Source: Desulfuromonas sp. AOP6 (GTDB lineage Bacteria; Desulfobacterota; Desulfuromonadia; Desulfuromonadales; SZUA-540). Taken from it: a stretch of DNA of 64,000 nt. Of the stretch, positions 1 to 64,000 are shown one piece after another. The position numbers and the translations under genes were made by a program. The DNA lies in NCBI RefSeq assembly GCF_009731355.2, contig NZ_AP022810.1, positions 744,001 through 808,000 on the forward strand, written 5' to 3'. The notes below the pieces were generated by a model, which saw only the letters and a program-made list of their open reading frames with translations, did not search any database and was not told the origin of the DNA. Every line of letters begins with the position of its first letter. The first letter of the stretch is position 1.

Positions 1-877
1 TTTCCTTGGCCGCGATCTTCACGATCCACTTCAGGTCGTCCGGCAGGGCGTCCCAGGCCTTCTGGTTGATCATGATGTCGCACTGGAAGCCGGGCTGATG
101 GACGCCCGGGGTGATGACGTACTTGGTGATTTCGTCAAAGCCCATCGGGTAGTTGATGGCGGGGGTGGAGTACTCGGCGGCATCGATGACGCCGCGCTCC
201 AGGGCCAGATAGACCTCGCCGCCGGGGAGGGGGCTGACGGAGGCGCCGAGACCGTTCATGATGTCCATGTACCAGCCGGGAGTACGGATGCGCATCCCCT
301 TGAAGTCGGACATTTTGGTGGCCTTCTTATTGGAGAACAGACCCATTTCCTGACCGGTCTGACCGGCCGGTAAAGCGTAGATGTTGTAGGGCTTGTAGAG
401 GTCCTGGAGCATTTCCAGACCGCCGCGCTCATAGAGCCAGATGTTGTAGCCTTCGGCATCCAGCCCGAAGGGGACGGAGGCGTAGGCGACAAAGGCCTCA
501 TTCTTGCCTTTCCAGTACAGCGGCGACGAGTGGGCGATTTCGGCCGAACCCTTGCTCACCGCGTCAAAAACCTCATTGGCGCCGACCAGTTCGCCCGCCG
601 AGAAGAGCTTGATCTGCAGGCGGCCGCCGGAAGCCAGGGCAACCGAGTCAGAAAAGTGCTGGGCTATATCGTAAAAGAGCATGCCCTTGGCCCAGGGCAT
701 GACCATCTTCCAGCGGAACTCTTCCTTGGATGGTTTGATTGTGCGAATCTCCCGTTTGACTTCCTCGTTGCGCTTGTCCACGCCGAACTTTTCGCGTTTT
801 TCCTGTGAGAATGCCTGTGGGGCGAAAACCAGGGTGAAAACTGCGGCCAGAGCGACCAGCCATCCGAATCTCCTCAT
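1..877 (-). CDS. dctP: TRAP transporter solute receptor, DctP family (3' end outside window)
   Basis: Periplasmic receptor of a tripartite ATP-independent (TRAP) transporter, which captures an organic acid and hands it to DctQM membrane subunits. The protein starts MRRFGWLVALAAVFTLVFA, a signal peptide ending near AFS. The mature part carries DctP features: GGRLQIKLFSAGELVG, then a segment about selecting 'GMRIRTPGWYMDIMNGLGAS' and LALERGVIDAAEY. The start is set by AGGAGAAGCA just upstream of ATG at 877. About 292 codons are visible and the frame is open at the left edge, so roughly the last 10-15% is missing. Its promoter region holds GntR-type palindromes. The substrate cannot be told from sequence; C4-dicarboxylates or other carboxylates are typical. 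Transporter membrane subunits are presumably to the left. Confidence 0.9.
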   Translation of the reverse strand, partial: MRRFGWLVALAAVFTLVFAPQAFSQEKREKFGVDKRNEEVKREIRTIKPSKEEFRWKMVMPWAKGMLFYDIAQHFSDSVALASGGRLQIKLFSAGELVGANEVFDAVSKGSAEIAHSSPLYWKGKNEAFVAYASVPFGLDAEGYNIWLYERGGLEMLQDLYKPYNIYALPAGQTGQEMGLFSNKKATKMSDFKGMRIRTPGWYMDIMNGLGASVSPLPGGEVYLALERGVIDAAEYSTPAINYPMGFDEITKYVITPGVHQPGFQCDIMINQKAWDALPDDLKWIVKIAAKE

Positions 878-953
878 TGCTTCTCCTCCTTTTGTCCGAA
901 TCTGGCGAGCGCGCCTTTGCGCTCGCGGGTTGAAGGTGGTGGTATGTTGTTAA

Positions 954-968
954 ATTGGTCAGACCAAT
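954..968. promoter_or_regulatory. GntR/FadR-type operator, copy 1
   Basis: Perfect 15-bp inverted repeat ATTGGTCAGACCAAT. The TGGTCnGACCA core is the half-site arrangement known for the FadR subfamily of GntR regulators (LldR, GlcC, PdhR types), which respond to carboxylic acids. It begins 3 bp downstream of the predicted dctP -10, so binding should block transcription. No regulator gene is in the window on this side. Confidence 0.65.
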
Positions 969-970
969 AA

Positions 971-999
971 AACTTAGACGAACTTTCAGGCCTCGTCAA
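971..999 (-). promoter_or_regulatory. Predicted sigma70 promoter of dctP
   Basis: On the minus strand TTGACG (994-999) and TAAGTT (971-976) are separated by 17 bp, upstream of dctP. The expected transcription start falls inside the palindrome at 954-968, a classic repressor position. Seen by eye only; not a scored prediction. Confidence 0.5.
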
Positions 1000-1006
1000 T
1001 AGAAAA

Positions 1007-1023
1007 AACAAACATTGTTTGTT
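1007..1023. promoter_or_regulatory. Palindrome of unknown role upstream of dctP promoter
   Basis: AACAAACATTGTTTGTT is a perfect inverted repeat with 7-bp arms and a 3-bp centre, just upstream of the predicted dctP -35. The position suits an activator or second repressor site. No regulator family is assigned. Confidence 0.35.
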
Positions 1024-1093
1024 GTATACCTTACGAGAAAAATGAGGAAAGTCAAAGTGAGGCACTTCACATGGTCGCCATGGATTTACAATA

Positions 1094-1104
1094 TGGTCAG
1101 ACCA
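1094..1104. promoter_or_regulatory. GntR/FadR-type operator, copy 2
   Basis: TGGTCAGACCA, the same core as at 954-968, inside an AT-rich flank. The centres are 138 bp apart, near 13 helical turns, so the two sites could support a repression loop. It could also regulate the radical SAM gene to the right. Confidence 0.6.
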
Positions 1105-1270
1105 ATATATTTCTGTTTTGCTATATAGAACGGCCGGAGTTTTACCTCGGGTTCCCCGCTTTTTCGGCAGAGCTCCTTGGAAAAACTCTGGTTCTGGTGT
1201 CTGGCCGGGGCAGAAACAGGGGCGAGGCAAGACCTTGAAGCCGCAAAGCCTTTGCCATTTTCGCCCAGTG

Positions 1271-1307
1271 CGGGTAAAGTCGGGGGAGTGCGTCCCCCGG
1301 CAACCCG
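1271..1307 (+). promoter_or_regulatory. Structured RNA leader before radical SAM gene (possible riboswitch)
   Basis: Nested stems: CGGGT (1271-1275) pairs with ACCCG (1303-1307), and inside it CGGGGGA (1281-1287) pairs perfectly with TCCCCCG (1293-1299) around a 5-nt loop, leaving an asymmetric internal loop AAAGT/GCA. The 70 nt upstream also contain short complementary words (GCAAA..TTTGC near 1242-1255). The leader ends about 20 nt before the radical SAM start. I could not match it confidently to a riboswitch class; weak similarity to the B12-box and to GEMM wording is not enough. Confidence 0.3.
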
Positions 1308-1326
1308 AGCAGGCAGGAAATCAGGC

Positions 1327-2217
1327 ATGTATTATTATTTCGATTACCAGGAGCCGGTCTTTCGGCCCCCCTCCGAAGCCCAGTCCCTCATCTTCCAGAT
1401 CACCGTCGGCTGCAGCCAGAACCAGTGCCGCTTCTGCGGCATGTACAAGATGAAATCCTTCCACATCCGCTCCGTAGACGAAATCGCCGCCGAGATCGCC
1501 GAGGTTCCCCCCCATCATCGCCCCCACATCCGGCGGATCTTCCTCGCCGACGGCGACGCCCTCGTCTATCCCCAGGCCGGTCTGCTCGACATCCTCGACC
1601 GCCTCGCCGAGGCCTTTCCCAATCTCACCCGCGTCGGCGCCTACGCCTCGCCCAACAGCCTCACCACCAAAAGCCTGGCCGATCTCGAAGCCCTGCGCGA
1701 AAAGAAGCTGCGCATTCTCTATTTCGGTCTTGAAAGCGGCGACGACGACACCCTCAAGCTGGTCAACAAAGGTTTTAACGCCGCCGACATGCTGCAGCTC
1801 TGCCGCAAAGCCCAGGCCGCCGGCCTCAAGCTCTCCGTCACCGCCATTCTGGGCTTGGCCGGCAGTGAACGCAGCCGCGAACACGCCCGCGCCACGGCGG
1901 CGTGGATCACCGAACTCTCCCCCGAATATTTCTCCCTGCTCACCATGTTCCGTCGGCACAACGACGCCTATTTCCGCCTCATCCGCCCCTTGAGCAACGG
2001 CCAGGTCATCGAAGAAGCCCTCGACATCGTGCGCCACCTCGACCCCCAGCGCACCATCCTGCGCTCCAACCACGTCTCCAACATCCTCAATCTCGCCGGC
2101 AGCTACCCCAAAGACCGCGACCGCATCATCGCCCAAGCCGAAATGGCCCTCGCCGAAGCCAAGAAACACCCGCAATGGTTCAACCTGGTGCCCGAGTATG
2201 AGGAGGAGTTTTTTTAG
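1327..2217 (+). CDS. Radical SAM protein with Cx4Cx2C cluster motif
   Basis: The protein (296 aa) begins MYYYFDYQEPVFRPP and carries the [4Fe-4S]-binding motif GCSQNQCRFCGMYK near residues 31-44. The Cys spacing is C-x4-C-x2-C, seen in a recognised subgroup of uncharacterised radical SAM/Elp3-like proteins rather than the usual Cx3Cx2C. A GLESGDD segment and further alternating strands and helices fit the radical SAM barrel. ATG 1327 is preferred to upstream in-frame starts because 1177-1326 holds a stem-loop leader and encodes an unlikely sequence. It is an SAM-dependent radical enzyme of unknown substrate, sometimes annotated as coproporphyrinogen-oxidase-like. The following gene is a truncated rhuM and gives no functional clue. 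Confidence 0.85.
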   Translation: MYYYFDYQEPVFRPPSEAQSLIFQITVGCSQNQCRFCGMYKMKSFHIRSVDEIAAEIAEVPPHHRPHIRRIFLADGDALVYPQAGLLDILDRLAEAFPNLTRVGAYASPNSLTTKSLADLEALREKKLRILYFGLESGDDDTLKLVNKGFNAADMLQLCRKAQAAGLKLSVTAILGLAGSERSREHARATAAWITELSPEYFSLLTMFRRHNDAYFRLIRPLSNGQVIEEALDIVRHLDPQRTILRSNHVSNILNLAGSYPKDRDRIIAQAEMALAEAKKHPQWFNLVPEYEEEFF

Positions 2218-2231
2218 GAGGAAGGGCTTTT

Positions 2232-2579
2232 ATGAAACCCATTGAGACAAACGTACTGATTTATCAGGCTGATGATGGGAAAACCCGTCTTGACGTACAA
2301 CTGGATAACGAGACTGTCTGGCTGACCCAGGACCAGATGGCCGAACTTTTTGATCGAGATCGCTCGGTAATCACCAGACATCTTCGAAATGTTTTCAGAG
2401 AAGGCGAATTAGTCGAGTCAGCAGTTCGTGCAAAATATGCACGAACTGCTGCTGACGGAAAAACCTATCAAACTCAGGTTTACAATCTCGATGCCATCAT
2501 TTCGGTTGGATATCGCGTAAATTCCAAACGTGGCACCCAGTTTCGCCAGTGGGCCACGCGGGAGGGGGAACGTCCTTGA
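2232..2579 (+). pseudogene. Truncated RhuM family protein
   Basis: The 115-residue product matches the N-terminal half of RhuM/virulence-protein family members: the block TVWLTQDQMAELFDRDRSVI followed by ITRHLRNVFREGEL and a VYNLDAIISVGYRVNSKRG segment. Intact members run to about 330 residues and continue after FRQWAT with a Fic/DOC-associated C-terminal part. Here the frame stops 20-30 bp before the first REP palindrome, so the REP/RAYT block probably replaced the 3' part. RhuM proteins are common in defence and mobile regions. Its own RBS (GAGGAAGG) is intact, so a short product may still be made. Confidence 0.75.
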
Positions 2580-2599
2580 CACCTCGGTGCGAATAAAAT

Positions 2600-2755
2600 G
2601 TAGGGGCGCGATTCATCGCGCCCAGATCAGCCCAAGACGCGACAAACCAGGGCGCGATGAATCGCGCCCCTACGGTGGTGTTCGTTGTAAATGAAATGGT
2701 ATGTAGGGGCGCAATTCATTGCGCCCTGTATGCCCAAGGGCGCGATGATCGCGCC
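2600..2755. repeat. REP palindrome cluster upstream of the RAYT gene
   Basis: Four copies of a ~24-bp element: a GTAG head, then GGGCGCGA-TTCA-TCGCGCCC. Copies: 2600-2623 (forward), 2650-2673 (inverted), 2703-2726 (forward variant with GCAATTCATTGC) and a shortened inverted copy at 2738-2755. Alternating orientation and the GTAG head match REP/BIME elements mobilised by RAYT transposases, whose gene follows at 2771. Confidence 0.85.
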
Positions 2756-2770
2756 AGGTCGGAGGGTTGG

Positions 2771-3343
2771 ATGGTTTTCAAACCGGATATACACCATCGG
2801 CGGTCCATCCGGTTGCGGGATTATGATTATTCCCGCGATGGGGCGTATTTTGTGACAATATGCACGCACGAAAGGGAATGCCTGTTGGGCGATGCGGGTA
2901 ATGGCAAGGTGGTGATGAATCCGAACGGGCGCATTGTTCTGGAGGCCTGGCAAGATTTGCCCCTTCATTACCCCCAAGTCACATTGGATTCGTTCGTTGT
3001 CATGCCGAATCATCTGCATGGGATTGTTGTGATTAATAACCCCGTAGGGGCTCAATTCATTGCGCCCGAATCGGCGAACCCGGCCCCCGGTCATCAGGGC
3101 GCGTTAAACCAGGGCGCGATGAATCGCGCCCCTACGGTGGGTGAAATTGTGCGGGCATTCAAGGCACGTTGTACCCATGCCATTAACCAGTTCCGCAATA
3201 CCCCCAGTGCTCCGGTCTGGCAGCGTAATTATTACGAACGTGTTATCCGTGACGATGTGGAATGGGATGGTGTCCGACAATATATCGTCGAAAATCCAGC
3301 CCGCTGGGAAGAGGATAGCAATCATCCGACGCGGGTGCCGTAG
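2771..3343 (+). CDS. REP-associated tyrosine transposase (RAYT, IS200/Y1 superfamily)
   Basis: A 190-residue Y1 transposase. It shows the family opening RRSIRLRDYDYSRDGAYFVT, then CTHERECLLG, the metal-binding HUH motif in VVMPNHLHGIVVI, and a C-terminal VWQRNYYERVIRD block with the catalytic Tyr region. ATG 2771 follows GGAGGG with good spacing. Two REP copies lie inside the frame (3044-3067 forward, 3112-3135 inverted) and add about 35 residues right after the HUH strand. The stop codon TAG is itself part of the GTAG head of a further REP at 3340. RAYTs act on single-stranded REP hairpins and are thought to spread them; whether this one is still active with its insertion is uncertain. Confidence 0.88.
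   Translation: MVFKPDIHHRRSIRLRDYDYSRDGAYFVTICTHERECLLGDAGNGKVVMNPNGRIVLEAWQDLPLHYPQVTLDSFVVMPNHLHGIVVINNPVGAQFIAPESANPAPGHQGALNQGAMNRAPTVGEIVRAFKARCTHAINQFRNTPSAPVWQRNYYERVIRDDVEWDGVRQYIVENPARWEEDSNHPTRVP
3044..3135. repeat. REP pair inside the RAYT coding sequence
   Basis: A forward copy (3044-3067, degenerate) and an inverted copy (3112-3135, perfect) flank about 45 bp within the transposase frame. They stay in frame and encode PVGAQFIAP and GAMNRAPT, the same peptide words these repeats produce elsewhere when read through. Confidence 0.85.
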
Positions 3344-3363
3344 GGGCGCGATTCATCGCGCCC
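3340..3363 (+). repeat. REP palindrome overlapping the RAYT stop codon
   Basis: Perfect forward copy whose GTAG head supplies the TAG stop of the RAYT gene (3341-3343). Confidence 0.85.
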
Positions 3364-3506
3364 GCTTGAAAAAAGGTGTGAAACTCAGGGATTTCCTGAT
3401 ACACAAATCGGTTTTAATCCTTTATTATTGCGTGGTTGCTTTTGCTGGGCGGCGCTTTATGCCGCTTTTCCTCTGATATGGCTCCTGCTGACTGGATGGT
3501 TGCCCC

Positions 3507-3936
3507 ATGACCCCTGCACCTGAACAAGAAGCCCGCGAACAGATTGATCGCCTGCTGCTGCAGGCCGGGTGGCAAGTTCAGGACGCTAAAACGGCCCACA
3601 TCCATGCCGCGCTTGGCGTTGCCATTCGTGAGTTTCCGCTCCCCGGCTTCGGCTTTGCCGATTACCTGCTCTACATCGACGGTCAGGCCGCCGGGGTGAT
3701 CGAGGCCAAAAAGGCCGGCAGTACCCTGACCGGCATCGAAGTCCAATCCTCCAAGTACACGCAGGGGCTCCCCTTTTGTTACGAATCGACCGGCATCGAG
3801 ACCCGTTTCACCAACGGCCTTGACCCAGAGCCGCGTTCCGCCGTTTCTCATAGGGGCGGCAGACAGCCAGAATATTCCCGCGCCCCAGCCGAAGAAAAAG
3901 CAGCAATTGGACCTGTTTGATAATAAAAAAAGCTAA
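3507..3936 (+). pseudogene. Type I restriction subunit (HsdR) remnant, internal deletion
   Basis: The frame from 3507 encodes a typical HsdR N-terminus: EQEAREQIDRLLLQAGWQVQ, then GFGFADYLLYIDGQAAGVIE with the nuclease core ...VIEAKKAG, and ETRFTNGLDPEPRS. At about 3840, where intact proteins continue into the helicase, it breaks into unrelated sequence and stops at 3920. From the break another frame reads IPAPQPKKKQQLDLF and stops at 3936, which looks like a restriction-subunit C-terminus. I read this as a gene that lost about 2.5 kb, fusing its two ends out of frame. The intact type III system follows directly. Confidence 0.7.
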
Positions 3937-4026
3937 TTGTGGCCAGCTGGTTTGGCGTGGTTTGTCCCACTGTCCCCATGCCGTTACCTTCATATGGCCA
4001 ATTATTCAATATAGGAAGGACCTGAA

Positions 4027-6162
4027 GTGTCACGACTCACAGACCTCATAGCACAAGCCAAGGCTAAAGATCCCCAGATGGGGAAGGACTTGGAGCGGGA
4101 ATTCAAGGCGTTGTCATCGCGTCTTGCCTTTGGGCTGAACTTTGAACGGCATCGGCCCGAGGAGGTTGAGCTGCCTGGGCGGCCGGTACGCAAAGGGGAC
4201 AAGGTGCGGATTCTTCCGGCGCGCGGTACGATCGCCAAGGGGGATCCGCGGCTCTGGTTGGTCAGGGGCATTGCAAAGGTCAAAGGGAAACGGATCGCGC
4301 ACCTTGAATTGACCGGTGACGCCGGGCCGGAGACGTGCGATATCCCAGCCGATGATCTCGTTGTTGTGGCGGAATTCCGGGACTACATCTATCCAGGGCT
4401 CGTGAGCACCGGCAAGGTTGAGCGGGGGGGAGACAAACCCTTTCACACGGTCATCAATGGTGAGAACTACCATGTGCTGGAGGCGCTGACCTACACGCAC
4501 CGGGGCAAGGTGGACGCCATCTACATTGACCCGCCCTATAATACCCGTGACAAAGACTGGAAATACAATAACGATTATGTCGATTCAGATGATCAGTACA
4601 AGCACAGCAAGTGGTTAGCAATGATGGAGAGACGTTTGAAACTCGCGCAGGTGTTGTTAAACCCTGCCGACTCTGTACTGATCGTCACAATTGATGAGAA
4701 GGAGTATTTAAGACTAGGTCTCTTGCTGGAGCAGACATTTACTGAAGCTCGCATTCAAATGGTTTCTAGCGCAATCAATCCTGCTGCACAAGCGCGAGCT
4801 GGCTCCTTTGCACGTATTGACGAATATATATTTCTGATTATGTTGGGGAATGCTGCACCTACAAAGCTTCCACTGAGTCGTGAGTGGGTGAGCGCTAAGG
4901 GCAGAACTCACACCGGCAAGGCAAGATGGGATTTACTGAGACGCTCCGGTACTGCACCCAAGCGGTCCGACTCGCCTGGAGGGTTTTACCCAATTTACGT
5001 CGATGATAAAACGCGTCGAGTAATAGAAGTCGGCGAGCCCCTTCCTGATGGTGTATCTATTCCACCCAAAAGGGTTGATGGTGCAACTGCAATCCTTCCT
5101 ATCCGTAAAGATGGAAGCGAAGGCCGTTGGCAAATTTCGCCAACAACACTTCGCGGCTACATCAAACAGGGTCGAGTGAGCATTGGAGGTAGCCAGCGGA
5201 AAGGATATGTTGTTTATTACTTGAAGCCGGGAGAGTGGGCTAAGGTAGAATCTGGCGAATACAAAGCCGAAGGAATCGGAGTTGATGGTGCCGTCGTTCT
5301 TTCGAAAAACGAGGAATCTGAACTACAAGTCACCGCAGTTCCATCCACGCAATGGAAAATCCCGGCACACGATTCAACGCAATATGGCAGCCGTTTACTT
5401 CTCAATATCATCCCTGGGCGCAAATTTCCGTTCCCAAAGAGTCTTTATGCCGTTGAAGACGTCCTTCGCTTCTTTGTTCAAGAGAAGCCTGCTGCAATAA
5501 TTTTAGATTTCTTCACTGGCTCTGGCACCACCGCCCATGCCGTGATGCGCCTGAATCGCCAAGATGGCGGCCGCCGCCAATGCATTTCCGTGACCAATAA
5601 TGAAGTCGCCGCCGATGAGCAAAAGGCTTTGCGAGAGCAAGGACTACGCCCCGGCGATCCTGAATGGGAACAGTGGGGCATCTGCGACTACATCACCAAA
5701 CCCCGCGTGGAGGCCGCCATTACGGGCAAAACCCCGACCGGAGAGTCGATCAAGGGGGACTACAAGTTTACCGACGAGTTCCCCATGGCGGAAGGCTTTG
5801 TGGAGAACGCCGAGTTTTTCACCCTGACCTACGAAACCCCCGTAGCGGTCAGCCATAACCTTGCCTTTGCCCGCATCGCACCGTTGTTGTGGCTGCGGGC
5901 CGGCAGCCAGGGACGGCGGATCGAAACCCTGCCTGCCAGCGGCTGGGAAGTTGCCAATAGCTATGGCATTCTGACGAACCTGGATCAGACGGATAAGTTT
6001 TGTGCGGCTGTCGAGAAAAAAGACGGTTTGTGTGTCGCCTATATCGTCACTAACGACGACCGCCGCTTTCAGGCGATTGCCCGCAGTCTGCCCGAAACAG
6101 TGGAGCCGGTGCGTCTCTATGAATCGTATCTGACGAACTTCAAGTTTGCGAATGGAGATTGA
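4027..6162 (+). CDS. Type III-like site-specific DNA methyltransferase (Mod)
   Basis: Adenine-type amino-methyltransferase of 711 aa that would protect host sites and supply target recognition for the nuclease that follows. The catalytic motif IV is YIDPPYNTRDKDWKYNNDYV near residue 165; the SAM-binding motif LDFFTGSGTTAHAV lies near residue 500. This order (IV before I) is the beta class typical of Mod proteins. GTG 4027 follows AGGAAGGA; translation of the next gene begins 4 nt after the stop. The ~320 residues between the motifs, expected to hold the target-recognition domain, are clearly richer in A/T than the ends of the gene, suggesting domain exchange. Sequence specificity cannot be read. 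Confidence 0.9.
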   Translation: MSRLTDLIAQAKAKDPQMGKDLEREFKALSSRLAFGLNFERHRPEEVELPGRPVRKGDKVRILPARGTIAKGDPRLWLVRGIAKVKGKRIAHLELTGDAGPETCDIPADDLVVVAEFRDYIYPGLVSTGKVERGGDKPFHTVINGENYHVLEALTYTHRGKVDAIYIDPPYNTRDKDWKYNNDYVDSDDQYKHSKWLAMMERRLKLAQVLLNPADSVLIVTIDEKEYLRLGLLLEQTFTEARIQMVSSAINPAAQARAGSFARIDEYIFLIMLGNAAPTKLPLSREWVSAKGRTHTGKARWDLLRRSGTAPKRSDSPGGFYPIYVDDKTRRVIEVGEPLPDGVSIPPKRVDGATAILPIRKDGSEGRWQISPTTLRGYIKQGRVSIGGSQRKGYVVYYLKPGEWAKVESGEYKAEGIGVDGAVVLSKNEESELQVTAVPSTQWKIPAHDSTQYGSRLLLNIIPGRKFPFPKSLYAVEDVLRFFVQEKPAAIILDFFTGSGTTAHAVMRLNRQDGGRRQCISVTNNEVAADEQKALREQGLRPGDPEWEQWGICDYITKPRVEAAITGKTPTGESIKGDYKFTDEFPMAEGFVENAEFFTLTYETPVAVSHNLAFARIAPLLWLRAGSQGRRIETLPASGWEVANSYGILTNLDQTDKFCAAVEKKDGLCVAYIVTNDDRRFQAIARSLPETVEPVRLYESYLTNFKFANGD

Positions 6163-6165
6163 TAG

Positions 6166-8745
6166 ATGAAGTTTACCCTGAAGGATTACCAGGACGAGGC
6201 GGTGCGGGATGTGCTTGTCAATCTGCGTAAGGCCCGCAAGCGTTGGCGGGAGGAAGGCGATCGGCATGCTTTTTCTCTGACGGCGGTGACGGGTGCGGGT
6301 AAGACTGTTATGGCGGCGGCAGCCTTTGAGGCGCTGTTTCATGGCGACGACAATTACGACTTCGAGGCTGATCCCGGCGCTGTAGTTATCTGGTTCAGTG
6401 ATGATCCGTCTTTGAATGAACAGACAAGGTTCAGGCTGATGGAGGCTTCCGACCGGCTGAATCATTCTGATCTGGTGGTGGTGCAGAACACCTTCAACCG
6501 GGAGAAATTTGAGCCCGGCAAGATCTATTTTCTCAACACCCAGAAGCTAGGAAAGAAGAGTCTCCTCGTTCGGGGTTTCGAGCCAGATGAGGCTAATCCG
6601 GCCTTCCCAGAAATGCGCCCGGACCTTCGATCCCATACCATCTGGGATACGATTCAGAACACCATTGACGACCCCTCTCTGACTCTGTATCTGGTGCTCG
6701 ATGAGGCGCACCGGGGGATGGGTAGCCAATCGGCGGCGGTACAGAAAGATAAATCGACCATCGTCAAGAGGCTTATCAACGGGGCGGGCGCGGTGCCGGC
6801 GATCCCGATTGTTCTGGGGATATCCGCTACCGTGGAGCGATTCAATACCGCCATGGCCGAAGCGCATGAGCGCGATCCTCTCCGCAACGTCATTGTTGAT
6901 TCTGCCAAGGTGCAGGAGTCTGGCCTGCTCAAGGATACGATCATCCTGGATATCCCCGATCAAGTAGGCCAGTTCGACACGGTACTGGTACGTCGGGCCA
7001 CCGGCAAAATCAAGGAGTCGAGTGAGGCGTGGGCCGAGTATTCCAAACAGCAGGATTCCAAGGAAATCGTCAAACCGCTTATGGTGCTCCAGGTACCTAA
7101 TACACCGGACCCCAACGAGATCGGGCGGGCGCTGGACACCATCTTTCAGCAGTGGCCGGAGTTGACTAGCGAGGCGATTGCCCATGTGTTAGGCGACCAC
7201 ACGAACCAGACATTTGGCAGACATACGGTGCCGCATATTTCCCCCGAGCGGGTTCAGGATTCCCATTGGGTCCGCGTGCTCATCGCGAAGGAAGCTATCA
7301 GTACCGGCTGGGACTGCCCGCGAGCCGAGGTTCTGGTTTCCTTCAGGCCCGCCAAGGATCGCGATCACATAACCCAGCTGATGGGGCGTATGGTTCGGAC
7401 ACCCCTGGCGCGGCGAATCCCGGGCAATGATCGGCTTAATTCTGTTGACTGTCTGCTGCCTTTTTTCGATGCCAAGTCCGTTAACGATGTTGCCGATGCC
7501 CTGATGAAGGGGGGCGACGACGGCAAAGACCTCCCAGGTCGCCGCGTCCTTATCAATCCCAAGGAGATGACGCCGAATCCAGCTGTTGCAGAACCAGTCT
7601 GGGAAAAGTTTCGGTCGCTGCCGTCCCAGTCCTTGCCGCAGCGGGGAGCAAAGCCGGTAAAGCGGTTGACTGCGCTGGCACATGAACTTGCGTGGGACAA
7701 GTTGTTGCCGGGTGCTGGAAAGACCGCCCATAAGGAAATGCACAAGGTGCTAGATGCGATTCAGGAACGCTATGCTAAGGAGATTGCTGCTGCCCGCAAG
7801 GACGTGTTGACGGTGGAAGGGAAGAGCCTGAATGCCGATATGAAGAACAAAGCGAAATCCTTCGACGACTTTTTGGAGGAGGCTGACTATATCGTGATCG
7901 AGGATGCTTATCGCCGCGCCGGGCGCATCCTGAGTCCGGATATTTCCCGGACCTACGCCGAATATTTGGCCGCTAAAAATACTGATGCTGAAGATATGGA
8001 AGAGGCGCTGATGGAAGCCCACGCCGATATCGCGGCGCTCGGCTTGGTTACCAATGTGAAAACCTGTCTCGACGCTGAAGCGGACAAACTGGCCAAAGCA
8101 TGGTTCGCAAAATACAAGGCACAAATCAAGGAGTTATCTGACGAACGGCAGGAGGTGTATCGCTCGCTCAAGGAGATGAGTACGGAGCCAGGGGAAATAG
8201 ACCTCGCCATGCCGAAATCGTGGACGGTGGCAACTACCGAGCAGGATGAACATGGCAACAAAAAGCCGCTACCGACGTACAAGCAGCACATGTTGTGCGA
8301 CGAGAGCGGCTTGTTCCCTGCTGAAATGAACGATTGGGAGCGTACCGTGCTGGCGGCGGAGATGAAGCGTCAAGGTTTTCAGTTCTGGTACCGTAACCCG
8401 TCGCGTCCAAGCCAGGATTCTCTGGGGATCGCTTATACCGAGGAGCAGCAGGTAAAAATCATGCGGCCAGACTTCATCTTTTTCTCGGCACAGGAGGACG
8501 GCACCATAGTTGCCGACCTTGTTGACCCCCACGGGACCCAATATGGTGACGCGCTGCCAAAACTTCAGGGACTGGCTCAATACGCCGAAGCCTATGGGGC
8601 GGTGTATCGTCGCATTGAAGCTGTCGCCGAGGTGAAGGGTAAATTGCGTGTGCTGGACCTGACAGATGCGAGGGTGCGTAAGGCGGTGGTAGCGGCTGAG
8701 GACATCAAGATACTCTATGCGGGGACGTTGGCTAGCGACTACTGA
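6166..8745 (+). CDS. Type III-like restriction subunit (Res), superfamily 2 helicase-nuclease
   Basis: 859-residue partner of the Mod gene, 4 nt downstream. The N-terminal half is an SF2 translocase: Walker A TAVTGAGKTVMAAAA (near residue 45), Walker B LVLDEAHRGMG (near 185), GISATVERF (motif III), and ITQLMGRMVRTPLARR (motif VI, near 405). The C-terminal part contains MRPDFIFF followed by ADLVDPHGTQYGD, the nuclease-like segment of this helicase family; a textbook D/E-x-K is not obvious, so the active site assignment is tentative. Expected role: ATP-dependent cleavage of unmodified incoming DNA with Mod. No frameshift is seen. Confidence 0.88.
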   Translation: MKFTLKDYQDEAVRDVLVNLRKARKRWREEGDRHAFSLTAVTGAGKTVMAAAAFEALFHGDDNYDFEADPGAVVIWFSDDPSLNEQTRFRLMEASDRLNHSDLVVVQNTFNREKFEPGKIYFLNTQKLGKKSLLVRGFEPDEANPAFPEMRPDLRSHTIWDTIQNTIDDPSLTLYLVLDEAHRGMGSQSAAVQKDKSTIVKRLINGAGAVPAIPIVLGISATVERFNTAMAEAHERDPLRNVIVDSAKVQESGLLKDTIILDIPDQVGQFDTVLVRRATGKIKESSEAWAEYSKQQDSKEIVKPLMVLQVPNTPDPNEIGRALDTIFQQWPELTSEAIAHVLGDHTNQTFGRHTVPHISPERVQDSHWVRVLIAKEAISTGWDCPRAEVLVSFRPAKDRDHITQLMGRMVRTPLARRIPGNDRLNSVDCLLPFFDAKSVNDVADALMKGGDDGKDLPGRRVLINPKEMTPNPAVAEPVWEKFRSLPSQSLPQRGAKPVKRLTALAHELAWDKLLPGAGKTAHKEMHKVLDAIQERYAKEIAAARKDVLTVEGKSLNADMKNKAKSFDDFLEEADYIVIEDAYRRAGRILSPDISRTYAEYLAAKNTDAEDMEEALMEAHADIAALGLVTNVKTCLDAEADKLAKAWFAKYKAQIKELSDERQEVYRSLKEMSTEPGEIDLAMPKSWTVATTEQDEHGNKKPLPTYKQHMLCDESGLFPAEMNDWERTVLAAEMKRQGFQFWYRNPSRPSQDSLGIAYTEEQQVKIMRPDFIFFSAQEDGTIVADLVDPHGTQYGDALPKLQGLAQYAEAYGAVYRRIEAVAEVKGKLRVLDLTDARVRKAVVAAEDIKILYAGTLASDY

Positions 8746-8972
8746 GCACAGTTTGGGAGTTCGCAGACCGTATGCGGGGTCGGACCAGCCCAGGTACCCG
8801 AAAACATAAAATAAAGGCGAAATTTCATCGCACATAAAACGCGTATAGGCCGATTTTTAAGGGCAAAAACGGGTTTATAGATTTGCCGTGAGTCGTTTTA
8901 GGTTTGCAGGGGGAAACACCCCATGGAAACTTTGTTAGAAAAGAACCTTATTGCACCATAGAGCCTTAATCC
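8746..8972. other. Intergenic region after the restriction gene
   Basis: 227 bp, AT-richer than the neighbours. I see no gene, repeat or clear terminator. It probably holds the promoter of the GIY-YIG-like gene. Confidence 0.4.
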
Positions 8973-9374
8973 ATGGATTTGCCTATGATTGACTACAGCT
9001 CATTTTTTAAGGAATGGAAATGTTGGGATAAATTCGAAGACCGCATTGATGGGATAAATGGCGTTTATGCCTTCAGGCTGAAGAATAAATTCGGAAGACT
9101 CATCGGCGAGTCTGAAATTCTCTATTTCGGAAAATGCGATCAAAACCCTAAACGAAATAGAAGACCTGGCCTTTGGCATCGCCTGAAAAATTACAGACAA
9201 AGCAATGCTGGGGCATCCAAGAGGTTGCAAGATTTGGAGAACACGGTGGGTGGTAGATGCGAGATAGAATATGCATATGTCGTCTGCCAGAATCCACGAG
9301 AAACTGAACAAATGCTTCTCCAGGATTATTTTTCAAAGCATTTCGAATATCCTCCATTAAATAGAAATTCTTAG
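8973..9374 (+). CDS. GIY-YIG-like small protein
   Basis: A 133-residue protein whose first half fits the GIY-YIG nuclease fold: INGVYAFRLKN (the GIY strand as GVY), ILYFGKCDQNPK (the YIG strand as YFG), and LWHRLKNYRQSNAG with the conserved Arg of helix alpha1. ETEQMLLQDYFSKHFEYPPL supplies the later conserved Glu and the terminal PPLN. It is a stand-alone domain located between a type III restriction system and an HNH nuclease, so a defence or DNA-processing role is likely but unproven. Start is uncertain: ATG 8973 or ATG 8985, neither with a strong RBS. Confidence 0.6.
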   Translation: MDLPMIDYSSFFKEWKCWDKFEDRIDGINGVYAFRLKNKFGRLIGESEILYFGKCDQNPKRNRRPGLWHRLKNYRQSNAGASKRLQDLENTVGGRCEIEYAYVVCQNPRETEQMLLQDYFSKHFEYPPLNRNS

Positions 9375-9506
9375 ACGTAACCCTAAAAGCAGTGGTGCAG
9401 AAGGGGACCTACAGAGTTCAAATATTGAAAAATGTGGACGTGACTGCTTTTCTGCTCTGGAGGGGCGTACCCAACTCAAACAGATTTATGAAAATATGGA
9501 AAGCAA

Positions 9507-10487
9507 ATGACCAACCTCACCACCGCCATAAAACACTTCACCTCCCTCAACCGCGCCCCCGGCGTGACCTGGACTGAGGCCACCAAACGCAAGGCGCCGC
9601 ACAAGCCGATCCTGCTGCTGGCGGTACTTGACCTGGTGCATCGCGGTGTCGTCACCAACCCATTCATCGACGTCACGGCCGATCTGGTGGAGCTGAACGA
9701 GCTGTTCAACCTTTACTGGCGACGGGTCGTGCCGCTGGGGCAGACCAGCAGTATCGCCTTTCCCTTTTCCCGCCTCGCCCGCGAACCGTTCTGGGAATTG
9801 GTTCCCCAGCCTGGCAAGACTGTCTCCTCTGCAATTATTAACAATACCTCGTCGGTCAGCTATCTGCGCAAGTATGCCTTGGGTGCTAAGCTTGATGACG
9901 AGTTGTTTCAGGTGATGCAAAGCGGGCAGGGGAGGGAGGCGCTACGGGAAACCCTTCTGCAATCCTGCTTCTCGATGGATGCGGCAGTGCTGCTGCGGGA
10001 GCAGTCGTTGATCAACGGGGCGGCGTATGATTACAGCCGGGTTCTGGAAGAAAAAGCTCACCTACCGCTGGTGAAAGAGATCGTCGAAGCGGAGAGCTAC
10101 CGGCCGGCAGTGCGGGACCAGGCCTTCCGCAAGGTTGTAACCACTGCCTATGACCACCGCTGCGCCCTGTGTGGCATCCGCATCGTTACCCCGGACGGAC
10201 ATACGGTGGTGGAGGCGGCCCACATCGTGCCGTGGAGCAAATCAAAGAACGACGACATCCGCAACGGTATGGCGCTCTGCCGTACCTGCCACTGGGGCTT
10301 CGATGAAGGAATGCTCGGCGTTGCTGACAACTACACAGTAATCACTGCTCGCACCATCGGCAGCGACCCTAATTACCCAGGTCTCCTCACAATGCTTTCA
10401 GGCCGCGCCATTCTACCGCCAGCGGCTCGTGAATACTGGCCTGCCCAGGAGTATTTGCGAGAGCATCGGAAAGAGTGGCGATTGTAA
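9507..10487 (+). CDS. HNH endonuclease, restriction-like
   Basis: 326 aa. The C-terminal third has an HNH finger: AYDHRCALCGIRIVTPDG, VVEAAHIVPWSKSKNDDIRN and GMALCRTCHWGFDEGMLGV, with both CxxC pairs and the AHI-P-W block intact. The N-terminus KAPHKPILLLAVLDLVHRG is the recurring start of HNH restriction endonucleases of this group, with a DNA-binding-like domain between. Likely a modification-dependent or stand-alone restriction enzyme; the nearby type III system supports a defence setting. No dedicated methyltransferase is adjacent. Confidence 0.82.
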   Translation: MTNLTTAIKHFTSLNRAPGVTWTEATKRKAPHKPILLLAVLDLVHRGVVTNPFIDVTADLVELNELFNLYWRRVVPLGQTSSIAFPFSRLAREPFWELVPQPGKTVSSAIINNTSSVSYLRKYALGAKLDDELFQVMQSGQGREALRETLLQSCFSMDAAVLLREQSLINGAAYDYSRVLEEKAHLPLVKEIVEAESYRPAVRDQAFRKVVTTAYDHRCALCGIRIVTPDGHTVVEAAHIVPWSKSKNDDIRNGMALCRTCHWGFDEGMLGVADNYTVITARTIGSDPNYPGLLTMLSGRAILPPAAREYWPAQEYLREHRKEWRL

Positions 10488-10537
10488 TTGAACGATAAAA
10501 AGCTGGAATGCTTTCTAGAAAGGCTCATGGTTTTGAA

Positions 10538-11128
10538 ATGATTCGGTTACTATTAGCAGCTGTTTTTATTTTTGGGGTGCATGTCGCACCTGCTTATGCC
10601 GTCACCTTCGACATCTGGCATACCGGGATGACCCGTCAGGAAATTCTCCAGGTTGCCCAGGCAAGAAACATTCCATTAGCAAAGGGGGGAGGGCTTAATT
10701 TAAACAGAAGGTATGATCCCAAACTGCTGGCTGGTGATGCGACCAGTTACAATTACCAGACAACCCTGTTTAATCACTCGGCCAAGGTTCAGCTTCGTTT
10801 GTCACCTGCGAAGGGGGGCTATGGCCAGTTTCTGTATGAGATCGACGTTATCTTTACGGATTCATCGAAAAACAAAGATCTGCGACCGTATGTGACCCGC
10901 ATGTTGCGGGAAAAATACGGTCCGCCTCAGGTTGTCCCCGACCTTGTCAGGCAGGTGCTTCTATGGAAACCTGAACCGAATAACGAGATTCGTCTCACGA
11001 GTTTCATGGTGACAATGCAGGTAAATTACGTTGATTTAAAAATTAAAAAATTTGCTGATGAGCTTTCAAAATCAACTTACGAACTACCTGGTAATCCTGT
11101 AAACCACAGGGATTCAGGCAAGTTTTGA
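10538..11128 (+). CDS. Secreted protein of unknown function
   Basis: Not recognised. From ATG 10538 it starts MIRLLLAAVFIFGVHVAPAYA, a clear signal peptide cut after AYA, followed by about 175 residues of mixed polar sequence without Cys pairs or known motifs. An in-frame ATG at 10508 would add ten residues before the signal peptide. The segment FDIWHTGMTRQEILQVAQ resembles the start of small periplasmic proteins of unknown function. The next gene, 24 bp on, is a two-helix membrane protein, so the two may act together. Confidence 0.6.
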   Translation: MIRLLLAAVFIFGVHVAPAYAVTFDIWHTGMTRQEILQVAQARNIPLAKGGGLNLNRRYDPKLLAGDATSYNYQTTLFNHSAKVQLRLSPAKGGYGQFLYEIDVIFTDSSKNKDLRPYVTRMLREKYGPPQVVPDLVRQVLLWKPEPNNEIRLTSFMVTMQVNYVDLKIKKFADELSKSTYELPGNPVNHRDSGKF

Positions 11129-11152
11129 ATTGACTACATTGGGAGTATTGAC

Positions 11153-11578
11153 GTGCGACAAAGTCTGAGTGAATTTACCGCTGAGAGAATTGCAAGACGT
11201 AACGAATCGGCCTACTCTGCGCTGATGACGGTCGCCATGCTGATCAAGATGGGGGCGGTAATTGGTGGCGTTTGGGGTGTGGTGATAGGTTTCAGAATAT
11301 TTTTCGAGGCAGGGATGCCTGGGGCGCAACAGACTGGCCTTTTGGTGATCTTTGGTTCGTTTTTCTCGGCTCTCTTTACATACGGCTATGCAGAAATATT
11401 GAATGCAATAAGGGATACGGCAAAGAATACAGAGGCTTCAGCCGACTATCTCGCTGCTGTCTTAACATACATGGAGCGAGTTGGGGATAAGGGCACGCAG
11501 GAGACGCCGGATGATTTCACTTTAGGCCGAATCCCAGCGGGAAAGACTCCACGGCAAATTCGCCCTAATCAGAGTTGA
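11153..11578 (+). CDS. Small membrane protein of unknown function
   Basis: Not recognised. 141 aa from a GTG start with GGGAGT upstream. Two transmembrane helices are evident, about residues 28-50 (MGAVIGGVWGVVIGFRIFF) and 60-80 (GLLVIFGSFFSALFTYGYAE), flanked by charged cytoplasmic-type ends. It lies 24 bp behind a secreted protein gene in the same orientation. Confidence 0.55.
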   Translation: MRQSLSEFTAERIARRNESAYSALMTVAMLIKMGAVIGGVWGVVIGFRIFFEAGMPGAQQTGLLVIFGSFFSALFTYGYAEILNAIRDTAKNTEASADYLAAVLTYMERVGDKGTQETPDDFTLGRIPAGKTPRQIRPNQS

Positions 11579-11653
11579 GGGTGCCTAAAAGATAAAGAAA
11601 CGGATTCGTACCCCTTCAAAATGTTCTTACCCGACCAACCAACGGAGAGTCCC

Positions 11654-12664
11654 ATGAGCGAAGTTGCTTTTGAGCCGTTTTACGAGCGCTGGGCCGATCG
11701 CCTCGGCCTGGGGGTGGTGGGAAAACTACTGCTCTCCGTGGCCGCCGCCCTGGTTTTCTTTCTCCCTTACTATGCCCGTGTCGGCACCACGGCCCTGCAC
11801 AACTGGAGCTGGCTGCTGGCCTTGCTGATCGCCGGCGCGCCGATCTTCCTCTTTTTTGCTACCGCGACCCTGCGCCAACTCTTTCCACTGTGGGAGGAAC
11901 ATTGCGAAGAACCGGGGCTGGCGACCTTTCTGGTGCCGCTGAACCGGGTGTTGAGTGATCGCAACTTCGTGCTCGCCGGTCTCGGCTTCGGCCTGGCGAA
12001 TACCGCCATGGGAGCCTTGTTCGGCGTGTCGGAGCCTGATCCGGTGGCGGCCCTGCTGCTTTTCGCCGGTTTCTTTATTGCCGGTTTCATTTGCGGTCTC
12101 CCCGCCTGGGGGATATTCGGCGTGGTGACGACCTTCCGCAAATTCACCCGCGCGGCAGAGCTCAAACTCGATTACACCGCCCCGGACCGTTGCGGCGGTC
12201 TTTCTTTCTTTGGTGCGGCGCTGGTCAAGTTCAGCGTGGTTACTCTGGCCGAGGGGGGCTTGATCGCCACCTATATTCTGATGGCCTCCTGGACGCGCGA
12301 GTCCAACCCCTGGGTGCAGCTGGTGATGTGGGGCTGGATTGTTTTCCCCTTTCTGCTTTCGCTGCTGGTACTGCTGGTGCCGGCGCTCGATCTGAATCGG
12401 ATGTTGAGACGCTACCGTCAGGATATGGAACGGGAGCTGAAAAGCAAATGCGCCGTCCTGCGCCGACGCATCGAGGAAAACAGCGGGGCGGCGGATCTGG
12501 AACGGCTGCATAGCGAGTATGGTTATCTGTGCAGCCGCCGCGAGGAAGTGCACGGCATGCGCAACTGGCCGTTCAGTCTCGGCGCCACGACCACCTTTGC
12601 CGGGGCGTTCGTGTCGAATCTTGTCATTGCCGTCGAGCTCGGCAAAACGCTTTTCGGGGCTTAG
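11654..12664 (+). CDS. Multi-pass inner-membrane protein of unknown function
   Basis: Not recognised. 336 aa from ATG 11654 behind GGAGAG. Around six hydrophobic segments (residues near 25-45, 55-75, 105-125, 130-160, 190-215, 230-255) are followed by a charged, helical stretch (LNRMLRRYRQDMERELKSK) and a final membrane segment. No catalytic motif is visible. The HIT gene starts 15 bp later and may share a transcript. Confidence 0.55.
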   Translation: MSEVAFEPFYERWADRLGLGVVGKLLLSVAAALVFFLPYYARVGTTALHNWSWLLALLIAGAPIFLFFATATLRQLFPLWEEHCEEPGLATFLVPLNRVLSDRNFVLAGLGFGLANTAMGALFGVSEPDPVAALLLFAGFFIAGFICGLPAWGIFGVVTTFRKFTRAAELKLDYTAPDRCGGLSFFGAALVKFSVVTLAEGGLIATYILMASWTRESNPWVQLVMWGWIVFPFLLSLLVLLVPALDLNRMLRRYRQDMERELKSKCAVLRRRIEENSGAADLERLHSEYGYLCSRREEVHGMRNWPFSLGATTTFAGAFVSNLVIAVELGKTLFGA

Positions 12665-12679
12665 GTGGGGACAGGCGTG

Positions 12680-13075
12680 ATGGCCGCAGAAAATCAAAAA
12701 CATTCATGCCCCTTCTGCCAAATCGACACATCCCGAATCCTCATGGCCAACGATCTGGCCATGGCCATCGGCGACGGCTATCCCGTCAGCCCCGGTCATA
12801 GTCTGATCATTCCCAAGCGGCATATCGCCTCGATCTTTGAGGCGACGGCGGCGGAGCAGGCGGCCCTGTGGGAGCTGGGCGTGAAGACGCGGGAACTTCT
12901 GCAAGCCGAGCATCAGCCGGACGGGTTCAACATCGGCATCAACGACGGGGAGGCGGCGGGGCAGACGGTGAGGCACCTGCACATCCATCTGATCCCCCGT
13001 TATGCCGGCGACACGCCGGACCCGCGCGGCGGGGTACGGTGGGTCAGGCCGGACAAGGCTTCCTACTGGAAGTAA
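12680..13075 (+). CDS. HIT family nucleotide hydrolase
   Basis: 131 aa. The histidine triad is VRHLHIHLIPRYAG near the C-terminus, with the supporting helix LIIPKRHIASIFEAT and NIGINDGEAAGQT. The N-terminal CPFCQID pair is common in this branch and may bind zinc. Family members hydrolyse or transfer nucleotidyl groups on substrates such as AMP-lysine or dinucleoside polyphosphates; the substrate here is unknown. ATG 12680 is favoured over GTG 12665 because GGGGACAGG sits just upstream. REP elements begin immediately after the stop. Confidence 0.85.
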   Translation: MAAENQKHSCPFCQIDTSRILMANDLAMAIGDGYPVSPGHSLIIPKRHIASIFEATAAEQAALWELGVKTRELLQAEHQPDGFNIGINDGEAAGQTVRHLHIHLIPRYAGDTPDPRGGVRWVRPDKASYWK

Positions 13076-13079
13076 ACCA

Positions 13080-13220
13080 GGGCGCGATGAATCGCGCCCC
13101 TACGGCGGTATCCGATGTGAATGAAATGGTATGTAGGGGCGCAATTCATTGCGCCCAGATCAGTCTGATCCACAACGATCAGAGGCGATAAACCAGGGCG
13201 GGTTTGAAACCCGCCCCTAC
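13080..13220. repeat. REP cluster between HIT gene and zinc-ribbon membrane gene
   Basis: Inverted copy 13080-13103, forward variant 13133-13156 (arms GCAAT/ATTGC) and an inverted copy of a second palindrome type at 13196-13220 (GGCGGGTTTGAAACCCGCC). All keep the GTAG/CTAC head, pointing to one transposase specificity acting on different stems. The last copy ends 11 bp before the next start codon. Confidence 0.85.
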
Positions 13221-13231
13221 GTGGAGGGTAC

Positions 13232-14443
13232 ATGGGTTTGGGACGCATGGTGAATAACCAGATGGGCAAAGTCAGGGCGCATCTGACGCAACTCGATGGG
13301 CAGCCGTTGGGCAAGGCGGCTTTTGTCATTCTGCTTTTTCTCGATCTCTTTATCCTTATCGCCATCTTTAACGGGCTGGACGAGCACACCCGGCAGCTTC
13401 CTTCCCCTGCGGAAACCATTCCGCAGACCTGCCGGGAGATGGTGATCGACCGGGAGTGGAACCCGAGCAACCGCACGGACAACCTGGGGCAGATCGTCAC
13501 GGCGCACAGCGGAAGCTATTACCGCCTTGACGAGAAAAAGAAGGACCTGCACCCGGTCTGCGCGCCCTATATCGATCTGCTGGATCAGGTCAAGACCGAC
13601 GAGAACCTGGTCAGCGCCTTTGAAGACCGCAAACAATTACAGTTTGAAGCGAAGGCGCTGCAGCGCAGCATCGACAGCCTGAAGGGCGCTTACGATACGA
13701 CCCTGCTGGAAAACATCGCCAGACAGCCGTCAGACCAGCCGACGGTGGCGGCGATTAAGGGGGAGGTGCAGCAGAAGACCGGCGCCCTGAATGCACTGAC
13801 GAACCAGCTCGCCGCTCTGGAACGGACCATCAACGAGGATGCGCGGGTGCGGAGCCTCTGGGAAAAGCTGCAGGGGATTGAAAAATCGGAGCGGGACAAG
13901 CTGCTGGCCGAGCTGCGCCGCTTGAACTTCTGGTATCCGGTCAAGAAGCTGGGGATGCAGCTGCTCTTTCTGTTGCCCCTCTTCGCCGTCTTCTACGCCT
14001 GGAACGCGGTGAGCATCCGCCACCATCGCGGGGTGCAGGCTCTGGTCTCTTCCCATCTGCTGGTGGTGGCCTTTATCCCCATCTTTGGCAAGATTGTCGA
14101 GACGATCTACGACATCATCCCCCACAAGCTTCTGGATAAACTCATCGATATCCTCGTCTCCTTCAAGCTGGTGGCCATCTGGCACTACCTGGTCATGGCT
14201 CTGGCCATCGCCGCCGGACTCTTCCTCATCTACCTCTTCCAGAAAAAGCTCTTCACCCGCGAGCGCCTCATCGACCGCCGCATCGCCAAGGGGGAGTGCC
14301 AGCAATGCGGGCGCCATCTGCCCGCCGAAGCGTGTGCCTGTCCCTTCTGCGGATTCCAGCAGTTCACCCCCTGCGAACAATGCCACGCCTTGCGGCATGT
14401 GCATGGCCGCTTCTGCCGGAAGTGCGGGGCGCCATCCCCCTGA
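13232..14443 (+). CDS. Membrane protein with coiled coil and C-terminal zinc ribbons, unknown function
   Basis: Not recognised. 403 aa with a distinctive layout: one membrane helix near residues 28-46 (AAFVILLFLDLFILIAIF), an extracytoplasmic region of about 190 residues with a predicted coiled coil around 130-215, further membrane helices near 233-255 and 265-285, one near 318-340, and a cytoplasmic tail with four CxxC pairs (CQQCG, CACPFC, CEQC, CRKCG), enough for two zinc ribbons. The tail suggests contact with nucleic acid or protein partners. The gene is bracketed on both sides by REP clusters. Confidence 0.6.
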   Translation: MGLGRMVNNQMGKVRAHLTQLDGQPLGKAAFVILLFLDLFILIAIFNGLDEHTRQLPSPAETIPQTCREMVIDREWNPSNRTDNLGQIVTAHSGSYYRLDEKKKDLHPVCAPYIDLLDQVKTDENLVSAFEDRKQLQFEAKALQRSIDSLKGAYDTTLLENIARQPSDQPTVAAIKGEVQQKTGALNALTNQLAALERTINEDARVRSLWEKLQGIEKSERDKLLAELRRLNFWYPVKKLGMQLLFLLPLFAVFYAWNAVSIRHHRGVQALVSSHLLVVAFIPIFGKIVETIYDIIPHKLLDKLIDILVSFKLVAIWHYLVMALAIAAGLFLIYLFQKKLFTRERLIDRRIAKGECQQCGRHLPAEACACPFCGFQQFTPCEQCHALRHVHGRFCRKCGAPSP

Positions 14444-14451
14444 TAAAATCA

Positions 14452-14641
14452 GGGCGCGATGAACCTGGGCGCGATGAACAAGGGCGCGATGAATCGCGCC
14501 CCTACGGGTACCCGATGGGAATGCAACACCATGTAGGGGCGCAATTCATGGCGCCCTGTTTTTCGTACACCCCGTCGGCGCACCGATTCCCGGTTATCTG
14601 GGCTGGTTGGGACGGTGTAGGGGCGGGTTTGAAACCCGCCC
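14452..14641. repeat. REP cluster downstream of the zinc-ribbon membrane gene
   Basis: Two broken half-copies near 14452-14481, a perfect inverted copy at 14482-14505, a forward variant at 14533-14556 and a forward copy of the GGTTTGAAACC type at 14617-14641. The cluster fills the gap between two convergent genes. Confidence 0.85.
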
Positions 14642-14647
14642 TTACGA

Positions 14648-15895
14648 TTAGCGTTTCTTGCCGCCACCACCGCCGCCACCGCGTTCGAGAATCCGCACAT
14701 CGATATAGGTCAGGTTGTTGACGAAATCGAGGACCGCCTCGGCGCCGACGGTGGGGTTGTTCTCTTCTTCGGCAATGACGATTTCACCTTCCGTGACGTC
14801 TTCTTCCACGGGGAGCAGGATGCGGGTGCCCGGATCATCGCCGCTGGCCGCTTCAAAGAAGGTGTTGAGGGTGACTGTCGCGCCGCTGGTGTCGGTGCCG
14901 CAGGTTTCGTCCAGGCTGAAGGTGATGCGATAATCGCCGGCGGCCTCGCCACCGTTGACGATGGCATCATTGAGGCTGCGCACGTTCCAGGTGTAGCCGA
15001 AGATGACCTTGCCCTTGACATTGATTTCCGCCGAGTAGTAACCGGGTCCGTCCCCGCCTTCATAGACGGGCTTGTTGAAAATAGGCGGATTGACCAGGTT
15101 TTCGCCCGACCACAGCTTGGCCGTATCGTCCCAGATCAGATTGGCCAGCAGGGGATTGGTCTCCCCGGGGATGTTGGGGTCGTCCCGGCTGACGAGCAGC
15201 TTCTGGATGGTCATCCGAGCGCAGGGGGAGTAGACCGTCGCCTGGTTGCCGGGGCCTTCCAGCACATTCGATCCCTGTACGGCCAGGCCATGCACCTCGT
15301 CGATGCCCCAGCCGTCAACGTGACGCATCTGATATTCCTGCATCGGCGTTGCCAGATCCTGGTAGAGCACCACTTCGGTGCGCACCTGTGACCGCGTGTA
15401 CCAGTCCACTGATTCCAGATTGTCGCCCCAGTCGATCCAGTCCACCACCACGGGGGCACCGATGCCCTCGGCTGCCGCCGCCTGCCAGACGTTGTTCACG
15501 TCCTTCTGCACATAGGCCCGCACGTTCCCTTCTCCCGGGAGAGAGCCGGTGGCCTGGTTGGGAATGCGGTCGTCACAGAAACCATTGTCATCGGGATCGG
15601 GCAGGCAGCTTAAGGGGACATCATCCCCCGTCGTGCCCCACCAGTACCACCAGGTGCCATTGGTGACCGGGGTCATGCCGGGTGTTCCCGTCAGGGTCTT
15701 GCTGACGCCCTCGGCCCAGATCACCGGAAAACTCAGGTTGTTGCCGGCCGCCTCCTCACCACCCCCCGGTTTGCCGGGGATACCTCCTTTGGCGGCCAGG
15801 GCCAGGCACGGCCAGGCCAGCAGGAGAATGGCCGTTATGGCCGTCAGGGTGCCAATCCACGGAATACCTCTGGTCCATCCGCCTGGTCTTTTCAT
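14648..15895 (-). CDS. Secreted protein of unknown function, Gly-rich C-terminus
   Basis: Not recognised. 415 aa, starting with a long signal peptide (hydrophobic ITAILLLAWPCLALAA, cleavage near residue 35) behind AAAGGAGGCGTT. The mature part is acidic and aromatic-rich (GTWWYWWGTTGDD; VVVDWIDWGDNLESVDWYTR) with a few Cys that could form disulfides, and ends in RGGGGGGGKKR. It resembles extracellular beta-rich proteins but no domain is identified. It is monocistronic; the upstream region toward 16069 is about 170 bp. Confidence 0.65.
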   Translation of the reverse strand: MKRPGGWTRGIPWIGTLTAITAILLLAWPCLALAAKGGIPGKPGGGEEAAGNNLSFPVIWAEGVSKTLTGTPGMTPVTNGTWWYWWGTTGDDVPLSCLPDPDDNGFCDDRIPNQATGSLPGEGNVRAYVQKDVNNVWQAAAAEGIGAPVVVDWIDWGDNLESVDWYTRSQVRTEVVLYQDLATPMQEYQMRHVDGWGIDEVHGLAVQGSNVLEGPGNQATVYSPCARMTIQKLLVSRDDPNIPGETNPLLANLIWDDTAKLWSGENLVNPPIFNKPVYEGGDGPGYYSAEINVKGKVIFGYTWNVRSLNDAIVNGGEAAGDYRITFSLDETCGTDTSGATVTLNTFFEAASGDDPGTRILLPVEEDVTEGEIVIAEEENNPTVGAEAVLDFVNNLTYIDVRILERGGGGGGGKKR

Positions 15896-16069
15896 AACGC
15901 CTCCTTTTTGTTGGAGGAGAGTCGCGCCGAACCCCTCCCTTGATAGACGTGTAAATAGGTAAAGATTAATCTTATTATTTCAGAGCAGGCCGGGGGCGCA
16001 ATGGTGCAAGGGGCGCTTAATGAGCAACGAAGGGGTAGATACGAAAGTCAGGAAGGGATAGACGAAAGG

Positions 16070-16675
16070 CTAGGATTCCTGTTCGCCGGTCCAGCCGCTT
16101 TCAGCGGCCAGGGCCACCAGGCCAGAGCGGTTATTGACCTTGAGGGTTTTGTAGAGTCGGCTGAGGTGGGCCTTGATGGTCGGTTCACTCAGACAGAGCA
16201 GGTCGGCAATCTCCCGGTTCTTTCTGCCGCTGGCGACCAGTCTGATAATTTTCCTGTCCTGTTCACTCACTCCTCGCAGACGCCCGCGGGAGGGGAACGT
16301 GGTGCCCTCGCCGAAGACCGCTTTGAGATGAATCTGCTCGACCCAGATCTGTCCCTCATAAACGGCCCGTAGCGCCTTGCCAAACATTTTCACGTCGAGT
16401 TCGGGGGAGATGATGCCGTGAATCCCCTGGCAGTAAAGAAGCCAGGCCAGATCCGTATCCTTCAGGCCGACATCGATGCACAGAAAACGGGCGCGGGTAT
16501 AGTGCTTTTTGAGAAGGTCAATGCGCTCGCGGGAATCAAACAGCACGAGGTCTGGCCAGGTGCCATCCCGGCCCGAAAAGCATTTGTCGACCATGGCACC
16601 CGTCACGTGGTCAAGGATGATTCGCTGCAGTCCTTCAGCTAAAACGCGGTTGTTGATACAGATGAGGATATTCAT
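16070..16675 (-). CDS. LuxR/NarL-type response regulator
   Basis: 201 aa. The C-terminal LuxR helix-turn-helix is clear: GVSEQDRKIIRLVASGRKNR followed by IADLLCLSEPTIKAHLSRLY and KTLKVNNRSGLVALA. The N-terminal 120 residues look like a degenerate receiver (LVLFDSRERI; GIHGIISPELDVKMFGKAL), with the usual acidic pocket incomplete, so phosphorylation is doubtful. Acts as a DNA-binding transcription regulator; the target is unknown. No histidine kinase is adjacent. It is divergent from the FHA-GGDEF gene. Confidence 0.8.
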   Translation of the reverse strand: MNILICINNRVLAEGLQRIILDHVTGAMVDKCFSGRDGTWPDLVLFDSRERIDLLKKHYTRARFLCIDVGLKDTDLAWLLYCQGIHGIISPELDVKMFGKALRAVYEGQIWVEQIHLKAVFGEGTTFPSRGRLRGVSEQDRKIIRLVASGRKNREIADLLCLSEPTIKAHLSRLYKTLKVNNRSGLVALAAESGWTGEQES

Positions 16676-16854
16676 CTTCTGTCCTGGGTAAGGAGGTGTT
16701 TTCTTGAGTCGTGCGCAAGTGCATTCTCTATGAGTTTAAGAGCAATAAGATAAAGATCAACCGCGGTGAACGGATTATCGTGGCTGACCGATAGACGAAA
16801 CCCGCGCTGATCTGCTAAACTTCTGGCAGTTCTGCGTTTGCAAAGGGGACTCAA

Positions 16855-17763
16855 ATGAATAATGGAAACAAGGACAGGAATCGCCATAGCGAGACGATGA
16901 TTTTCAGGCCGGGGGAGCTTTCGGCCCAGGCCCACCAGAAGCAGGCGGTGCTTACCGTGATACGGGGCAATCGGGCTGATCTGGGGCATAACAAGCCCAT
17001 CGGCCAGGAGATCCTGGTCGGTCGCGCCCGGGAGTGCGGCCTGGTGCTGGCGGACATGATGGTGTCGTCGCGCCATGCCCGCATCACGCGACAGGCGGAC
17101 GGCCGCTATGGGCTGGAAGATCTCGGCTCGACCAACGGCACCCGCGTCAACGGCCAGCCGCTGGCCGGGGCCTGGAACTTGGGCGAAGGAGACAAGATCT
17201 ACCTGGGCGAGTCGGTACTGCGCTTCTCCATGGTGGATGCCATGGACCTCGGCTATCACGATGAACTGTCGCAACTGGCGCGTGTCGATCCACTGACGGG
17301 GCTTGACACCAAACGCTGCTTTGACGATGCCCTTGCCATCGCTCTGCAGCATGCTCTGTACCAGCGACAGCCCCTGTCGGTGCTGATGATGGACATGGAC
17401 GGGATCAAACCCATCAACGACACCCATGGACACCTGTTCGGAGAGCACGCCATCGCCCAGACCGGCCGCCTGATCGCCCGGGTGCTGGGGGAGCAGGGGC
17501 GGGCCTGCCGTTTTGGCGGCGACGAGTTTACCGCCATGCTGCCCGGTTTCGACAAGGCCGCCGCCGTGCAGGTGGCCGAGGAGATCCGCCGGCTGTTGCA
17601 GGAAGCGGGTCTGGAAAAAAACGGCATCCCCCTGCAGCCGACCATCTCCATCGGCGTCGCCAGCTGCCCCGAGGATGGCGACACCTTGCTGGCGCTGGTG
17701 GACGCGGCGGACCGGGCTCTCTACCGCTCCAAGCGGGCGGGCAAGAACCGGGTGAGCGTTTGA
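16855..17763 (+). CDS. FHA-GGDEF diguanylate cyclase
   Basis: 302 aa. An FHA phosphothreonine-binding domain (residues about 45-130: ILVGRARECGLVL, VSSRHARITR, LEDLGSTNGTRVNG) precedes a GGDEF domain (about 140-302: VDPLTGLDTKRCFDDAL, CRFGGDEFTAML, and the final ADRALYRSKRAGKNRVSV). The active-site GGDEF is intact, so it should make cyclic di-GMP from GTP. The RxxD inhibitory site expected a few residues before GGDEF is absent. FHA input suggests activation by a phosphorylated partner, for example a Ser/Thr kinase, none of which is nearby. RBS AAAGGGGA. Confidence 0.88.
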   Translation: MNNGNKDRNRHSETMIFRPGELSAQAHQKQAVLTVIRGNRADLGHNKPIGQEILVGRARECGLVLADMMVSSRHARITRQADGRYGLEDLGSTNGTRVNGQPLAGAWNLGEGDKIYLGESVLRFSMVDAMDLGYHDELSQLARVDPLTGLDTKRCFDDALAIALQHALYQRQPLSVLMMDMDGIKPINDTHGHLFGEHAIAQTGRLIARVLGEQGRACRFGGDEFTAMLPGFDKAAAVQVAEEIRRLLQEAGLEKNGIPLQPTISIGVASCPEDGDTLLALVDAADRALYRSKRAGKNRVSV

Positions 17764-17804
17764 GACTGGCGGTTACTTTCTTACAACAGTAAAGGAGGTT
17801 CATC

Positions 17805-18320
17805 ATGACAAGATGGCTGCTTGTTCTGTGTGTGGTGGTCGCGGGTGCCGTTTCGGCAATGGCGCAGACGGGAGAAAAGCTGGCGCCGGCGCCCAACGGC
17901 ATCGAGGTGCCGGAAGGTTATCGGGATTGGCGGGTTGTCGCTGTTTCGCACCGCACGGACAACCATTCGCTGCGGGTGATCCTGGGCAACGACGTGGCTA
18001 TCGCGGCGGCGCAGGCAGGGCAGACCAATCCCTGGCCGGACGGCGCCATCCTGGGCAAGATCGTGTGGAAGGATGCGACCGATGCCCTCTGGCCGGCCGC
18101 CCAGGTGCCCGGGGAGCTGCTGCATACCGAGTTCATGATCAAGGACAGCGAGCGCTTTGCCGCCACCCAGGGCTGGGGCTTCGCCCGCTGGCGCGGCCCG
18201 GAGCAGATCCCCTACGGCCAGGACGCCTCCTTCGTGCAGGAGTGTATCGGCTGCCACACCCCGGCCAAGGATAACGACTACGTCTTCACCCACCCGGCCC
18301 GGTGGCCCAAGCTCCCCTGA
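17805..18320 (+). CDS. Cytochrome P460 family protein
   Basis: 171 aa with signal peptide (WLLVLCVVVAGAVSAMAQ) behind AAAGGAGG. The heme attachment site CIGCH lies near the C-terminus in QECIGCHTPAKDNDYVFTHP, as in cytochrome P460 proteins. YRDWRVVAVSHRTDNHSLRV and ILGNDVAIAAA are conserved family blocks. Some members oxidise hydroxylamine; most, including this one by context, have no assigned substrate. Periplasmic. It follows the FHA-GGDEF gene by about 40 bp, though functional linkage is unclear. Confidence 0.85.
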   Translation: MTRWLLVLCVVVAGAVSAMAQTGEKLAPAPNGIEVPEGYRDWRVVAVSHRTDNHSLRVILGNDVAIAAAQAGQTNPWPDGAILGKIVWKDATDALWPAAQVPGELLHTEFMIKDSERFAATQGWGFARWRGPEQIPYGQDASFVQECIGCHTPAKDNDYVFTHPARWPKLP

Positions 18321-18415
18321 GGTGAGTCAGCCAAAATTTCATTGTTCCAGAAGGAGCATCCCTTGCGGCAGGCTCTTGTCGGCCTTCTGACCCTTTTGCG
18401 GGAGGATAGACCGGG

Positions 18416-18496
18416 GTGGACAGAATATCTGAAATCGATATACTTGACCCCGAAAGTCACCTCGATCTGAATTTCGATGCGGGCATGGAGGAGTGA
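18416..18496 (+). CDS. Possible 26-residue acidic peptide, coupled to ferritin-like gene
   Basis: GTG start 10 nt after GGGAGGA; the frame encodes VDRISEIDILDPESHLDLNF and six more residues, then TGA directly abutting the ATG of the next gene (TGAATG). Good RBS, codon use like the neighbours and exact coupling favour a real leader peptide or small subunit. No homologue is recognised. Confidence 0.35.
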   Translation: MDRISEIDILDPESHLDLNFDAGMEE

Positions 18497-18952
18497 ATGC
18501 GGTTTGAACAGACCCGGGATGTGCTCAATCACATAGGAGCCTTCCATAAGCAGGCCGGTCGGCTTTATACGGAACTGAAGGGGCACTGCAGCAATGCGCG
18601 GGTTCGTCTTCTGCTGGACTATATTTCTCGCCATGAGCTGAACCTGGAAAAGAATATCGCCGCCTTTCGGGATGACCTCCCGGAAAGCGTGCTGTCCAGC
18701 TGGTTCAAGTACTCCCACGATCAGGATATTTTTGCTGCTCTGAACGAGGTAGACCGAGAAAAGGATATGCCCTTTGACGATGTGCTGGATCTGGCACTGG
18801 AGCTGGATGGACAATTGGTTGAGCTCTACCAGGAAATGATGGAGCGCAGCACCTCCGCCGAGGTGAAGGACATCTTCAACAGTCTGCTGCTGCAGGAGAT
18901 GAAAGAAAAGCAGACCCTGGTACGCAATGCCCTGGGTCTGATGGATATTTGA
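18497..18952 (+). CDS. Ferritin-like/rubrerythrin-like four-helix protein
   Basis: 151 aa, almost entirely helical with spaced Glu and His residues (HIGAFHKQAGRLYTELKG; YISRHELNLEKNIA; LDLALELDGQLVELYQEMME; LLLQEMKEKQTLV), the pattern of a short ferritin-like fold. The C-terminal LxxEMxEKxxL block fits a fourth helix. A diiron site is plausible but not proven because ExxH motifs are only partly present. Possibly stress or iron related. Located just before the nqr operon, with 46 bp between. Confidence 0.6.
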   Translation: MRFEQTRDVLNHIGAFHKQAGRLYTELKGHCSNARVRLLLDYISRHELNLEKNIAAFRDDLPESVLSSWFKYSHDQDIFAALNEVDREKDMPFDDVLDLALELDGQLVELYQEMMERSTSAEVKDIFNSLLLQEMKEKQTLVRNALGLMDI

Positions 18953-18998
18953 CGGGACGGCACTGATCTACTCCATGACACCAGGTGAAATCCACCCC

Positions 18999-20345
18999 AT
19001 GAAAATCATTCAGATACGGCGCGGGCTCGATATCCCGTTTATCGGACAACCTGAACAGCATATCCACAACGGACCCTCCGTAAAGCGCGTGGCCCTTCTG
19101 GGCCCCGACTATTCCGGTCTCAAGCCGACCATGGAAGTGGCCGAGGGGGATCGGGTGCGGGCCGGGCAAACGCTCTTCACCGACAAGCGCTGCCCCGACG
19201 TGCGTTTCACCGCCCCGGGAGCCGGGCGGGTGACGGCTATTCACCGTGGGCCCAAGCGGGTGCTGCTGGCCGTGGAGATCGCCCTGGAAGGTGACGGGGC
19301 GGAAACCTTTCCGAACTACCCGGAAAATCGTCTGTCGCAGCTCTCGCGCCAGCAGGTCGTCGACAACCTGTTGCAGTCGGGCCTGTGGACGGCCCTGCGC
19401 CGCCGACCCTTCGACCGCGTGCCCGACCCGGCGGAAATGCCTGCGGCCCTGTTCGTCACCGCCATGGCCAGTGATCCGCTGGCCGCCGATGTGGCGGTCG
19501 TTCTCGGCGAGCAGCACGATAATTTCAGGTGCGGCTTGCGCGTGCTCAGTCGTTTGTGCGAGAGCCCGCGTTACGTCTGCCAGGCACCGGGGCTGGAGTT
19601 GCCTCAGGGGGAAGGCTTCGAGGCGGTCGCCTTTGCCGGACCCCATCCGGCCGGGCTGGTCGGCACGCACATTCACCACCTGCACCCCGTCAATGTCGAG
19701 CGCCCCGTCTGGCACATCGGCTATCAGGATGTCATCGCTATCGGCCATCTCTTTGTGCGCGGGAAGCTGCGGCTGGAGCGGGTCATTGCCCTGGGGGGAG
19801 AAGGCATGCGCAAGCCGCGTCTGCTGCGTACCCGTCTGGGTGCACAGCTGGGCGACCTGCTGCGGGACGAACTGGTCGACGGGCGTCAGCGGCTGTTATC
19901 CGGATCGCCCCTGAGTGGTCATGCCGCCCGCGGTCCCCTCGGCTTTCTCGGCCGCTATCATCTGCAGGCCTGCGCGCTGCCCGAAGCGCTGGATACCCCC
20001 GTCTCGCTGAGCTGGCTGCGGCCGGGATTCGGCTCCTGGTCGGTGCGCAATCTCTTTGCCGGCGGGATGGCCCGGCGGCGCCCGCACGGCTTCACCACAG
20101 CGCGGGGAGGGGAAGGGAGGGCCATCTATCCCATCGGCACCTATGAGCAGGTGCTGCCGCTGGATGTTTCCGCCACCTATCTCCTGCGGGCGCTGGCGGC
20201 GGGAGACAGTGAAGACGCGCGGGCGCTCGGCTGCCTCGACCTGGCCGAGGAGGATCTGGCCCTGTGCAGTTTTGTCTGCCCGGGGAAAAACGATTTCGGA
20301 CCGCTGCTGCGCAACGTTCTTGATGACATTGAGAAGGAGGGATGA
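18999..20345 (+). CDS. nqrA: Na+-translocating NADH:quinone reductase subunit A
   Basis: 448 aa. NqrA signature at the start: MKIIQIRRGLDIPF, VALLGPDYSGLKPTMEVAEG, then FTAPGAGRVTAIHRGPKRV. Cytoplasmic-side subunit of the NQR complex, involved in quinone interaction. It has the long form ending ...CSFVCPGKNDFGPLLR, typical of NqrA. ATG 18999 is chosen because its sequence is the canonical N-terminus and AGGTGA precedes it; an in-frame ATG at 18975 would add eight atypical residues. First gene of nqrABCDEF-nqrM; its stop overlaps the nqrB start. Confidence 0.93.
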   Translation: MKIIQIRRGLDIPFIGQPEQHIHNGPSVKRVALLGPDYSGLKPTMEVAEGDRVRAGQTLFTDKRCPDVRFTAPGAGRVTAIHRGPKRVLLAVEIALEGDGAETFPNYPENRLSQLSRQQVVDNLLQSGLWTALRRRPFDRVPDPAEMPAALFVTAMASDPLAADVAVVLGEQHDNFRCGLRVLSRLCESPRYVCQAPGLELPQGEGFEAVAFAGPHPAGLVGTHIHHLHPVNVERPVWHIGYQDVIAIGHLFVRGKLRLERVIALGGEGMRKPRLLRTRLGAQLGDLLRDELVDGRQRLLSGSPLSGHAARGPLGFLGRYHLQACALPEALDTPVSLSWLRPGFGSWSVRNLFAGGMARRRPHGFTTARGGEGRAIYPIGTYEQVLPLDVSATYLLRALAAGDSEDARALGCLDLAEEDLALCSFVCPGKNDFGPLLRNVLDDIEKEG

Positions 20346-21502
20346 TGGCCGCGGACCGGCTTGCTCCCATTAAACGTGCTCTGGCTGGTGTCTGGCGCAC
20401 CAGGCCTAGGACAACGGCGAACGCCCCGCATGTGCGCGACGCCCTGAATCTCAAACGCATTCTGCTGGCGGTGGTTGTGGCGCTGCTTCCCTGCGCCTTT
20501 TTCGGCATGTGGAACAGCGGCTATCAGATGCACCGGGCCATGCAGGCCGAAGGGCTCGCCCGCCTCGAAGGCTGGCGGCAGGGGGTCTTCTCCCTCTTCG
20601 GCATCGGCCACGATGCTGCCTACCTGGGGGACAACCTGCTGCTGGGGGCTCTTTACTTTCTGCCGCTGCTGTTGGTCTGCTGGTTTGTGGCTTTTTTCTG
20701 GGAAGCGCTCTTTGCCTCGGTGCGCCAACTGGAGATCAATGAGGGCTGGGGAGTTACCGGCCTGCTGCTGGCCTTGATCCTGCCGCCGGCCATCCCTCTG
20801 TGGCAGGCAGCCCTGGGGGTGAGTTTCGGCATTGTCCTGGGCAAGGAAATTTTCGGCGGCACCGGGCGGAATTTCATGAATCCTGCCCTGACGGCCTATG
20901 CCTTTCTCTACTTCGCCTATCCGGGGCAGTTTTCCAGCAGTAATTCCTATGTGCCCGTCGACGGGGTGAGTGCCGCCACACCGTTGGCCCTCGCCGCCGA
21001 AGGCGGTCTGCTCGAAGTGCAGCAGGGCTGGAGCTGGCTGCAGGCTTTTATCGGCACTATTCCGGGGGCTCCCGGCGAGACTTCGGCCCTCGCCTGTCTG
21101 ATCGGCGCCGCCATCCTGCTTTTTACCGGCGTCGCTTCCTGGCGCACCATGCTGGCCGTGCTGGTGGGTGCCGTTGGTCTTTCGTCTCTCCTCTACGCCG
21201 TCGGCAGCGAAGGCAACCTGCTCTTTTCCGTGCCACCACACTGGCACCTGGTGCTGGGCAGCCTCGCCTTCGGCCTGGTTTTTATGGCGACCGATCCGGT
21301 TTCTTCGGCGCTGACCGATACGGGCAAATGGTTTTACGGGCTGCTCGTCGGTGCGATGCTCATTCTTATCCGGGTACTCAATCCGGCTTTTCCGGAAGGA
21401 ACCATGCTCGCGATCCTGTTTGGCAATGTGCTGGCCCCTTTGATTGACCGCTTCGTGCTCAAGGCACAGATGCGGCGCCGGAGGATGCGCTATGGCCAAT
21501 GA
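20345..21502 (+). CDS. nqrB: Na+-translocating NADH:quinone reductase subunit B
   Basis: 385 aa integral membrane subunit with about ten helices. The Thr that covalently carries FMN in this family lies in GVSAATPLALA (SAAT motif, near residue 220). GKEIFGGTGRNFMNPALTAY is the conserved membrane segment. NqrB forms part of the Na+ path. ATG 20345 overlaps the nqrA stop and is 4 nt from AGGAGG; ATG 20342 is the alternative. Confidence 0.93.
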   Translation: MAADRLAPIKRALAGVWRTRPRTTANAPHVRDALNLKRILLAVVVALLPCAFFGMWNSGYQMHRAMQAEGLARLEGWRQGVFSLFGIGHDAAYLGDNLLLGALYFLPLLLVCWFVAFFWEALFASVRQLEINEGWGVTGLLLALILPPAIPLWQAALGVSFGIVLGKEIFGGTGRNFMNPALTAYAFLYFAYPGQFSSSNSYVPVDGVSAATPLALAAEGGLLEVQQGWSWLQAFIGTIPGAPGETSALACLIGAAILLFTGVASWRTMLAVLVGAVGLSSLLYAVGSEGNLLFSVPPHWHLVLGSLAFGLVFMATDPVSSALTDTGKWFYGLLVGAMLILIRVLNPAFPEGTMLAILFGNVLAPLIDRFVLKAQMRRRRMRYGQ

Positions 21503-22271
21503 TACCGTCGGCCGCACTTTTCTGGTCGCTTTCCTCGTCTGTTTCGTCTGCTCCCTGCTGGTCTCGGGGACCACGGCCGGGTTGCGCGCCAAGAAGGAGC
21601 GGGACGCTCTGGTCCGCCACTATGGCGATGTCCTCGCTGTCACCGGCCTGATGAACTCGACGGACGATGTTTATGAATTCTGGCAGGCTCATGTCGATCC
21701 TCGTCTGGTCGAGCTGGCGACGGGGAGTTACAGCGATGCCTTCGACCCGGAAGCCTTCAACCAGGAGCGGGCGGCAAGGGATCCTTCCCTGAATCGGACC
21801 ATTCCTGCCGATCTGGACAGCGCCGGCCTGCGCACCCGGTCGCGTTTTGCCCCTGTCTACCTGATCCGGCAGGAAGGCGAGGTTCGCCAGGTGGTGCTGC
21901 CGGTACACGGCAAGGGCCTGTGGTCCACCATGTACGGCTATATCGCTCTGCAACCCGATCTGCGCACCGTTGCCGGTTTCGGTTTCCATGAACATGGGGA
22001 GACTCCCGGACTGGGCGGTGAAGTGGACAATCCCCAATGGCTGGCCCAGTGGCCGGGCAAGGTGGTCTTCGACGATAAGGGGGAGGTGCGTATCGAGGTG
22101 CTGCGTGGCCAGGTGGATGAGGATTCCGCCAAGGCCCGCTATCAGGTCGATGGTATTTCCGGGGCGACCATGACGACCAGGGGCGTGACCAACCTGCTGC
22201 GCTACTGGCTGGGGCCGGATGGTTTCGGTCCCTATCTGGAGCGTTTGCGACAGGAGGGTTTCAATGGGTAA
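21492..22271 (+). CDS. nqrC: Na+-translocating NADH:quinone reductase subunit C
   Basis: 259 aa with one N-terminal membrane helix ([18 protein letters not shown]) and a periplasmic FMN-binding domain. The flavin-bearing Thr is in [13 protein letters not shown] (SGAT motif) near residue 225-230. [18 protein letters not shown] is the conserved FMN-domain block. The start overlaps the end of nqrB and the stop overlaps nqrD, as expected for tight coupling. Confidence 0.93.
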
Positions 22272-22884
22272 GATGGGCAAAACCCTGTTCGGGCCGATTT
22301 TCGACAACAATCCCATCGCCCTGCAGATTCTCGGGATCTGTTCGGCCCTGGCGGTGACGACCCGTCTGGAGACGGCCCTGGTCATGTCCCTGGCGGTCAC
22401 GGCCGTGGTCGCCTTTTCCAGCGCTTCGGTCAGCCTCATCCGCCGGCAGATTCCCGGAAGTATCCGCCTCATCGTACAGATGACCATCATCGCTTCGCTG
22501 GTCATTGTAGTCGATCAGATTTTGCAGGCCTTTCTTCCCGATATCAGCAAGCAGCTCTCCGTCTTTGTCGGCCTCATCATCACCAACTGCATCGTGCTGG
22601 GGCGTGCGGAAGCCTTCGCCATGAAGAATTCCGTCGGCATGAGCTTTCTCGACGGCATCGGCAACGGTCTGGGCTACAGCCTGGTTCTGCTTCTCGTGGC
22701 CTTCCTGCGCGAACTGTTCGGCTCGGGCAGTCTCTTCGGTCTGCAGGTCTTCAGCCTGACCCAGTCGGGCGGCTGGTACGTGACCAACGGGCTCATGCTG
22801 CTGCCACCGAGCGCCTTCTTTATCATCGGCCTGCTCATCTGGGTACTGCGTACCTGGAAGAAGGATCAGGTGGAGGAAGAGTAA
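22264..22884 (+). CDS. nqrD: Na+-translocating NADH:quinone reductase subunit D
   Basis: 206 aa, six-helix membrane subunit of the NqrD/RnfE family ([49 protein letters not shown]). The conserved Cys in TNCIVLGR is one of the pair that with NqrE binds an iron centre within the membrane. It overlaps nqrC by 8 nt and nqrE by 1 nt. Confidence 0.93.
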
Positions 22885-23492
22885 TGGAGCACTATCTCAA
22901 CATATTCATCCGCGCCGTCTTTATCGAGAACATGGCTTTGGCCTTCTTTCTCGGCATGTGCACCTTTCTGGCCGTCTCCAAAAAGGTGGACACGGCTCTG
23001 GGTCTGGGGCTGGCCGTGGTCGTGGTACAGACCCTCACCGTGCCCATCAACAACCTCATCTACCGCTACCTGCTGCGGGAAGGGGGCCTGTCCTGGGCCG
23101 GTCTCGACAACGTCGATCTGACCTTTCTCGGACTGATCTGCTATATCGGCGTCATCGCCGCCATCGTGCAGATTCTGGAGATGGTGCTGGATAAATACGT
23201 GCCGCGCCTTTACGCCGCCCTGGGCATCTTTCTGCCCCTGATTACCGTCAACTGTATGATTCTGGGCGGCTCCCTCTTCATGGTGGAGCGCAGCTACAGT
23301 TTCAGCGAAAGCATCGTCTTCGGCCTGGGCAGCGGCACCGGCTGGGCCTTGGCCATTACCGCTCTGGCCGGTATTCGCACCCGGCTTAACTACAGCAACA
23401 TCCCGGCCGGTCTGCGCGGTCTCGGTATCACCTTTATCGTGGTCGGACTCATGTCCCTGGCGTTCATGGCCTTTTCAGGGATCCAATTATAA
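22884..23492 (+). CDS. nqrE: Na+-translocating NADH:quinone reductase subunit E
   Basis: 202 aa, six-helix paralogue of NqrD ([38 protein letters not shown]). VNCMILG holds the conserved Cys of the shared iron site. The first codon overlaps the nqrD stop. NqrE-specific rather than RnfA: the operon context has nqrA/B/C/F. Confidence 0.93.
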
Positions 23493-23506
23493 CAACGGAT
23501 TTTTCC

Positions 23507-24733
23507 ATGCTTGAAGTCGTTCTCGGCGTCTCTCTTTTTACCGGCATTATTCTGCTTCTCGTTGCGCTGATCGTGGCGGCGCGCTATTTTCTCGTGCCGC
23601 GCGGCAAGGTCAGGATCGTCATCAACGACGAGGAGGATAAGGCCCTCAAGGTCAGTCCCGGCAGCAAGCTGCTGCAGACCCTTGGTGCGCAGGGGATTTA
23701 TATCCCTTCCGCCTGTGGCGGCGGCGGCTCCTGCGGGCAGTGCCTGGTCAAGGTCAAGGAGGGCGGCGGCGCCATTCTGCCCACGGAGACGGGGCACATT
23801 AACCGCCGCGAAGCCCGCGAGGGGCTGCGGCTCTCCTGTCAGGTCAGCGTCAAGCAGGATCTGAAAATCGAACTGCCGCCGGAAATCTTTGCCATACGCA
23901 AATGGCAGTGCACGGTACGCTCCAACCGCAACGTGGCCAGCTTCATCAAGGAGCTGGTGCTGGAGCTGCCGGAAGGCGAAGCGGTCGATTTCCGGGCCGG
24001 TGGCTACATCCAGATCGAGGCGCCACCCCATGAAGTCCATTACAAGGATTTCGACATCGAGGAACGGTTCCGTGGTGACTGGGATCGTTTCGATCTCTGG
24101 CAATACACGTCGGTGGTCAAAGAGCCGGTGGAACGGGCCTACTCCATGGCCAATTATCCCGGTGAGCCGGGGATCATCATGCTCAACGTGCGCGTGGCGA
24201 CGCCACCACCCCGCCACCCCGACGTGCCGCCCGGCAAGATGTCCTCGTATATTTTTAATCTCAAGCCCGGCGACCAGGTGACGATCAGCGGCCCCTTCGG
24301 CGATTTCTACGCCCGTGACACCGAGGCGGAGATGATATTCCTCGGCGGCGGTGCCGGCATGGCTCCGTTACGCTCCATCATTTTTGACCAGCTGCTGCGG
24401 GTGAAGACCAAGCGTAAGATCTCTTTCTGGTACGGGGCCCGCAGCCTCAAGGAGCTCTTTTACGACGAGGACTTCAAGGAACTCGCGGCCGCGTATGACA
24501 ACTTTACCTGGCATGTGGCCCTCTCCGACCCCCTGCCTGAGGATAACTGGGAGGGCCCGACGGGCTTTATTCATGAGGTGCTTTACGAGCGCTACCTCAA
24601 GAACCACCCGGCACCGGAAGACTGCGAATACTATTTGTGCGGGCCGCCCATGCTGCTCGTGGCTGCCCGGGAGATGATGGAGAACCTCGGTGTCGAGCCT
24701 GAAAGCATCTTCTACGATGACTTCGGAATGTAG
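23507..24733 (+). CDS. nqrF: Na+-translocating NADH:quinone reductase subunit F
   Basis: 408 aa electron-entry subunit. An N-terminal anchor helix ([20 protein letters not shown]) is followed by a [2Fe-2S] domain with Cys in [12 protein letters not shown] and LSCQV, then a ferredoxin-reductase module: FAD site [18 protein letters not shown] site [16 protein letters not shown], and the terminal CGPPMLL...IFYDDFGM. It oxidises NADH in the cytoplasm and passes electrons to the flavins of NqrC/B. Confidence 0.94.
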
Positions 24734-24736
24734 CCC

Positions 24737-24934
24737 ATGACCACCTTTCTGGTCGTGCTGCTCGCCTTCATTTTCACCTTCGCCTGCCTGGGTATAGGCC
24801 TTCTTTTTCGGCGGCCGCCCTTGCGCCGTCGCTGTGGCGAGCCATTGGACTGCCACTGCGCCGCCGAAGGACGCCCGCCGGAAGAGTACTGCAGTCGCGA
24901 GGAAAGTGGCGGGCAGGATCGCTGTCCCCACTAA
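24737..24934 (+). CDS. nqrM: Na+-NQR maturation protein
   Basis: 65 aa, starting 3 nt after nqrF. One membrane helix (TFLVVLLAFIFTFACLGIGL) then a Cys-rich tail (RRRCGEPLDCHCAAEG...CSREE...RCPH). This is the NqrM/DUF539 arrangement, needed for assembly of the NqrD/E iron centre. Its presence at the operon end supports a complete, functional NQR. Confidence 0.88.
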   Translation: MTTFLVVLLAFIFTFACLGIGLLFRRPPLRRRCGEPLDCHCAAEGRPPEEYCSREESGGQDRCPH

Positions 24935-24961
24935 CAGAGGCGAGGCAGGTAGGCCATAAAA

Positions 24962-24990
24962 AAAAGGCGGCCCCGGTTGGGGTCGCCTTT
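24962..24990. terminator. Terminator between nqrM and rhlE
   Basis: AAAGGCGGCCCC loops over GTTG to GGGGTCGCCTTT with A and T runs outside. It closes the nqr operon and also lies just past the end of the convergent rhlE gene. Confidence 0.8.
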
Positions 24991-25024
24991 CGTGTCACAT
25001 CTGGAGTAAAACCCAAGGGGCGCG

Positions 25025-26305
25025 TCAGCGGGTGGCTGCCTGCACGCTCCCTGTTCTTTTCTGTCCCGTCGGACGCCGGGGACGGCTGTTGCCGTTGCCC
25101 GGTTTGCTGGCTGGGGCCGCCTTGGCATTTTGCCGCTGGGGACGAGGCGCCCGCGGGGCCTGGGGCTGTTTGGGCGGGGCGGGCTGGTCGTAGTCGAAGC
25201 CGGCGACTTTACGCCGTTCGACAGCTTTTCCCAGTACCTTCTCGATGGCGCGCACCATGGCCGTGTCTTCGCCGGTCACCAGGGTGAAGGCGTCGCCGCT
25301 GCGGGCGGCGCGACCGGTACGGCCGATACGGTGAATGTAGGTCTCGGGAGTGTCGGGGATATCGTAGTTGACCACGTGGGAGACCTGGGAGACGTCGATA
25401 CCGCGGGCGGCAATGTCCGTCGCCACCAGGATCTGAAAGCTGCCGTCACGAAAGCCGTCGAGAGCGGCCTGGCGCCGGTTCTGCGACAGATTTCCCTGCA
25501 GGGAGGCGGCTTTGTAACCGGCCTTTTCCAATTGCAGTCCCAGTCTTTTGGCACGGTGCTTGGTGCGGGTGAAGACCAGCACCGAGCCGGTGTCGGTATG
25601 CTGCAGCAGCTGCAGCAGCAGGTCGGTTTTGAGGTGCGGGGCCACGGGGTAGAGGGCGTGGCTGACGGTGGTTGCCGGCGACACCCGATCGACCTGTACG
25701 GTCAGGGGATCGCGCAGCACTTCACTGGAGAGCTTGCGGATCTCCGCCGGCATGGTCGCCGAAAAGAGCAGGGTCTGCCTCTTGGCGGGGAGATGGCCGA
25801 GGATGCGGCGGATGTCGGGGAAAAAGCCCATGTCGAACATCTGGTCAGCTTCATCCAGGACGAGAACTTCCAGACGGGACAGGTCGATGGTGCCCTGACG
25901 GATATGGTCGAGCAGGCGGCCGGGGCAGGCGACCACGATTTCGGCGCCGCGCTTGAGTTTCTGTATCTGCGGGTTGATGTTGACGCCGCCATAGACGGTC
26001 AGGCTGCGCAGTCGGGTCTGCTCTCCCAGGCTGCTGATGGCGCCGTGGATCTGCTCGGCCAGTTCCCGGGTCGGGGCGATGATCAGGGCCCGCACATGCC
26101 CGCGCTTGCCTTCCATGAGGCGATGCAGAATCGGCAGGGCGAAGGCGGCAGTCTTGCCGGTGCCGGTCTGGGCGAGCCCCATGACGTCGCGGCCAGCCAT
26201 GACAGGTGGAATCGCCTGGGCCTGGATGGGAGTCGGAGTGCTGTAGCCGGCGGCGGTCACGCCGGCGGCGACCTGGGGATGGAAATGAAACGATTGAAAC
26301 GGCAT
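25025..26305 (-). CDS. rhlE: DEAD-box ATP-dependent RNA helicase, RhlE type
   Basis: 426 aa. All helicase motifs are present: Q motif near GYSTPTPIQAQAI, GLAQTGTGKTAAF, PTRELAEQI, VLDEADQMFDMGF, FSATMPAEI, VATDIAARGIDV and YIHRIGRTGRA. The last 70 residues are basic and Pro/Ala/Gln-rich, an RNA-binding tail. Function: unwinding of RNA in ribosome assembly or decay, often cold-induced. The leader contains a terminator-like hairpin (26331-26359) only 26 bp upstream of the start, suggesting attenuation. Confidence 0.93.
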   Translation of the reverse strand: MPFQSFHFHPQVAAGVTAAGYSTPTPIQAQAIPPVMAGRDVMGLAQTGTGKTAAFALPILHRLMEGKRGHVRALIIAPTRELAEQIHGAISSLGEQTRLRSLTVYGGVNINPQIQKLKRGAEIVVACPGRLLDHIRQGTIDLSRLEVLVLDEADQMFDMGFFPDIRRILGHLPAKRQTLLFSATMPAEIRKLSSEVLRDPLTVQVDRVSPATTVSHALYPVAPHLKTDLLLQLLQHTDTGSVLVFTRTKHRAKRLGLQLEKAGYKAASLQGNLSQNRRQAALDGFRDGSFQILVATDIAARGIDVSQVSHVVNYDIPDTPETYIHRIGRTGRAARSGDAFTLVTGEDTAMVRAIEKVLGKAVERRKVAGFDYDQPAPPKQPQAPRAPRPQRQNAKAAPASKPGNGNSRPRRPTGQKRTGSVQAATR

Positions 26306-26330
26306 GTACTTCTTCTTTCCGCGTTCCTAT

Positions 26331-26359
26331 AAAAAAAGCCCCGGAGGGATTCCGGGGCT
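26331..26359 (-). terminator. Intrinsic terminator in the rhlE 5' leader (attenuator candidate)
   Basis: On the minus strand GCCCCGGA-ATCCC-TCCGGGGC is followed by seven T, a textbook terminator pointing at rhlE. No minus-strand gene lies upstream for it to terminate, so it probably gates rhlE transcription. Confidence 0.7.
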
Positions 26360-26526
26360 TACGATGACTTTGTTGTGACTTCGCATGTTTCCTGGAACGA
26401 CTATATAGTTCATGACGTTAACAGCTCGGGGGGAAGGCTGTCAAGGGAAATCCCGGTTGCCTTTCGGCGCCGTGGCAGGTATTGTGGCTCCTGCTGCGCT
26501 ACCGCACCTTCTCATGAGGAATAACC

Positions 26527-27231
26527 ATGGCTCAACCCTGGAAGACCCTGGAATGTATCGATACCGAAGAGGGCATGCTCGAACTACGCCAGCGCGGCGA
26601 CAAGGATTTTCTCATCCTTGTCGCCGGTCTGGTACTTATGAACAGCCTCTCCAACCGTTCCGAGGTCGTCTTGGGACAGATTGGCTGCCGTCATCTCAAG
26701 GACCATGCCGCCCCACGGGTACTCATCGGCGGCCTCGGTATGGGTTACACGCTCAAGGCAGTGCTGGATTGCCTCCCCGCCACGGCGCAGGTGGTGGTGG
26801 TCGAACTCAATCCCATCGTCGTGCAGTGGTGTCGGGGTCCCTTGGCTCCGCTGACCGACCATGCCGTGAATGATCCCCGCGTCACCATCGAAATTGGCGA
26901 TGTCGCCGAGTATGTGCGCCACGCGGCCCGAGACGCCGACAGCGCCAGGTTCGACGCGGTTGTCTTTGATCTTTACAAGGGCCCGCACCCCAAAACGGAT
27001 CGCAGCGGCGATCCGCTTTACGGCAGCCGGGCCATCGCCAATGTCCATGCCATCCTGAAGCCGCAAGCGCTCTTCACCGTCTGGGGAGAGAACTACGATG
27101 AAGGCTTCGACAAGCGCCTGCAGGCCGCTGGCTTTGCCACCAGCAGCCAGCGGCCAGGGCGAGGAGGCTATCGTCATGTCGTCTTCGTGGCCAAGAAAAA
27201 GGTGCGTCGGGCAACGGCGGCGAAGGGATAG
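26527..27231 (+). CDS. Spermidine synthase-like methyltransferase-fold protein
   Basis: 234 aa. The SAM-binding motif PRVLIGGLGMGYTLKAVLD (near residue 60) and VVVVELNPIVVQW, then FDAVVFDLYKGPHP, match the SpeE-like branch of Rossmann methyltransferases. The polyamine-synthase catalytic Asp pattern is not clear, so it is probably not a true spermidine synthase. Cytoplasmic, substrate unknown. RBS GAGGAATA. Followed by a DUF6933 gene after 6 bp. Confidence 0.75.
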   Translation: MAQPWKTLECIDTEEGMLELRQRGDKDFLILVAGLVLMNSLSNRSEVVLGQIGCRHLKDHAAPRVLIGGLGMGYTLKAVLDCLPATAQVVVVELNPIVVQWCRGPLAPLTDHAVNDPRVTIEIGDVAEYVRHAARDADSARFDAVVFDLYKGPHPKTDRSGDPLYGSRAIANVHAILKPQALFTVWGENYDEGFDKRLQAAGFATSSQRPGRGGYRHVVFVAKKKVRRATAAKG

Positions 27232-27237
27232 ACAATC

Positions 27238-27741
27238 ATGCTGTTACACTGCACGCGCAAACTCGCGGTTAAACTTCCGGCGGTTTCCCCCGCCCCTCTT
27301 GTCGAAAAGAGCCCTCTCGGCAGCTGGCACGCCAACCTTGTGCAGGTCAGACGTCGCCAGTGTGTTCTTTTCTGTCATGACGAAACGCGTTACATGCTCT
27401 TTGTGCCAGGCTTGAAGAAAGCCCATTTCGAGGATCTTGGCCGGGTATTCAGGGATGTTTTTCTCATGAGCCTGGTCGCCCATGGCGTGGCCGACGCTAA
27501 AATCATGCGAGTGAGCCTGGCCTTGGGACCGCCAGCTTTCGATGGGGCCACCGACCGTTCGGTCCTGGGGGCGATGAATATCGCCATGCAGGATCTGGAA
27601 GGCTACCTGGTCACCTGCGCCGAGCTTTTGGAGATCGACCTGGCCGGTGCCGCCCTTTACCTGAACGAACGGCCCACATCTGTGCGGGGGAACTGGCTTT
27701 GGCCCGCGCAGGAGATGCTCGACAGGGTGGCGGCCCTTTAA
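27238..27741 (+). CDS. DUF6933-like protein
   Basis: 167 aa. The block [20 protein letters not shown] followed by [20 protein letters not shown] is the mark of a small uncharacterised family I know as DUF6933. C-terminal half includes a helical ...[16 protein letters not shown] segment. No enzymatic motif. Start ATG 27238 lies 6 bp after the preceding stop. Confidence 0.65.
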
Positions 27742-27770
27742 TTTCCCTGTCCCGAGAAGGAGGGATGACC

Positions 27771-28589
27771 ATGAAACTGGTCTCTTTCAACGTCAACGGT
27801 CTGCGCTCGCGTCTGCACCAGCTCGAAGCGCTGGTCAGGACGCACGATCCCGATATTATCGGTCTGCAGGAGACCAAGGTGCAGGATGTGGATTTTCCGC
27901 TGACGGCCATCGAGGCCCTCGGTTACCAGGCCGCTTTTCACGGTCAGAAGACCCACTACGGTGTGGCCCTGCTGTCCAAGCGCGCGCCTCTCAGGGTGCA
28001 GCTCGGTTTCCCCGAGGATGGTGACGAGGCCCAGAAACGCTTTATCAGCGGCTGGTTCGCCCTGTCGGATGGGCAGACCCTGCAGGTCATCAACGGCTAC
28101 TTTCCGCAGGGAGAAAGCCGCGACCACCCGGTGAAGTTTCCGGCCAAAGAGCGCTTTTACGCCGACCTGCGCCACTATCTGCAGACGTCCTGCGACCCGC
28201 TGGCTCCCCTGGCCGTCATGGGGGATTTCAATATCGCCCCCGTCGATTTGGATATCGGCATCGGCTCAGACAACGCCAAGCGCTGGCTGCGCACGGGCAA
28301 AACTAGCTTTCTGCCGGAAGAGCGGGCCTGGTTTCAGGCCCTGCAGGACTGGGGTCTGCACGACAGCTTCCGTGAGCAGCATGCTGATACCGCCGACCGC
28401 TTCAGCTGGTTCGACTACCGCAGCCGTGGCTTCGAAGCGGAGCCGAAACGCGGCCTGCGCATTGATCATGTCCTGCTGACGGCGCCGCTGATGGAGTGCT
28501 GTCGGCACAGCGGCATCGACTACGAGATCCGGGGTATGGAAAAACCCTCGGATCATTGCCCGGTGTGGGTCGAATGCGCACTGGACTGA
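27771..28589 (+). CDS. xthA: Exodeoxyribonuclease III
   Basis: 272 aa AP endonuclease/3'-exonuclease of the exonuclease-endonuclease-phosphatase family: [61 protein letters not shown] and [12 protein letters not shown] contain the catalytic Asn, Glu, Asp and His residues. Repairs abasic sites and oxidative damage. ATG 27771 sits 7 nt after AAGGAGGG; the ATG at 27765 is too close. Its end overlaps the ligase gene by 16 bp. Confidence 0.93.
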
Positions 28590-29428
28590 GGGGGTGCGGG
28601 CTCGCTCTGCTGGCGGCGGCGTTGCTGTCCCTGCTGCCGCTGACCGCCGGTGCCGGCACAGAATTCATGCAGGCACAGGTCGACAGCGGGCAGGTCGATG
28701 TCAGCGGCTGGCTGATGAGCGAAAAGCTCGATGGCGTGCGGGCCCACTGGGATGGCCAGACTCTGCGCTCCAAAAACGGCTATCGCCTGACGCCGCCCGC
28801 CGATTTTCTGAGCGGCTGGCCGCCCTTTGCCCTGGAAGGGGAACTTTGGGGCGGTCGGGGATCTTTTACGGAGACGGCGGCCGTGGTGCAGAGAGCCCAG
28901 GATGACGCGGGCTGGCGGCAGCTGCGTTTCGCCATTTTCGATGTTCCCGATGGTGGTGGCCCCTTTATCGAGCGCCTGCAGCGGGCTCAGCAGTGGTTTG
29001 CCCATCAGCCGGCGCCCCACGCCTTTGTCATCCCCCAGGTTCCCGTGCGGGACCGTGAGCACCTGCGCCAGGAGTTGGCCCGGGTGGAAGCGGCCGGTGG
29101 CGAAGGCCTGATGGTGCGCCGCCCCGAGGCGCCTTACACCAGCGGACGCAGCGCCGAGATTCTCAAGGTGAAGAGCTGGCAGGATGCCGAAGCCGTGGTC
29201 GTCGCCCACCTGCCAGGTAAGGGCCGCCATCGCGGTCGGCTGGGGGCGCTGCTGGTCGAAATACCGGACGGTATTCGCTTCCGCCTCGGCACGGGCTTTA
29301 CGGACGCCGAACGCAACGAGCCCCCGCCGGTCGGCGCGTTGATAACCTTCAAATTTCAGGGATTCTTTCCATCAGGCATCCCGCGCTTCCCCTCCTACCT
29401 GCGCCTGCGCCAGGATGGGAATCTGTAG
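28574..29428 (+). CDS. Minimal ATP-dependent DNA ligase with signal peptide (LigE-type)
   Basis: 284 aa. N-terminal signal peptide ([20 protein letters not shown]) then adenylation motif [14 protein letters not shown] with the nucleotidyl Lys. [30 protein letters not shown] and [14 protein letters not shown] are motifs III, IIIa, IV and V. A short OB domain ends LRLRQDGNL. Size and signal peptide fit Lig E, a periplasmic ligase linked with DNA uptake or biofilm DNA. The start overlaps the xthA end, so the two DNA-repair genes are coupled. Confidence 0.88.
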
Positions 29429-29452
29429 GCGGGACTTTCTCGTGAGGTGACG

Positions 29453-29635
29453 ATGAACAAAGGACTTAAAATTGTGATCTTTGCCGGTGTCGGCACTCTG
29501 GCCGGCGCCCTTCTGGGCTATCTGGGTCAATGCGTCGGTAATACCTGAGGCGCTTTGGCCGGCCCCTGGTCAGGGGCCCTGTTCGGTGTGATTGTGGGGA
29601 CGGTGTTGGGACTGCTCCCCGAAGAGAAAAAGTAA
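29453..29635 (+). CDS. Candidate selenoprotein, small membrane protein (DUF6132-like), UGA=Sec at residue 32
   Basis: 60 residues if the in-frame TGA at 29546-29548 is read as selenocysteine: MNKGLKIVIFAGVGTLAGAL leads into LLGYLGQCVGNTU, then GALAGPWSGALFGVIVGTVL and a charged end EEKK. The two halves form glycine-rich membrane hairpins on either side of a C-x4-U motif. Cys-containing relatives I recall (DUF6132-type) have C-x4-C in the same place. RBS GAGGTGA precedes ATG. Codons and frame continue without any shift to TAA at 29633, and a SECIS-like hairpin follows the TGA. Function unknown; a membrane thiol/selenol redox or metal-binding role is possible. A strong terminator lies 35 bp downstream. 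Confidence 0.75.
29546..29578 (+). promoter_or_regulatory. UGA codon and bacterial SECIS-like element
   Basis: Eighteen nt after the TGA begins a six-base apical loop TGGTCA closed by GGCCCC (29561-29566) and GGGGCC (29573-29578). In E. coli fdhF the SECIS loop is AGGTCT, 17 nt after its UGA. Loop word GGTC, loop size and distance all agree with what SelB recognises. Confidence 0.7.
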
Positions 29636-29669
29636 GGCAGAGCAGAATTCCTTTCTGGAGTTGGCTCAA

Positions 29670-29713
29670 TCCCCCGCAGCGGTACAAGGCGACCGCAGCG
29701 GGGGATTTTTTTT
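29670..29713 (+). terminator. Terminator after the selenoprotein candidate
   Basis: TCCCCCGCAGCGGT and ACCGCAGCGGGGGA form a long stem with one A-A mismatch around an 8-nt loop, followed by eight T. It overlaps the last codon of the convergent thiE gene. Confidence 0.85.
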
Positions 29714-30368
29714 AACTCCGCTTGGCCGATTGAGGCGCCAAAGCCGTCAGAAAAGCACGGGCGGCGTTGGCGGGATCGGCGGCGGTCAGGATGGCACCGA
29801 TGCAGGCGGCGCGGGTGCAACCGGCTTCCTGCAGCTCTGGCACGCGCGAAGATGTGACGCCGCCGAGGCCGAAGACGGGGATGGGGGCTGTAGAGCAAGC
29901 CTGGCGCAGGGCGTCGAGACCGACGGGGTCGCCGTAGGGGAGTTTGGAGGGGGTGGCGTAGACGGGACCAAAGGTGACAAAGTCGGCGCCCTGAGCGGCA
30001 GCTGTGAAAATCTCGCCGGCCCGGTGAGTGGAGACGCCGATAAGTCGATGCGGGCCGAGCTGCTGGCGGGCGACAGCGACGGGAAGAGACGCGCCTCCCA
30101 GATGAACGCCGTCCGCATCCACGGCCAGGGCGACATCAATGCGGTCATTGATGAGCAGACGCGCACCGGCCTCTCGGGTAATGCCGCGCAACTTTCTGGC
30201 CAGCGTGTAGAGAGCGGCGGCAGGCAGGTCCTTCTCTCGCAGCTGTACGGCTCCGACGCCTCCGATGAGAGCCAGACGCACGGCTTCGACCAAATCACGC
30301 CCGTCCGCCAGGAGATGGCGATCGCTGATGAGGTAGAGGCTGAAGTCGACGGCACCCGGTTCCGACAT
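29712..30368 (-). CDS. thiE: Thiamine phosphate synthase
   Basis: 218 aa TIM barrel. YLISDRHLLADGRDLVEAV, GVGAVQLREKDLP, LLINDRIDVALAVDADGVHL, GVSTHRAGEI, FVTFGPVYATPSKLPYG and VFGLGGVT are the standard ThiE blocks. Joins the thiazole and pyrimidine phosphates to thiamine monophosphate. Last gene of thiF-thiS-thiG-thiH-thiE; 3 bp after thiH. Confidence 0.93.
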   Translation of the reverse strand: MSEPGAVDFSLYLISDRHLLADGRDLVEAVRLALIGGVGAVQLREKDLPAAALYTLARKLRGITREAGARLLINDRIDVALAVDADGVHLGGASLPVAVARQQLGPHRLIGVSTHRAGEIFTAAAQGADFVTFGPVYATPSKLPYGDPVGLDALRQACSTAPIPVFGLGGVTSSRVPELQEAGCTRAACIGAILTAADPANAARAFLTALAPQSAKRS

Positions 30369-30371
30369 GGT

Positions 30372-31502
30372 TCAGCGGCTGCCGATAGCTTTGTCGAGAA
30401 AAGCGCTGTCCCAGTCTTTCCACACCGTCTCGTAGCCCTTGGCGCGGATCATGTGGCAGACCTCTTCAACACTGCGGTCGTCGTCGATGGCGAACTGCTC
30501 GGTGCTCTTCTCTTTGTTCAGGTAGCCACCGGGAGCAGTGCTGGAGCCGGCGCTCATCTGGGTGATCCCCAGAGGGAGCAGGTGGTCGCGCAGGCTGGCG
30601 CTCTCGCGGGTGGAGAGCACCAGGCCGGCATCGGGCAGCAGCAGGCGCAGGGCGCAGATGAGTTGGACAAAGGCGCGGTCCGACACCGGGTGCAGGGGCT
30701 GGAAACCACCGTCGGCGGGGCGGATGCGCGGAAAGGAGACGCTGACCTGGGTGCGCCAGTAATGACGGGAGAGGTGCAGGGCGTGCAGGCCGACAAAGAA
30801 GGCTTCGGCGCGGAAGTGGCCGAGGCCGAGCAAAGCGCCGAGACCGATGCGTCGCAGACCAGCAGCGCCGCCGCGCTCAGGGGTGAGCAGGCGCCAGTCG
30901 TAGTCGCTCTTGCGGCCGAAGGGGTGCATCTCAGCGTAGAGGTTGCGGTCGTAGGTCTCCTGGTAGATGGTGAGGCCGTCGACGCCGGCGCCGACCATCT
31001 GCCGGTAACCGTCGGTATCCATGGGGTAGACTTCGATGCTGATCGAGCTGAACAGCGGCGTCAGGCGGCGCACGACCTGGGCCAGAAAGTCGTTGTCCAC
31101 CGCCGCGGGGGCTTCTCCTGTTACCAGCAGAATATGCTCGAAGCCACGGGCCCGCAGGGCGCGGGCTTCCTCTTCGACCTCGTCCAGGCTGAGAGTCTGC
31201 CGGCCGACCTTGTTGGTGGCGTTGAAGCCGCAGTAGCGGCAGCCGTTGCTGCAGACGTTGGAGAGGTAGAGGGGGGCGTAGAGCAATATGTTGCGGCCAA
31301 AGCGCTGCACCGTCTGGCGATGGGCCTTTTGGGCCATGGCTTCAAGGAAGTCAGCCGCCGCCGGTGACAGCAGGGCCTTGAAGTCTTCGGGGCGCAGGCG
31401 CTCGGACACCAGTGCCCGTTCCACATCAGCGGCCGTTTTGTCTTCGATATCCGTCAGGACCTGCTGGTAGTTGTATGATTGGATGACGTCGAGAAAACTC
31501 AT
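30372..31502 (-). CDS. thiH: 2-iminoacetate synthase
   Basis: 376 aa radical SAM enzyme that cleaves tyrosine to dehydroglycine for the thiazole ring in anaerobes. The cluster motif is SNVCSNGCRYCGFNATNK (Cx3Cx2C); YQETYDRNLYAEMHPFGRKS and QMSAGSSTAPGGY are ThiH signatures. ATG 31502 chosen over an in-frame TTG two codons earlier. Overlap with the thiG stop is essentially direct (2-3 bp apart). Confidence 0.93.
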   Translation of the reverse strand: MSFLDVIQSYNYQQVLTDIEDKTAADVERALVSERLRPEDFKALLSPAAADFLEAMAQKAHRQTVQRFGRNILLYAPLYLSNVCSNGCRYCGFNATNKVGRQTLSLDEVEEEARALRARGFEHILLVTGEAPAAVDNDFLAQVVRRLTPLFSSISIEVYPMDTDGYRQMVGAGVDGLTIYQETYDRNLYAEMHPFGRKSDYDWRLLTPERGGAAGLRRIGLGALLGLGHFRAEAFFVGLHALHLSRHYWRTQVSVSFPRIRPADGGFQPLHPVSDRAFVQLICALRLLLPDAGLVLSTRESASLRDHLLPLGITQMSAGSSTAPGGYLNKEKSTEQFAIDDDRSVEEVCHMIRAKGYETVWKDWDSAFLDKAIGSR

Positions 31503-31504
31503 GT

Positions 31505-32275
31505 TCAATTCCCCAGAAAGCCCGTCAGCGGGCTGGAAGCCTCCGCCTGTTGGCGCTGTTCTCCCAGTCCGGCCAGAAACGCTTCGCGGCCGGCTTCCAC
31601 CCCTTTTTTGAAGGCGGCGCCCATGGCCCCGGGATTACCGCTGACGGCGAAGGCCGTGTTGACCAGGACGGCGTCCGCGCCCATCTCCATGGCTTCGGCG
31701 GCGTGGGAGGGGGCGCCGAGGCCGGCGTCGACCACCACGGGCACGATGGCCTGCTCGATGATGATGGCGATGTGGTCGCGGGTGCGCAGTCCCTTGTTGG
31801 TGCCGATGGGGGCGCCCAAGGGCATGACCGTGGCGGTGCCCACTTCCTGCAAGTGCTTAGCCAGCACCGGATCGGCGTTGATGTAGGGCAGCACGATGAA
31901 GCCTTCCTTGACCAGGATTTCCGCCGCTTTGAGAGTTTCGATGGGGTCGGGCAGCAGGTAGTAGGGATCGGGGGTCACCTCAAGCTTGACCCAGGGTTCG
32001 CAACCGGCGGCGCGGGCCAGGCGGGCCAGACGCACCGCTTCATCGGCGTCGCGGGCGCCGCTGGTGTTGGGCAGTAGCAGATATCTGTCGCGGTTGATGC
32101 GGCGCAGCATACTGTCCTGGGGATTGTCGATATCGACCCGGCGCAGGGCGACGGTGACGATTTCGCAGCCGGAATTCTCCATGGCGTCCACCATGGCGTC
32201 ATTGGAGGCGAATTTACCGGTGCCGACCAGCAGCCGGGAGTTGAAGGCGCGTCCTGCAATAATAAGTTGGTCCAT
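31505..32275 (-). CDS. thiG: Thiazole synthase
   Basis: 256 aa TIM barrel assembling the thiazole phosphate from deoxyxylulose phosphate, ThiS-thiocarboxylate and iminoacetate. [61 protein letters not shown]-type region and [20 protein letters not shown] are present. ATG 32275 lies 6 nt after AAAGGA; the ATG at 32281 touches the RBS and is rejected. Confidence 0.93.
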
Positions 32276-32323
32276 ATGCATTCCTTTAAGGTGATTGTAG
32301 GGTGAGGGGGAGGGCGTCAGGGT

Positions 32324-32524
32324 TCAGCCGCCGCCGACAAAATGAACGATCTCGATCTGGTCGCCATCCTGCAGGCGGGTGCTGGCAAAGGCCTCCCGTG
32401 GCACTATGGCCCGGTTGAGTTCCACGGCGACCCGGTCGTCAGCCAGCTGCAGCTGTTCGATAAGTTCGGCCACCGTCAACGCGGTTTCCAGGTTTTTTTG
32501 CCGTCCATTGAGTAGAATCGTCAT
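32324..32524 (-). CDS. thiS: Sulfur carrier protein ThiS
   Basis: 66 aa ubiquitin-like carrier ending in ...[11 protein letters not shown]; the terminal Gly-Gly is adenylated by ThiF and thiocarboxylated. [13 protein letters not shown] and [13 protein letters not shown] are typical. It stands between thiF and thiG. Confidence 0.92.
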
Positions 32525-32535
32525 GAGAAATCCTT

Positions 32536-33345
32536 TTATTGCTCCGGAGCTTTACCGAGAAGGAGGCGAAGCACGGCGTTGGCCTGGTGGTGCGCGGCGA
32601 TGCCGACGCGGGGCGCCATGAGACCCTGGCCCGGTCGGGCCTCGCTGTCGCCGTCACCGACCAGATAGAGACGGCTGGCGGCCCGGCGGGTAATGATGGT
32701 GTTGGACGGCCCGGCTCCGGCCACGCCGGACGCCGCGACGATAGGGGACCTCGGGGTCGCCTGCAGAAAGGTCTGGACGAGCATGGCCTTCTGGTCAGGG
32801 GCATCGAAGGCTTCAACCAGTACGTCGACGCCGGCAAATAACTCACCGATGTTGGCAGGGGTGAGGCGGCCGTTAAAGACGCGGATGTCGACGCCGGGGT
32901 TGATACGGCGCAGGTTGTCTCGCAGGGCCTCGACCTTGGGCATCCCGATCTGGTCGACGAAGAACTGCTGGCGGTTGAGGTTGGAGGGCTCGACGACGTC
33001 GAAGTCGGCCAGTATGAGGCAGCCGACGCCAGAGCGGGCGAGAGCGACAGCAACGGCGGAACCGAGACCACCGGCACCGGCGATGCCGACCGTGCCCTGC
33101 TTGAGTTTGGCCTGGACGCCGGGCGTGTGCCGGGCGTACAGCAGGGTTTCGAGCTCTTCCGGCGAAGGCTGTTCGCCCCGGCGGATGAGAACGACGCGGT
33201 CTCCTTCGGCCAGGGGGCGGTCGCTGGACAAGGCAAAGCCGTTGACGATGAGGACGTCGGCGGCGGGCTTGTAGCGATCCCGTAGCTGGTAAAGGGTAAT
33301 CCCTTCGCCGGCTTCGAGCGGATTTTCGTTAAGATAAATGGTCAT
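32536..33345 (-). CDS. thiF: ThiS adenylyltransferase with N-terminal ThiS-like domain
   Basis: 269 aa. Residues 1-65 resemble a second ThiS/MoaD-like beta-grasp domain ([39 protein letters not shown]) but lack a C-terminal GG. Residues 75-265 form the E1-like adenylation domain: [37 protein letters not shown], and [13 protein letters not shown]. The CxxC zinc pairs of longer ThiF/MoeB are missing. It activates ThiS with ATP. First gene after the TPP riboswitch. Confidence 0.9.
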
Positions 33346-33352
33346 AAAAAAG

Positions 33353-33377
33353 AAAAGGCCGCAGAGGGCGGCCTTTT
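33353..33377 (-). terminator. Terminator of the TPP riboswitch expression platform
   Basis: AAAAGGCCGCCC and GCGGCCTTTT pair on the minus strand and are followed by a T-rich tract, 8 bp before the thiF start. It sits downstream of the TPP aptamer, so ligand binding likely favours termination. Confidence 0.8.
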
Positions 33378-33411
33378 CGGCTGGAAAGTTCCAGAGTCCC
33401 GAATCGTGCGC

Positions 33412-33493
33412 CGCTTCCCTACGCCGGTATCACCCGGATCAGGTTCAAAGGGTCGCCTCGCCGTAGCCAGGCTCTCAGTAAAAAACTCCCCTA
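33412..33493 (-). promoter_or_regulatory. TPP riboswitch (THI element)
   Basis: On the minus strand the conserved words appear in order: GGGGAG, CTGAGA, ACCCTTTGAACCTGATC, GGGTGATACC and GGCGTAGGGAAG. This is the thiamine pyrophosphate aptamer, controlling thiFSGHE. Confidence 0.95.
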
Positions 33494-33520
33494 GGGCATT
33501 TCAAGTTGTGGTGAATCGGT

Positions 33521-33550
33521 ACGTTAGCAACAGCGCCGCGGGCTCGTCAA
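33521..33550 (-). promoter_or_regulatory. Predicted thi operon promoter
   Basis: Minus-strand TTGACG (33545-33550), 18-bp spacer, TAACGT (33521-33526), about 30 bp before the riboswitch. The -10 is weak. Confidence 0.4.
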
Positions 33551-33669
33551 CTTTTTTCTCCCTTTGCCGTTGTTTTTCACAGTGGATTTGATTACTATGA
33601 GGCCCTTCCCAAGACCTGCAAAAGGCGAGTGTGACAGGGCATAGACAGGGGGAAGAGGAGGATGAAACC

Positions 33670-33981
33670 ATGACCATTTCAGATCGCTATCGAGACCTGG
33701 TGAACGAGGCTGCTCAACTGTTGCAGCAACTGGAAGGGGCGGCGGATGACAAGGCTGTCGAAGGTGTGCGCCAGGGGCTGGCCGGACTGGAGGAGCTTAA
33801 AGAGCAGGTCGGGGAGATTCCCCGTATTCGTCTGGAATCCGAACTGACCCCCGTGCTGCTGGCCGCCCATACCCGGCTGGACCGGGCCCGGCTGTTATTG
33901 GAAGAAGCTGGCGCTGAAGATCTGGGCGCGGCCGTCTGGGAGGTCGAACAGAAGGTCTACCGCCTGCTCAACGAGCTGTAA
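33670..33981 (+). CDS. Small helical protein of unknown function
   Basis: Not recognised. 103 aa, acidic and helical (LVNEAAQLLQQLEGAADDKA; RLDRARLLLEEAGAEDLGAA), probably a three-helix or coiled-coil protein. RBS GAGGAGGA before ATG 33670. Monocistronic between the thi operon and glpK. Confidence 0.55.
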   Translation: MTISDRYRDLVNEAAQLLQQLEGAADDKAVEGVRQGLAGLEELKEQVGEIPRIRLESELTPVLLAAHTRLDRARLLLEEAGAEDLGAAVWEVEQKVYRLLNEL

Positions 33982-34026
33982 TACCCCTTCCCACGTATCG
34001 TGGGTCCCCCAACCATCATAGGCTTC

Positions 34027-35505
34027 TCAGGCTTTTTCCACGGCCTGCCGCCAACCCCGGATCAATGCTTGCCGGCGCTTTTCGTCCATCTCCGGCCCAA
34101 AGCGCCTTTCTTCCTGCCAGCTCTCTCGTAGTTCATCCAGATTTTCCCAGAACCCCACGGCCAGACCCGCCAGCATGGACGCGCCCAGGGCCGTGGTTTC
34201 CACCGTCTGTGGCCGGACGACCGGCAGTTGCAACAGATCGGACTGCAGCTGCATGAGCAGGTTGTTCTGGGCGGCGCCGCCGTCCACTTTGAGGTGCCGT
34301 AGCGGGGCGCCCCGATCTTCGGCCATGGCGGTCACAAGGTCGAGGATCTGCAGCGCCATTCCTTCCAGGGTCGCCCGGGCCAGGTGGGCGCCCGTCGTGC
34401 CGCGGGTGATGCCGCTGATCAGGCCGCGGGCGCCGCTCTTCCAGTGGGGAGCTCCCAGTCCGGTAAGGGCGGGGACAAAGACGACGCCGCCGCTGTCCGG
34501 GACGGAGGCGGCCAGATGTTCGATATCGGCCGAGGCGGGAAAGAGTCCGAGACCGTCGCGCAGCCATTGCACCGCCGCGCCGGCGATGAAGGCACTCCCT
34601 TCCAGGGCGTAGCTGGTGCGGCCGTCGAGCTGCCAGGCGACCGTCGTCAGCAGGCCGTGTGCGCTCTCCACCGGCGCTTCTCCCGTGTTCTGCAGCAGAA
34701 AGGCGCCGGTGCCGTAGGTACATTTGGCCTCGCCGGCCTCAAAGCAGGCCTGCCCGAAGAGGGCCGCCTGCTGGTCGCCGGCCATACCGGCCACCGGTAT
34801 GCCGTCGGGGAGAATGTCAAGCCCGCGGGTCTGGCCGTACACGGCCGAGGAGGGGACGATGTCAGGGAGGATGGCCGCCGGAACCTCGAAGAGGTCGAGG
34901 AGTTCCTTGTCCCAGTCCAGGCGACGCAGCTCCATGAGCAGGGTGCGGGAGGCGTTGGAAACGTCGGAGACGTGACTGCGGCCGCCGGTGAGGCGCCAGA
35001 CCAGGAAGGTGTCGATGGTGCCGAAGGCCAGGTCACCGGCCTCAGCCCGCCGACGCAGCTCCGGCTGGTGGCGCAGCAGCCAGGTGATTTTGGTGGCGGA
35101 GAAATAGGGGTCGAGCACCAGACCGGTTTTTTGGCGAACCAGCGGTTCGGCGCCCCGCTCTTTGAGCTCGTCGCAGATATCGGCGCTGCGGCGACATTGC
35201 CAGACAATGGCGGGGGCGCAGGGCCGGCTCGTGCCGCGATCCCACAGCAGGGTTGTCTCACGCTGGTTGGTCAGGCCGATGGCGGCTATTTCATGGGGAT
35301 TGGCGCCGGTGCCGTCGAGAACGCGACGGATGGCCTGGATCACCGAGAACCATATCTCTTCACCGTCGTGCTCGACCCAGCCGGGTCTGGGAAAATGCTG
35401 GGGGAAGTCCACCGTGACCTTGGCGGTGATGCGCAGGTCCCGTTCGATGAGCAGAGCCGTGGTTCCTGTAGTACCCTGGTCGATAGCGAGGATGTATCTG
35501 GACAT
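34027..35505 (-). CDS. glpK: Glycerol kinase
   Basis: 492 aa FGGY sugar kinase. [67 protein letters not shown] with [10 protein letters not shown], and [16 protein letters not shown] are GlpK hallmarks. Phosphorylates glycerol to glycerol-3-phosphate. ATG 35505 chosen over an upstream TTG/ATG at 35520. No glpF or glpD lies in the window. Confidence 0.93.
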
Positions 35506-35579
35506 GGCAATCCTTCGCACAGGAGTGGTTCATGACTTCCGACGAGAGAGGGTCCCCTGGCTGAAGGGTAAGGGGATCC

Positions 35580-36533
35580 TCAGACCGAGGCGACATCCGC
35601 CTGCGGTGACGGACAGTCGCCATGCACCGAAACACGGTTGCGGCCGGTGCGCTTGGCGCGATAAAGGGCGTAGTCTGCTTCGCGGATCAGGTCGTCAAGG
35701 GTGTGGATGTCGGGATGAGGAAAGGCGGCCACCCCCAAACTGATGGTCAGTTCAAGTTCGGACAGTTCGTCGGGGAATAAGAGCTCACTGCAGGCCAGAC
35801 GCAGACGCTCGGCCGCTTCGACGCCTTGCTTCAGTGTGGTTTCCGGCAAGACCAGGGCAAATTCCTCCCCGCCGAAGCGGGCCGCCAAATCGTATTCGCG
35901 CATTTTGGACATGAGCAGGTCCGCCACGACTTTAAGGATGAGATCGCCCCGCTGGTGTCCGTAGGTGTCGTTGACTTTTTTGAAATGATCGATGTCCAGC
36001 ATGACCAGGGTCACGGGGCTGTTGTTGCGGGTACTGCGATTCATTTCCCGCTCCAGGGCGTCGGTGAGAAAGCGGCGGTTGTAGAGCTGGGTCAGCGGAT
36101 CGGTATTGGAAAGCCTGAGGAGCATCTCATTGCTCTTCTTCAAACTGTCCTGGAGAGACTTGATCTTGACCTGAACCTTGACGCGGGCAATAAGTTCGGC
36201 GGGGTCAAAGGGCTTGGTGACATAGTCGCTGGCCCCCTGCTCCAGAGCCTGCACCTTGGTCTCCTGGCCTTCGCGGCCGGTGAGCATGATAACGGGAATG
36301 TCCTGCAGTTCGTCGCGGGTGCCCATCATGGACAGGAATTTGAACCCGTCCATGCCCGGCATCTCCAGATCGCAGAGAATGATATCGACGGGCTTGTTCA
36401 GGGCAACCTTGAACCCTTCGATGCCGTCTCCCGCCTCATAATAGAACTTGAACAGGGAAGTTTTGCGTAGTATGTGGATTATTTCCTGGCGGAGGGTAGG
36501 GGAGTCATCCACGATAAGGATCGATGAGTTCAT
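35580..36533 (-). CDS. Response regulator with GGDEF domain
   Basis: 317 aa, PleD-like. Receiver domain (1-125): ILIVDDSPTLRQEI, the phospho-Asp in DIILCDLEMPGMDGF, MLTGREGQ and the Lys in DYVTKPFDP. GGDEF domain (150-305): DPLTQLYNRRFLTDAL, LDIDHFKKVNDTYGHQRGD and ARFGGEEFALVL. The inhibitory RxxD (REYD) is present nine residues before GGEEF. Phosphorylation should switch on c-di-GMP synthesis. No kinase adjacent. Confidence 0.92.
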   Translation of the reverse strand: MNSSILIVDDSPTLRQEIIHILRKTSLFKFYYEAGDGIEGFKVALNKPVDIILCDLEMPGMDGFKFLSMMGTRDELQDIPVIMLTGREGQETKVQALEQGASDYVTKPFDPAELIARVKVQVKIKSLQDSLKKSNEMLLRLSNTDPLTQLYNRRFLTDALEREMNRSTRNNSPVTLVMLDIDHFKKVNDTYGHQRGDLILKVVADLLMSKMREYDLAARFGGEEFALVLPETTLKQGVEAAERLRLACSELLFPDELSELELTISLGVAAFPHPDIHTLDDLIREADYALYRAKRTGRNRVSVHGDCPSPQADVASV

Positions 36534-36605
36534 GAACCGCCTCTTTGTTTTTCGCCTATTATAGGGATTCAGCCCATTTTGTAAAGATATAAGGGAACCC
36601 ACGCC

Positions 36606-36633
36606 CTGACAATCTTTTTTCCTCGACTATAAT
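36606..36633 (+). promoter_or_regulatory. Predicted promoter of the small HTH gene
   Basis: CTGACA (36606-36611), 16 bp, TATAAT (36628-36633), about 30 bp upstream of the start at 36667. Confidence 0.6.
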
Positions 36634-36666
36634 GAATTGAAACACTTGCATAAACAGGAGGAAGAT

Positions 36667-36858
36667 ATGTCTCTGGTCAAGACCTGGTATTCGCCGGAAT
36701 CGGCGGCAGACAAGTTCGGCGTGGGCAAAGCCGCCGTTCTCGAGTGGGTGGATGAAGGACTGGTACGCTGCGAGCGCGAAGGAGGCAAGGTTTCTTTCGT
36801 GAATATCGACGATGTCAGGCTGCAGGTGGAAGCGATGGTGCGCAAGCAGGAAAAATGA
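36667..36858 (+). CDS. Small MerR/excisionase-like DNA-binding protein
   Basis: 63 aa. WYSPESAADKFGVGKAAVLE and WVDEGLVRCEREGGKVSFVN form a winged helix-turn-helix similar to the MerR N-terminus or excisionases, without an effector domain. ATG 36667 has GGAGGAAGAT upstream. Target unknown; a strong consensus-like promoter precedes it. Confidence 0.65.
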   Translation: MSLVKTWYSPESAADKFGVGKAAVLEWVDEGLVRCEREGGKVSFVNIDDVRLQVEAMVRKQEK

Positions 36859-36922
36859 GCCCGCACGGCCTGAGGGAGGCAGAAAATACCGCCCTCAGGC
36901 CGGATGTGGTGCGACGGTCATT

Positions 36923-37984
36923 TTAGGTCGGGCGGCCTCCGCAGGCCTGCAGTCTTGCGGCGGCCTGACGCAGCATTCGTTCGGTGGTAGCCCAGTCCAC
37001 GCACTTGTCGGTGATGGAGACGCCATAACGCAGGTCAATCAGGGGAGCGATGGGCTGATTGCCCGATTCAAGGCAGCTTTCAATCATGAGGGCGAAGATG
37101 GACTGGTTGCCCTGGGCGATCTGTTCCATGACGTCCTGCAGCACGGCCTCCTGGCGCTCATGGTCTTTCTGTGAGTTGGCATGGCTGCAGTCGACCATGA
37201 TTGCCTTGTTAAGGCCGACTTTTTCCAGCATCTGTTCGGTGCGGGCGATGTCTGCTGCATGGTAGTTGGGCTTGTCATTGCCGCCGCGCAGCACAATGTG
37301 GACGTCAGGGTTGCCGACCGTTTTGACGATGGCGTTATGCCCTTCGTTGTTGATGCCCAGAAAGCTGTGAGGATGACGGGCGGCGCCCATCGCGTCGATG
37401 GCAATCTGCAGACTGCCGTCGGTGCCATTCTTGAAGCCGACGGGGAAGGAGAGCCCGCTGGCCATTTCACGGTGAGTCTGTGACTCGGTAGTGCGGGCGC
37501 CGATGGCCCCCCAGCTGATCAGGTCGGACAGATAGTTGGGCGTGATGGGGTCGAGCATTTCGCAGGCTATGGGCAGGCCCAGTTCCGTAATATTGGACAG
37601 GAGGCCGCGAGCGACCCCCAATCCCTTGGAAATCTGATGGGTGCCGTTGAGGTCGGGGTCGTTGATCAGCCCTTTCCAGCCGATGGTCGTGCGCGGTTTT
37701 TCAAAATAAACCCGCATGACCAGCAGAAGCTGGTCTTTCAGTTCGCGGGCAAGCACGGCCAGCTTCTGAGCATATTCAAGCGCGGCCCGAGGATCGTGAA
37801 TGGAGCAGGGGCCAACAACCACCATCAGACGGTTGTCGCGGTTGTTTAGGATGTCGGTGAGCTGCTCCCGGGAAGAGCTGACAAAGTCAGCCATTTTTTC
37901 GGATAGAGGGAATACCTGCTTCAGGTCCGCGGGTGAAATGATGGGGGTCAGGCCGCGGATGCGGAGATTGTTGGTGCGTTTCAT
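36923..37984 (-). CDS. DAHP synthase, class I (AroF/G/H type)
   Basis: 353 aa, first enzyme of the shikimate pathway: condenses PEP and erythrose-4-phosphate. LMVVVGPCSIHDPRAALEYA, MRVYFEKPRTTIGWKGLIND, WGAIGARTTESQTHREMASG, SFLGINNEGHNAIVKT and MVDCSHANSQKDHERQ are diagnostic. Which aromatic amino acid inhibits it cannot be told. Monocistronic. Confidence 0.93.
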   Translation of the reverse strand: MKRTNNLRIRGLTPIISPADLKQVFPLSEKMADFVSSSREQLTDILNNRDNRLMVVVGPCSIHDPRAALEYAQKLAVLARELKDQLLLVMRVYFEKPRTTIGWKGLINDPDLNGTHQISKGLGVARGLLSNITELGLPIACEMLDPITPNYLSDLISWGAIGARTTESQTHREMASGLSFPVGFKNGTDGSLQIAIDAMGAARHPHSFLGINNEGHNAIVKTVGNPDVHIVLRGGNDKPNYHAADIARTEQMLEKVGLNKAIMVDCSHANSQKDHERQEAVLQDVMEQIAQGNQSIFALMIESCLESGNQPIAPLIDLRYGVSITDKCVDWATTERMLRQAAARLQACGGRPT

Positions 37985-38178
37985 GGGCTTTCCTGTCGAC
38001 GGGGGTTACGACGAACCGAAAGGGGGGAGAAGGGGGAGTCTCTCGGTGCTGCCAGACTGGGAAACTTTAGACCTTTTTTTTAAAAAAGTCAAAAGTTGCG
38101 CACAGTTCTGTCTATATCGAACATTCGTTCAGGCCGGCAAAACGTCAGTGAGCGGTCTCGCGCGGCAGGGGAAAGCGT

Positions 38179-38207
38179 TTGACAGGGGGATTGGGATTCT
38201 GTATAAA
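38179..38207 (+). promoter_or_regulatory. Consensus sigma70 promoter of yggT-divIVA operon
   Basis: TTGACA (38179-38184), exactly 17 bp, TATAAA (38202-38207), about 55 bp before the YggT start. One of the best promoter matches in the window. Confidence 0.7.
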
Positions 38208-38261
38208 CAAGTCTGCTCGCATTTTTTATCGTGAAAACCGCAGTTTAGAGAGGTGTGCCTG

Positions 38262-38555
38262 ATGATTCTTCGCGAAATTGTGTTGGCGGTCGCCCAGGTA
38301 GTGGACCTGGCCTTCAGCATCTATATATTCATTGTTATCGCTCGGGCCCTTGTCTCCTGGGTGAATCCCGACCCCTACAATCCCATCGTCCGCTTCCTGC
38401 ACAATGCCACCGACCCGGTGCTGTCAAGAATGCAACGGGTGTTGCCCCTGAGTTTCGGCGGTATTGATTTCACACCGATTGTGCTTCTTGTCGGGCTTTC
38501 CTTTGTACAGCGTATCCTGAAGGCCCTCTTGCTTCAGCTGGCTTACAGCTTCTGA
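38262..38555 (+). CDS. YggT family membrane protein
   Basis: 97 aa with two membrane segments (FSIYIFIVIARALVSWVNPD and PIVLLVGLSFVQRILKALLL). The NPDPYNPIVRFLHNATDP block is the YggT signature. Often found near divIVA and DUF167 genes, as here, hinting at envelope or division roles. RBS GAGAGGTG. Confidence 0.88.
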   Translation: MILREIVLAVAQVVDLAFSIYIFIVIARALVSWVNPDPYNPIVRFLHNATDPVLSRMQRVLPLSFGGIDFTPIVLLVGLSFVQRILKALLLQLAYSF

Positions 38556-38568
38556 CGGACAGACAACT

Positions 38569-39096
38569 ATGCGCATCACTCCCATGGAGATCCACCAGCA
38601 GCAGTTCAAGACCCGACTTCTCGGGTATGACACCGCCGGGGTTGACCAGTTCCTCGAACAGGTGGCCGACGAGCTGGAGAGGATTCACAAACAGAATCAT
38701 GAGCTCAAGGAAGAGCTGGCCCGTACCCGCTCCGCTCTCAACGAAATGCGGCAGCGCGAGGCCATGCTCAAGGAAACCCTGCTGACGACGCAGCGCATGA
38801 CCGAAGATATCAAAGCCAACGCCCGTAAGGAGGCGGAGGTTATGATCGCCGATGCGGAGATCAAGGCCGAGGCCATTTTACGGTCTGCTGAAGATCGCCG
38901 CGTCCAGCTGATCGGTGAGATTCAGGAAGTCAAGCGGCAGAAGATCTCCTTCGAGAGCAGCCTGCGGGCCCTGGTGGAGAGTCACATGCGCCTGCTCGAC
39001 CTGGAGGTGGTGCAGGTCCGCCATGAAACCAGGGATGATCGCCTCCTGCAGGAGAATCTGCCCCTGGAGAAGACCGACTCTGGCCCAGAACGTTAG
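38569..39096 (+). CDS. DivIVA family protein
   Basis: 175 aa. N-terminal MRITPMEIHQQQFKTRLLGY and YDTAGVDQFLEQVADELERI are the DivIVA membrane-curvature motif; residues 40-140 form a long coiled coil. Organises polar or septal proteins. Stop codon abuts the next start. Confidence 0.9.
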   Translation: MRITPMEIHQQQFKTRLLGYDTAGVDQFLEQVADELERIHKQNHELKEELARTRSALNEMRQREAMLKETLLTTQRMTEDIKANARKEAEVMIADAEIKAEAILRSAEDRRVQLIGEIQEVKRQKISFESSLRALVESHMRLLDLEVVQVRHETRDDRLLQENLPLEKTDSGPER

Positions 39097-39393
39097 ATGT
39101 TCGCGTTTCTACACGGTGCCCCCGGTGGAGTGACGATTGATCTTTGGGTGCAGCCCCGCGCCAGCCGTAATGAAATTGTCGGTCCGCAGGGCGAGGAGTT
39201 GAAAGTCAAGTTGACCTCGCCCCCCGTGGAAGGTGCCGCCAACAGACTGTGCTGCGAGTTTTTTGCCAAGACTTTCGGGGTCCCTAAGGGTTGCGTGCGC
39301 CTGGTTGGCGGCGAGAAGTCCCGCCACAAGCGTCTGCTGATCGAAGGTGTCCGGCGGGCCGATGTGGAAGACGTCCTCAGGAATCTGTTCTAG
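39097..39393 (+). CDS. YggU/DUF167 family protein
   Basis: 98 aa. VQPRASRNEIVGPQGEELKV, LTSPPVEGAANRLCCEFFAK and VRLVGGEKSRHKRLLIEG match the DUF167 fold. Function unknown, probably cytoplasmic. Translationally coupled to divIVA. Confidence 0.9.
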   Translation: MFAFLHGAPGGVTIDLWVQPRASRNEIVGPQGEELKVKLTSPPVEGAANRLCCEFFAKTFGVPKGCVRLVGGEKSRHKRLLIEGVRRADVEDVLRNLF

Positions 39394-39497
39394 CGCTCCG
39401 GGTTGTTTCCGCTCTGTTTTTCCGCCGCCTCTGCCTTGACAAAATTCCCGGAAGTTATTAAATTGCCACCGAATTAATTTTTGGGAGGAAAATCGCC

Positions 39498-39752
39498 ATG
39501 CCCGTGTACGAATATGCCTGTGAGAAATGTGGTCAGATCTTTGAAGCCATGCAGAAATTTTCCGATGCGCCCCTGACGGAGTGCCGCTCCTGCGGCGGTC
39601 CGGTGAAAAAGCTCATTTCGCAGACGGCTTTTGCCCTCAGGGGTGGCGGCTGGTACGAGCAGGGCTATGCGGGGGGTGCCAGCGCCCCGGCCTGCAGCAG
39701 CGCCGGCAGTGGCGGCGGCTGCGCCGGCTGCCCTAAGGCGGCCAACGAATAA
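39498..39752 (+). CDS. FmdB-type zinc ribbon protein
   Basis: 84 aa. MPVYEYACEKCGQIFEAMQK and PLTECRSCGGPVKKLIS hold two CxxC pairs for one zinc. The tail is Gly/Ser/Cys-rich, ending SGGGCAGCPKAANE, with extra Cys that might bind metal. RBS GGGAGGAAA. Regulatory-type protein of unknown role. Confidence 0.88.
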   Translation: MPVYEYACEKCGQIFEAMQKFSDAPLTECRSCGGPVKKLISQTAFALRGGGWYEQGYAGGASAPACSSAGSGGGCAGCPKAANE

Positions 39753-39755
39753 AAA

Positions 39756-39791
39756 AATCCCCGGACAGAAGCGATGTCCGGGGATTTTTTT
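39756..39791. terminator. Bidirectional terminator
   Basis: AATCCCCGGACA and TGTCCGGGGATT pair across GAAGCGA, with A and T runs on both sides. It serves the convergent FmdB and GGDEF genes. Confidence 0.88.
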
Positions 39792-39806
39792 CGTCAGTGC
39801 AGCTTA

Positions 39807-40784
39807 TCAGGCCTGCTGTGTCGCCGGCAAGGAGAGGGTCCCCGACCAGTCTGTTCCCTCGGGGCTGAGCCTTTCATGAACTTCGGTGCGATTGCGGCCA
39901 TGGCGCTTGGCCGTATAAAGAGCTTCATCGGCTTCGGCCAGAACCTGGGTGGTGTCGGTGATGTCTCCTGCCGGGACAGGACGGATGCCGATGCTCACCG
40001 TCAGGGGGTGTTCCTGAAGTTCTGGAATTCGCAGGCGGGCAATCTTTCGGCGTAACCGTTCAGCCACATGGAAGGCGCTCTCTCCGCAGGTTCCCGGCAT
40101 GATGAGGGCAAATTCTTCACCACCGAAACGGCAGGCCGTATCCGAAAGACGAATGCTGCTCTCGATGGCTCCGGCGATGGCTTTAAGGGCGGCGTCACCT
40201 GCCAGATGCCCGAAGAGATCGTTGATCTGCTTGAAGTGGTCAATGTCGGCCAGGAGTAGGGAGAAGGCTTGATTCAGGCGGCTGCTGCGGGCGACTTCCG
40301 CCTCCAAGGCTCTTTGAAAGAAACGGCGGTTGAATAACCCGGTCAGGCCATCCGTAGTCGCCTGCTTTTCCAGGTCTTCTTTGGCCTGCCGCAAGAGGGT
40401 GAGCTGCTGTTTCTTTTCAAGGTGGGTTCGAATGCGGGCGGCCAGTTCTTTTGCCGAGGTGTCAAAGCTGAGAAAATCGCAGGCACCGGCTTCCAGCCCA
40501 CGAATTTTTTCATCTTCCGCGCCGGCTCGTGCAAAGAGAAAAACCGGAACGTCGCACCCCTTCTGGTCGGCATAGAGCTGATGAATCCAGGCGTATGTTT
40601 CGCGAGCGGGATCGATGACATCATAGAAGATCATGTCGACCGGGCGCGTCCTGACGCTGCTGATGGCCCGGTTGACGTCCTTTTCCTTCCAGATATGACT
40701 GAAGGCCGCAGTTCCCTGGATCTTGTCCAGCAGGGTGCGGTTATCTTTATGTGAAGATCCTATCACGAGGCTTGTGGCTGTCAT
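39807..40784 (-). CDS. Response regulator-like GGDEF protein
   Basis: 325 aa. N-terminal receiver-like domain (1-125) with an Asp in MIFYDVIDPARET but a divergent opening VIGSSHKDNRTLLDKI lacking the paired acidic residues, so phosphorylation is doubtful. GGDEF domain (150-300): TDGLTGLFNRRFFQRALEAE, ADIDHFKQINDLFGHLAGD, CRFGGEEFALIMPG; RxxD (RLSD) inhibitory site intact. Should synthesise c-di-GMP. Third GGDEF protein in the window. Confidence 0.9.
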   Translation of the reverse strand: MTATSLVIGSSHKDNRTLLDKIQGTAAFSHIWKEKDVNRAISSVRTRPVDMIFYDVIDPARETYAWIHQLYADQKGCDVPVFLFARAGAEDEKIRGLEAGACDFLSFDTSAKELAARIRTHLEKKQQLTLLRQAKEDLEKQATTDGLTGLFNRRFFQRALEAEVARSSRLNQAFSLLLADIDHFKQINDLFGHLAGDAALKAIAGAIESSIRLSDTACRFGGEEFALIMPGTCGESAFHVAERLRRKIARLRIPELQEHPLTVSIGIRPVPAGDITDTTQVLAEADEALYTAKRHGRNRTEVHERLSPEGTDWSGTLSLPATQQA

Positions 40785-41116
40785 CGAGGGCCTTCCTGTG
40801 GAATAAATTTCGTATCCCCTGCACTGTTGCCGGCTATGGCCTAATCATTCTGCAAAAATCTATCCAAGTTTTAAATGCTGTGTCGACGTGCCCCTGTGGC
40901 TGCTGCAGCGGCGTGTTCTTGTTGGGGGTGAGTCGGTATTTTGACTTCTGGGCCAGATTGAGCGGATATTAACCTGTTTGAATGGATTTGTCGAGATTTT
41001 GACTCCTGCTGGACTTTTTTTCTGGATAGCCGGGTGTAAAAGTATACGCCTTCACATTCTTTACAATCGATATTCGGTTGCGTATAGTTGTTTTCATTTG
41101 AAGGAGGTTCTTACAC
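40785..41116. other. Intergenic region upstream of folD
   Basis: About 330 bp separating divergent genes. Apart from the folD promoter at 41060-41088 I see no gene or repeat. Confidence 0.5.
41060..41088 (+). promoter_or_regulatory. Predicted promoter of the folD-metVF-gcv cluster
   Basis: TTTACA (41060-41065), 17 bp, TATAGT (41083-41088). The transcript would start near 41095 just before the AAGGAGGT RBS, giving a very short leader without a riboswitch. Confidence 0.6.
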
Positions 41117-41971
41117 GTGGACAAAATTATTGATGGAAAAGCGATTGCGGCCAGTCTCAGGAAGGCCATTGCCGCCGACACGGCTCAACTCATCGCCCGG
41201 GGAACGACGCCTGGGCTGGCTGTCGTTCTGGTAGGCGAGGATCCTGCCAGCCGGGTCTATGTCACTATGAAAGAGAAGGCCTGCGCCGATGCGGGTATCT
41301 ACTCGGATGAACACAAACTGCCGGCGGAGACGACCGAGGCCCAGTTGCTGGCGCTGATCGAGGAGCTGAACCGGGACAAGCGCATCGACGGCATTCTGGT
41401 GCAGCTACCCCTGCCGGCCCACATTGACGAGAACAAGGTCCTTGAAGCCATTGCGCCAGCCAAGGATGTCGATGGTTTTCATCCCTACAACGTCGGCCGC
41501 CTGGTGACGGGCAACCCCCTCTTTCGGCCCTGCACCCCCTATGGGGTCATGAAGATGCTGGAAGCCACCGGCGTCGACCTGGCCGGCAAAGAGGTGGTCG
41601 TGGTGGGGCGCTCCAATATCGTCGGCAAGCCCGTGGCCCTCATGTGCCTGGCCGAGCATGCCACGGTGACTATCTGCCATTCACGCACCCGTGACCTGGC
41701 CGACAAGGTGCGGGCCGCCGACGTGGTTATTGCCGCCGTCGGCCGGCCGGAAATGGTCAAGGGGGACTGGATCAAGGAGGGCGCCGTGGTCATCGATGTC
41801 GGCGTCAACCGGGTCGGCGAAAAGAAGCTGGTCGGCGACGTCGATTTCGCCGCCGCCCGCGAGCGGGCCAGCGCCATCACGCCGGTACCGGGCGGGGTGG
41901 GGCCCATGACCATCACCATGCTGCTGTACAACACGGTGGAAAGCGCCAAACGGCGCGCCGCCGGCCAATAG
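41117..41971 (+). CDS. folD: Bifunctional methylene-THF dehydrogenase/methenyl-THF cyclohydrolase
   Basis: 284 aa from GTG behind [60 protein letters not shown], and the NAD(P) site [17 protein letters not shown] identify Fol[21 protein letters not shown] is the C-terminal hallmark. Interconverts methylene- and formyl-THF. First gene of the one-carbon cluster. Confidence 0.95.
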
Positions 41972-42045
41972 ACAACCCCTAAGGCGTTCAGGACACTGTG
42001 TTCCTGGGCGCCTTTTGTTTTGTCGCCGCTGCCTAAGGGACCGCC

Positions 42046-42690
42046 ATGATCATCAGTCAGCAGAAAAACCGCGAAGAGCTGCTGCATAACCTGGAGGGGA
42101 AGAAGCGGCTCTTCCTCGTCGGTTGCGGCGCCTGCGCCACCGCCTGCAAGTCGGGTGGTGAGGAGGAGGTCTTCCAGCTGCAGGAGTGGCTGGCCTCCGT
42201 GGGGCGCGAGGTGACCGGCAGCGTGATCATCGACGAGGCCTGTCATATCATGCGCGCGGCTCGCGACCTGCGTCATCACCGCGACGCCGTGGCTGAGGCG
42301 GACGCCCTGGTGGTACTCGCCTGTGGCGCCGGTGTGCAATCCATCTCGACCAACACCGACAAACGGGTCATCGCCGGTCTCGATTCCCTCTTTCTCGGTA
42401 ACATCCGTCGTTTGGGACAGTATGAAGAGAAGTGTTCCCTCTGCGGCGAGTGCATCCTCAACGAAACGGCGGGTATCTGCCCGGTGACCACCTGTGCCAA
42501 GGGGCTGCTCAACGGGCCCTGTGGCGGCATGGAGGAGGGACGCTGCGAGGCGGATCGGGAGGTGGACTGCGCCTGGCACAGCATCTACGAGCGATTGAAG
42601 AAACAGGGGCGCCAGGGGGTCTTTGCCCGTCCCGTGCCGCCCAAAAACTGGGGAAAGCTGCGCAAGCCCGGGCGGTTGAAACTGGGCTGA
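42046..42690 (+). CDS. metV: Methylene-THF reductase accessory protein, MetV-type
   Basis: 214 aa. Cys-rich N-terminus (VGCGACATACKSGG) and C-terminal zinc/FeS motifs (KCSLCGECILNETAGICPVT; CAKGLLNGPCGGMEEGRCE) characterise the MTHFR C-terminal domain protein MetV. It partners the adjacent MetF in the non-NADH methylene-THF reductase of acetogens and related anaerobes. 12 bp before metF. Confidence 0.88.
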   Translation: MIISQQKNREELLHNLEGKKRLFLVGCGACATACKSGGEEEVFQLQEWLASVGREVTGSVIIDEACHIMRAARDLRHHRDAVAEADALVVLACGAGVQSISTNTDKRVIAGLDSLFLGNIRRLGQYEEKCSLCGECILNETAGICPVTTCAKGLLNGPCGGMEEGRCEADREVDCAWHSIYERLKKQGRQGVFARPVPPKNWGKLRKPGRLKLG

Positions 42691-42702
42691 GGAGGCGTCG
42701 GG

Positions 42703-43557
42703 ATGTCGCAGCTTCAAAATGAGTTAAGCCAGCACCGTTTTGTGGTCACCACGGAGATCGCGCCCCCCAAAGGGGTGGACCTGTCGGCGGCGCTGGCCAA
42801 GGCCCGCTCGCTGCAAGGCATTACGGCGGTGAATGTGACGGATAACCAGGGCGCCAATATGCGTCTGTCCCCCCTGGTGCTGGCCGCCCGAATGCTGGAG
42901 GCCGGTATCGATCCGATTCTGCAGCTGACCTGCCGTGATCGCAACCGGCTCGCCCTGCAATCGGATCTGCTCGGCGCGGCGGCCCTGGGGATTGAGAATG
43001 TCCTCCTTCTTTCCGGCGACCATATGCGCTTCGGTGACCATCCGCAGGGTAGGGCGGTCTTCGATCTCGATTCCGTGCAGCTGCTGCAGGCGGTGGCCCA
43101 CCTGAATCAGGGTTGGGATATGGCCGGTCGGAAGCTGCAGGGCACGCCCAGCTTCTTTGCCGGGGCGGCGGTATCCCCGGCGGCCGAGCCCTTTGAACTG
43201 ATGTTCCAGAAATATCGGAAGAAGGTCGAGGGCGGGGCCCGGTTCTTTCAGACCCAGGCGGTTTTCGCGGAAGACAAACTGCACCGCTTCATGGAAGCCG
43301 CCCGCCCTGTGGGCGTTCCCGTGCTGCTGGGTGTGCTGCTGCTGAAGAATGCCGCGGTCGCCCGTTTTCTCAACGCCAACATTCCCGGCGTGCAGGTGCC
43401 GCCAGAGCTGGTGGACCGCCTGGAGCAGGCGGCGGATCCCCTGACTGAAGGAGTCGCCATTGCTCGTCGCCAGGTCGCCCTGGCGCGGGAGATCTGCCAG
43501 GGGGTTCATATCATGAGCCTGGGTCATGAAGAGCTGATCCCGGCCATGCTGGCCTGA
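42703..43557 (+). CDS. metF: Methylenetetrahydrofolate reductase
   Basis: 284 aa TIM-barrel flavoprotein of the short MetF type. VVTTEIAPPKGVDLSAALAK, LQLTCRDRNRLALQSDLLGA, IENVLLLSGDHMRFGDHPQG and GARFFQTQAVF are MetF blocks. With MetV it reduces methylene-THF to methyl-THF. RBS GAGGAGGC; 18 bp before gcvT. Confidence 0.92.
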   Translation: MSQLQNELSQHRFVVTTEIAPPKGVDLSAALAKARSLQGITAVNVTDNQGANMRLSPLVLAARMLEAGIDPILQLTCRDRNRLALQSDLLGAAALGIENVLLLSGDHMRFGDHPQGRAVFDLDSVQLLQAVAHLNQGWDMAGRKLQGTPSFFAGAAVSPAAEPFELMFQKYRKKVEGGARFFQTQAVFAEDKLHRFMEAARPVGVPVLLGVLLLKNAAVARFLNANIPGVQVPPELVDRLEQAADPLTEGVAIARRQVALAREICQGVHIMSLGHEELIPAMLA

Positions 43558-43575
43558 AGGAAAGGGAGGGACTGC

Positions 43576-44667
43576 ATGAAAAAGACGCCGCTCAATGCCG
43601 TTCACAAGGAGATGGGCGCCCGCATGGTCGACTTCGGTGGCTGGGAGATGCCGGTGCAGTACCGCGGAGTCATCGACGAGCACCTCGCCGTTCGCCATGC
43701 CGCCGGCCTCTTCGATGTCTCCCACATGGGAGAGATTGCCGTCAAGGGCAAAGGAGCCCTCGATTTTATCCAGCAACTGACCATCAATGACGCCAGCCGC
43801 CTGATCAACGGCCAGGTCCAGTACAGCGCCCTGTGCTACCCGCACGGCGGCACGGTGGATGATGTGACCCTCTACCGCTTCGATCACGATCATTACCTCT
43901 TCTGTGTCAACGCCTCCAACATCGACAAGGATTTCGCCTGGATGCAGGAAGTGCTGGAAGAGGGGGATTTCGACGATGTCCAGCTGCACAACGTCAGCGA
44001 CGATTTCGCCCAGCTGGCCCTGCAGGGCCCCGGCGCCCAGACCATCCTCTCCCGCCTCACCGATACCCGTCTCGACCAGATCGCCACCTACCACTTTTAT
44101 GAGGGGCTGGTGGGCGGCGAACCGGCCATTATCTCCCGCACCGGCTATACCGGGGAGGATGGCTTCGAGCTCTATTTTGCCCCCACCGCCGCCGTGGCCA
44201 TCTGGCAGGCCTTGCTGAAGGCCGGCGCTTCTGACGGACTGGAGCCCATCGGCCTGGGCGCCCGCGACACCCTGCGCCTGGAGATGAAATACGCCCTCTA
44301 CGGTCATGAGCTGTCGCCGGAGATTTCGCCCCTGGAGGCCGGGCTGGGCTGGATCACCGCCTTCGACAAACCCACCTTTGTCGGCCGCGAGGCCCTGCTC
44401 CGGCTCAAGGAACAGGGGTTGCCGCGCCGTCTGGTCGGCTTCTCCATGATTGAGGCAGGTATTCCCCGCGCCGGTTATCCTCTCTTTGTCGGTGACGAGG
44501 AGGTCGGCCTGGTCACCAGCGGCACCCTGTCGCCGTCGCTGCGGGTGGGTATCGGTCTGGCGCTGGTGAAGCCGGCTCATGCTGCCATTGGCACCGCGCT
44601 GCAGGTGGGTATCCGTCAGCGCCGCGTGGCAGCCCGCATTGTGAAGACACCCTTTGTGAAGAAATAA
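43576..44667 (+). CDS. gcvT: Glycine cleavage system T protein (aminomethyltransferase)
   Basis: 363 aa. [55 protein letters not shown] and [31 protein letters not shown] are GcvT signatures; the folate-binding Asp-containing region is intact. Transfers the methylene unit to THF and releases ammonia. Clustered with H, PA, PB. Confidence 0.95.
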
Positions 44668-44712
44668 CCCCAACCTGTATTGACCGCTTCATCCAAAAAA
44701 GGAGGACGAACG

Positions 44713-45099
44713 ATGGAATTTCCCGAGGAGCTCAAGTACACCGAGGAACACGAGTGGGTCCTGGTCGAGGACACGATCATCACTATCGGCATCACCGATT
44801 TTGCCCAGGACAGCCTGGGGGATGTGGTCTTCGTCGAACTGCCGGAGGTTGGCGCCGACGTGGTGGCCGGCAAGTCCTTCGGCGTGGTCGAGTCGGTCAA
44901 GGCCGTTTCCGACATCTATGCCCCTGTTTCCGGGGAAGTGGTGGAGATCAACGAAGAACTGCCCGATACCCCGGAGCTGATCAACACCTCGCCCTACGAG
45001 GACGGCTGGATGATCAAGGTGCGCATCAATGACCCGGCTGACCTGGCTGACCTGATGGATGCCGACGCCTACCAGGCTTTTGTCGAGGAGGAAGAATAG
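44713..45099 (+). CDS. gcvH: Glycine cleavage system H protein
   Basis: 128 aa lipoyl carrier: MEFPEELKYTEEHEWVLVED, then the lipoylated Lys in GVVESVKAVSDIYAPVSGEV (near residue 63) and ELINTSPYEDGWMIKVRI. ATG 44713 follows AGGAGGACG. Shuttles the aminomethyl group between P and T proteins. Confidence 0.95.
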   Translation: MEFPEELKYTEEHEWVLVEDTIITIGITDFAQDSLGDVVFVELPEVGADVVAGKSFGVVESVKAVSDIYAPVSGEVVEINEELPDTPELINTSPYEDGWMIKVRINDPADLADLMDADAYQAFVEEEE

Positions 45100-45128
45100 A
45101 CGCACAACGGAGCACGGAGAGAGCGCCC

Positions 45129-46481
45129 ATGAGCCATCCTTATATTCCCCACACCGACGAGGACGTCCGGCAGATGCTGTCCACTGTCGGCGTCCCGACG
45201 GTGGACGCGCTGTTTGAAGAGATTCCCGGCGAGGTCCGCCTGCGGCGCTCCCTCGAGCTGCCGGCTCCTCTGGCCGAAAGCGACCTTCTGCGGGACATGA
45301 AGCGCCTGGCCGGCAAAAATGCCACGGTGGAGAGCCATGTGAGCTTTCTCGGCGGCGGCGCCTACAATCACTTTCTCCCCGCCGTGGTCGATTATCTGGT
45401 CTCCCGCAGTGAATTCACCACCGCCTACACCCCTTACCAGCCGGAAATCAGCCAGGGCACCCTGCAGGCCATCTTCGAGTTTCAGACCATGATCTGTCAG
45501 CTGACCGGGATGGACGTGGCCAACGCCTCCATGTACGACGGCGCTTCCGCCTGCGCCGAGGCGGTCCTCATGGCCATGCGGGCCACCCGCCGCCGGCGGG
45601 TGCTGATGTGCCAGTCTCTTCACCCCCACTACCGGGAGACGGTGCGCACCTACTGTCAGTGCCTCGACGTGGACTTGGTGGAGGTGCCCTGGGATGAGAC
45701 GGGAAAGACCTCGTCTCAGGCACTCCATGATCTGCTCGATGGCGAGACGGCAGCGCTGGTAACCGGCTATCCCAACTTCTTCGGCGTGATTGAAGATGTG
45801 GCGGGCCTGGCGGGGGCGGCCCATGCCGTGGGCGCCCGCCTGGTCGTCGCCGTACAGGAGCCGGTTGCCCTCGGGCTGCTCAAGTCTCCCGGCGAGCTGG
45901 GGGCCGACCTCGTCGTCGGTGAAGGGCAGAGCTTCGGCATCCCTCTCTCCTTCGGTGGTCCGTCTCTTGGTTTCTTCGCCTGCCGCCAGCAGGATCTGCG
46001 CTCCATGCCCGGCCGCCTGGTCGGCGAGACCGTGGATGCCCAGGGGCGGCGGGGTTATGTGTTGACCCTGTCCACCCGTGAGCAGCATATCCGCCGGGAA
46101 AAGGCCACTTCCAACATCTGTTCAAACCAGGGTCTGTGTGCGCTGACCGCCACCATCTGGCTCGCCCTGCTGGGCAAGAAGGGGATCCGTGAACTGGCCT
46201 GTCACAACCTGTCGAAGGCCGCCTACGCTCGCCGGCAGCTCGCGGCGCTGCCGGGTTTCTCCCTCCCCTTTACCGGGCCGGTCTTCAACGAATTCGTGGT
46301 GAAGGTCCCCGGCAAGACCCAGTCGCTGCTTGACCGCCTGGCGGGGCAGGACATCCTGGGGGGCATCGCCCTGGCGCCCTGGTACGAAGGGATGGATGAT
46401 TGTCTGCTGGTCTGTGTGACCGAACAGAACAGCCGTGCGCAGATCGACGCGCTGGTAGCCGCCCTGGCAGGAGGTGCCTGA
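45129..46481 (+). CDS. gcvPA: Glycine dehydrogenase subunit 1 (P protein alpha)
   Basis: 450 aa. YIPHTDEDVRQMLSTVGVPT, GGGAYNHFLPAVVDYLVSRS, TPYQPEISQGTLQAIFEFQT and NVASMYDGASAC-type region with REQHIRREKATSNICSNQGL define the N-terminal half of the P protein in its two-gene form. Its TGA overlaps the gcvPB ATG. Confidence 0.95.
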   Translation: MSHPYIPHTDEDVRQMLSTVGVPTVDALFEEIPGEVRLRRSLELPAPLAESDLLRDMKRLAGKNATVESHVSFLGGGAYNHFLPAVVDYLVSRSEFTTAYTPYQPEISQGTLQAIFEFQTMICQLTGMDVANASMYDGASACAEAVLMAMRATRRRRVLMCQSLHPHYRETVRTYCQCLDVDLVEVPWDETGKTSSQALHDLLDGETAALVTGYPNFFGVIEDVAGLAGAAHAVGARLVVAVQEPVALGLLKSPGELGADLVVGEGQSFGIPLSFGGPSLGFFACRQQDLRSMPGRLVGETVDAQGRRGYVLTLSTREQHIRREKATSNICSNQGLCALTATIWLALLGKKGIRELACHNLSKAAYARRQLAALPGFSLPFTGPVFNEFVVKVPGKTQSLLDRLAGQDILGGIALAPWYEGMDDCLLVCVTEQNSRAQIDALVAALAGGA

Positions 46482-47944
46482 TGGAGAGTCTGGGAACCAC
46501 GGGGCTTGTCCTCAACGAAAAGCTGCTCTTTGAACATTCCGATCCGGGTCGTCAGGGCTATACCCTGCCGGCCTTGGACGTGGAGGAGGCGACCCTGCCG
46601 GCGGGTCTGACCCGCGACGAGGTTGGTGGCATGCCCGAGCTGTCGGAAGTCGATGTGGTGCGCCACTTTACCCGTCTCTCCACCTGGAACTACGGGGTCG
46701 ACTCGGGCTTTTATCCCTTGGGCAGCTGCACCATGAAGTACAATCCCAAAGTCAACGAGGTGGCCGCGCGTCTGCCGGGTTTTGCCGCTACCCATCCGCA
46801 TACGCCGGCAGCGCTCTGCCAGGGAGCGCTCGAACTGATGTACGAGCTGCAGCAGGCGTTGGCGGAAATTTCCGGCTTCCCGGCCCTGTCCCTGCAACCA
46901 GCGGCCGGTGCCCAGGGGGAGTTTGCCGGCATGCTGGTCATCCGCGCCTGGCATGAATCCCGGGGCGAGAAGCGCCACCGGGTACTCATTCCCGATACGG
47001 CTCATGGCACCAATCCTGCCTCGGCTGCCCTCTGCGGTTACGAGGTCAGTCCCGTTGCCTCCGGAGCCGACGGCCGCCTCAGTGCCGCGGCCGTGGCAGA
47101 GCAGATGTCCGAGGACGTCGCCGCGCTCATGGTGACCAATCCCAATACCCTCGGCCTTTTCGAGTCGGATATCGCCGAAATCTGCCGTATCGTGCATGCC
47201 AAGGGGGGGCTGGTCTACTGCGACGGCGCCAACCTCAATGCCCTGCTTGGTATGGCGCGTCCGGGGGACATGGGCATCGATGTCATGCACTTCAATCTGC
47301 ACAAGACATTCGCCACCCCCCATGGTGGCGGTGGCCCCGGCGCCGGCCCGGTGGGGGTCTGCGCCAAGCTCGCCCCCTTTCTGCCCGCACCTGTTGTCGA
47401 CAAGAAGGCCGAGGGTTTTGTGCTTAAAGACCCTGACCACTCCGTTGGCCGGGTCAAAGCTTTCCACGGTCATTTCGGCGTTCTCGTCAAGGCCTATGCC
47501 TATATTCGCAGCATGGGCGCCGACGGGCTGCAGCGGGTGGCGCACATGGCCGTGCTCAACGCCAATTACGTGCGGGCCCGTCTGCAGGAGGTCTATCATC
47601 TCCCCTACCGCGGGCGGTCCCTGCACGAGGTCGTCTTCTCCGATAAAAACCTGGAGGGCGGCTGCCACACCCTCGATCTGGCCAAGCGTCTCATCGACTA
47701 CGGCTACCATCCGCCCACCATCTACTTTCCCCTCGTGGTCAAAGGCGCCATCATGATCGAGCCGACGGAGACGGAGAGCCTCGAAACTCTCGACGAATTC
47801 TGCGAGGCGATGCTGGCCATCGCCCGTGAGGCTCGGGAGAATCCAGCCTTGCTCACCGCCGCTCCTGGCCGCACGCGCATCGGCCGGTTGGATGAAACGA
47901 CGGCGGCGCGGCGGCCCAAGCTGAAATGGGAAAAATCAGACTGA
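46481..47944 (+). CDS. gcvPB: Glycine dehydrogenase subunit 2 (P protein beta)
   Basis: 487 aa. PLGSCTMKYNPKVNEVAARL, ALSLQPAAGAQGEFAGMLVI, TAHGTNPASAALCGYEV, and the PLP Lys in MHFNLHKTFATPHGGGGPGA identify the catalytic half of the glycine decarboxylase. Decarboxylates glycine onto H-protein lipoate or works in reverse for glycine synthesis. Ends with a terminator hairpin. Confidence 0.95.
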   Translation: MESLGTTGLVLNEKLLFEHSDPGRQGYTLPALDVEEATLPAGLTRDEVGGMPELSEVDVVRHFTRLSTWNYGVDSGFYPLGSCTMKYNPKVNEVAARLPGFAATHPHTPAALCQGALELMYELQQALAEISGFPALSLQPAAGAQGEFAGMLVIRAWHESRGEKRHRVLIPDTAHGTNPASAALCGYEVSPVASGADGRLSAAAVAEQMSEDVAALMVTNPNTLGLFESDIAEICRIVHAKGGLVYCDGANLNALLGMARPGDMGIDVMHFNLHKTFATPHGGGGPGAGPVGVCAKLAPFLPAPVVDKKAEGFVLKDPDHSVGRVKAFHGHFGVLVKAYAYIRSMGADGLQRVAHMAVLNANYVRARLQEVYHLPYRGRSLHEVVFSDKNLEGGCHTLDLAKRLIDYGYHPPTIYFPLVVKGAIMIEPTETESLETLDEFCEAMLAIAREARENPALLTAAPGRTRIGRLDETTAARRPKLKWEKSD

Positions 47945-47946
47945 AG

Positions 47947-47973
47947 AAAGGGGCCCGCAAGGGCCTTTTTCTA
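47947..47973 (+). terminator. Terminator of the gcv cluster
   Basis: AAAGGGGCCC and GGGCCTTTTT pair across a GCAA loop immediately after gcvPB. Confidence 0.7.
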
Positions 47974-48897
47974 TAGGATGTCGCCGGGGCGGGAAGAGAA
48001 GCTGGTCAGATGGTACTGGAAGACAACGAAGATGGTCAGAGTCTCTTTCTCGTAGTAGCGGGAAAGAGCGCCGTAAGGAGCAGCCTTGTGCACGGCGTCG
48101 ATGGCCTCCTGGTCTAGGAGCGGATAGCCGGAACTCTCTTTAAGTACGACTTCTTCCAAGGTGCCGTCCTTGTTGACCGTGACCTGCAGCAGGCAGCGTC
48201 CCTGCTCGCCCCGTTCGGCGGCGCGGGCCGGATAGTTCCAGACTAAATAGATTCTATCGCGGAAGCGGCTGAAAAAAGAATTCAGCAGGTCGTTTTCCAT
48301 GTCCAGCCAGACCGCTTCGCCTTCGACCACGTCCTCCCGGTACTTGCTCCGCCATTCCTGCAGATACTGGTTGGCGCTTTTGGCGGCGGCCTGATTGAGG
48401 GCCGCCATCAGGGCTTTTTTGTCTGGAAGTTCCGTCGCCTGTTCCGGCGCCGTTTTTTGTGGCCCGGAGGTGCCAGGCCGGGCCTCGATGCCGGTTTTGG
48501 CCGAGGGTTGGTCGGTGGGTGGTTCGGGTGCCGGGGGCGTCGGTGAAGGAGGCTGCCTCGGTGTCGGCGGCGCCGGTGGGGCGCTGGGGGCCCGGTCTTC
48601 GATAAAGTCGCCTTTGGGAGCCGTTTCCCGTTCCACTTCCTGGTCAGCGGGGCCGAGACGTTTGGCGGGGGTCTGTCGTGGCTGTTCCGACGGGGTGACG
48701 ACAGGCGCGTCGAGCTCACGCTCGCGCGCCGGCTCTCTGGGCTCCGGCGGGCGCATTTCCACAACCAGGGGCGTGTCGGCCTCGGGGGGAGGGAAGAGGG
48801 TGCGCTGCGGCACCAAAAAAAGCAGCAGCAGGTGCACCAGCAGAGACAGTATAATGAAGACCAGGATCATCGGATCCTGGTTGCGGCTGAATTGCAT
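47971..48897 (-). CDS. tonB: TonB-type energy transducer
   Basis: 308 aa from ATG 48897. N-terminal membrane anchor (DPMILVFIILSLLVHLLLLF), a long Pro/Glu-rich periplasmic spacer (residues 45-165), and a C-terminal TonB fold: GRCLLQVTVNKDGTLEEVVL and GYPLLDQEAIDAVHKAAPYG. Transmits proton-motive force to outer-membrane receptors; ExbB/ExbD are not in the window. A start 16 codons upstream (48945) is possible; neither has a good RBS. Confidence 0.8.
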   Translation of the reverse strand: MQFSRNQDPMILVFIILSLLVHLLLLFLVPQRTLFPPPEADTPLVVEMRPPEPREPARERELDAPVVTPSEQPRQTPAKRLGPADQEVERETAPKGDFIEDRAPSAPPAPPTPRQPPSPTPPAPEPPTDQPSAKTGIEARPGTSGPQKTAPEQATELPDKKALMAALNQAAAKSANQYLQEWRSKYREDVVEGEAVWLDMENDLLNSFFSRFRDRIYLVWNYPARAAERGEQGRCLLQVTVNKDGTLEEVVLKESSGYPLLDQEAIDAVHKAAPYGALSRYYEKETLTIFVVFQYHLTSFSSRPGDIL

Positions 48898-49010
48898 AAA
48901 GGCAACGATGTCGTTAATGGTAAATGGTGTCAGGACAGTATACATGAAGAGAGCCGAAGGAGGCCAGCGATCATTCCACGAGAGGAAGCTGCTCGGTACG
49001 GGGAAAAGGG

Positions 49011-49040
49011 TTGACCTTGGCGGGGAGCTTCGGGTATAAA
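49011..49040 (+). promoter_or_regulatory. Predicted pta promoter
   Basis: TTGACC (49011-49016), 18 bp, TATAAA (49035-49040), about 40 bp before pta. Confidence 0.5.
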
Positions 49041-49082
49041 ATGGGGCTTTAATAAAACTCTGTTTTGAAGGAGGAACCTCTT

Positions 49083-50084
49083 ATGCATTTGGTCGATCAG
49101 ATTAAAGCGAAAGCCCGGCAGAATGTGCAGACCGTTGTTTTGCCGGAAGGATACGATGATCGCATGATTCAGGCCGCCGGCCAGATTGTCAAGGACGGGC
49201 TGGCCAAGGTTGTGCTTTTGGGCCAACCCGCCACGCTCACGGCCAGGGCCCGTGATCTCAAGGCTTCGCTGGAAGGAGTCACCTGTCTCGATCCCAAGAC
49301 GGCACCGCAGCTGGAAGCGTACGTGGATGAGCTGGTCGAGCTGCGCAAGAAAAAGGGCCTGAGCCGTGAAGAGGCGAAAGCGCTCTTGACTGCAGACGAC
49401 AACCTCTATTTCGGTGCCATGATGGTGCGCAAAGGGGATGCCGGTGGCGCCGTGGCCGGGGCCTTTAACACCACGGGCGATGTGTTGCGCGCCGCATTTC
49501 AGGTGATCGGCACCTCGCCGGGGATGAAGACCGTCTCCTCCGTCTTTCTCATGGTGACCAAAAATACCGCTTTCGGCGAAAACGGCGTCCTGCTCTTTGC
49601 CGACTGCGCCGTCAATCCCAATCCCGATGCCGAAGCCCTGGCCGATATCGCCGTGGCCACGGCCAAAAGCTGCAAGAGTTTCCTCGGCGTGGATGCCCGT
49701 GTCGGCATGCTGTCCTTCTCCACCAAGGGCAGCGCCAGCCACCAGGATATCGACAAGGTGCTCAAGGCTCTGGAGCTGGCTAAAAAACTCGATCCCTCGC
49801 TGCAGATCGATGGAGAGCTGCAGGCCGATGCGGCACTGTTGCCCAAGGTCGGGGAGAAGAAGGCGCCCGGCTCTCCAGTGGCCGGCAAAGCCAACACCCT
49901 CATTTTCCCCGATCTCGATGCCGGCAATATCGGCTACAAGCTGGTGGAGAGGATTGCCGGCGCCGAAGCGGTCGGCCCCATCATCCAGGGGCTGGCCAAG
50001 CCGGTGAACGATCTTTCCCGCGGCTGCTCCGTGGAAGACATCATCAGCGTCGCCGCCATCACGGCGGTGCAGGCCCAGGGTTGA
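49083..50084 (+). CDS. pta: Phosphate acetyltransferase
   Basis: 333 aa short-form Pta. [94 protein letters not shown] and [20 protein letters not shown] are conserved. Converts acetyl-CoA and phosphate to acetyl phosphate. The ackA partner lies convergently downstream, sharing a terminator. Confidence 0.95.
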
Positions 50085-50115
50085 TACAGTAGACCCGACC
50101 GAGAGTTATCAACGC

Positions 50116-50151
50116 AAAAAGGCCGGCGGATTTCAAACCGTCGGCCTTTTT
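50116..50151. terminator. Bidirectional terminator between pta and ackA
   Basis: AAAAAGGCCGGCGG and CCGTCGGCCTTTTT form a stem (one G-T pair) around a short AT-rich loop, serving both convergent genes. Confidence 0.88.
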
Positions 50152-50179
50152 GCGTGAAAACTGAGAAATCGTTATATGT

Positions 50180-51445
50180 CTACTTGCGCTGAAAGTCGCT
50201 GCTGGCGAAGGAGTAGGAGAACTGCATGTGGTCGGTGTAGGTTCCTTCGAGAATGCCCACCACGTCCTCGGTAAAGACAAGCTCTTCGTCGGTGGGGATG
50301 ACGAACACCTTGACCCTGGAATCGGGTTTGGTGATCACCGTCTCCCGTTTGCGTGTCATGGTGTTACGGTTCTTCTCCTTGTCGAGGCTGATCCCCATGA
50401 ACTCAAGGCCTTCCAGGGCTTTTTCACGAATGAGCCAGGCCATCTCGCCGACGCCGGCCGTGAAGACAACGGCATCGAGACCGCCAATGGCGGCGGCATA
50501 GGTGCCGATATACTTCTTGAGACGGTAGGCTTCGATTTCCAGGGCCAGCTGGCAGCGCTCATCGCCCTTTTCAACACCTTCGATGACGTCGCGGCGGTCG
50601 GTGAACTGGCCGGTGATGCCGTAGATCCCGCTCTTCTTGTTGAGAATCGAGTCGATCTCCCGGGGGTTGAAGCCCTCCTGATCCATGATGAAGGCCGGGA
50701 TGGCAGGATCGATGTCGCCGCAACGCGTTCCCATGACGGCCCCTTCCAGAGGGGTCAGGCCCATGCTGGTGTCGACAGAGACGCCCCCCTTGATGGCGCA
50801 ATGGGAGACGCCGTTGCCGATGTGCATGGTAATGATATTGCAATCCTCGGGGTCCTTGTCGAGCATGACCGCCGCCCGCTTGGAGACATAGAGGTGGCTG
50901 GTGCCGTGAAATCCGTAGCGGCGTACGCCGTACTTTTCATACCACTCGAAAGGGAGGGGATAGATGTAGGCGTGCTGCGGCATGGTCTGGTGGAAGGCGG
51001 TGTCGAAAATGGCGACGTGGGGCACGTTGGGCAGCACGGCCTGGGCGGCTTCGATGCCGGCGATGTTGGGCGGATTGTGCAATGGGGCCAGATGCTGCAC
51101 GTCCTTGATGGCGTTCAGAACTTCGTCGTCGATGCGCACCGAGCGGGTGAACTTTTCGCCGCCGTGGACGACCCGGTGCCCGACAGCGGAGATCTTGTTG
51201 AGGTCGCTGACCACTCCATGGGTCTTGTCCGTCAGGGTTTTGATGATAAGGTGCATGGCCACTTTGTGATCGGGGCACTCATACTCCTCCCGGTAGGTTT
51301 CCCGCCCGGGGACTTCGTGAACGATAAAGGAGTCCCCGATGGTGACGCGTTCGACCATGCCCTTGGCGATGACTTCTTTGCGCTCCCAGTCAAAGAGCTG
51401 GTATTTGAGCGATGAACTGCCGCAGTTCAGAGCGAGTATATCCAT
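50180..51445 (-). CDS. ackA: Acetate kinase
   Basis: 421 aa. MDILALNCGSSSLKYQLFDW, GHRVVHGGEKFTRSV, FDTAFHQTMPQHAYIYPLPF, RYGFHGTSHLYVSKRA, IITMHIGNGVSHCAIKGG and DTSMGLTPLEGAVMGTRCGD are diagnostic. Makes acetate and ATP from acetyl phosphate, or the reverse. Convergent with pta rather than in operon with it. Confidence 0.95.
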   Translation of the reverse strand: MDILALNCGSSSLKYQLFDWERKEVIAKGMVERVTIGDSFIVHEVPGRETYREEYECPDHKVAMHLIIKTLTDKTHGVVSDLNKISAVGHRVVHGGEKFTRSVRIDDEVLNAIKDVQHLAPLHNPPNIAGIEAAQAVLPNVPHVAIFDTAFHQTMPQHAYIYPLPFEWYEKYGVRRYGFHGTSHLYVSKRAAVMLDKDPEDCNIITMHIGNGVSHCAIKGGVSVDTSMGLTPLEGAVMGTRCGDIDPAIPAFIMDQEGFNPREIDSILNKKSGIYGITGQFTDRRDVIEGVEKGDERCQLALEIEAYRLKKYIGTYAAAIGGLDAVVFTAGVGEMAWLIREKALEGLEFMGISLDKEKNRNTMTRKRETVITKPDSRVKVFVIPTDEELVFTEDVVGILEGTYTDHMQFSYSFASSDFQRK

Positions 51446-51734
51446 GCAGCGAATGTCCTCCTCGGATTTGGTGAATAGAAAACAAGCTGAATTTTCAAAA
51501 TATTGTTTTATATGGCTGAAAAAGTTTGTTTAGAATAAAAATTGTCTGTAATGAAATCGCGCGCTTGGGCCACAGGATGGCCGGTAAAAATGTTCTAGAA
51601 GACTATAGCAACACTGTTCGGATTGCAAGAACTTTGTTTCATTTTCGCCCCTCTTTGGGGGTGGACACGGGGGGGGGAACTGGTGTATATATTCCCGATG
51701 AACGGACAATAAACAGGAAAAGGAGGTGATTCCT
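51446..51734. other. Intergenic region between ackA and the ferredoxin gene
   Basis: 289 bp between divergent genes, with an AT-rich left half. A possible ferredoxin promoter is TGGACA (51662-51667), 18 bp, TATATA (51686-51691). No gene or repeat is seen. Confidence 0.4.
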
Positions 51735-51905
51735 TTGGCTCACACCATTACTGACGAGTGTATCAACTGCGGTGCTTGCGAACCCGCTTGCCCCGTTGAC
51801 GCCATCAGCGAGCAGGGTGACGCTCGCGTCATCGATGCAGCTACCTGCACTGATTGCGGCGCCTGTGTCGACACCTGCCCCGTCGACGCGATCAACGCTC
51901 CCTGA
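51735..51905 (+). CDS. 2[4Fe-4S] ferredoxin
   Basis: 56 aa, clostridial type: two cluster motifs [16 protein letters not shown] and [16 protein letters not shown] in a near-perfect internal duplication. TTG start, preceded by a very strong AAAGGAGGTGA at the right distance. A low-potential electron carrier; candidate partner for MetVF or oxidoreductases. A terminator follows. Confidence 0.93.
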
Positions 51906-51918
51906 TCGACCCGTACCA

Positions 51919-51950
51919 AGGGGCGGCTCTCGGGCCGCCCCTGATTTTTT
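51919..51950 (+). terminator. Terminator after ferredoxin
   Basis: AGGGGCGGC and GCCGCCCCT pair across TCTCGG and are followed by GATTTTTT. Confidence 0.88.
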
Positions 51951-51995
51951 CAGCGAATCCCCTGGTGTTTTTTCCTTGGTGAACGGGAGGTGCGT

Positions 51996-52187
51996 ATGTT
52001 CGGACTGGGCGCTACGGAGCTTGTCATCATTCTCGTGCTGGTGCTGGTGATTTTCGGTGCCGGCAAGTTGCCCGAAATCGGCGGCGCCTTGGGCAAGGGC
52101 ATCCGCAACTTCAAGAAGGCCACCCAGGAAGCAGATGAAATAGATGTCAGTCCTGATCGCAAGGATAAAGACGAGGAGCCGAAGTAG
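51996..52187 (+). CDS. tatA: Twin-arginine translocase subunit TatA
   Basis: 63 aa. [20 protein letters not shown] is the membrane helix; [20 protein letters not shown] is the amphipathic helix with the FGxxKLPE signature, then a charged tail. Forms the Tat pore for folded proteins such as the Rieske protein encoded nearby. RBS GGGAGGT; monocistronic. Confidence 0.93.
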
Positions 52188-52212
52188 GATACTCAGTCTG
52201 GACGCTTCAACG

Positions 52213-52241
52213 AAAAAAGCCGCACATCGTGCGGCTTTTTT
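52213..52241. terminator. Bidirectional terminator
   Basis: AAAAAAGCCGCAC and GTGCGGCTTTTTT pair across ATC, between convergent tatA and the zinc-ribbon gene. Confidence 0.9.
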
Positions 52242-52258
52242 CGTTGGTATCGAAGCGA

Positions 52259-53722
52259 TTACTGCTTGGAGCCGGGTTTTGAGTCGGCCATTTCGACCGT
52301 GAACTCGCTCAGGTCGCTCGGCAGGTTCTTGAAGACGATGGTGAAGGGAATGCGGGCACCGGGAGCGACGTTGAGGTTGGAGAGGGAGTCGCCGAACTGA
52401 TTGTTCATGGCTTCTTCGATTTTGTCAAAAGGCCATTCCTGCAGTTCTGTTGTCGTCAGGCGATTGCCGCAGAAGACTGTCTGTTGCAGCAGGGCTTTAC
52501 CGTTCGGGTTGTAGAGAACGCCCTTGACGGCAATCGCCGAGCGAACTTCCTTGAACTGGTTGACTGCCTGGCCGTGAATGACAAAGAGTTCCCCGGCCTC
52601 ACGGTTGCTGACAAAGGCGCTGGTGAGATCGGTGATCTGGATCTGCCCGGCCGGCTGTGCTTGGGGGGGCTGGCCCGTCAACTGGGTCAGTATGGTGGAA
52701 ATATCCAGATTCCCCTGTTTGTAAAAGAGGTACCCCCCGGCGGCGCTCAAGCCGAGAAGAAGGACGAGTACAAAAAGGATGAGGCCACGCCATGGGCTCT
52801 TGCGGGATTTTCCGCCTGACTTTTTGCGGGCCTTGTCTGCCTTTTGGGAGCCCTTGGCAGGGGATTTTTCGGGTGTTGCCCTCGGCGTGGGAACTGCGGT
52901 GGCAGTCTCTTCTGCCGACTCCGGCTCGCCAAAAAGAAAGCTCGACTCGGTCGTGCTATTGTCGGCAAGACCCTCTTCCTCGAAGGGCTGGTTCAAGGAG
53001 GGGGTGGTGGCGGATTCCTCAAATTCGAAATCACTGGGGCCGCTCTCGGCAGGGGTTTCATCCCAGGAGAAATCATCGTCCCGGGTCTCGGAAAAACTGT
53101 CTTCAAAAGGGGAGGCGATCTCACCCGGTTTTTCGTCCGCATCGGTAGCAAAGAAATCTTCCGTTTCAGATGGAGAGGCGTCCGTGAACCCGAAATCGTC
53201 CTCTGTCGCCTCGGTGCCGAAGTCAAAGTCTTCGGCCGAATCTTTCTCGCTCAGGGCGCTTTCATCCGTCAGACTGCCAAAAAAATCGTCCTCCTCGCCA
53301 TCGTTCTCTGCCGAAGGTTCCGTGGTGTCGTCCTGGTCATCATCATCCCGTGAGGTGTCCTCGGTGTCGCCGAAGGAAAAAGGCACCTCATCCTTCTCGT
53401 CCTCTGTCTCCTCGCCAAAAGAAAATTCATCGAAGGAAGAGGCAGGCGTACCTGCATCGGTTCCTTCCGCGTCCTCGTCGTCACTGGTTTCAAAGGCGCT
53501 GAAGTCGATGTCGAGTTTTGGGCCGCTCGGTTGTTCCGGTTCCGGTGGGGATGCCGTGAAAGACTCTTCCGTTTCAGCCGGCATGGACGTTTCTTCAGAT
53601 TCGGGGGGGTAAACGGTAAAAATGTGCCGGCATTTCGAACAGCGGACTTTCGTGCCTTCGGCTTTGATTTTTTCGTCCGCGAGTTTGAACCGGGCCTGGC
53701 ACTCGGAGCATTGGATGATCAT
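52259..53722 (-). CDS. Zinc-ribbon, acidic-linker, DUF3426 membrane protein
   Basis: 487 aa. N-terminal zinc finger of the MJ0042 type (MIIQCSECQARFKLADEKIK; VRCSKCRHIFTVYPP), a 250-residue, highly acidic Ser/Asp/Glu/Phe-rich linker with repeated short words such as DDFSF and EEDDFFGSL, one membrane helix near residues 325-347 (LILFVLVLLLGLSAAGGYLF) and a C-terminal DUF3426-like beta domain ending KNLPSDLSEFTVEM. Topology suggests a cytoplasmic finger and an external domain. Function unknown. Adjacent to hpt. Confidence 0.8.
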   Translation of the reverse strand: MIIQCSECQARFKLADEKIKAEGTKVRCSKCRHIFTVYPPESEETSMPAETEESFTASPPEPEQPSGPKLDIDFSAFETSDDEDAEGTDAGTPASSFDEFSFGEETEDEKDEVPFSFGDTEDTSRDDDDQDDTTEPSAENDGEEDDFFGSLTDESALSEKDSAEDFDFGTEATEDDFGFTDASPSETEDFFATDADEKPGEIASPFEDSFSETRDDDFSWDETPAESGPSDFEFEESATTPSLNQPFEEEGLADNSTTESSFLFGEPESAEETATAVPTPRATPEKSPAKGSQKADKARKKSGGKSRKSPWRGLILFVLVLLLGLSAAGGYLFYKQGNLDISTILTQLTGQPPQAQPAGQIQITDLTSAFVSNREAGELFVIHGQAVNQFKEVRSAIAVKGVLYNPNGKALLQQTVFCGNRLTTTELQEWPFDKIEEAMNNQFGDSLSNLNVAPGARIPFTIVFKNLPSDLSEFTVEMADSKPGSKQ

Positions 53723-53745
53723 GCGTTCCTCTCCTATAGGGCTTG

Positions 53746-54273
53746 TCAGACGCCTTCTACCAGATAGATGTCTGGAAGGTTGCGATACTTTTCATCGAAA
53801 TCGAGGCCATAACCGACAATAAAGCCATCTTCCATGGTGATGCCGGTATAATCCGCGTCGATATCCACTTCGCGGCGTGCTTTTTTGTCGATGAGAGTAC
53901 ATATTTTGAGGGACTTGGGGTCGCGCAGCAGCAGACGATTGTAAAGGGACTGAAGGGTGAAGCCGCTGTCGACAATATCCTCCACGATAACGACATGGCG
54001 CCCTTTTATGGGCTCTTCCAGGTCTTTGCGCATCTCCACGATACCGGAAGACTGGGTGTCGGACCCGTAGCTCGCCAGGCGCACGAAATCGACCACGACC
54101 TGAGCGGTGATTTCTCTGACCAGGTCGGCGAAGAAAAGGAAGGATCCCTTAAGCACACCGACCAGCAGGACCTCTTCCTGGGCATAGTCACGGCTGATTT
54201 CTTCTCCCAGGCGTTTGACCTGTTCGGTGATATAATCCTTCGAATAGAGCACTGTCAGAGTGGGTTTTTCCAT
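53746..54273 (-). CDS. hpt: Hypoxanthine phosphoribosyltransferase
   Basis: 175 aa. LLVGVLKGSFLFFADLVREI, the PRPP loop HVVIVEDIVDSGFTLQSLYN, and VDIDADYTGITMEDGFIVGY/GLDFDEKYRNLPDI are typical of bacterial HPRTs. Salvages hypoxanthine/guanine to IMP/GMP. ATG 54273 is preferred to an in-frame start at 54342, which would include the promoter. Confidence 0.93.
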   Translation of the reverse strand: MEKPTLTVLYSKDYITEQVKRLGEEISRDYAQEEVLLVGVLKGSFLFFADLVREITAQVVVDFVRLASYGSDTQSSGIVEMRKDLEEPIKGRHVVIVEDIVDSGFTLQSLYNRLLLRDPKSLKICTLIDKKARREVDIDADYTGITMEDGFIVGYGLDFDEKYRNLPDIYLVEGV

Positions 54274-54313
54274 GTGATTTCCTGAAAAAAGGGATGGTGA
54301 AGCAAAGCTGTAT

Positions 54314-54342
54314 TCTATAGCAAGATAACGAATTTGTGTCAA
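54314..54342 (-). promoter_or_regulatory. Predicted hpt promoter
   Basis: Minus-strand TTGACA (54337-54342), 17 bp, TATAGA (54314-54319), about 40 bp upstream of hpt. Confidence 0.7.
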
Positions 54343-54454
54343 TTTATTCGGTATATTTCAATAGGTTTACGGGCAGCTTTGGCGAATATGGTAAGATAGA
54401 GCAGATGTTTTTCCCCTTGTGGGGGAATTTTTTCCGTTTAAAGGAGGTTGATGG

Positions 54455-55156
54455 ATGCAGATCAATGGGTTTTGGGCCGGATTTCTGCTGATTTTTCTTT
54501 TACCCGGCGTTGCGCTGGCGCAAGAGCCACGACTACTGGCGGAATCCACCGATTTCCGTTTTGGTGAGATTTATCAGGGGCAGCAGCTGGAGCATAGCTT
54601 TCGACTCGAAAATACCGGTGATGGGCCTCTGCTCGTCGAGAAGATCCGGAGCTCCTGCGGCTGCACGGCGGCCCTGCTGTCCGATTACCAGATTCAGCCC
54701 GGGCAATCAGCCCAACTGCGGGTGACCTTCGATTCGACCCGCTTCCGTGGTCCGGTTGTCAAAACAGTCTACGTCTATACGAATGATCCGCGCCATCGGG
54801 TCGCCCAGTTCTATCTGCGCGGCCAGGTGACGCCCGAACTCGTGCTTGAGCCCACCAGGGTTGACCTGGGTGCGCTGGAGTCCGGCGCCGTCGGCGAGGC
54901 CGCTATTGTTATCGGCAATGTTGGTCCGCAGAATATTTTAATCGAGGATATCCAGACCGATCTGCAGGATGTGCAGGCCACCCTCTCCAGCAAGATGTTG
55001 TTGGCCGGTGAATCCGTGACACTGCATATTGCCGTGGCGCCTGGGGAAGGCGCCGTCAAACGCAAGGGCTATGTCGTTATGTCCACCAACAGCTCCTACA
55101 CTCCCGTGGTGAAGGTTCCCGTCAGTTTTTCCGTCATGGGCAAGGCCCAGCCTTGA
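54455..55156 (+). CDS. DUF1573 domain secreted protein
   Basis: 233 aa with signal peptide (FWAGFLLIFLLPGVALAQ). An Ig-like DUF1573 domain follows: FGEIYQGQQLEHSFRLENTG, VEKIRSSCGCTAALLSDYQI and GQSAQLRVTFDSTRFRG; the SSCGCT Cys pair is conserved in the family. A second related domain fills the C-terminal half. Periplasmic, first gene of the Rieske-cytochrome operon, so perhaps an assembly or structural partner. Confidence 0.85.
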   Translation: MQINGFWAGFLLIFLLPGVALAQEPRLLAESTDFRFGEIYQGQQLEHSFRLENTGDGPLLVEKIRSSCGCTAALLSDYQIQPGQSAQLRVTFDSTRFRGPVVKTVYVYTNDPRHRVAQFYLRGQVTPELVLEPTRVDLGALESGAVGEAAIVIGNVGPQNILIEDIQTDLQDVQATLSSKMLLAGESVTLHIAVAPGEGAVKRKGYVVMSTNSSYTPVVKVPVSFSVMGKAQP

Positions 55157-55218
55157 GGGTCCATGGGACAGAAGACGAGGACTCACCTGCCGGTATCGAT
55201 AAAAGTGAGGGAGAATCT

Positions 55219-55653
55219 ATGGAAAACCAGTCCGTTTCTTCCACCCAACGACGATTCTTTCTCACCGTGGTGCTGGCGGCCATCGGCGCCGCCCTGGCAT
55301 TTCTGGCCGGTTGGCCTCTGCTGCGATTTTTGACGCCCCTCAAGCAGGACGGAAACGATGGACGGGTCGCCCTTGACCGGGGCAGCGTCGAAGTTGGCGG
55401 TGTCCTGTTTTTCAGTTATCGTGGCGGCACCGCCGTTGTCATGCAGATGGCGCCTGGCGAATTTACCGCTTTTTCAGCCATCTGCACCCACCTCGGTTGC
55501 GTCGTGCAGTGGAAGCCCCAGCAACAGGAATTTGTCTGCCCCTGTCACGCCGGCCGTTTTTCTCCAGCGGGTGCCGTCCTGGGCGGTCCCCCACCAAAGC
55601 CCCTCGTGTCGCTGCCTGTGACCCTTTCCGGGGAACAGCTTCTCATCGGATAG
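55219..55653 (+). CDS. Rieske iron-sulfur protein
   Basis: 144 aa. N-terminal helix (RRFFLTVVLAAIGAALAFLA) with an RR-like Tat feature, then the [2Fe-2S] ligands in CTHLGCVVQWKPQQQEF and CPCHAGRFSPAGAVLGGPPP. Electron acceptor from quinol in a cytochrome bc complex with the next gene. ATG 55219 follows GAGGGAGAA. Confidence 0.93.
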   Translation: MENQSVSSTQRRFFLTVVLAAIGAALAFLAGWPLLRFLTPLKQDGNDGRVALDRGSVEVGGVLFFSYRGGTAVVMQMAPGEFTAFSAICTHLGCVVQWKPQQQEFVCPCHAGRFSPAGAVLGGPPPKPLVSLPVTLSGEQLLIG

Positions 55654-55662
55654 GAGTAAACC

Positions 55663-56760
55663 ATGCGTCTCCTTGCGGGGATGGTCGATTTTCTGGATGC
55701 CCGGCTGGGTATCCGCGAGCTCATCCGAGCCAACCTGACTGGCTACCTGGTGCCGCGGCAAATCAATGTCTGGTACGCGCTGGGGTCTGTTCTGCTGACG
55801 CTCTTTGCCGTCCAGGTCGTCAGCGGCATGCTGCTGCTGATTTACTACGTGCCGCACGCGGACTTGGCCTATGACAGTGTCCACCGGATCATGAACGAAG
55901 TGCCCTTCGGCTGGCTGTTCCGCTATCTGCACGTCGTCGGCTCCAATGTGATCGTCATCGTCCTGCTGCTGCACATGCTCTCCGTTCTCTTCATGGGGAG
56001 CTACAAAAAACCGCGGGAACTCAACTGGCTTTCCGGATTCATCCTTCTCAACCTGACCTTCGGCCTGTGTCTGACCGGCTATCTCCTGCCCTGGAGCCAG
56101 TTGTCCTTCTGGGCGACCACCGTCGCCACCGATGTGGCAGGAGCCGTGCCCTTTGTGGGGGAGGCACTGGTGAACATACTGCGGGGCGGCACCATGGTTT
56201 CAGAGGCCACGCTGGGACGATTCTTTGTCCTGCATGTCATCGGCCTGCCCCTGCTCCTGGCCCTTCTCATCGGATTTCATCTCTTTTGTATCCGGCGGGT
56301 CGGCATTTCGACCCCTCCCTTCGCATCAAGTAGTCAGGGATCAACCGCAGGCAATCCGCCACCGGATGCCGCTGCCGGCGATATTCCCTTCTTTCCCAAC
56401 ATCATCACCAAGGATCTGGCGGTCAACGCCTTTGTCTTTGCCGTCTTTATGGCTCTGACATTTTTTGCGCCCCACCTGTTTATCCCGCCGACCGCCTTTA
56501 CACCAGCCGATCCCTTTGTGACGCCCCCCGGTATCAAGCCCGAGTGGTATTTTTTGTGGGCCTATCAGACCATGAAAATCTTTCCAAGTGAATTCATGGG
56601 GCTGGCCGCCCAGGGGGCCGCCATGACCTTTATTGCGCTGCTGCCTTTCATCGACAGGGGGACGGAACGCCGGCCTGCCCAAAGGCCCATCTTTGTCACC
56701 TGTTTTGTCCTCGGACTGCTCCTGTTTGCAGCCATTTCCCTATGGGGGCACTACTCATGA
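55663..56760 (+). CDS. Cytochrome b of a bc-type complex
   Basis: 365 aa. NVWYALGSVLLTLFAVQVVS, HVVGSNVIVIVLLLHMLSVL, LNWLSGFILLNLTFGLCLTG and GRFFVLHVIGLPLLLALLIG carry the heme-ligand His pairs; the PEWY motif is in GIKPEWYFLWAYQTMKIFPS. Full-length (b6 plus subunit IV in one chain). Quinol oxidation coupled to proton release. Last codons overlap the multiheme cytochrome start. Confidence 0.93.
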   Translation: MRLLAGMVDFLDARLGIRELIRANLTGYLVPRQINVWYALGSVLLTLFAVQVVSGMLLLIYYVPHADLAYDSVHRIMNEVPFGWLFRYLHVVGSNVIVIVLLLHMLSVLFMGSYKKPRELNWLSGFILLNLTFGLCLTGYLLPWSQLSFWATTVATDVAGAVPFVGEALVNILRGGTMVSEATLGRFFVLHVIGLPLLLALLIGFHLFCIRRVGISTPPFASSSQGSTAGNPPPDAAAGDIPFFPNIITKDLAVNAFVFAVFMALTFFAPHLFIPPTAFTPADPFVTPPGIKPEWYFLWAYQTMKIFPSEFMGLAAQGAAMTFIALLPFIDRGTERRPAQRPIFVTCFVLGLLLFAAISLWGHYS

Positions 56761-57566
56761 GAATAACGGTTCTTCTGCTTCTGGGGGTGCTGACCTTTCC
56801 GTTGACAGCGGTCTCAGCGGCTGCCGTAACGAATCCAGCGCAAGCGACCGTCTGTTTGCAATGTCACAGCGGTCAGGCCGGAAGCCTCGGTCAGCCTGTG
56901 CCCCAATGGCGTCAGAGTATCCACGCCGAACAGGGCGTCTCCTGCCACCATTGCCACGGCGGCGACCCCACGGATGCCCCGATGGCGATGAGCCCCGAAA
57001 GGGGATTTATCGGAGTGCCGGCCCCTGAGCAGATTGCCGACTTCTGCGGACGTTGCCATATCGGCGTGCTCGAAGACTACCTCGCCAGCGCTCATGGCAA
57101 AGCACCCAACAGTGCAGGCCCCCAGTGTGTGACCTGCCATGCTGCCCACCCCGTTAAAAAAGCCAGTCTCGACCTCATCAATCCCCAGGCCTGCGGGCAA
57201 TGCCACGGATATGAGCGGGCAGGCGAAATTCGCAGCGCTCTGGCGGATACCGACCATGAAATCGTCGAACTGGAAAAAGAATTGGATCTGCTGCATCGCC
57301 AGGGGGTGGCCATTGACACCCTGCAGAAGTCGCTGTTCTCGCTGCGCAACGAGTATCACCGGCTCTTTCACAGCGTCGATCTGCTGAAAATAAACGCCGA
57401 GACGGAAAAATTCAGGGACACCCTGCGCCAGATGCGTCGGCAGGTCGATGCCATTCTCGACGAGTTGGCAAGCCGCAAGGTCTACGGCGCCATCGTCGTC
57501 GGCTTTTTTGTCCTGGCCGGGTTCGTGCTGCTGTTGATTCGCAAGACCTACGAAGAGGAAGAGTGA
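56757..57566 (+). CDS. Pentaheme membrane-anchored cytochrome c
   Basis: 269 aa. Signal peptide (ITVLLLLGVLTFPLTAVSA), five CxxCH heme sites (CLQCH, CHHCH, CGRCH, CVTCH, CGQCH) in the first 160 residues, a coiled coil (residues about 165-230) and a C-terminal anchor (GAIVVGFFVLAGFVLLLIRK). It occupies the place of cytochrome c1 in this bc operon, so it probably receives electrons from the Rieske protein. Confidence 0.9.
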   Translation: MRITVLLLLGVLTFPLTAVSAAAVTNPAQATVCLQCHSGQAGSLGQPVPQWRQSIHAEQGVSCHHCHGGDPTDAPMAMSPERGFIGVPAPEQIADFCGRCHIGVLEDYLASAHGKAPNSAGPQCVTCHAAHPVKKASLDLINPQACGQCHGYERAGEIRSALADTDHEIVELEKELDLLHRQGVAIDTLQKSLFSLRNEYHRLFHSVDLLKINAETEKFRDTLRQMRRQVDAILDELASRKVYGAIVVGFFVLAGFVLLLIRKTYEEEE

Positions 57567-57642
57567 AGCGCGCCACTGAACCGCCCGAGCGCAAGAATGC
57601 GGTTGCAATTCGCCAGGAGATGGTTTATATAGGACAGCCCAT

Positions 57643-57719
<77 letters not shown>

Positions 57720-57800
57720 AAAATTCAAGGGATTTCTGATGGTTGAAAGACTGTTGGAAGTCCTTTTTTTGTGTGTAAAACCTTGGTGGGGACAATTCAG

Positions 57801-57875
57801 TGTCCCCGTTTTGTCCCCGTAAATTTTATTGGATCATTTTGTGTCATTTTAGAAACTGTCCCCGTTTTGTCCCCG
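57801..57875 (+). repeat. Direct repeats next to the tRNA
   Basis: TGTCCCCGTTTTGTCCCCG occurs at 57801-57819 and 57857-57875, and each copy is itself a near-doublet of TGTCCCCG. Position beside a tRNA 3' end suggests arm sites for an integrase; no integrase gene is seen. Confidence 0.6.
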
Positions 57876-58003
57876 AGCCATCACCCTCTCCCGGAAGCCT
57901 GTCAGGAATTTCTTTAATGTGCGGTCCAACCGGAGAGTGTTCGACTGGGACAACAGCTCTTTACATAAAAAGATTTAACCGCCTTTATTAGAAAGCGCAG
58001 CGA

Positions 58004-58311
58004 GTACCTAATATCCCGTAGCAGTCTTCGCTGGTACCTGATATCCCGTAAATCGCTCTTTGTGGATACAGATGGGATATCAGGTACATTTGCGCTTGAA
58101 TTGAGCAATCAGCCCGTGATGGTGTACCTGATATCCCGTCAATAGGGTTCATGCAACATGCAGGTAATAAACTCTCTATCTCCTGCGGGATATCAGGTAC
58201 ATTTTTTTGAGGCTTTTATTGCGATCCGCAGGGTGTACCTGATATCCCGTTCAGGGCTATACCTAATGTCCCGCAGGACAGGCCCGACTGACTTTACGGG
58301 ATTTCAGGTAC
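58004..58311. repeat. Iteron-like cluster, probable replication origin or operator array
   Basis: Eight copies of the 16-mer GTACCTGATATCCCGT or close variants: forward at 58004, 58034, 58124, 58235 and 58259 (degenerate), inverted at 58072, 58185 and 58296. Centre spacing varies from 24 to 61 bp. They lie just beyond the 3' end of a winged-helix replication-type gene, as in iteron-controlled plasmid origins. Variable spacing and mixed orientation exclude CRISPR. Confidence 0.75.
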
Positions 58312-58398
58312 ACTTCCGCACTTGCCGTCAACCTCTTTCCATTTAGCCCGCAAGAAAATAGAGGCTGGTTCAGGATAGGCTTTGGCCATCCTTTCTTT

Positions 58399-59120
58399 TT
58401 ACAATTTTTCCTTGTCTTTGTCGGACAGGGAATCAAGCCAGCCTTGAAAAACCTTCTCTTCGATGGCTTCGCGCTGCTTCAATAGATCTTCCTGGCGCCT
58501 TTTTTCTTCCTCAAGGGCCTTTTCTAGCGGGTCCACATACCCTTGCGGCCGGCGATAATGTCCCTGCTGTTTCAGGCTGGTGAAGAGATACGAGGCCGGC
58601 TTTCCCACAACCCTCCCCTCTTTGTCCACCATCTTTCCGTGAGCAAGTTCCCATTCGGCATAATCCAGGGATTTAATGATGAGATCGAGAGATCGACAAC
58701 GCGTATGCAGGTCGTTTACAATCTGATGAATTTGAGAGCTTTGAAAACCTTCCCCAAAGAGGTGGGGATACCACTCCTGCATTTGTTCGTCGGTCCAAGA
58801 CAGTAGTTTTTCGACGAGCGGATCTAAGATAGATAGATTTTTATCTTCTAAAGATCTATCTCTCTTAGAGGGGGATAGTGGCTGCCACTCTGGGGGGGTA
58901 CTGGTATTTTTTTCCTCATCAATAGGGCCACAAAAAATGATTTTTTGTCCGTGTTTCCTTTTCTGTTTATCGTAGGCTTGTTCGCCAGCCAAAATGATAC
59001 CTGCTTCTTGTAACTGGGGCAGTTTTTTTTTTACCATGCCTTTGGAAATATCCAATTATTCAGCTATTTCCGTTGTAGATGTGAAGAGAATCCTTTGGTT
59101 GGCTCTTTGTAAATATTTTA
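58399..59120 (-). pseudogene. Replication-initiator-like winged-helix protein, broken by a nonsense codon and an IS
   Basis: The frame from TTG 59055 reads LDISKGMVKKKLPQLQEAGI, a recognition-helix region, and runs 218 residues to a helical, Lys/Glu-rich end. Directly upstream in the same frame is TAA, and above it the missing part of the DNA-binding domain is still readable (KYLQRANQRILFTSTTEIAE) up to the IS insertion at 59120. So an earlier gene lost function by a stop (probably CAA to TAA) and by insertion. Adjacent iterons suggest it was a plasmid initiator; homology is not established. Confidence 0.6.
59113..59120 (+). repeat. Target-site duplication, left
   Basis: ATATTTTA immediately before the IS, identical to 59854-59861. 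Confidence 0.9.
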
Positions 59121-59853
59121 GGGTCATGACTAGAACAGGTGTAATAAAACTATGCTAACCTGTTGTCATGACAATGAAAAACAAGTACGCAAATCGTTCA
59201 TTTCAGAAGCCAAATTTCGTGAACTGGTGAAGCTTTTTGCCCTCAATTTAGAGGCCACCCAGATTGCTGAATTGACTGGGCTGAACCGTAATACCGTCAA
59301 TCGTTTTCTCCGGGCGATTAGGGAACGATTAGCGGAATTTTGTGAACAACAGTCACCTCTTTCAGGAGAGGTTGAAGTTGATGAATCCTTCTTTGGCGCC
59401 CGCCGGACCAAGGGGAAACGTGGGCGTGGTGCTTATGGAAAAACCATCGTCTTTGGTGTCTTTAAACGCAATGGGAAAGTCTATACTGAGATCGTCCCTG
59501 ACTGTTCTAAAGCCACACTGCAAGCGATTATCCGAGGCAAGGTAGCGCCTGAAAGCGTTATTTACTCAGATGGCTGGCGTGGATACAATGGCCTTGTCGA
59601 TGTTGGTTACGGTAAGCATCTGCGTGTCGATCATGGCCGAAATGAATTTGCCAGGGGCAAGACCCATATCAACGGCATTGAAGGCTTCTGGGGATTCGCT
59701 AAATCCCGGCTCACCAGGTTCAGAGGTATGAGTAAAGCAACCTTCTACTTACACCTCAAGGAGTGCGAATTTCGTTTTAACTTTCGTGACCAGAACCTCT
59801 ACCGGATCATCCTCAATATTGTCCGTATGCATCCGCTGTTCTAGTCATGACCC
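59121..59853 (+). mobile_element. IS1595-family insertion sequence, 733 bp
   Basis: Perfect 18-bp terminal inverted repeats GGGTCATGACTAGAACAG (59121-59138 and its complement at 59836-59853), one transposase gene and a perfect 8-bp target duplication, the size expected for IS1595. The perfect ends suggest recent insertion. Confidence 0.92.
59152..59844 (+). CDS. IS1595/ISXO2-like transposase
   Basis: 230 aa. LSGEVEVDESFFGARRTKGK, YSDGWRGYNGLVDVGYGKHL and GKTHINGIEGFWGFAKSRLT hold the DD(E/N)K-type catalytic residues of ISXO2 transposases. An N-terminal HTH (LEATQIAELTGLNRNTVNRF) precedes them. The frame is intact, so the element may be active. It lies entirely between the terminal repeats. 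Confidence 0.92.
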   Translation: MLTCCHDNEKQVRKSFISEAKFRELVKLFALNLEATQIAELTGLNRNTVNRFLRAIRERLAEFCEQQSPLSGEVEVDESFFGARRTKGKRGRGAYGKTIVFGVFKRNGKVYTEIVPDCSKATLQAIIRGKVAPESVIYSDGWRGYNGLVDVGYGKHLRVDHGRNEFARGKTHINGIEGFWGFAKSRLTRFRGMSKATFYLHLKECEFRFNFRDQNLYRIILNIVRMHPLF

Positions 59854-59861
59854 ATATTTTA
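59854..59861 (+). repeat. Target-site duplication, right
   Basis: ATATTTTA immediately after the IS, matching 59113-59120. Confidence 0.9.
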
Positions 59862-60034
59862 TTATTTTTTTCTGTGCGGACCCCCTAAATAAACTAATCG
59901 CCCGAGTATAAGATGCCTCGTCAAGGACAGGGACAAAACCTTTTTCTATTGCCTTAGAGGGGGTCCACTCAGGGGGGCTAGGGTTGCTACTAATGGGGTC
60001 TACGGGGGCCACCGGTGGCGGCCCAGGGGTCTAC

Positions 60035-60238
60035 TCAAGGGGTCTTTTTTTCTTCATTTTTATTTAAAATACCACCTCTCGGCGAATTTATTTTTTGAAT
60101 ATTTTCCCTGATACGTCTATCTCGCTCCAAATCCTTTGAGGAGAAAGTGTCAGGGTCGATAGGGCCCTCTCCGAATAGATTATCGAGGTGTTCATCCAGC
60201 CAATGCTTTTCAGCCACAGGCCTTTTCCTCCATATCAA
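60035..60238 (-). CDS. Small protein of unknown function
   Basis: Not recognised. 67 aa, charged (KHWLDEHLDNLFGEGPIDPD; SSKDLERDRRIRENIQKI). It overlaps the end of the next upstream gene by 29 bp on the same strand, which favours real coupled genes in a plasmid-like element. Confidence 0.45.
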   Translation of the reverse strand: MIWRKRPVAEKHWLDEHLDNLFGEGPIDPDTFSSKDLERDRRIRENIQKINSPRGGILNKNEEKKTP

Positions 60239-60527
60239 CTACCGCCAAAAACTCTTCAACAAGAGCGCGAAAGTTCTTCGCTCCTGTTGAATTCGGGGAC
60301 TGCCTTATAATGGTGTTCTGGTGTTTTTCCGTCTCCAAAAAGGCCGGGTTTATTAGGGATGACGGTTTTAAAACGCTTTCTTCTCCAAACTGCTTTTTAA
60401 GGGCGCTTATGGCCGCCTGAGGAAAAAGTATTGGGATCAATGAGACATAGCTTTTTCCAGTGATAGGTCCGTGTATGTTAATGGTGTATAACACACCTGC
60501 CACTCTGGTCTGCTTCTTTTTCTTCAT
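60210..60527 (-). CDS. Small protein of unknown function
   Basis: Not recognised. 105 aa from ATG 60527 (a TTG at 60563 is the alternative). It begins MKKKKQTRVAGVLYTINIHG, and continues with PQAAISALKKQFGEESVL. No domain identified. It lies in a run of three minus-strand genes with short gaps. Confidence 0.5.
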   Translation of the reverse strand: MKKKKQTRVAGVLYTINIHGPITGKSYVSLIPILFPQAAISALKKQFGEESVLKPSSLINPAFLETEKHQNTIIRQSPNSTGAKNFRALVEEFLAVVDMEEKACG

Positions 60528-60567
60528 TTTGAGGGACAAAGAGTTGATTTTTCTACCCCTCAATTAT

Positions 60568-60885
60568 TTAGGTGGCCTTGGCCGTGTGGGCTTTTTTCCT
60601 GGGGCGGCCCCGTTTAGCCGTTGGCTGTCTTTCGGGTGGATCATCCGTGCTGGGTTTAGCTACATTGGTTGATGGAGATTTTGCACGATCATCCAGCCAA
60701 GCCAATAGTTTGTCAGTCGGATAAATTACTGTTTTCCCTACCTTTAATCTTTCTGGACCCTTGCCTGCGCTGTCAAAATTTCTCATTCCACGGGGTGTGA
60801 GCCACGCGAAATAGGTACTGATTTGGCTCCGCTCGATGAAAGGTGGATAGTGATCTGAGAGGCTTGAAAAGGTGAAATCTGCCAT
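60568..60885 (-). CDS. Small DNA-binding-like protein of unknown function
   Basis: 105 aa from ATG 60885, set by AAAGGAGGACAC just upstream; the longer in-frame reading to 61254 has no such site. The N-terminal half (ERSQISTYFAWLTPRGMRNF; RLKVGKTVIYPTDKLLAWLD) resembles excisionase or AlpA-like winged HTH modules. The C-terminal tail is basic, with an AT-hook-like KRGRPRKKAH. Likely a regulator or partition accessory of the element. Confidence 0.6.
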   Translation of the reverse strand: MADFTFSSLSDHYPPFIERSQISTYFAWLTPRGMRNFDSAGKGPERLKVGKTVIYPTDKLLAWLDDRAKSPSTNVAKPSTDDPPERQPTAKRGRPRKKAHTAKAT

Positions 60886-61858
60886 GTGTCCTCCTTTGTT
60901 TTGTGGGGACATTCTGGCACGATTTCTGGGGCCAAAATTGCACGAAAAAGGGCCGAAAAACGACCTTTTCGCTACTTTCTCAAATTGTTTCATGACTTTT
61001 TGTGGTTTCTCCTGGCCTAGAGAGTAGCCGCAATTTGGCAAAGCAAGTTGGTTGAAAGTTTTAGGGGGGGCGCACCTCATTTTGGGAAAAAACAGGCAGC
61101 TATCGATAACTGGATCTCCAGGCACCAGGGTTATCGGGTAAGTCAGCGGGTTCGCTAGCGCTTCGAGGAGACCTTCTGGTAGCTCATGACCACCGGTTGC
61201 CTTCACAAAATGAGACATTAAGGTTTGCTTCGGGTTGGTTAGATGGGTTCTCAATGACAGCCTTATACCCTAGTATGAATGTGTAACTTGATCTGAGAGC
61301 GTATGGAAGAGGTCGACTAAGCCTCGTCTCTGCGAGGATTCCCTCTAGATAGGGGCGAACTAGCTGAGCTCAGAAAAAGACTGCCAAAGATCTCAAAAAG
61401 TGCTCAATGGAGCAATAGTCCTTAAGTGATATGGATTTTTTTAATGGCCTGCTGCACCCCATCCACTTCTCAAATTTCTAGTTAGGCCACTGCAGGTAGG
61501 GTGCTTCCGGTGATGTCTCCTACTAGTCAGCAATTATCAATTCAGTAAGTTAGAGTTCTATTTACCTTCTGTGGTGTTCCCTAGGAATTTACCGGTTGCT
61601 TTAATTGTTGTGAGTAAAATTTAATTCAAATATCAGGAAATCCCTGATAGACGTCAAAATTCAATTCGTATAGGGTCTGAGTGTTAAAACTTATGAATCT
61701 TGTTTTTTGTAGCACTTTCCGTCGCAGGTCTCTTGTCCCACCGCAGGGCGGGTTCAAAATATCTCATCTTCTATAGATAGATAATTGGGATATCAAGGGG
61801 AAGTGTAAATATAAATTCGTTGGGAAATCTAAACTTAGGAGGGCTTGCGGGGTACGAT
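60886..61858. other. Long region without a supported gene
   Basis: About 970 bp between the small genes and cas3. Short frames here lack start signals and coding character. Only a small hairpin near 61631-61648 (ATCAGG..CCCTGAT) and AT-rich stretches are seen. It may hold the cas3 promoter; no CRISPR repeat is visible. Confidence 0.5.
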
Positions 61859-64000
61859 GTGACCATTTTTTATGCACATTCGACAGATTCTAAAGACAAA
61901 TCTGAGTGGCAGCTTCTAAGCGAACACTTGCATAATGTTGCAAGGATTGCCGAAAAACTAGCATCTGTTTTTGATGCTGGTGAATGGGGGCGCATGGCAG
62001 GCCTACTGCACGATGCTGGGAAAGCGACAACAGCCTTTCAACGACGGTTGGAGGGAAATCCGGAGCGTGTCGATCACTCAACCTTTGGGGCGCGACTTGC
62101 ACTAGAATCCGCCGGGAGGCTGGGGCTGCTTCTCTCCTACGTGATCGCAGGTCATCACGGCGGCTTGCCCGACGGTGGCCCCCAGGAAAGAGAACTCCAT
62201 TACAAACTCAAAAACGGAAAAATTTCCGAAGAAATTACAACGCCACCAGGTCTCGACGACAAAAAGGAATTACTTACACCGTTTCGGCTGAATCCGAAAG
62301 ATCATCCCGGTTTTAGCTTGGCCTTCTTCACCCGGATGATTTTCTCTTGCTTGGTTGATGCCGATTTTCTCGACACCGAGGCTTTTTGCACACCGGAGAA
62401 AAAAGCAGATCGGCCGGAAACCGATCCCCAGCAGATTCCCCACCTGAAGTCTCTCTTGGACTCGCATCTAGCCGAGTTGCTAGAACACGCCGCACCGACC
62501 CAGGTCAACCTGCAGCGCCGCGAGATTCTGACCCAGGTTCGCGCCAAGGCCGTGCTGCCGCCGCAGATCTTCTCCTTGACCGTGCCGACCGGTGGCGGCA
62601 AGACCCTCTCTTCTCTCTCTTTCGCGTTGGACCACGCCGCTGCCAATGCGCAGCGGAGGATCATTTATGCCATCCCGTTCACATCAATCATCGAGCAGAA
62701 CGCTGCCGTCTTTCAGCAGATCCTCGGCCGCGAGGCGGTTCTGGAACATCACTGCAATTACAAGGAGACAGATGATCCTGAAGAGTCCGCCTACGACCGT
62801 CGGCGCGGGCTGGCGGTGGAGAATTGGGAAGCGCCCCTGGTGGTGACGACCAACCTCCAGTTTTTCGAATCGCTGTTCGGAAACAAGCCGTCGCGCTGTC
62901 GCAAGCTGCACAACATTGCGGGCAGCGTAATCGTTCTCGACGAGGCCCAAGCAATTCCAACCGAATATCTTGAACCCTGTCTGCTATCACTGCGTGAACT
63001 GGTCGAGCATTACGGCTGCTCGGTGGTGCTCTGCACCGCTACCCAGCCGGCGCTTGACGACCAGAACAGCGTACGCGCCGCCCTGCCTGAGATCCGTGAA
63101 ATCATCGACGAACCGCAGCGGTATTACGAGGCCCTCTCCCGGACCAAAGTGGAATTTGTCGGGACTTTGGCGGATGACGAATTGGCCCGCCGAATCGCCG
63201 CCGAAAAGCAGGTGCTGTGCATCGTCTCCACCAAGACTCAGGCTCGCACCCAGTTCGAACAGCTAAAGGGTGAGGATGGCGTCTATCATCTCTCGACCAA
63301 CATGTATCCTGAGCATCGAAGGCGAGTGCTTGACCATATTCGCATCCGTCTCAGAACCGAGCCGAAGCTCCCCTGTCGCGTCATTTCCACTTCCTTGGTT
63401 GAAGCCGGGGTCGATCTCGATTTTCCCGTGGTTTACCGCGCCATGGCCGGGCTCGATTCCATCGCCCAGGCTGCTGGGCGCTGCAATCGCGAGGGTCGGC
63501 TGAATGATATTGGGCAACTCGGGCGGGTGTACGTGTATGCGCCTGAAAAGCCGCCTCGCATGCCCTGGCTCAAGCGTTGCGCCACGCGTGCCGAAGAGAC
63601 GCTGCGCAGTCACCCGGGGTGCGATCCGCTTGGACTGGCCCCGATGCGACGCTATTTCGAACTAGTCTACGATGTGGAGGAGCTGGATAAAAAAAAGATT
63701 GTCCGGCGCCTGAATCCGCATCTCACCCCGGAACTCTATTTTCCATTCCGCGAGGTTGCGCAGGACTTCCGATTTATCGAGGACGAAAGCATCGGTGTGA
63801 TTATCCCGCAAGAGCCGGAAGCCGAGGCCCTTGTGTGTCGGTTATATTACGCCGAACATTCCGGGACAATTCTGCGCAAGCTGCAGCAATACAGCGTGGC
63901 TGTGAGGACAAAGGAATACCGTGAATTGGATGTATCTGGTGCGCTGGAGGTTATTGACGGCAAATTCCCAGTTCTTCGGAATTTTGCAGCCTATCGCGAT
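61859..64000 (+). CDS. cas3: CRISPR-associated helicase/nuclease Cas3 (3' end outside window)
   Basis: About 714 codons visible, open at the right edge. HD nuclease domain: YAHSTDSKDKSEWQLLSEHL, LLHDAGKATTAFQRRL and VIAGHHGGLPDGG. SF2 helicase domain: LTVPTGGGKTLSSLSFALDH (Walker A), VIVLDEAQAIPTEYLEP (DEAQ), LCTATQPALDD, and IAQAAGRCNREGRLNDIGQL (motif VI). The HD-first fused form with this spacing is typical of type I-C. Start GTG 61859 is chosen because the first conserved motif follows at once; RBS TAGGAGG is 15 nt away, so a TTG at 61820 is possible. Degrades DNA targeted by Cascade. Confidence 0.92.
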   Translation, partial: MTIFYAHSTDSKDKSEWQLLSEHLHNVARIAEKLASVFDAGEWGRMAGLLHDAGKATTAFQRRLEGNPERVDHSTFGARLALESAGRLGLLLSYVIAGHHGGLPDGGPQERELHYKLKNGKISEEITTPPGLDDKKELLTPFRLNPKDHPGFSLAFFTRMIFSCLVDADFLDTEAFCTPEKKADRPETDPQQIPHLKSLLDSHLAELLEHAAPTQVNLQRREILTQVRAKAVLPPQIFSLTVPTGGGKTLSSLSFALDHAAANAQRRIIYAIPFTSIIEQNAAVFQQILGREAVLEHHCNYKETDDPEESAYDRRRGLAVENWEAPLVVTTNLQFFESLFGNKPSRCRKLHNIAGSVIVLDEAQAIPTEYLEPCLLSLRELVEHYGCSVVLCTATQPALDDQNSVRAALPEIREIIDEPQRYYEALSRTKVEFVGTLADDELARRIAAEKQVLCIVSTKTQARTQFEQLKGEDGVYHLSTNMYPEHRRRVLDHIRIRLRTEPKLPCRVISTSLVEAGVDLDFPVVYRAMAGLDSIAQAAGRCNREGRLNDIGQLGRVYVYAPEKPPRMPWLKRCATRAEETLRSHPGCDPLGLAPMRRYFELVYDVEELDKKKIVRRLNPHLTPELYFPFREVAQDFRFIEDESIGVIIPQEPEAEALVCRLYYAEHSGTILRKLQQYSVAVRTKEYRELDVSGALEVIDGKFPVLRNFAAYRD

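Follow-up and report, generated by a model that had tools for sequence, protein, structure and literature searches.

A predicted selenocysteine form of the DUF6132 membrane protein family in Desulfuromonas sp. AOP6 and its relatives

Introduction

Does the TGA codon in the middle of a 60-residue reading frame of Desulfuromonas sp. AOP6 end a short peptide or encode selenocysteine (Sec) – and, if the latter, what might the complete protein do? The frame lies within a 64,000-nucleotide stretch of DNA (the window; contig NZ_AP022810.1, positions 744,001 to 808,000) of a 3.27 Mb, single-contig genome. An earlier inspection of the window (the original prediction) proposed a membrane selenoprotein related to DUF6132, with Sec in place of a cysteine. 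E. coli fdhF, in which a SECIS hairpin with a GGU loop follows the UGA, is a point of comparison for such genes.

Results

A reading frame broken by a single TGA

The frame runs from an ATG at 29453 to a TAA at 29633-29635 and is open but for the TGA at 29546-29548, beyond which it continues for 28 codons (Table 1). These coordinates and the preceding GAGGTGA agree with the original prediction of a frame with a ribosome-binding site that only the TGA interrupts. The first part comprises just 31 codons under translation table 11, so no open reading frame of at least 60 amino acids is listed from 29453, and the gene is easily overlooked owing to its mid-gene stop codon. A terminator-like hairpin stands 3' of the full-length frame; a consensus terminator scan reported none.

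Table 1. Features of the predicted Sec-form locus, numbered from the first nucleotide of the window.
Feature	Position	Strand	Basis
Shine-Dalgarno-like GAGGTGA	29444-29450	+	Sequence; Shine-Dalgarno match scored
Predicted Sec-form DUF6132 gene, 60 residues, TAA stop	29453-29635	+	Frame; PF19628 profile score with Cys at residue 32
Cys27 codon, first residue of C-x4-U	29531-29533	+	Translation; Cys27 nearly invariant in 67 aligned members
TGA predicted to be read as selenocysteine, U32	29546-29548	+	Column is TGA in 44/44 aligned Sec genes, Cys in Cys homologues
SECIS hairpin, stem GGCCCC/GGGGCC, loop UGGUCA; also codes G-P-W-S-G-A	29561-29578	+	Covariation, consensus fold, loop conservation
Terminator-like hairpin (29668-29707) and 8-T run (29706-29713)	29668-29713	+	-29.3 kcal/mol, z -4.8

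Upstream, a DNA-ligase-like gene (a Pfam identification) ends at 29428. Downstream, a run of thiamine-type genes (named by eye) occupies the minus strand; its last member, thiE, ends at 29712, convergent to the Sec gene. A TPP riboswitch (33399-33502, minus strand; Rfam, 64 bits) lies upstream of this run. A TMP-TENI match occurs once among the Sec-gene neighbours. In a relative (G002), the ORF immediately downstream of the Sec gene differs in both size and strand, which indicates no conserved link.

The protein belongs to DUF6132

With Cys written at residue 32, the protein scored 33.0 bits against PF19628 (DUF6132), for which the Pfam cut-off is 23.2. The score stayed above this cut-off when residue 32 was replaced by Ser or Ala (28.4), X (27.9) or Trp (26.4), and when Cys27 was replaced by Ser (28.4). 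Since the single substitutions tried at C27 or U32 cost 4.6 to 6.6 bits each, both positions are cysteine columns of the family. The 31-residue half alone scored 16.1 bits, under the cut-off. An alignment of 67 members, Cys homologues among them, placed U32 opposite the second Cys of the C-x4-C motif, and C27 and U32 thus occupy the two conserved cysteine positions. The Sec and Cys profiles matched each other with an hhalign E-value of 8e-17. The assignment to DUF6132 and the proposal that Sec replaces the second cysteine are supported by these results, including the recovery of homologues with Cys at residue 32.

AlphaFold2 predicted helices at residues 3-28 and 38-54, placing C27 and U32 at the turn that connects them (mean pLDDT 71.7, pTM 0.41); at these values only the hairpin of the model is trustworthy. 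With one helix on each side of C-x4-U, the model shows a single hairpin, not the two membrane hairpins originally envisaged. From the hydrophobic, glycine-rich sequence we infer a location in the inner membrane. Comparison with solved structures gave chance-level matches only (E 0.4 or worse), and Foldseek found no fold match (E 7 or worse).

The best Cys homologues lack an internal stop

A composed-probe scan of GTDB contigs recovered at least 566 relatives. Among the best 80 of these, none has an internal stop and most Cys forms read C-x-S/T-G-T-C at the turn; the Cys homologues cover both halves of the Sec-form protein. The nearest Cys forms make up a short-loop Verrucomicrobiota group (e.g., L138, 43% identity over 49 residues), with a turn that is mostly G-K/Q-C-x-S-G-T-C-P-L-T. 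In a tree that retained every third probe-found Cys row and dropped one long-branch row (L004), the Sec forms and this group separated from the other Cys forms with 100/99 support, on few columns; a further Cys locus (L182) had no placement in the alignment. The Sec state requires two changes on this tree (bootstrap range 1-3), a single change being enough in 14% of the bootstrap replicates. An apparent single clean Sec/Cys split was abandoned when adding the Verrucomicrobiota Cys forms turned it into these two changes.

Verrucomicrobiota loci L129-L143 gave the top PF19628 scores observed (as high as 131 bits), and some of them adjoin TusA, DsrE2 or YgaP-TM genes. These loci are a good place for study of the Cys form.

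The TGA is conserved across a lineage

Within the order of AOP6, PF19628 matched 32 of 136 genomes, all 32 with exactly one TGA. A profile built from the Sec forms matched 34 of the 136, again all with TGA, one match (G087) being a fragment. In a sample of the phylum, 12 of 395 genomes matched and all 14 matches contained a TGA; four of these 12 genomes belong to the order, and counting none twice (34 + 10) gives TGA in 44/44 DUF6132 matches of the searched phylum sample, the fragment included.

Matches in other phyla mostly lacked a stop: 44 of 45 in Verrucomicrobiota (43 of 240 genomes; one TGA), 55 of 56 in Bacteroidota (53 of 247 genomes; one TAA) and 41 of 43 in the phylum of genome G535 (43 of 82 genomes; one TAA, one TGA). 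Pooled, 140 of these 144 matches have no stop, two have TAA and two have TGA. One of the two TGA matches, in a Verrucomicrobiota genome (G603, locus L172), is a genuine Sec form: it has the same hairpin, and its genome carries selA. It can be read as the result of either a transfer or an earlier origin of Sec forms. The other (G1094, phylum of G535) was rejected as noise.

Subsequent counts use 44 aligned Sec genes – 43 from the phylum of AOP6, without the G087 fragment, and the one from Verrucomicrobiota – with one duplicate (L034, of L002) left out. Across these genes, from many genera and two phyla, both the in-frame continuation and the TGA column are kept in 44/44. Judged by this conservation, the TGA characterises a lineage and is not peculiar to one gene. 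Pooled pairwise dN/dS, calculated from pairs with differences at 35% or fewer of the bases in a given stretch, was 0.13 before the TGA, 0.28 across the hairpin codons and 0.20 beyond the hairpin; the last value indicates selection on the protein sequence of the second half outside the hairpin. Homologues ending at the UGA would have spoken against the original prediction; instead, the aligned homologues run on in frame.

Two genomes each encode two divergent Sec-form copies (L035 and L044 in G247; L036 and L043 in G217), one copy having CCA/TGG stem ends (PWSW) and the other PWSG. In the G087 fragment (L173), only the C-terminal half of the gene is in frame, the upstream part being broken or misassembled. 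A plasmid search and scans of viral contigs found nothing.

The host genome encodes the Sec machinery

We identified selA (620 bits), selB as the next gene (395 bits) and, about 18 kb away, tRNA-Sec (77 bits) in the AOP6 genome, as expected had the original prediction been right. A tRNA-Sec over cut-off occurs in 29 of the order's 34 Sec-form genomes; because 108 of all 136 order genomes also have one, tRNA-Sec alone is no marker of Sec-form carriers. The other five comprise two with selA (G059, G098) and three of 63-81% completeness (G056, G061, G063; 3/34) with neither tRNA-Sec nor selA. When selA was scored in Sec-form and Cys-form genomes, 11 of 12 and 4 of 27, respectively, were over cut-off, the single Sec-form miss (G001) being 78% complete with a tRNA-Sec. 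The Cys set derived from 28 of 80 Cys loci, of which 27 genomes were scored, and its selection was biased to Cys forms, so the contrast is one of co-occurrence and not a blind test.

A conserved hairpin follows the TGA

The GC stem and six-base TGGTCA loop described by the original prediction were found as the stem GGCCCC/GGGGCC, with 18 nt separating the TGA from the loop at 29567-29572. The hairpin is at a constant distance from the TGA in the 44 aligned Sec genes, and the consensus fold of these genes yields it. The loop is TGGTCA in 37/44 and contains GGU in 41/44, the other three having TGGACA or TGGATG. Standard pairs fill 93.2% of the cells of the five stem pairs, against 24-62% for slid partners. 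The covariation score of 0.266 exceeded the shuffled 0.171, with 0/500 shuffles as high; pairs changed on both sides numbered 3 against 1.4 in shuffles, 46/500 being as high. Examples are C-G to U-A at columns 18/31 (10 sequences) and C-G to A-U at columns 21/28 (3 sequences).

Codon choice within the hairpin is similarly constrained. Ser40 is TCA in 34 of 37 genes against 5.2 expected from neighbour genes (seven of the 44 were omitted as lacking Ser there or having too few neighbour codons), whereas elsewhere in these genes TCA accounts for 17 of 158 Ser codons. Gly41 is GGG in 33 of 35 (7.7 expected) and Pro38 is CCC in 33 of 37 (11.5 expected). Trp39 is present in 44/44 Sec forms and in 6/75 Bacteroidota-type Cys forms (6/77 in the tree alignment). 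We dropped the idea that the SECIS loop imposes Trp39, since 13 of 15 Verrucomicrobiota Cys forms share it. Sec-specific features are Ser40 (40/44) and its TCA codon; 14 of the 15 Verrucomicrobiota Cys forms have Arg there.

A bacterial SECIS model specifies a loop of 3-9 nt with G in its first two bases, a stem of 4-16 bp, a distance of 16-37 nt from the UGA and a minimum free energy of -7.5 or lower (main text of PMC13188914). The AOP6 gene passes it (loop GGTC, 7 bp, 19 nt, -13.4 kcal/mol). Coded strictly, with an unbroken stem and -7.5 kcal/mol or lower, the model was satisfied by 26/44 Sec genes and by 1/75 Cys forms at the same place. Of the 1925 TGAs of the window, 141 also pass, and four, the AOP6 gene among them, have a GGU-type loop with an energy of -9 or lower. 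Folding z-scores are weak (-0.5 for the AOP6 hairpin; mean -0.66 over the Sec genes), and fold energies alone do not support the hairpin. Rfam gave no SECIS match in the region. By itself, the AOP6 hairpin is weak evidence; it is the comparative evidence that lifts the observation beyond chance.

At 48544 on the plus strand, a glycine/arginine-rich frame contains another in-frame TGA that is likewise accompanied by a GGU-type hairpin (-12.7 kcal/mol). This combination is probably due to chance.

The TGA is almost certainly decoded as selenocysteine

If the TGA were a real stop, the second half would be an untranslated remnant or a chance frame. The shortness of the first part under table 11 would fit such a gene, and hairpins passing the general SECIS model follow about 7% of the TGAs in the window. 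However, the continuation and TGA column shared by all aligned Sec genes, the low dN/dS past the hairpin, the failure of the 31-residue half to reach the DUF6132 cut-off and the span of the Cys homologues across both halves make a true stop extremely improbable. Suppression or a changed code could instead insert another amino acid such as Trp, and the frame is indeed open whichever residue the TGA specifies. Against this stand the homologue column, which is Cys and not Trp; the profile score, for which Trp is the worst of four replacements (26.4 vs 33.0 bits); the coding of Trp39 in the same gene by TGG; and the presence of selA, selB and tRNA-Sec. We regard this possibility as still more remote than a true stop.

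Decoding of the TGA as selenocysteine is thus, on sequence grounds, nearly certain. The hairpin with the UGGUCA loop, immediately 3' of the UGA, would recruit SelB with Sec-tRNA for the insertion of Sec at U32. Sec insertion in a DUF6132 redox or sulfur membrane protein, taken as a whole, is probable.

Sulfur genes often adjoin Cys forms but rarely Sec forms

We scanned 133 of 159 ORFs adjacent to Cys-form genes, omitting duplicates and some others, and obtained the following counts, which have no random-locus control: Thioredoxin 21, Rhodanese 16, ArsR (HTH_5) 14, Sulf_transp 5, YgaP-TM 4 and DsrE 3. Separately branching Verrucomicrobiota loci (53 neighbours) gave YgaP-TM 4, DsrE2 2, TusA 2, ArsR 2 and Rhodanese 1. 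In contrast, the 114 ORFs neighbouring Sec genes showed no sulfur-gene enrichment among the 25 commonest of 117 families; these neighbours include DUF1451 (10), SEC-C (8), Na_Ca_ex (5), 2Fe-2S_thioredx (2) and CGGC (2), and those of the AOP6 gene are the DNA ligase and thiamine genes. A thioredoxin, rhodanese or YeeE/YedE motif lies within three ORFs of 50/80 Cys loci and 3/42 Sec loci, the Sec flanks being shorter.

Discussion

A possible persulfide relay

YeeE-like proteins are described as sulfur importers with links to TusA-type carriers and to repressors that respond to sulfane sulfur (PMC11582611); such repressors are called ArsR-type (PMC12423496). Together with the sulfur-gene neighbours of the Cys forms, this literature leads us to propose a sulfane-sulfur relay. 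The C27/U32 pair would act as a persulfide/selenylsulfide relay at the turn of the two-helix hairpin: sulfane sulfur from thiosulfate, polysulfide or persulfide would be taken up at the membrane and delivered to carriers in the cytoplasm (thioredoxin, rhodanese or TusA-type). With Sec, the exchange may be quicker, or less prone to over-oxidation. Because the Sec loci lack a sulfur neighbourhood, the role is carried from Cys to Sec forms by homology only, a step of moderate strength, and we put a sulfur-relay role for the Sec protein at slightly short of an even chance. More speculative, and on balance doubtful, is the broader idea that DUF6132 is a minimal membrane persulfide relay that in Desulfobacterota has wholly switched to selenium – a 60-residue channel or shuttle whose selenylsulfide moves sulfur across the inner membrane.

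Two other activities could be served by the same architecture. As a general thiol-redox relay, the selenylsulfide would connect thioredoxin to disulfides or peroxides of the periplasm, carrying electrons either across the membrane or along it in the manner of a miniature DsbD/CcdA, and sulfur would not be cargo. The two conserved cysteines at the helix turn, the rank of Thioredoxin as commonest Cys-form neighbour family and the 2Fe-2S_thioredx and CGGC matches beside Sec forms are in keeping with electron transfer, yet two separate clades have neighbours from the Rhodanese, Sulf_transp, DsrE, TusA and YgaP-TM families, which favours sulfane sulfur, and we consider a purely redox role unlikely. 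Small MerF/MerT-type hairpins move mercury, MerF being a small helical hairpin with a cysteine pair, and a Sec protein of this shape might likewise have a soft metal or metalloid as its cargo, be it mercury, copper, arsenic or selenium itself, with the adjoining ArsR regulators of Cys forms (14/133) acting as metal sensors. A Sec form of the mercuric transport protein PF02411 has been catalogued (PMC13188914, main text). Pfam, however, gave no MerT/MerF match, and no mercury-type family is among the 25 commonest neighbour families of the Sec forms, the Cys forms or the Verrucomicrobiota group, the efflux components OEP, ACR_tran and HlyD occurring once or twice. The AOP6 protein resembles the mercury transporters in its hairpin and cysteine pair and not in family or common neighbours, and metal transport seems quite improbable.

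The sulfane-sulfur relay has a partial parallel in YeeE/YedE proteins (TsuA, SoxT, PmpAB), which adjoin some Cys DUF6132 genes and share membrane cysteines in a glycine-rich GC-x-S-G context. That shared context prompted a search for homology to YeeE/YedE (PF04143), which we rejected: hhalign comparison with two alignments, built from 7 and 9 neighbour proteins, gave probabilities of 0.3-7%, and Pfam gave no match. YeeE/YedE proteins have four to nine helices (PMC11582611) and DUF6132 two; a YeeE/YedE Sec form, GUxSG, is among those catalogued in the main text of PMC13188914.

Relation to known families

Compared with DUF6132 Cys forms of Bacteroidota and Verrucomicrobiota, the AOP6 protein is alike in length, glycine pattern, cysteines at the turn and profile score. 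It differs in having Sec as the second Cys, in the residues that follow and in the absence of a sulfur-gene neighbourhood at Sec loci. With bacterial selenoproteins such as E. coli fdhF it shares an in-frame UGA, a GGU-loop hairpin 16-37 nt downstream and SelA, SelB and tRNA-Sec, but here these serve a small two-helix membrane protein with C-x4-U.

A 2026 review (PMC13188914) catalogues 119 prokaryotic selenoprotein families, and its Table 1 and main text do not include DUF6132 or PF19628. Passages of four other papers name no DUF6132-type Sec family (PMC9312934, PMC12013277, PMC1914089, PMC8318568); among them, PMC12013277 reports 13 known and no new selenoprotein genes for deep-Sep on Desulfuromonas soudanensis WTL. 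The titles and abstracts searched contain no report of a Sec-form DUF6132; DUF6132 itself surfaced once, in a paper whose title concerns DUF6/EamA sugar transporters, and searches for PF19628 found no mention. NCBIfam is without a relevant model – six weak unrelated matches appeared at E up to 10, none close to cut-off, and the 67 members at E up to 0.001 yielded one stray riboflavin-transporter match – and so holds no model that would place the protein in a catalogued Sec family. Within the literature and profile libraries searched, the novelty claimed by the original prediction holds.

Significance

These results add a selenoprotein family, predicted in all DUF6132 matches of the own-phylum sample and absent from the catalogue and NCBIfam. 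The placement of the SECIS inside the conserved protein motif P-W-S-G makes a clean case of dual coding. For DUF6132, a family of unknown function, the neighbours of the Cys forms provide a functional lead towards sulfur trafficking. If the relay role is true, the paired Sec and Cys forms would allow selenium's benefit in persulfide transfer to be tested in a 60-residue protein.
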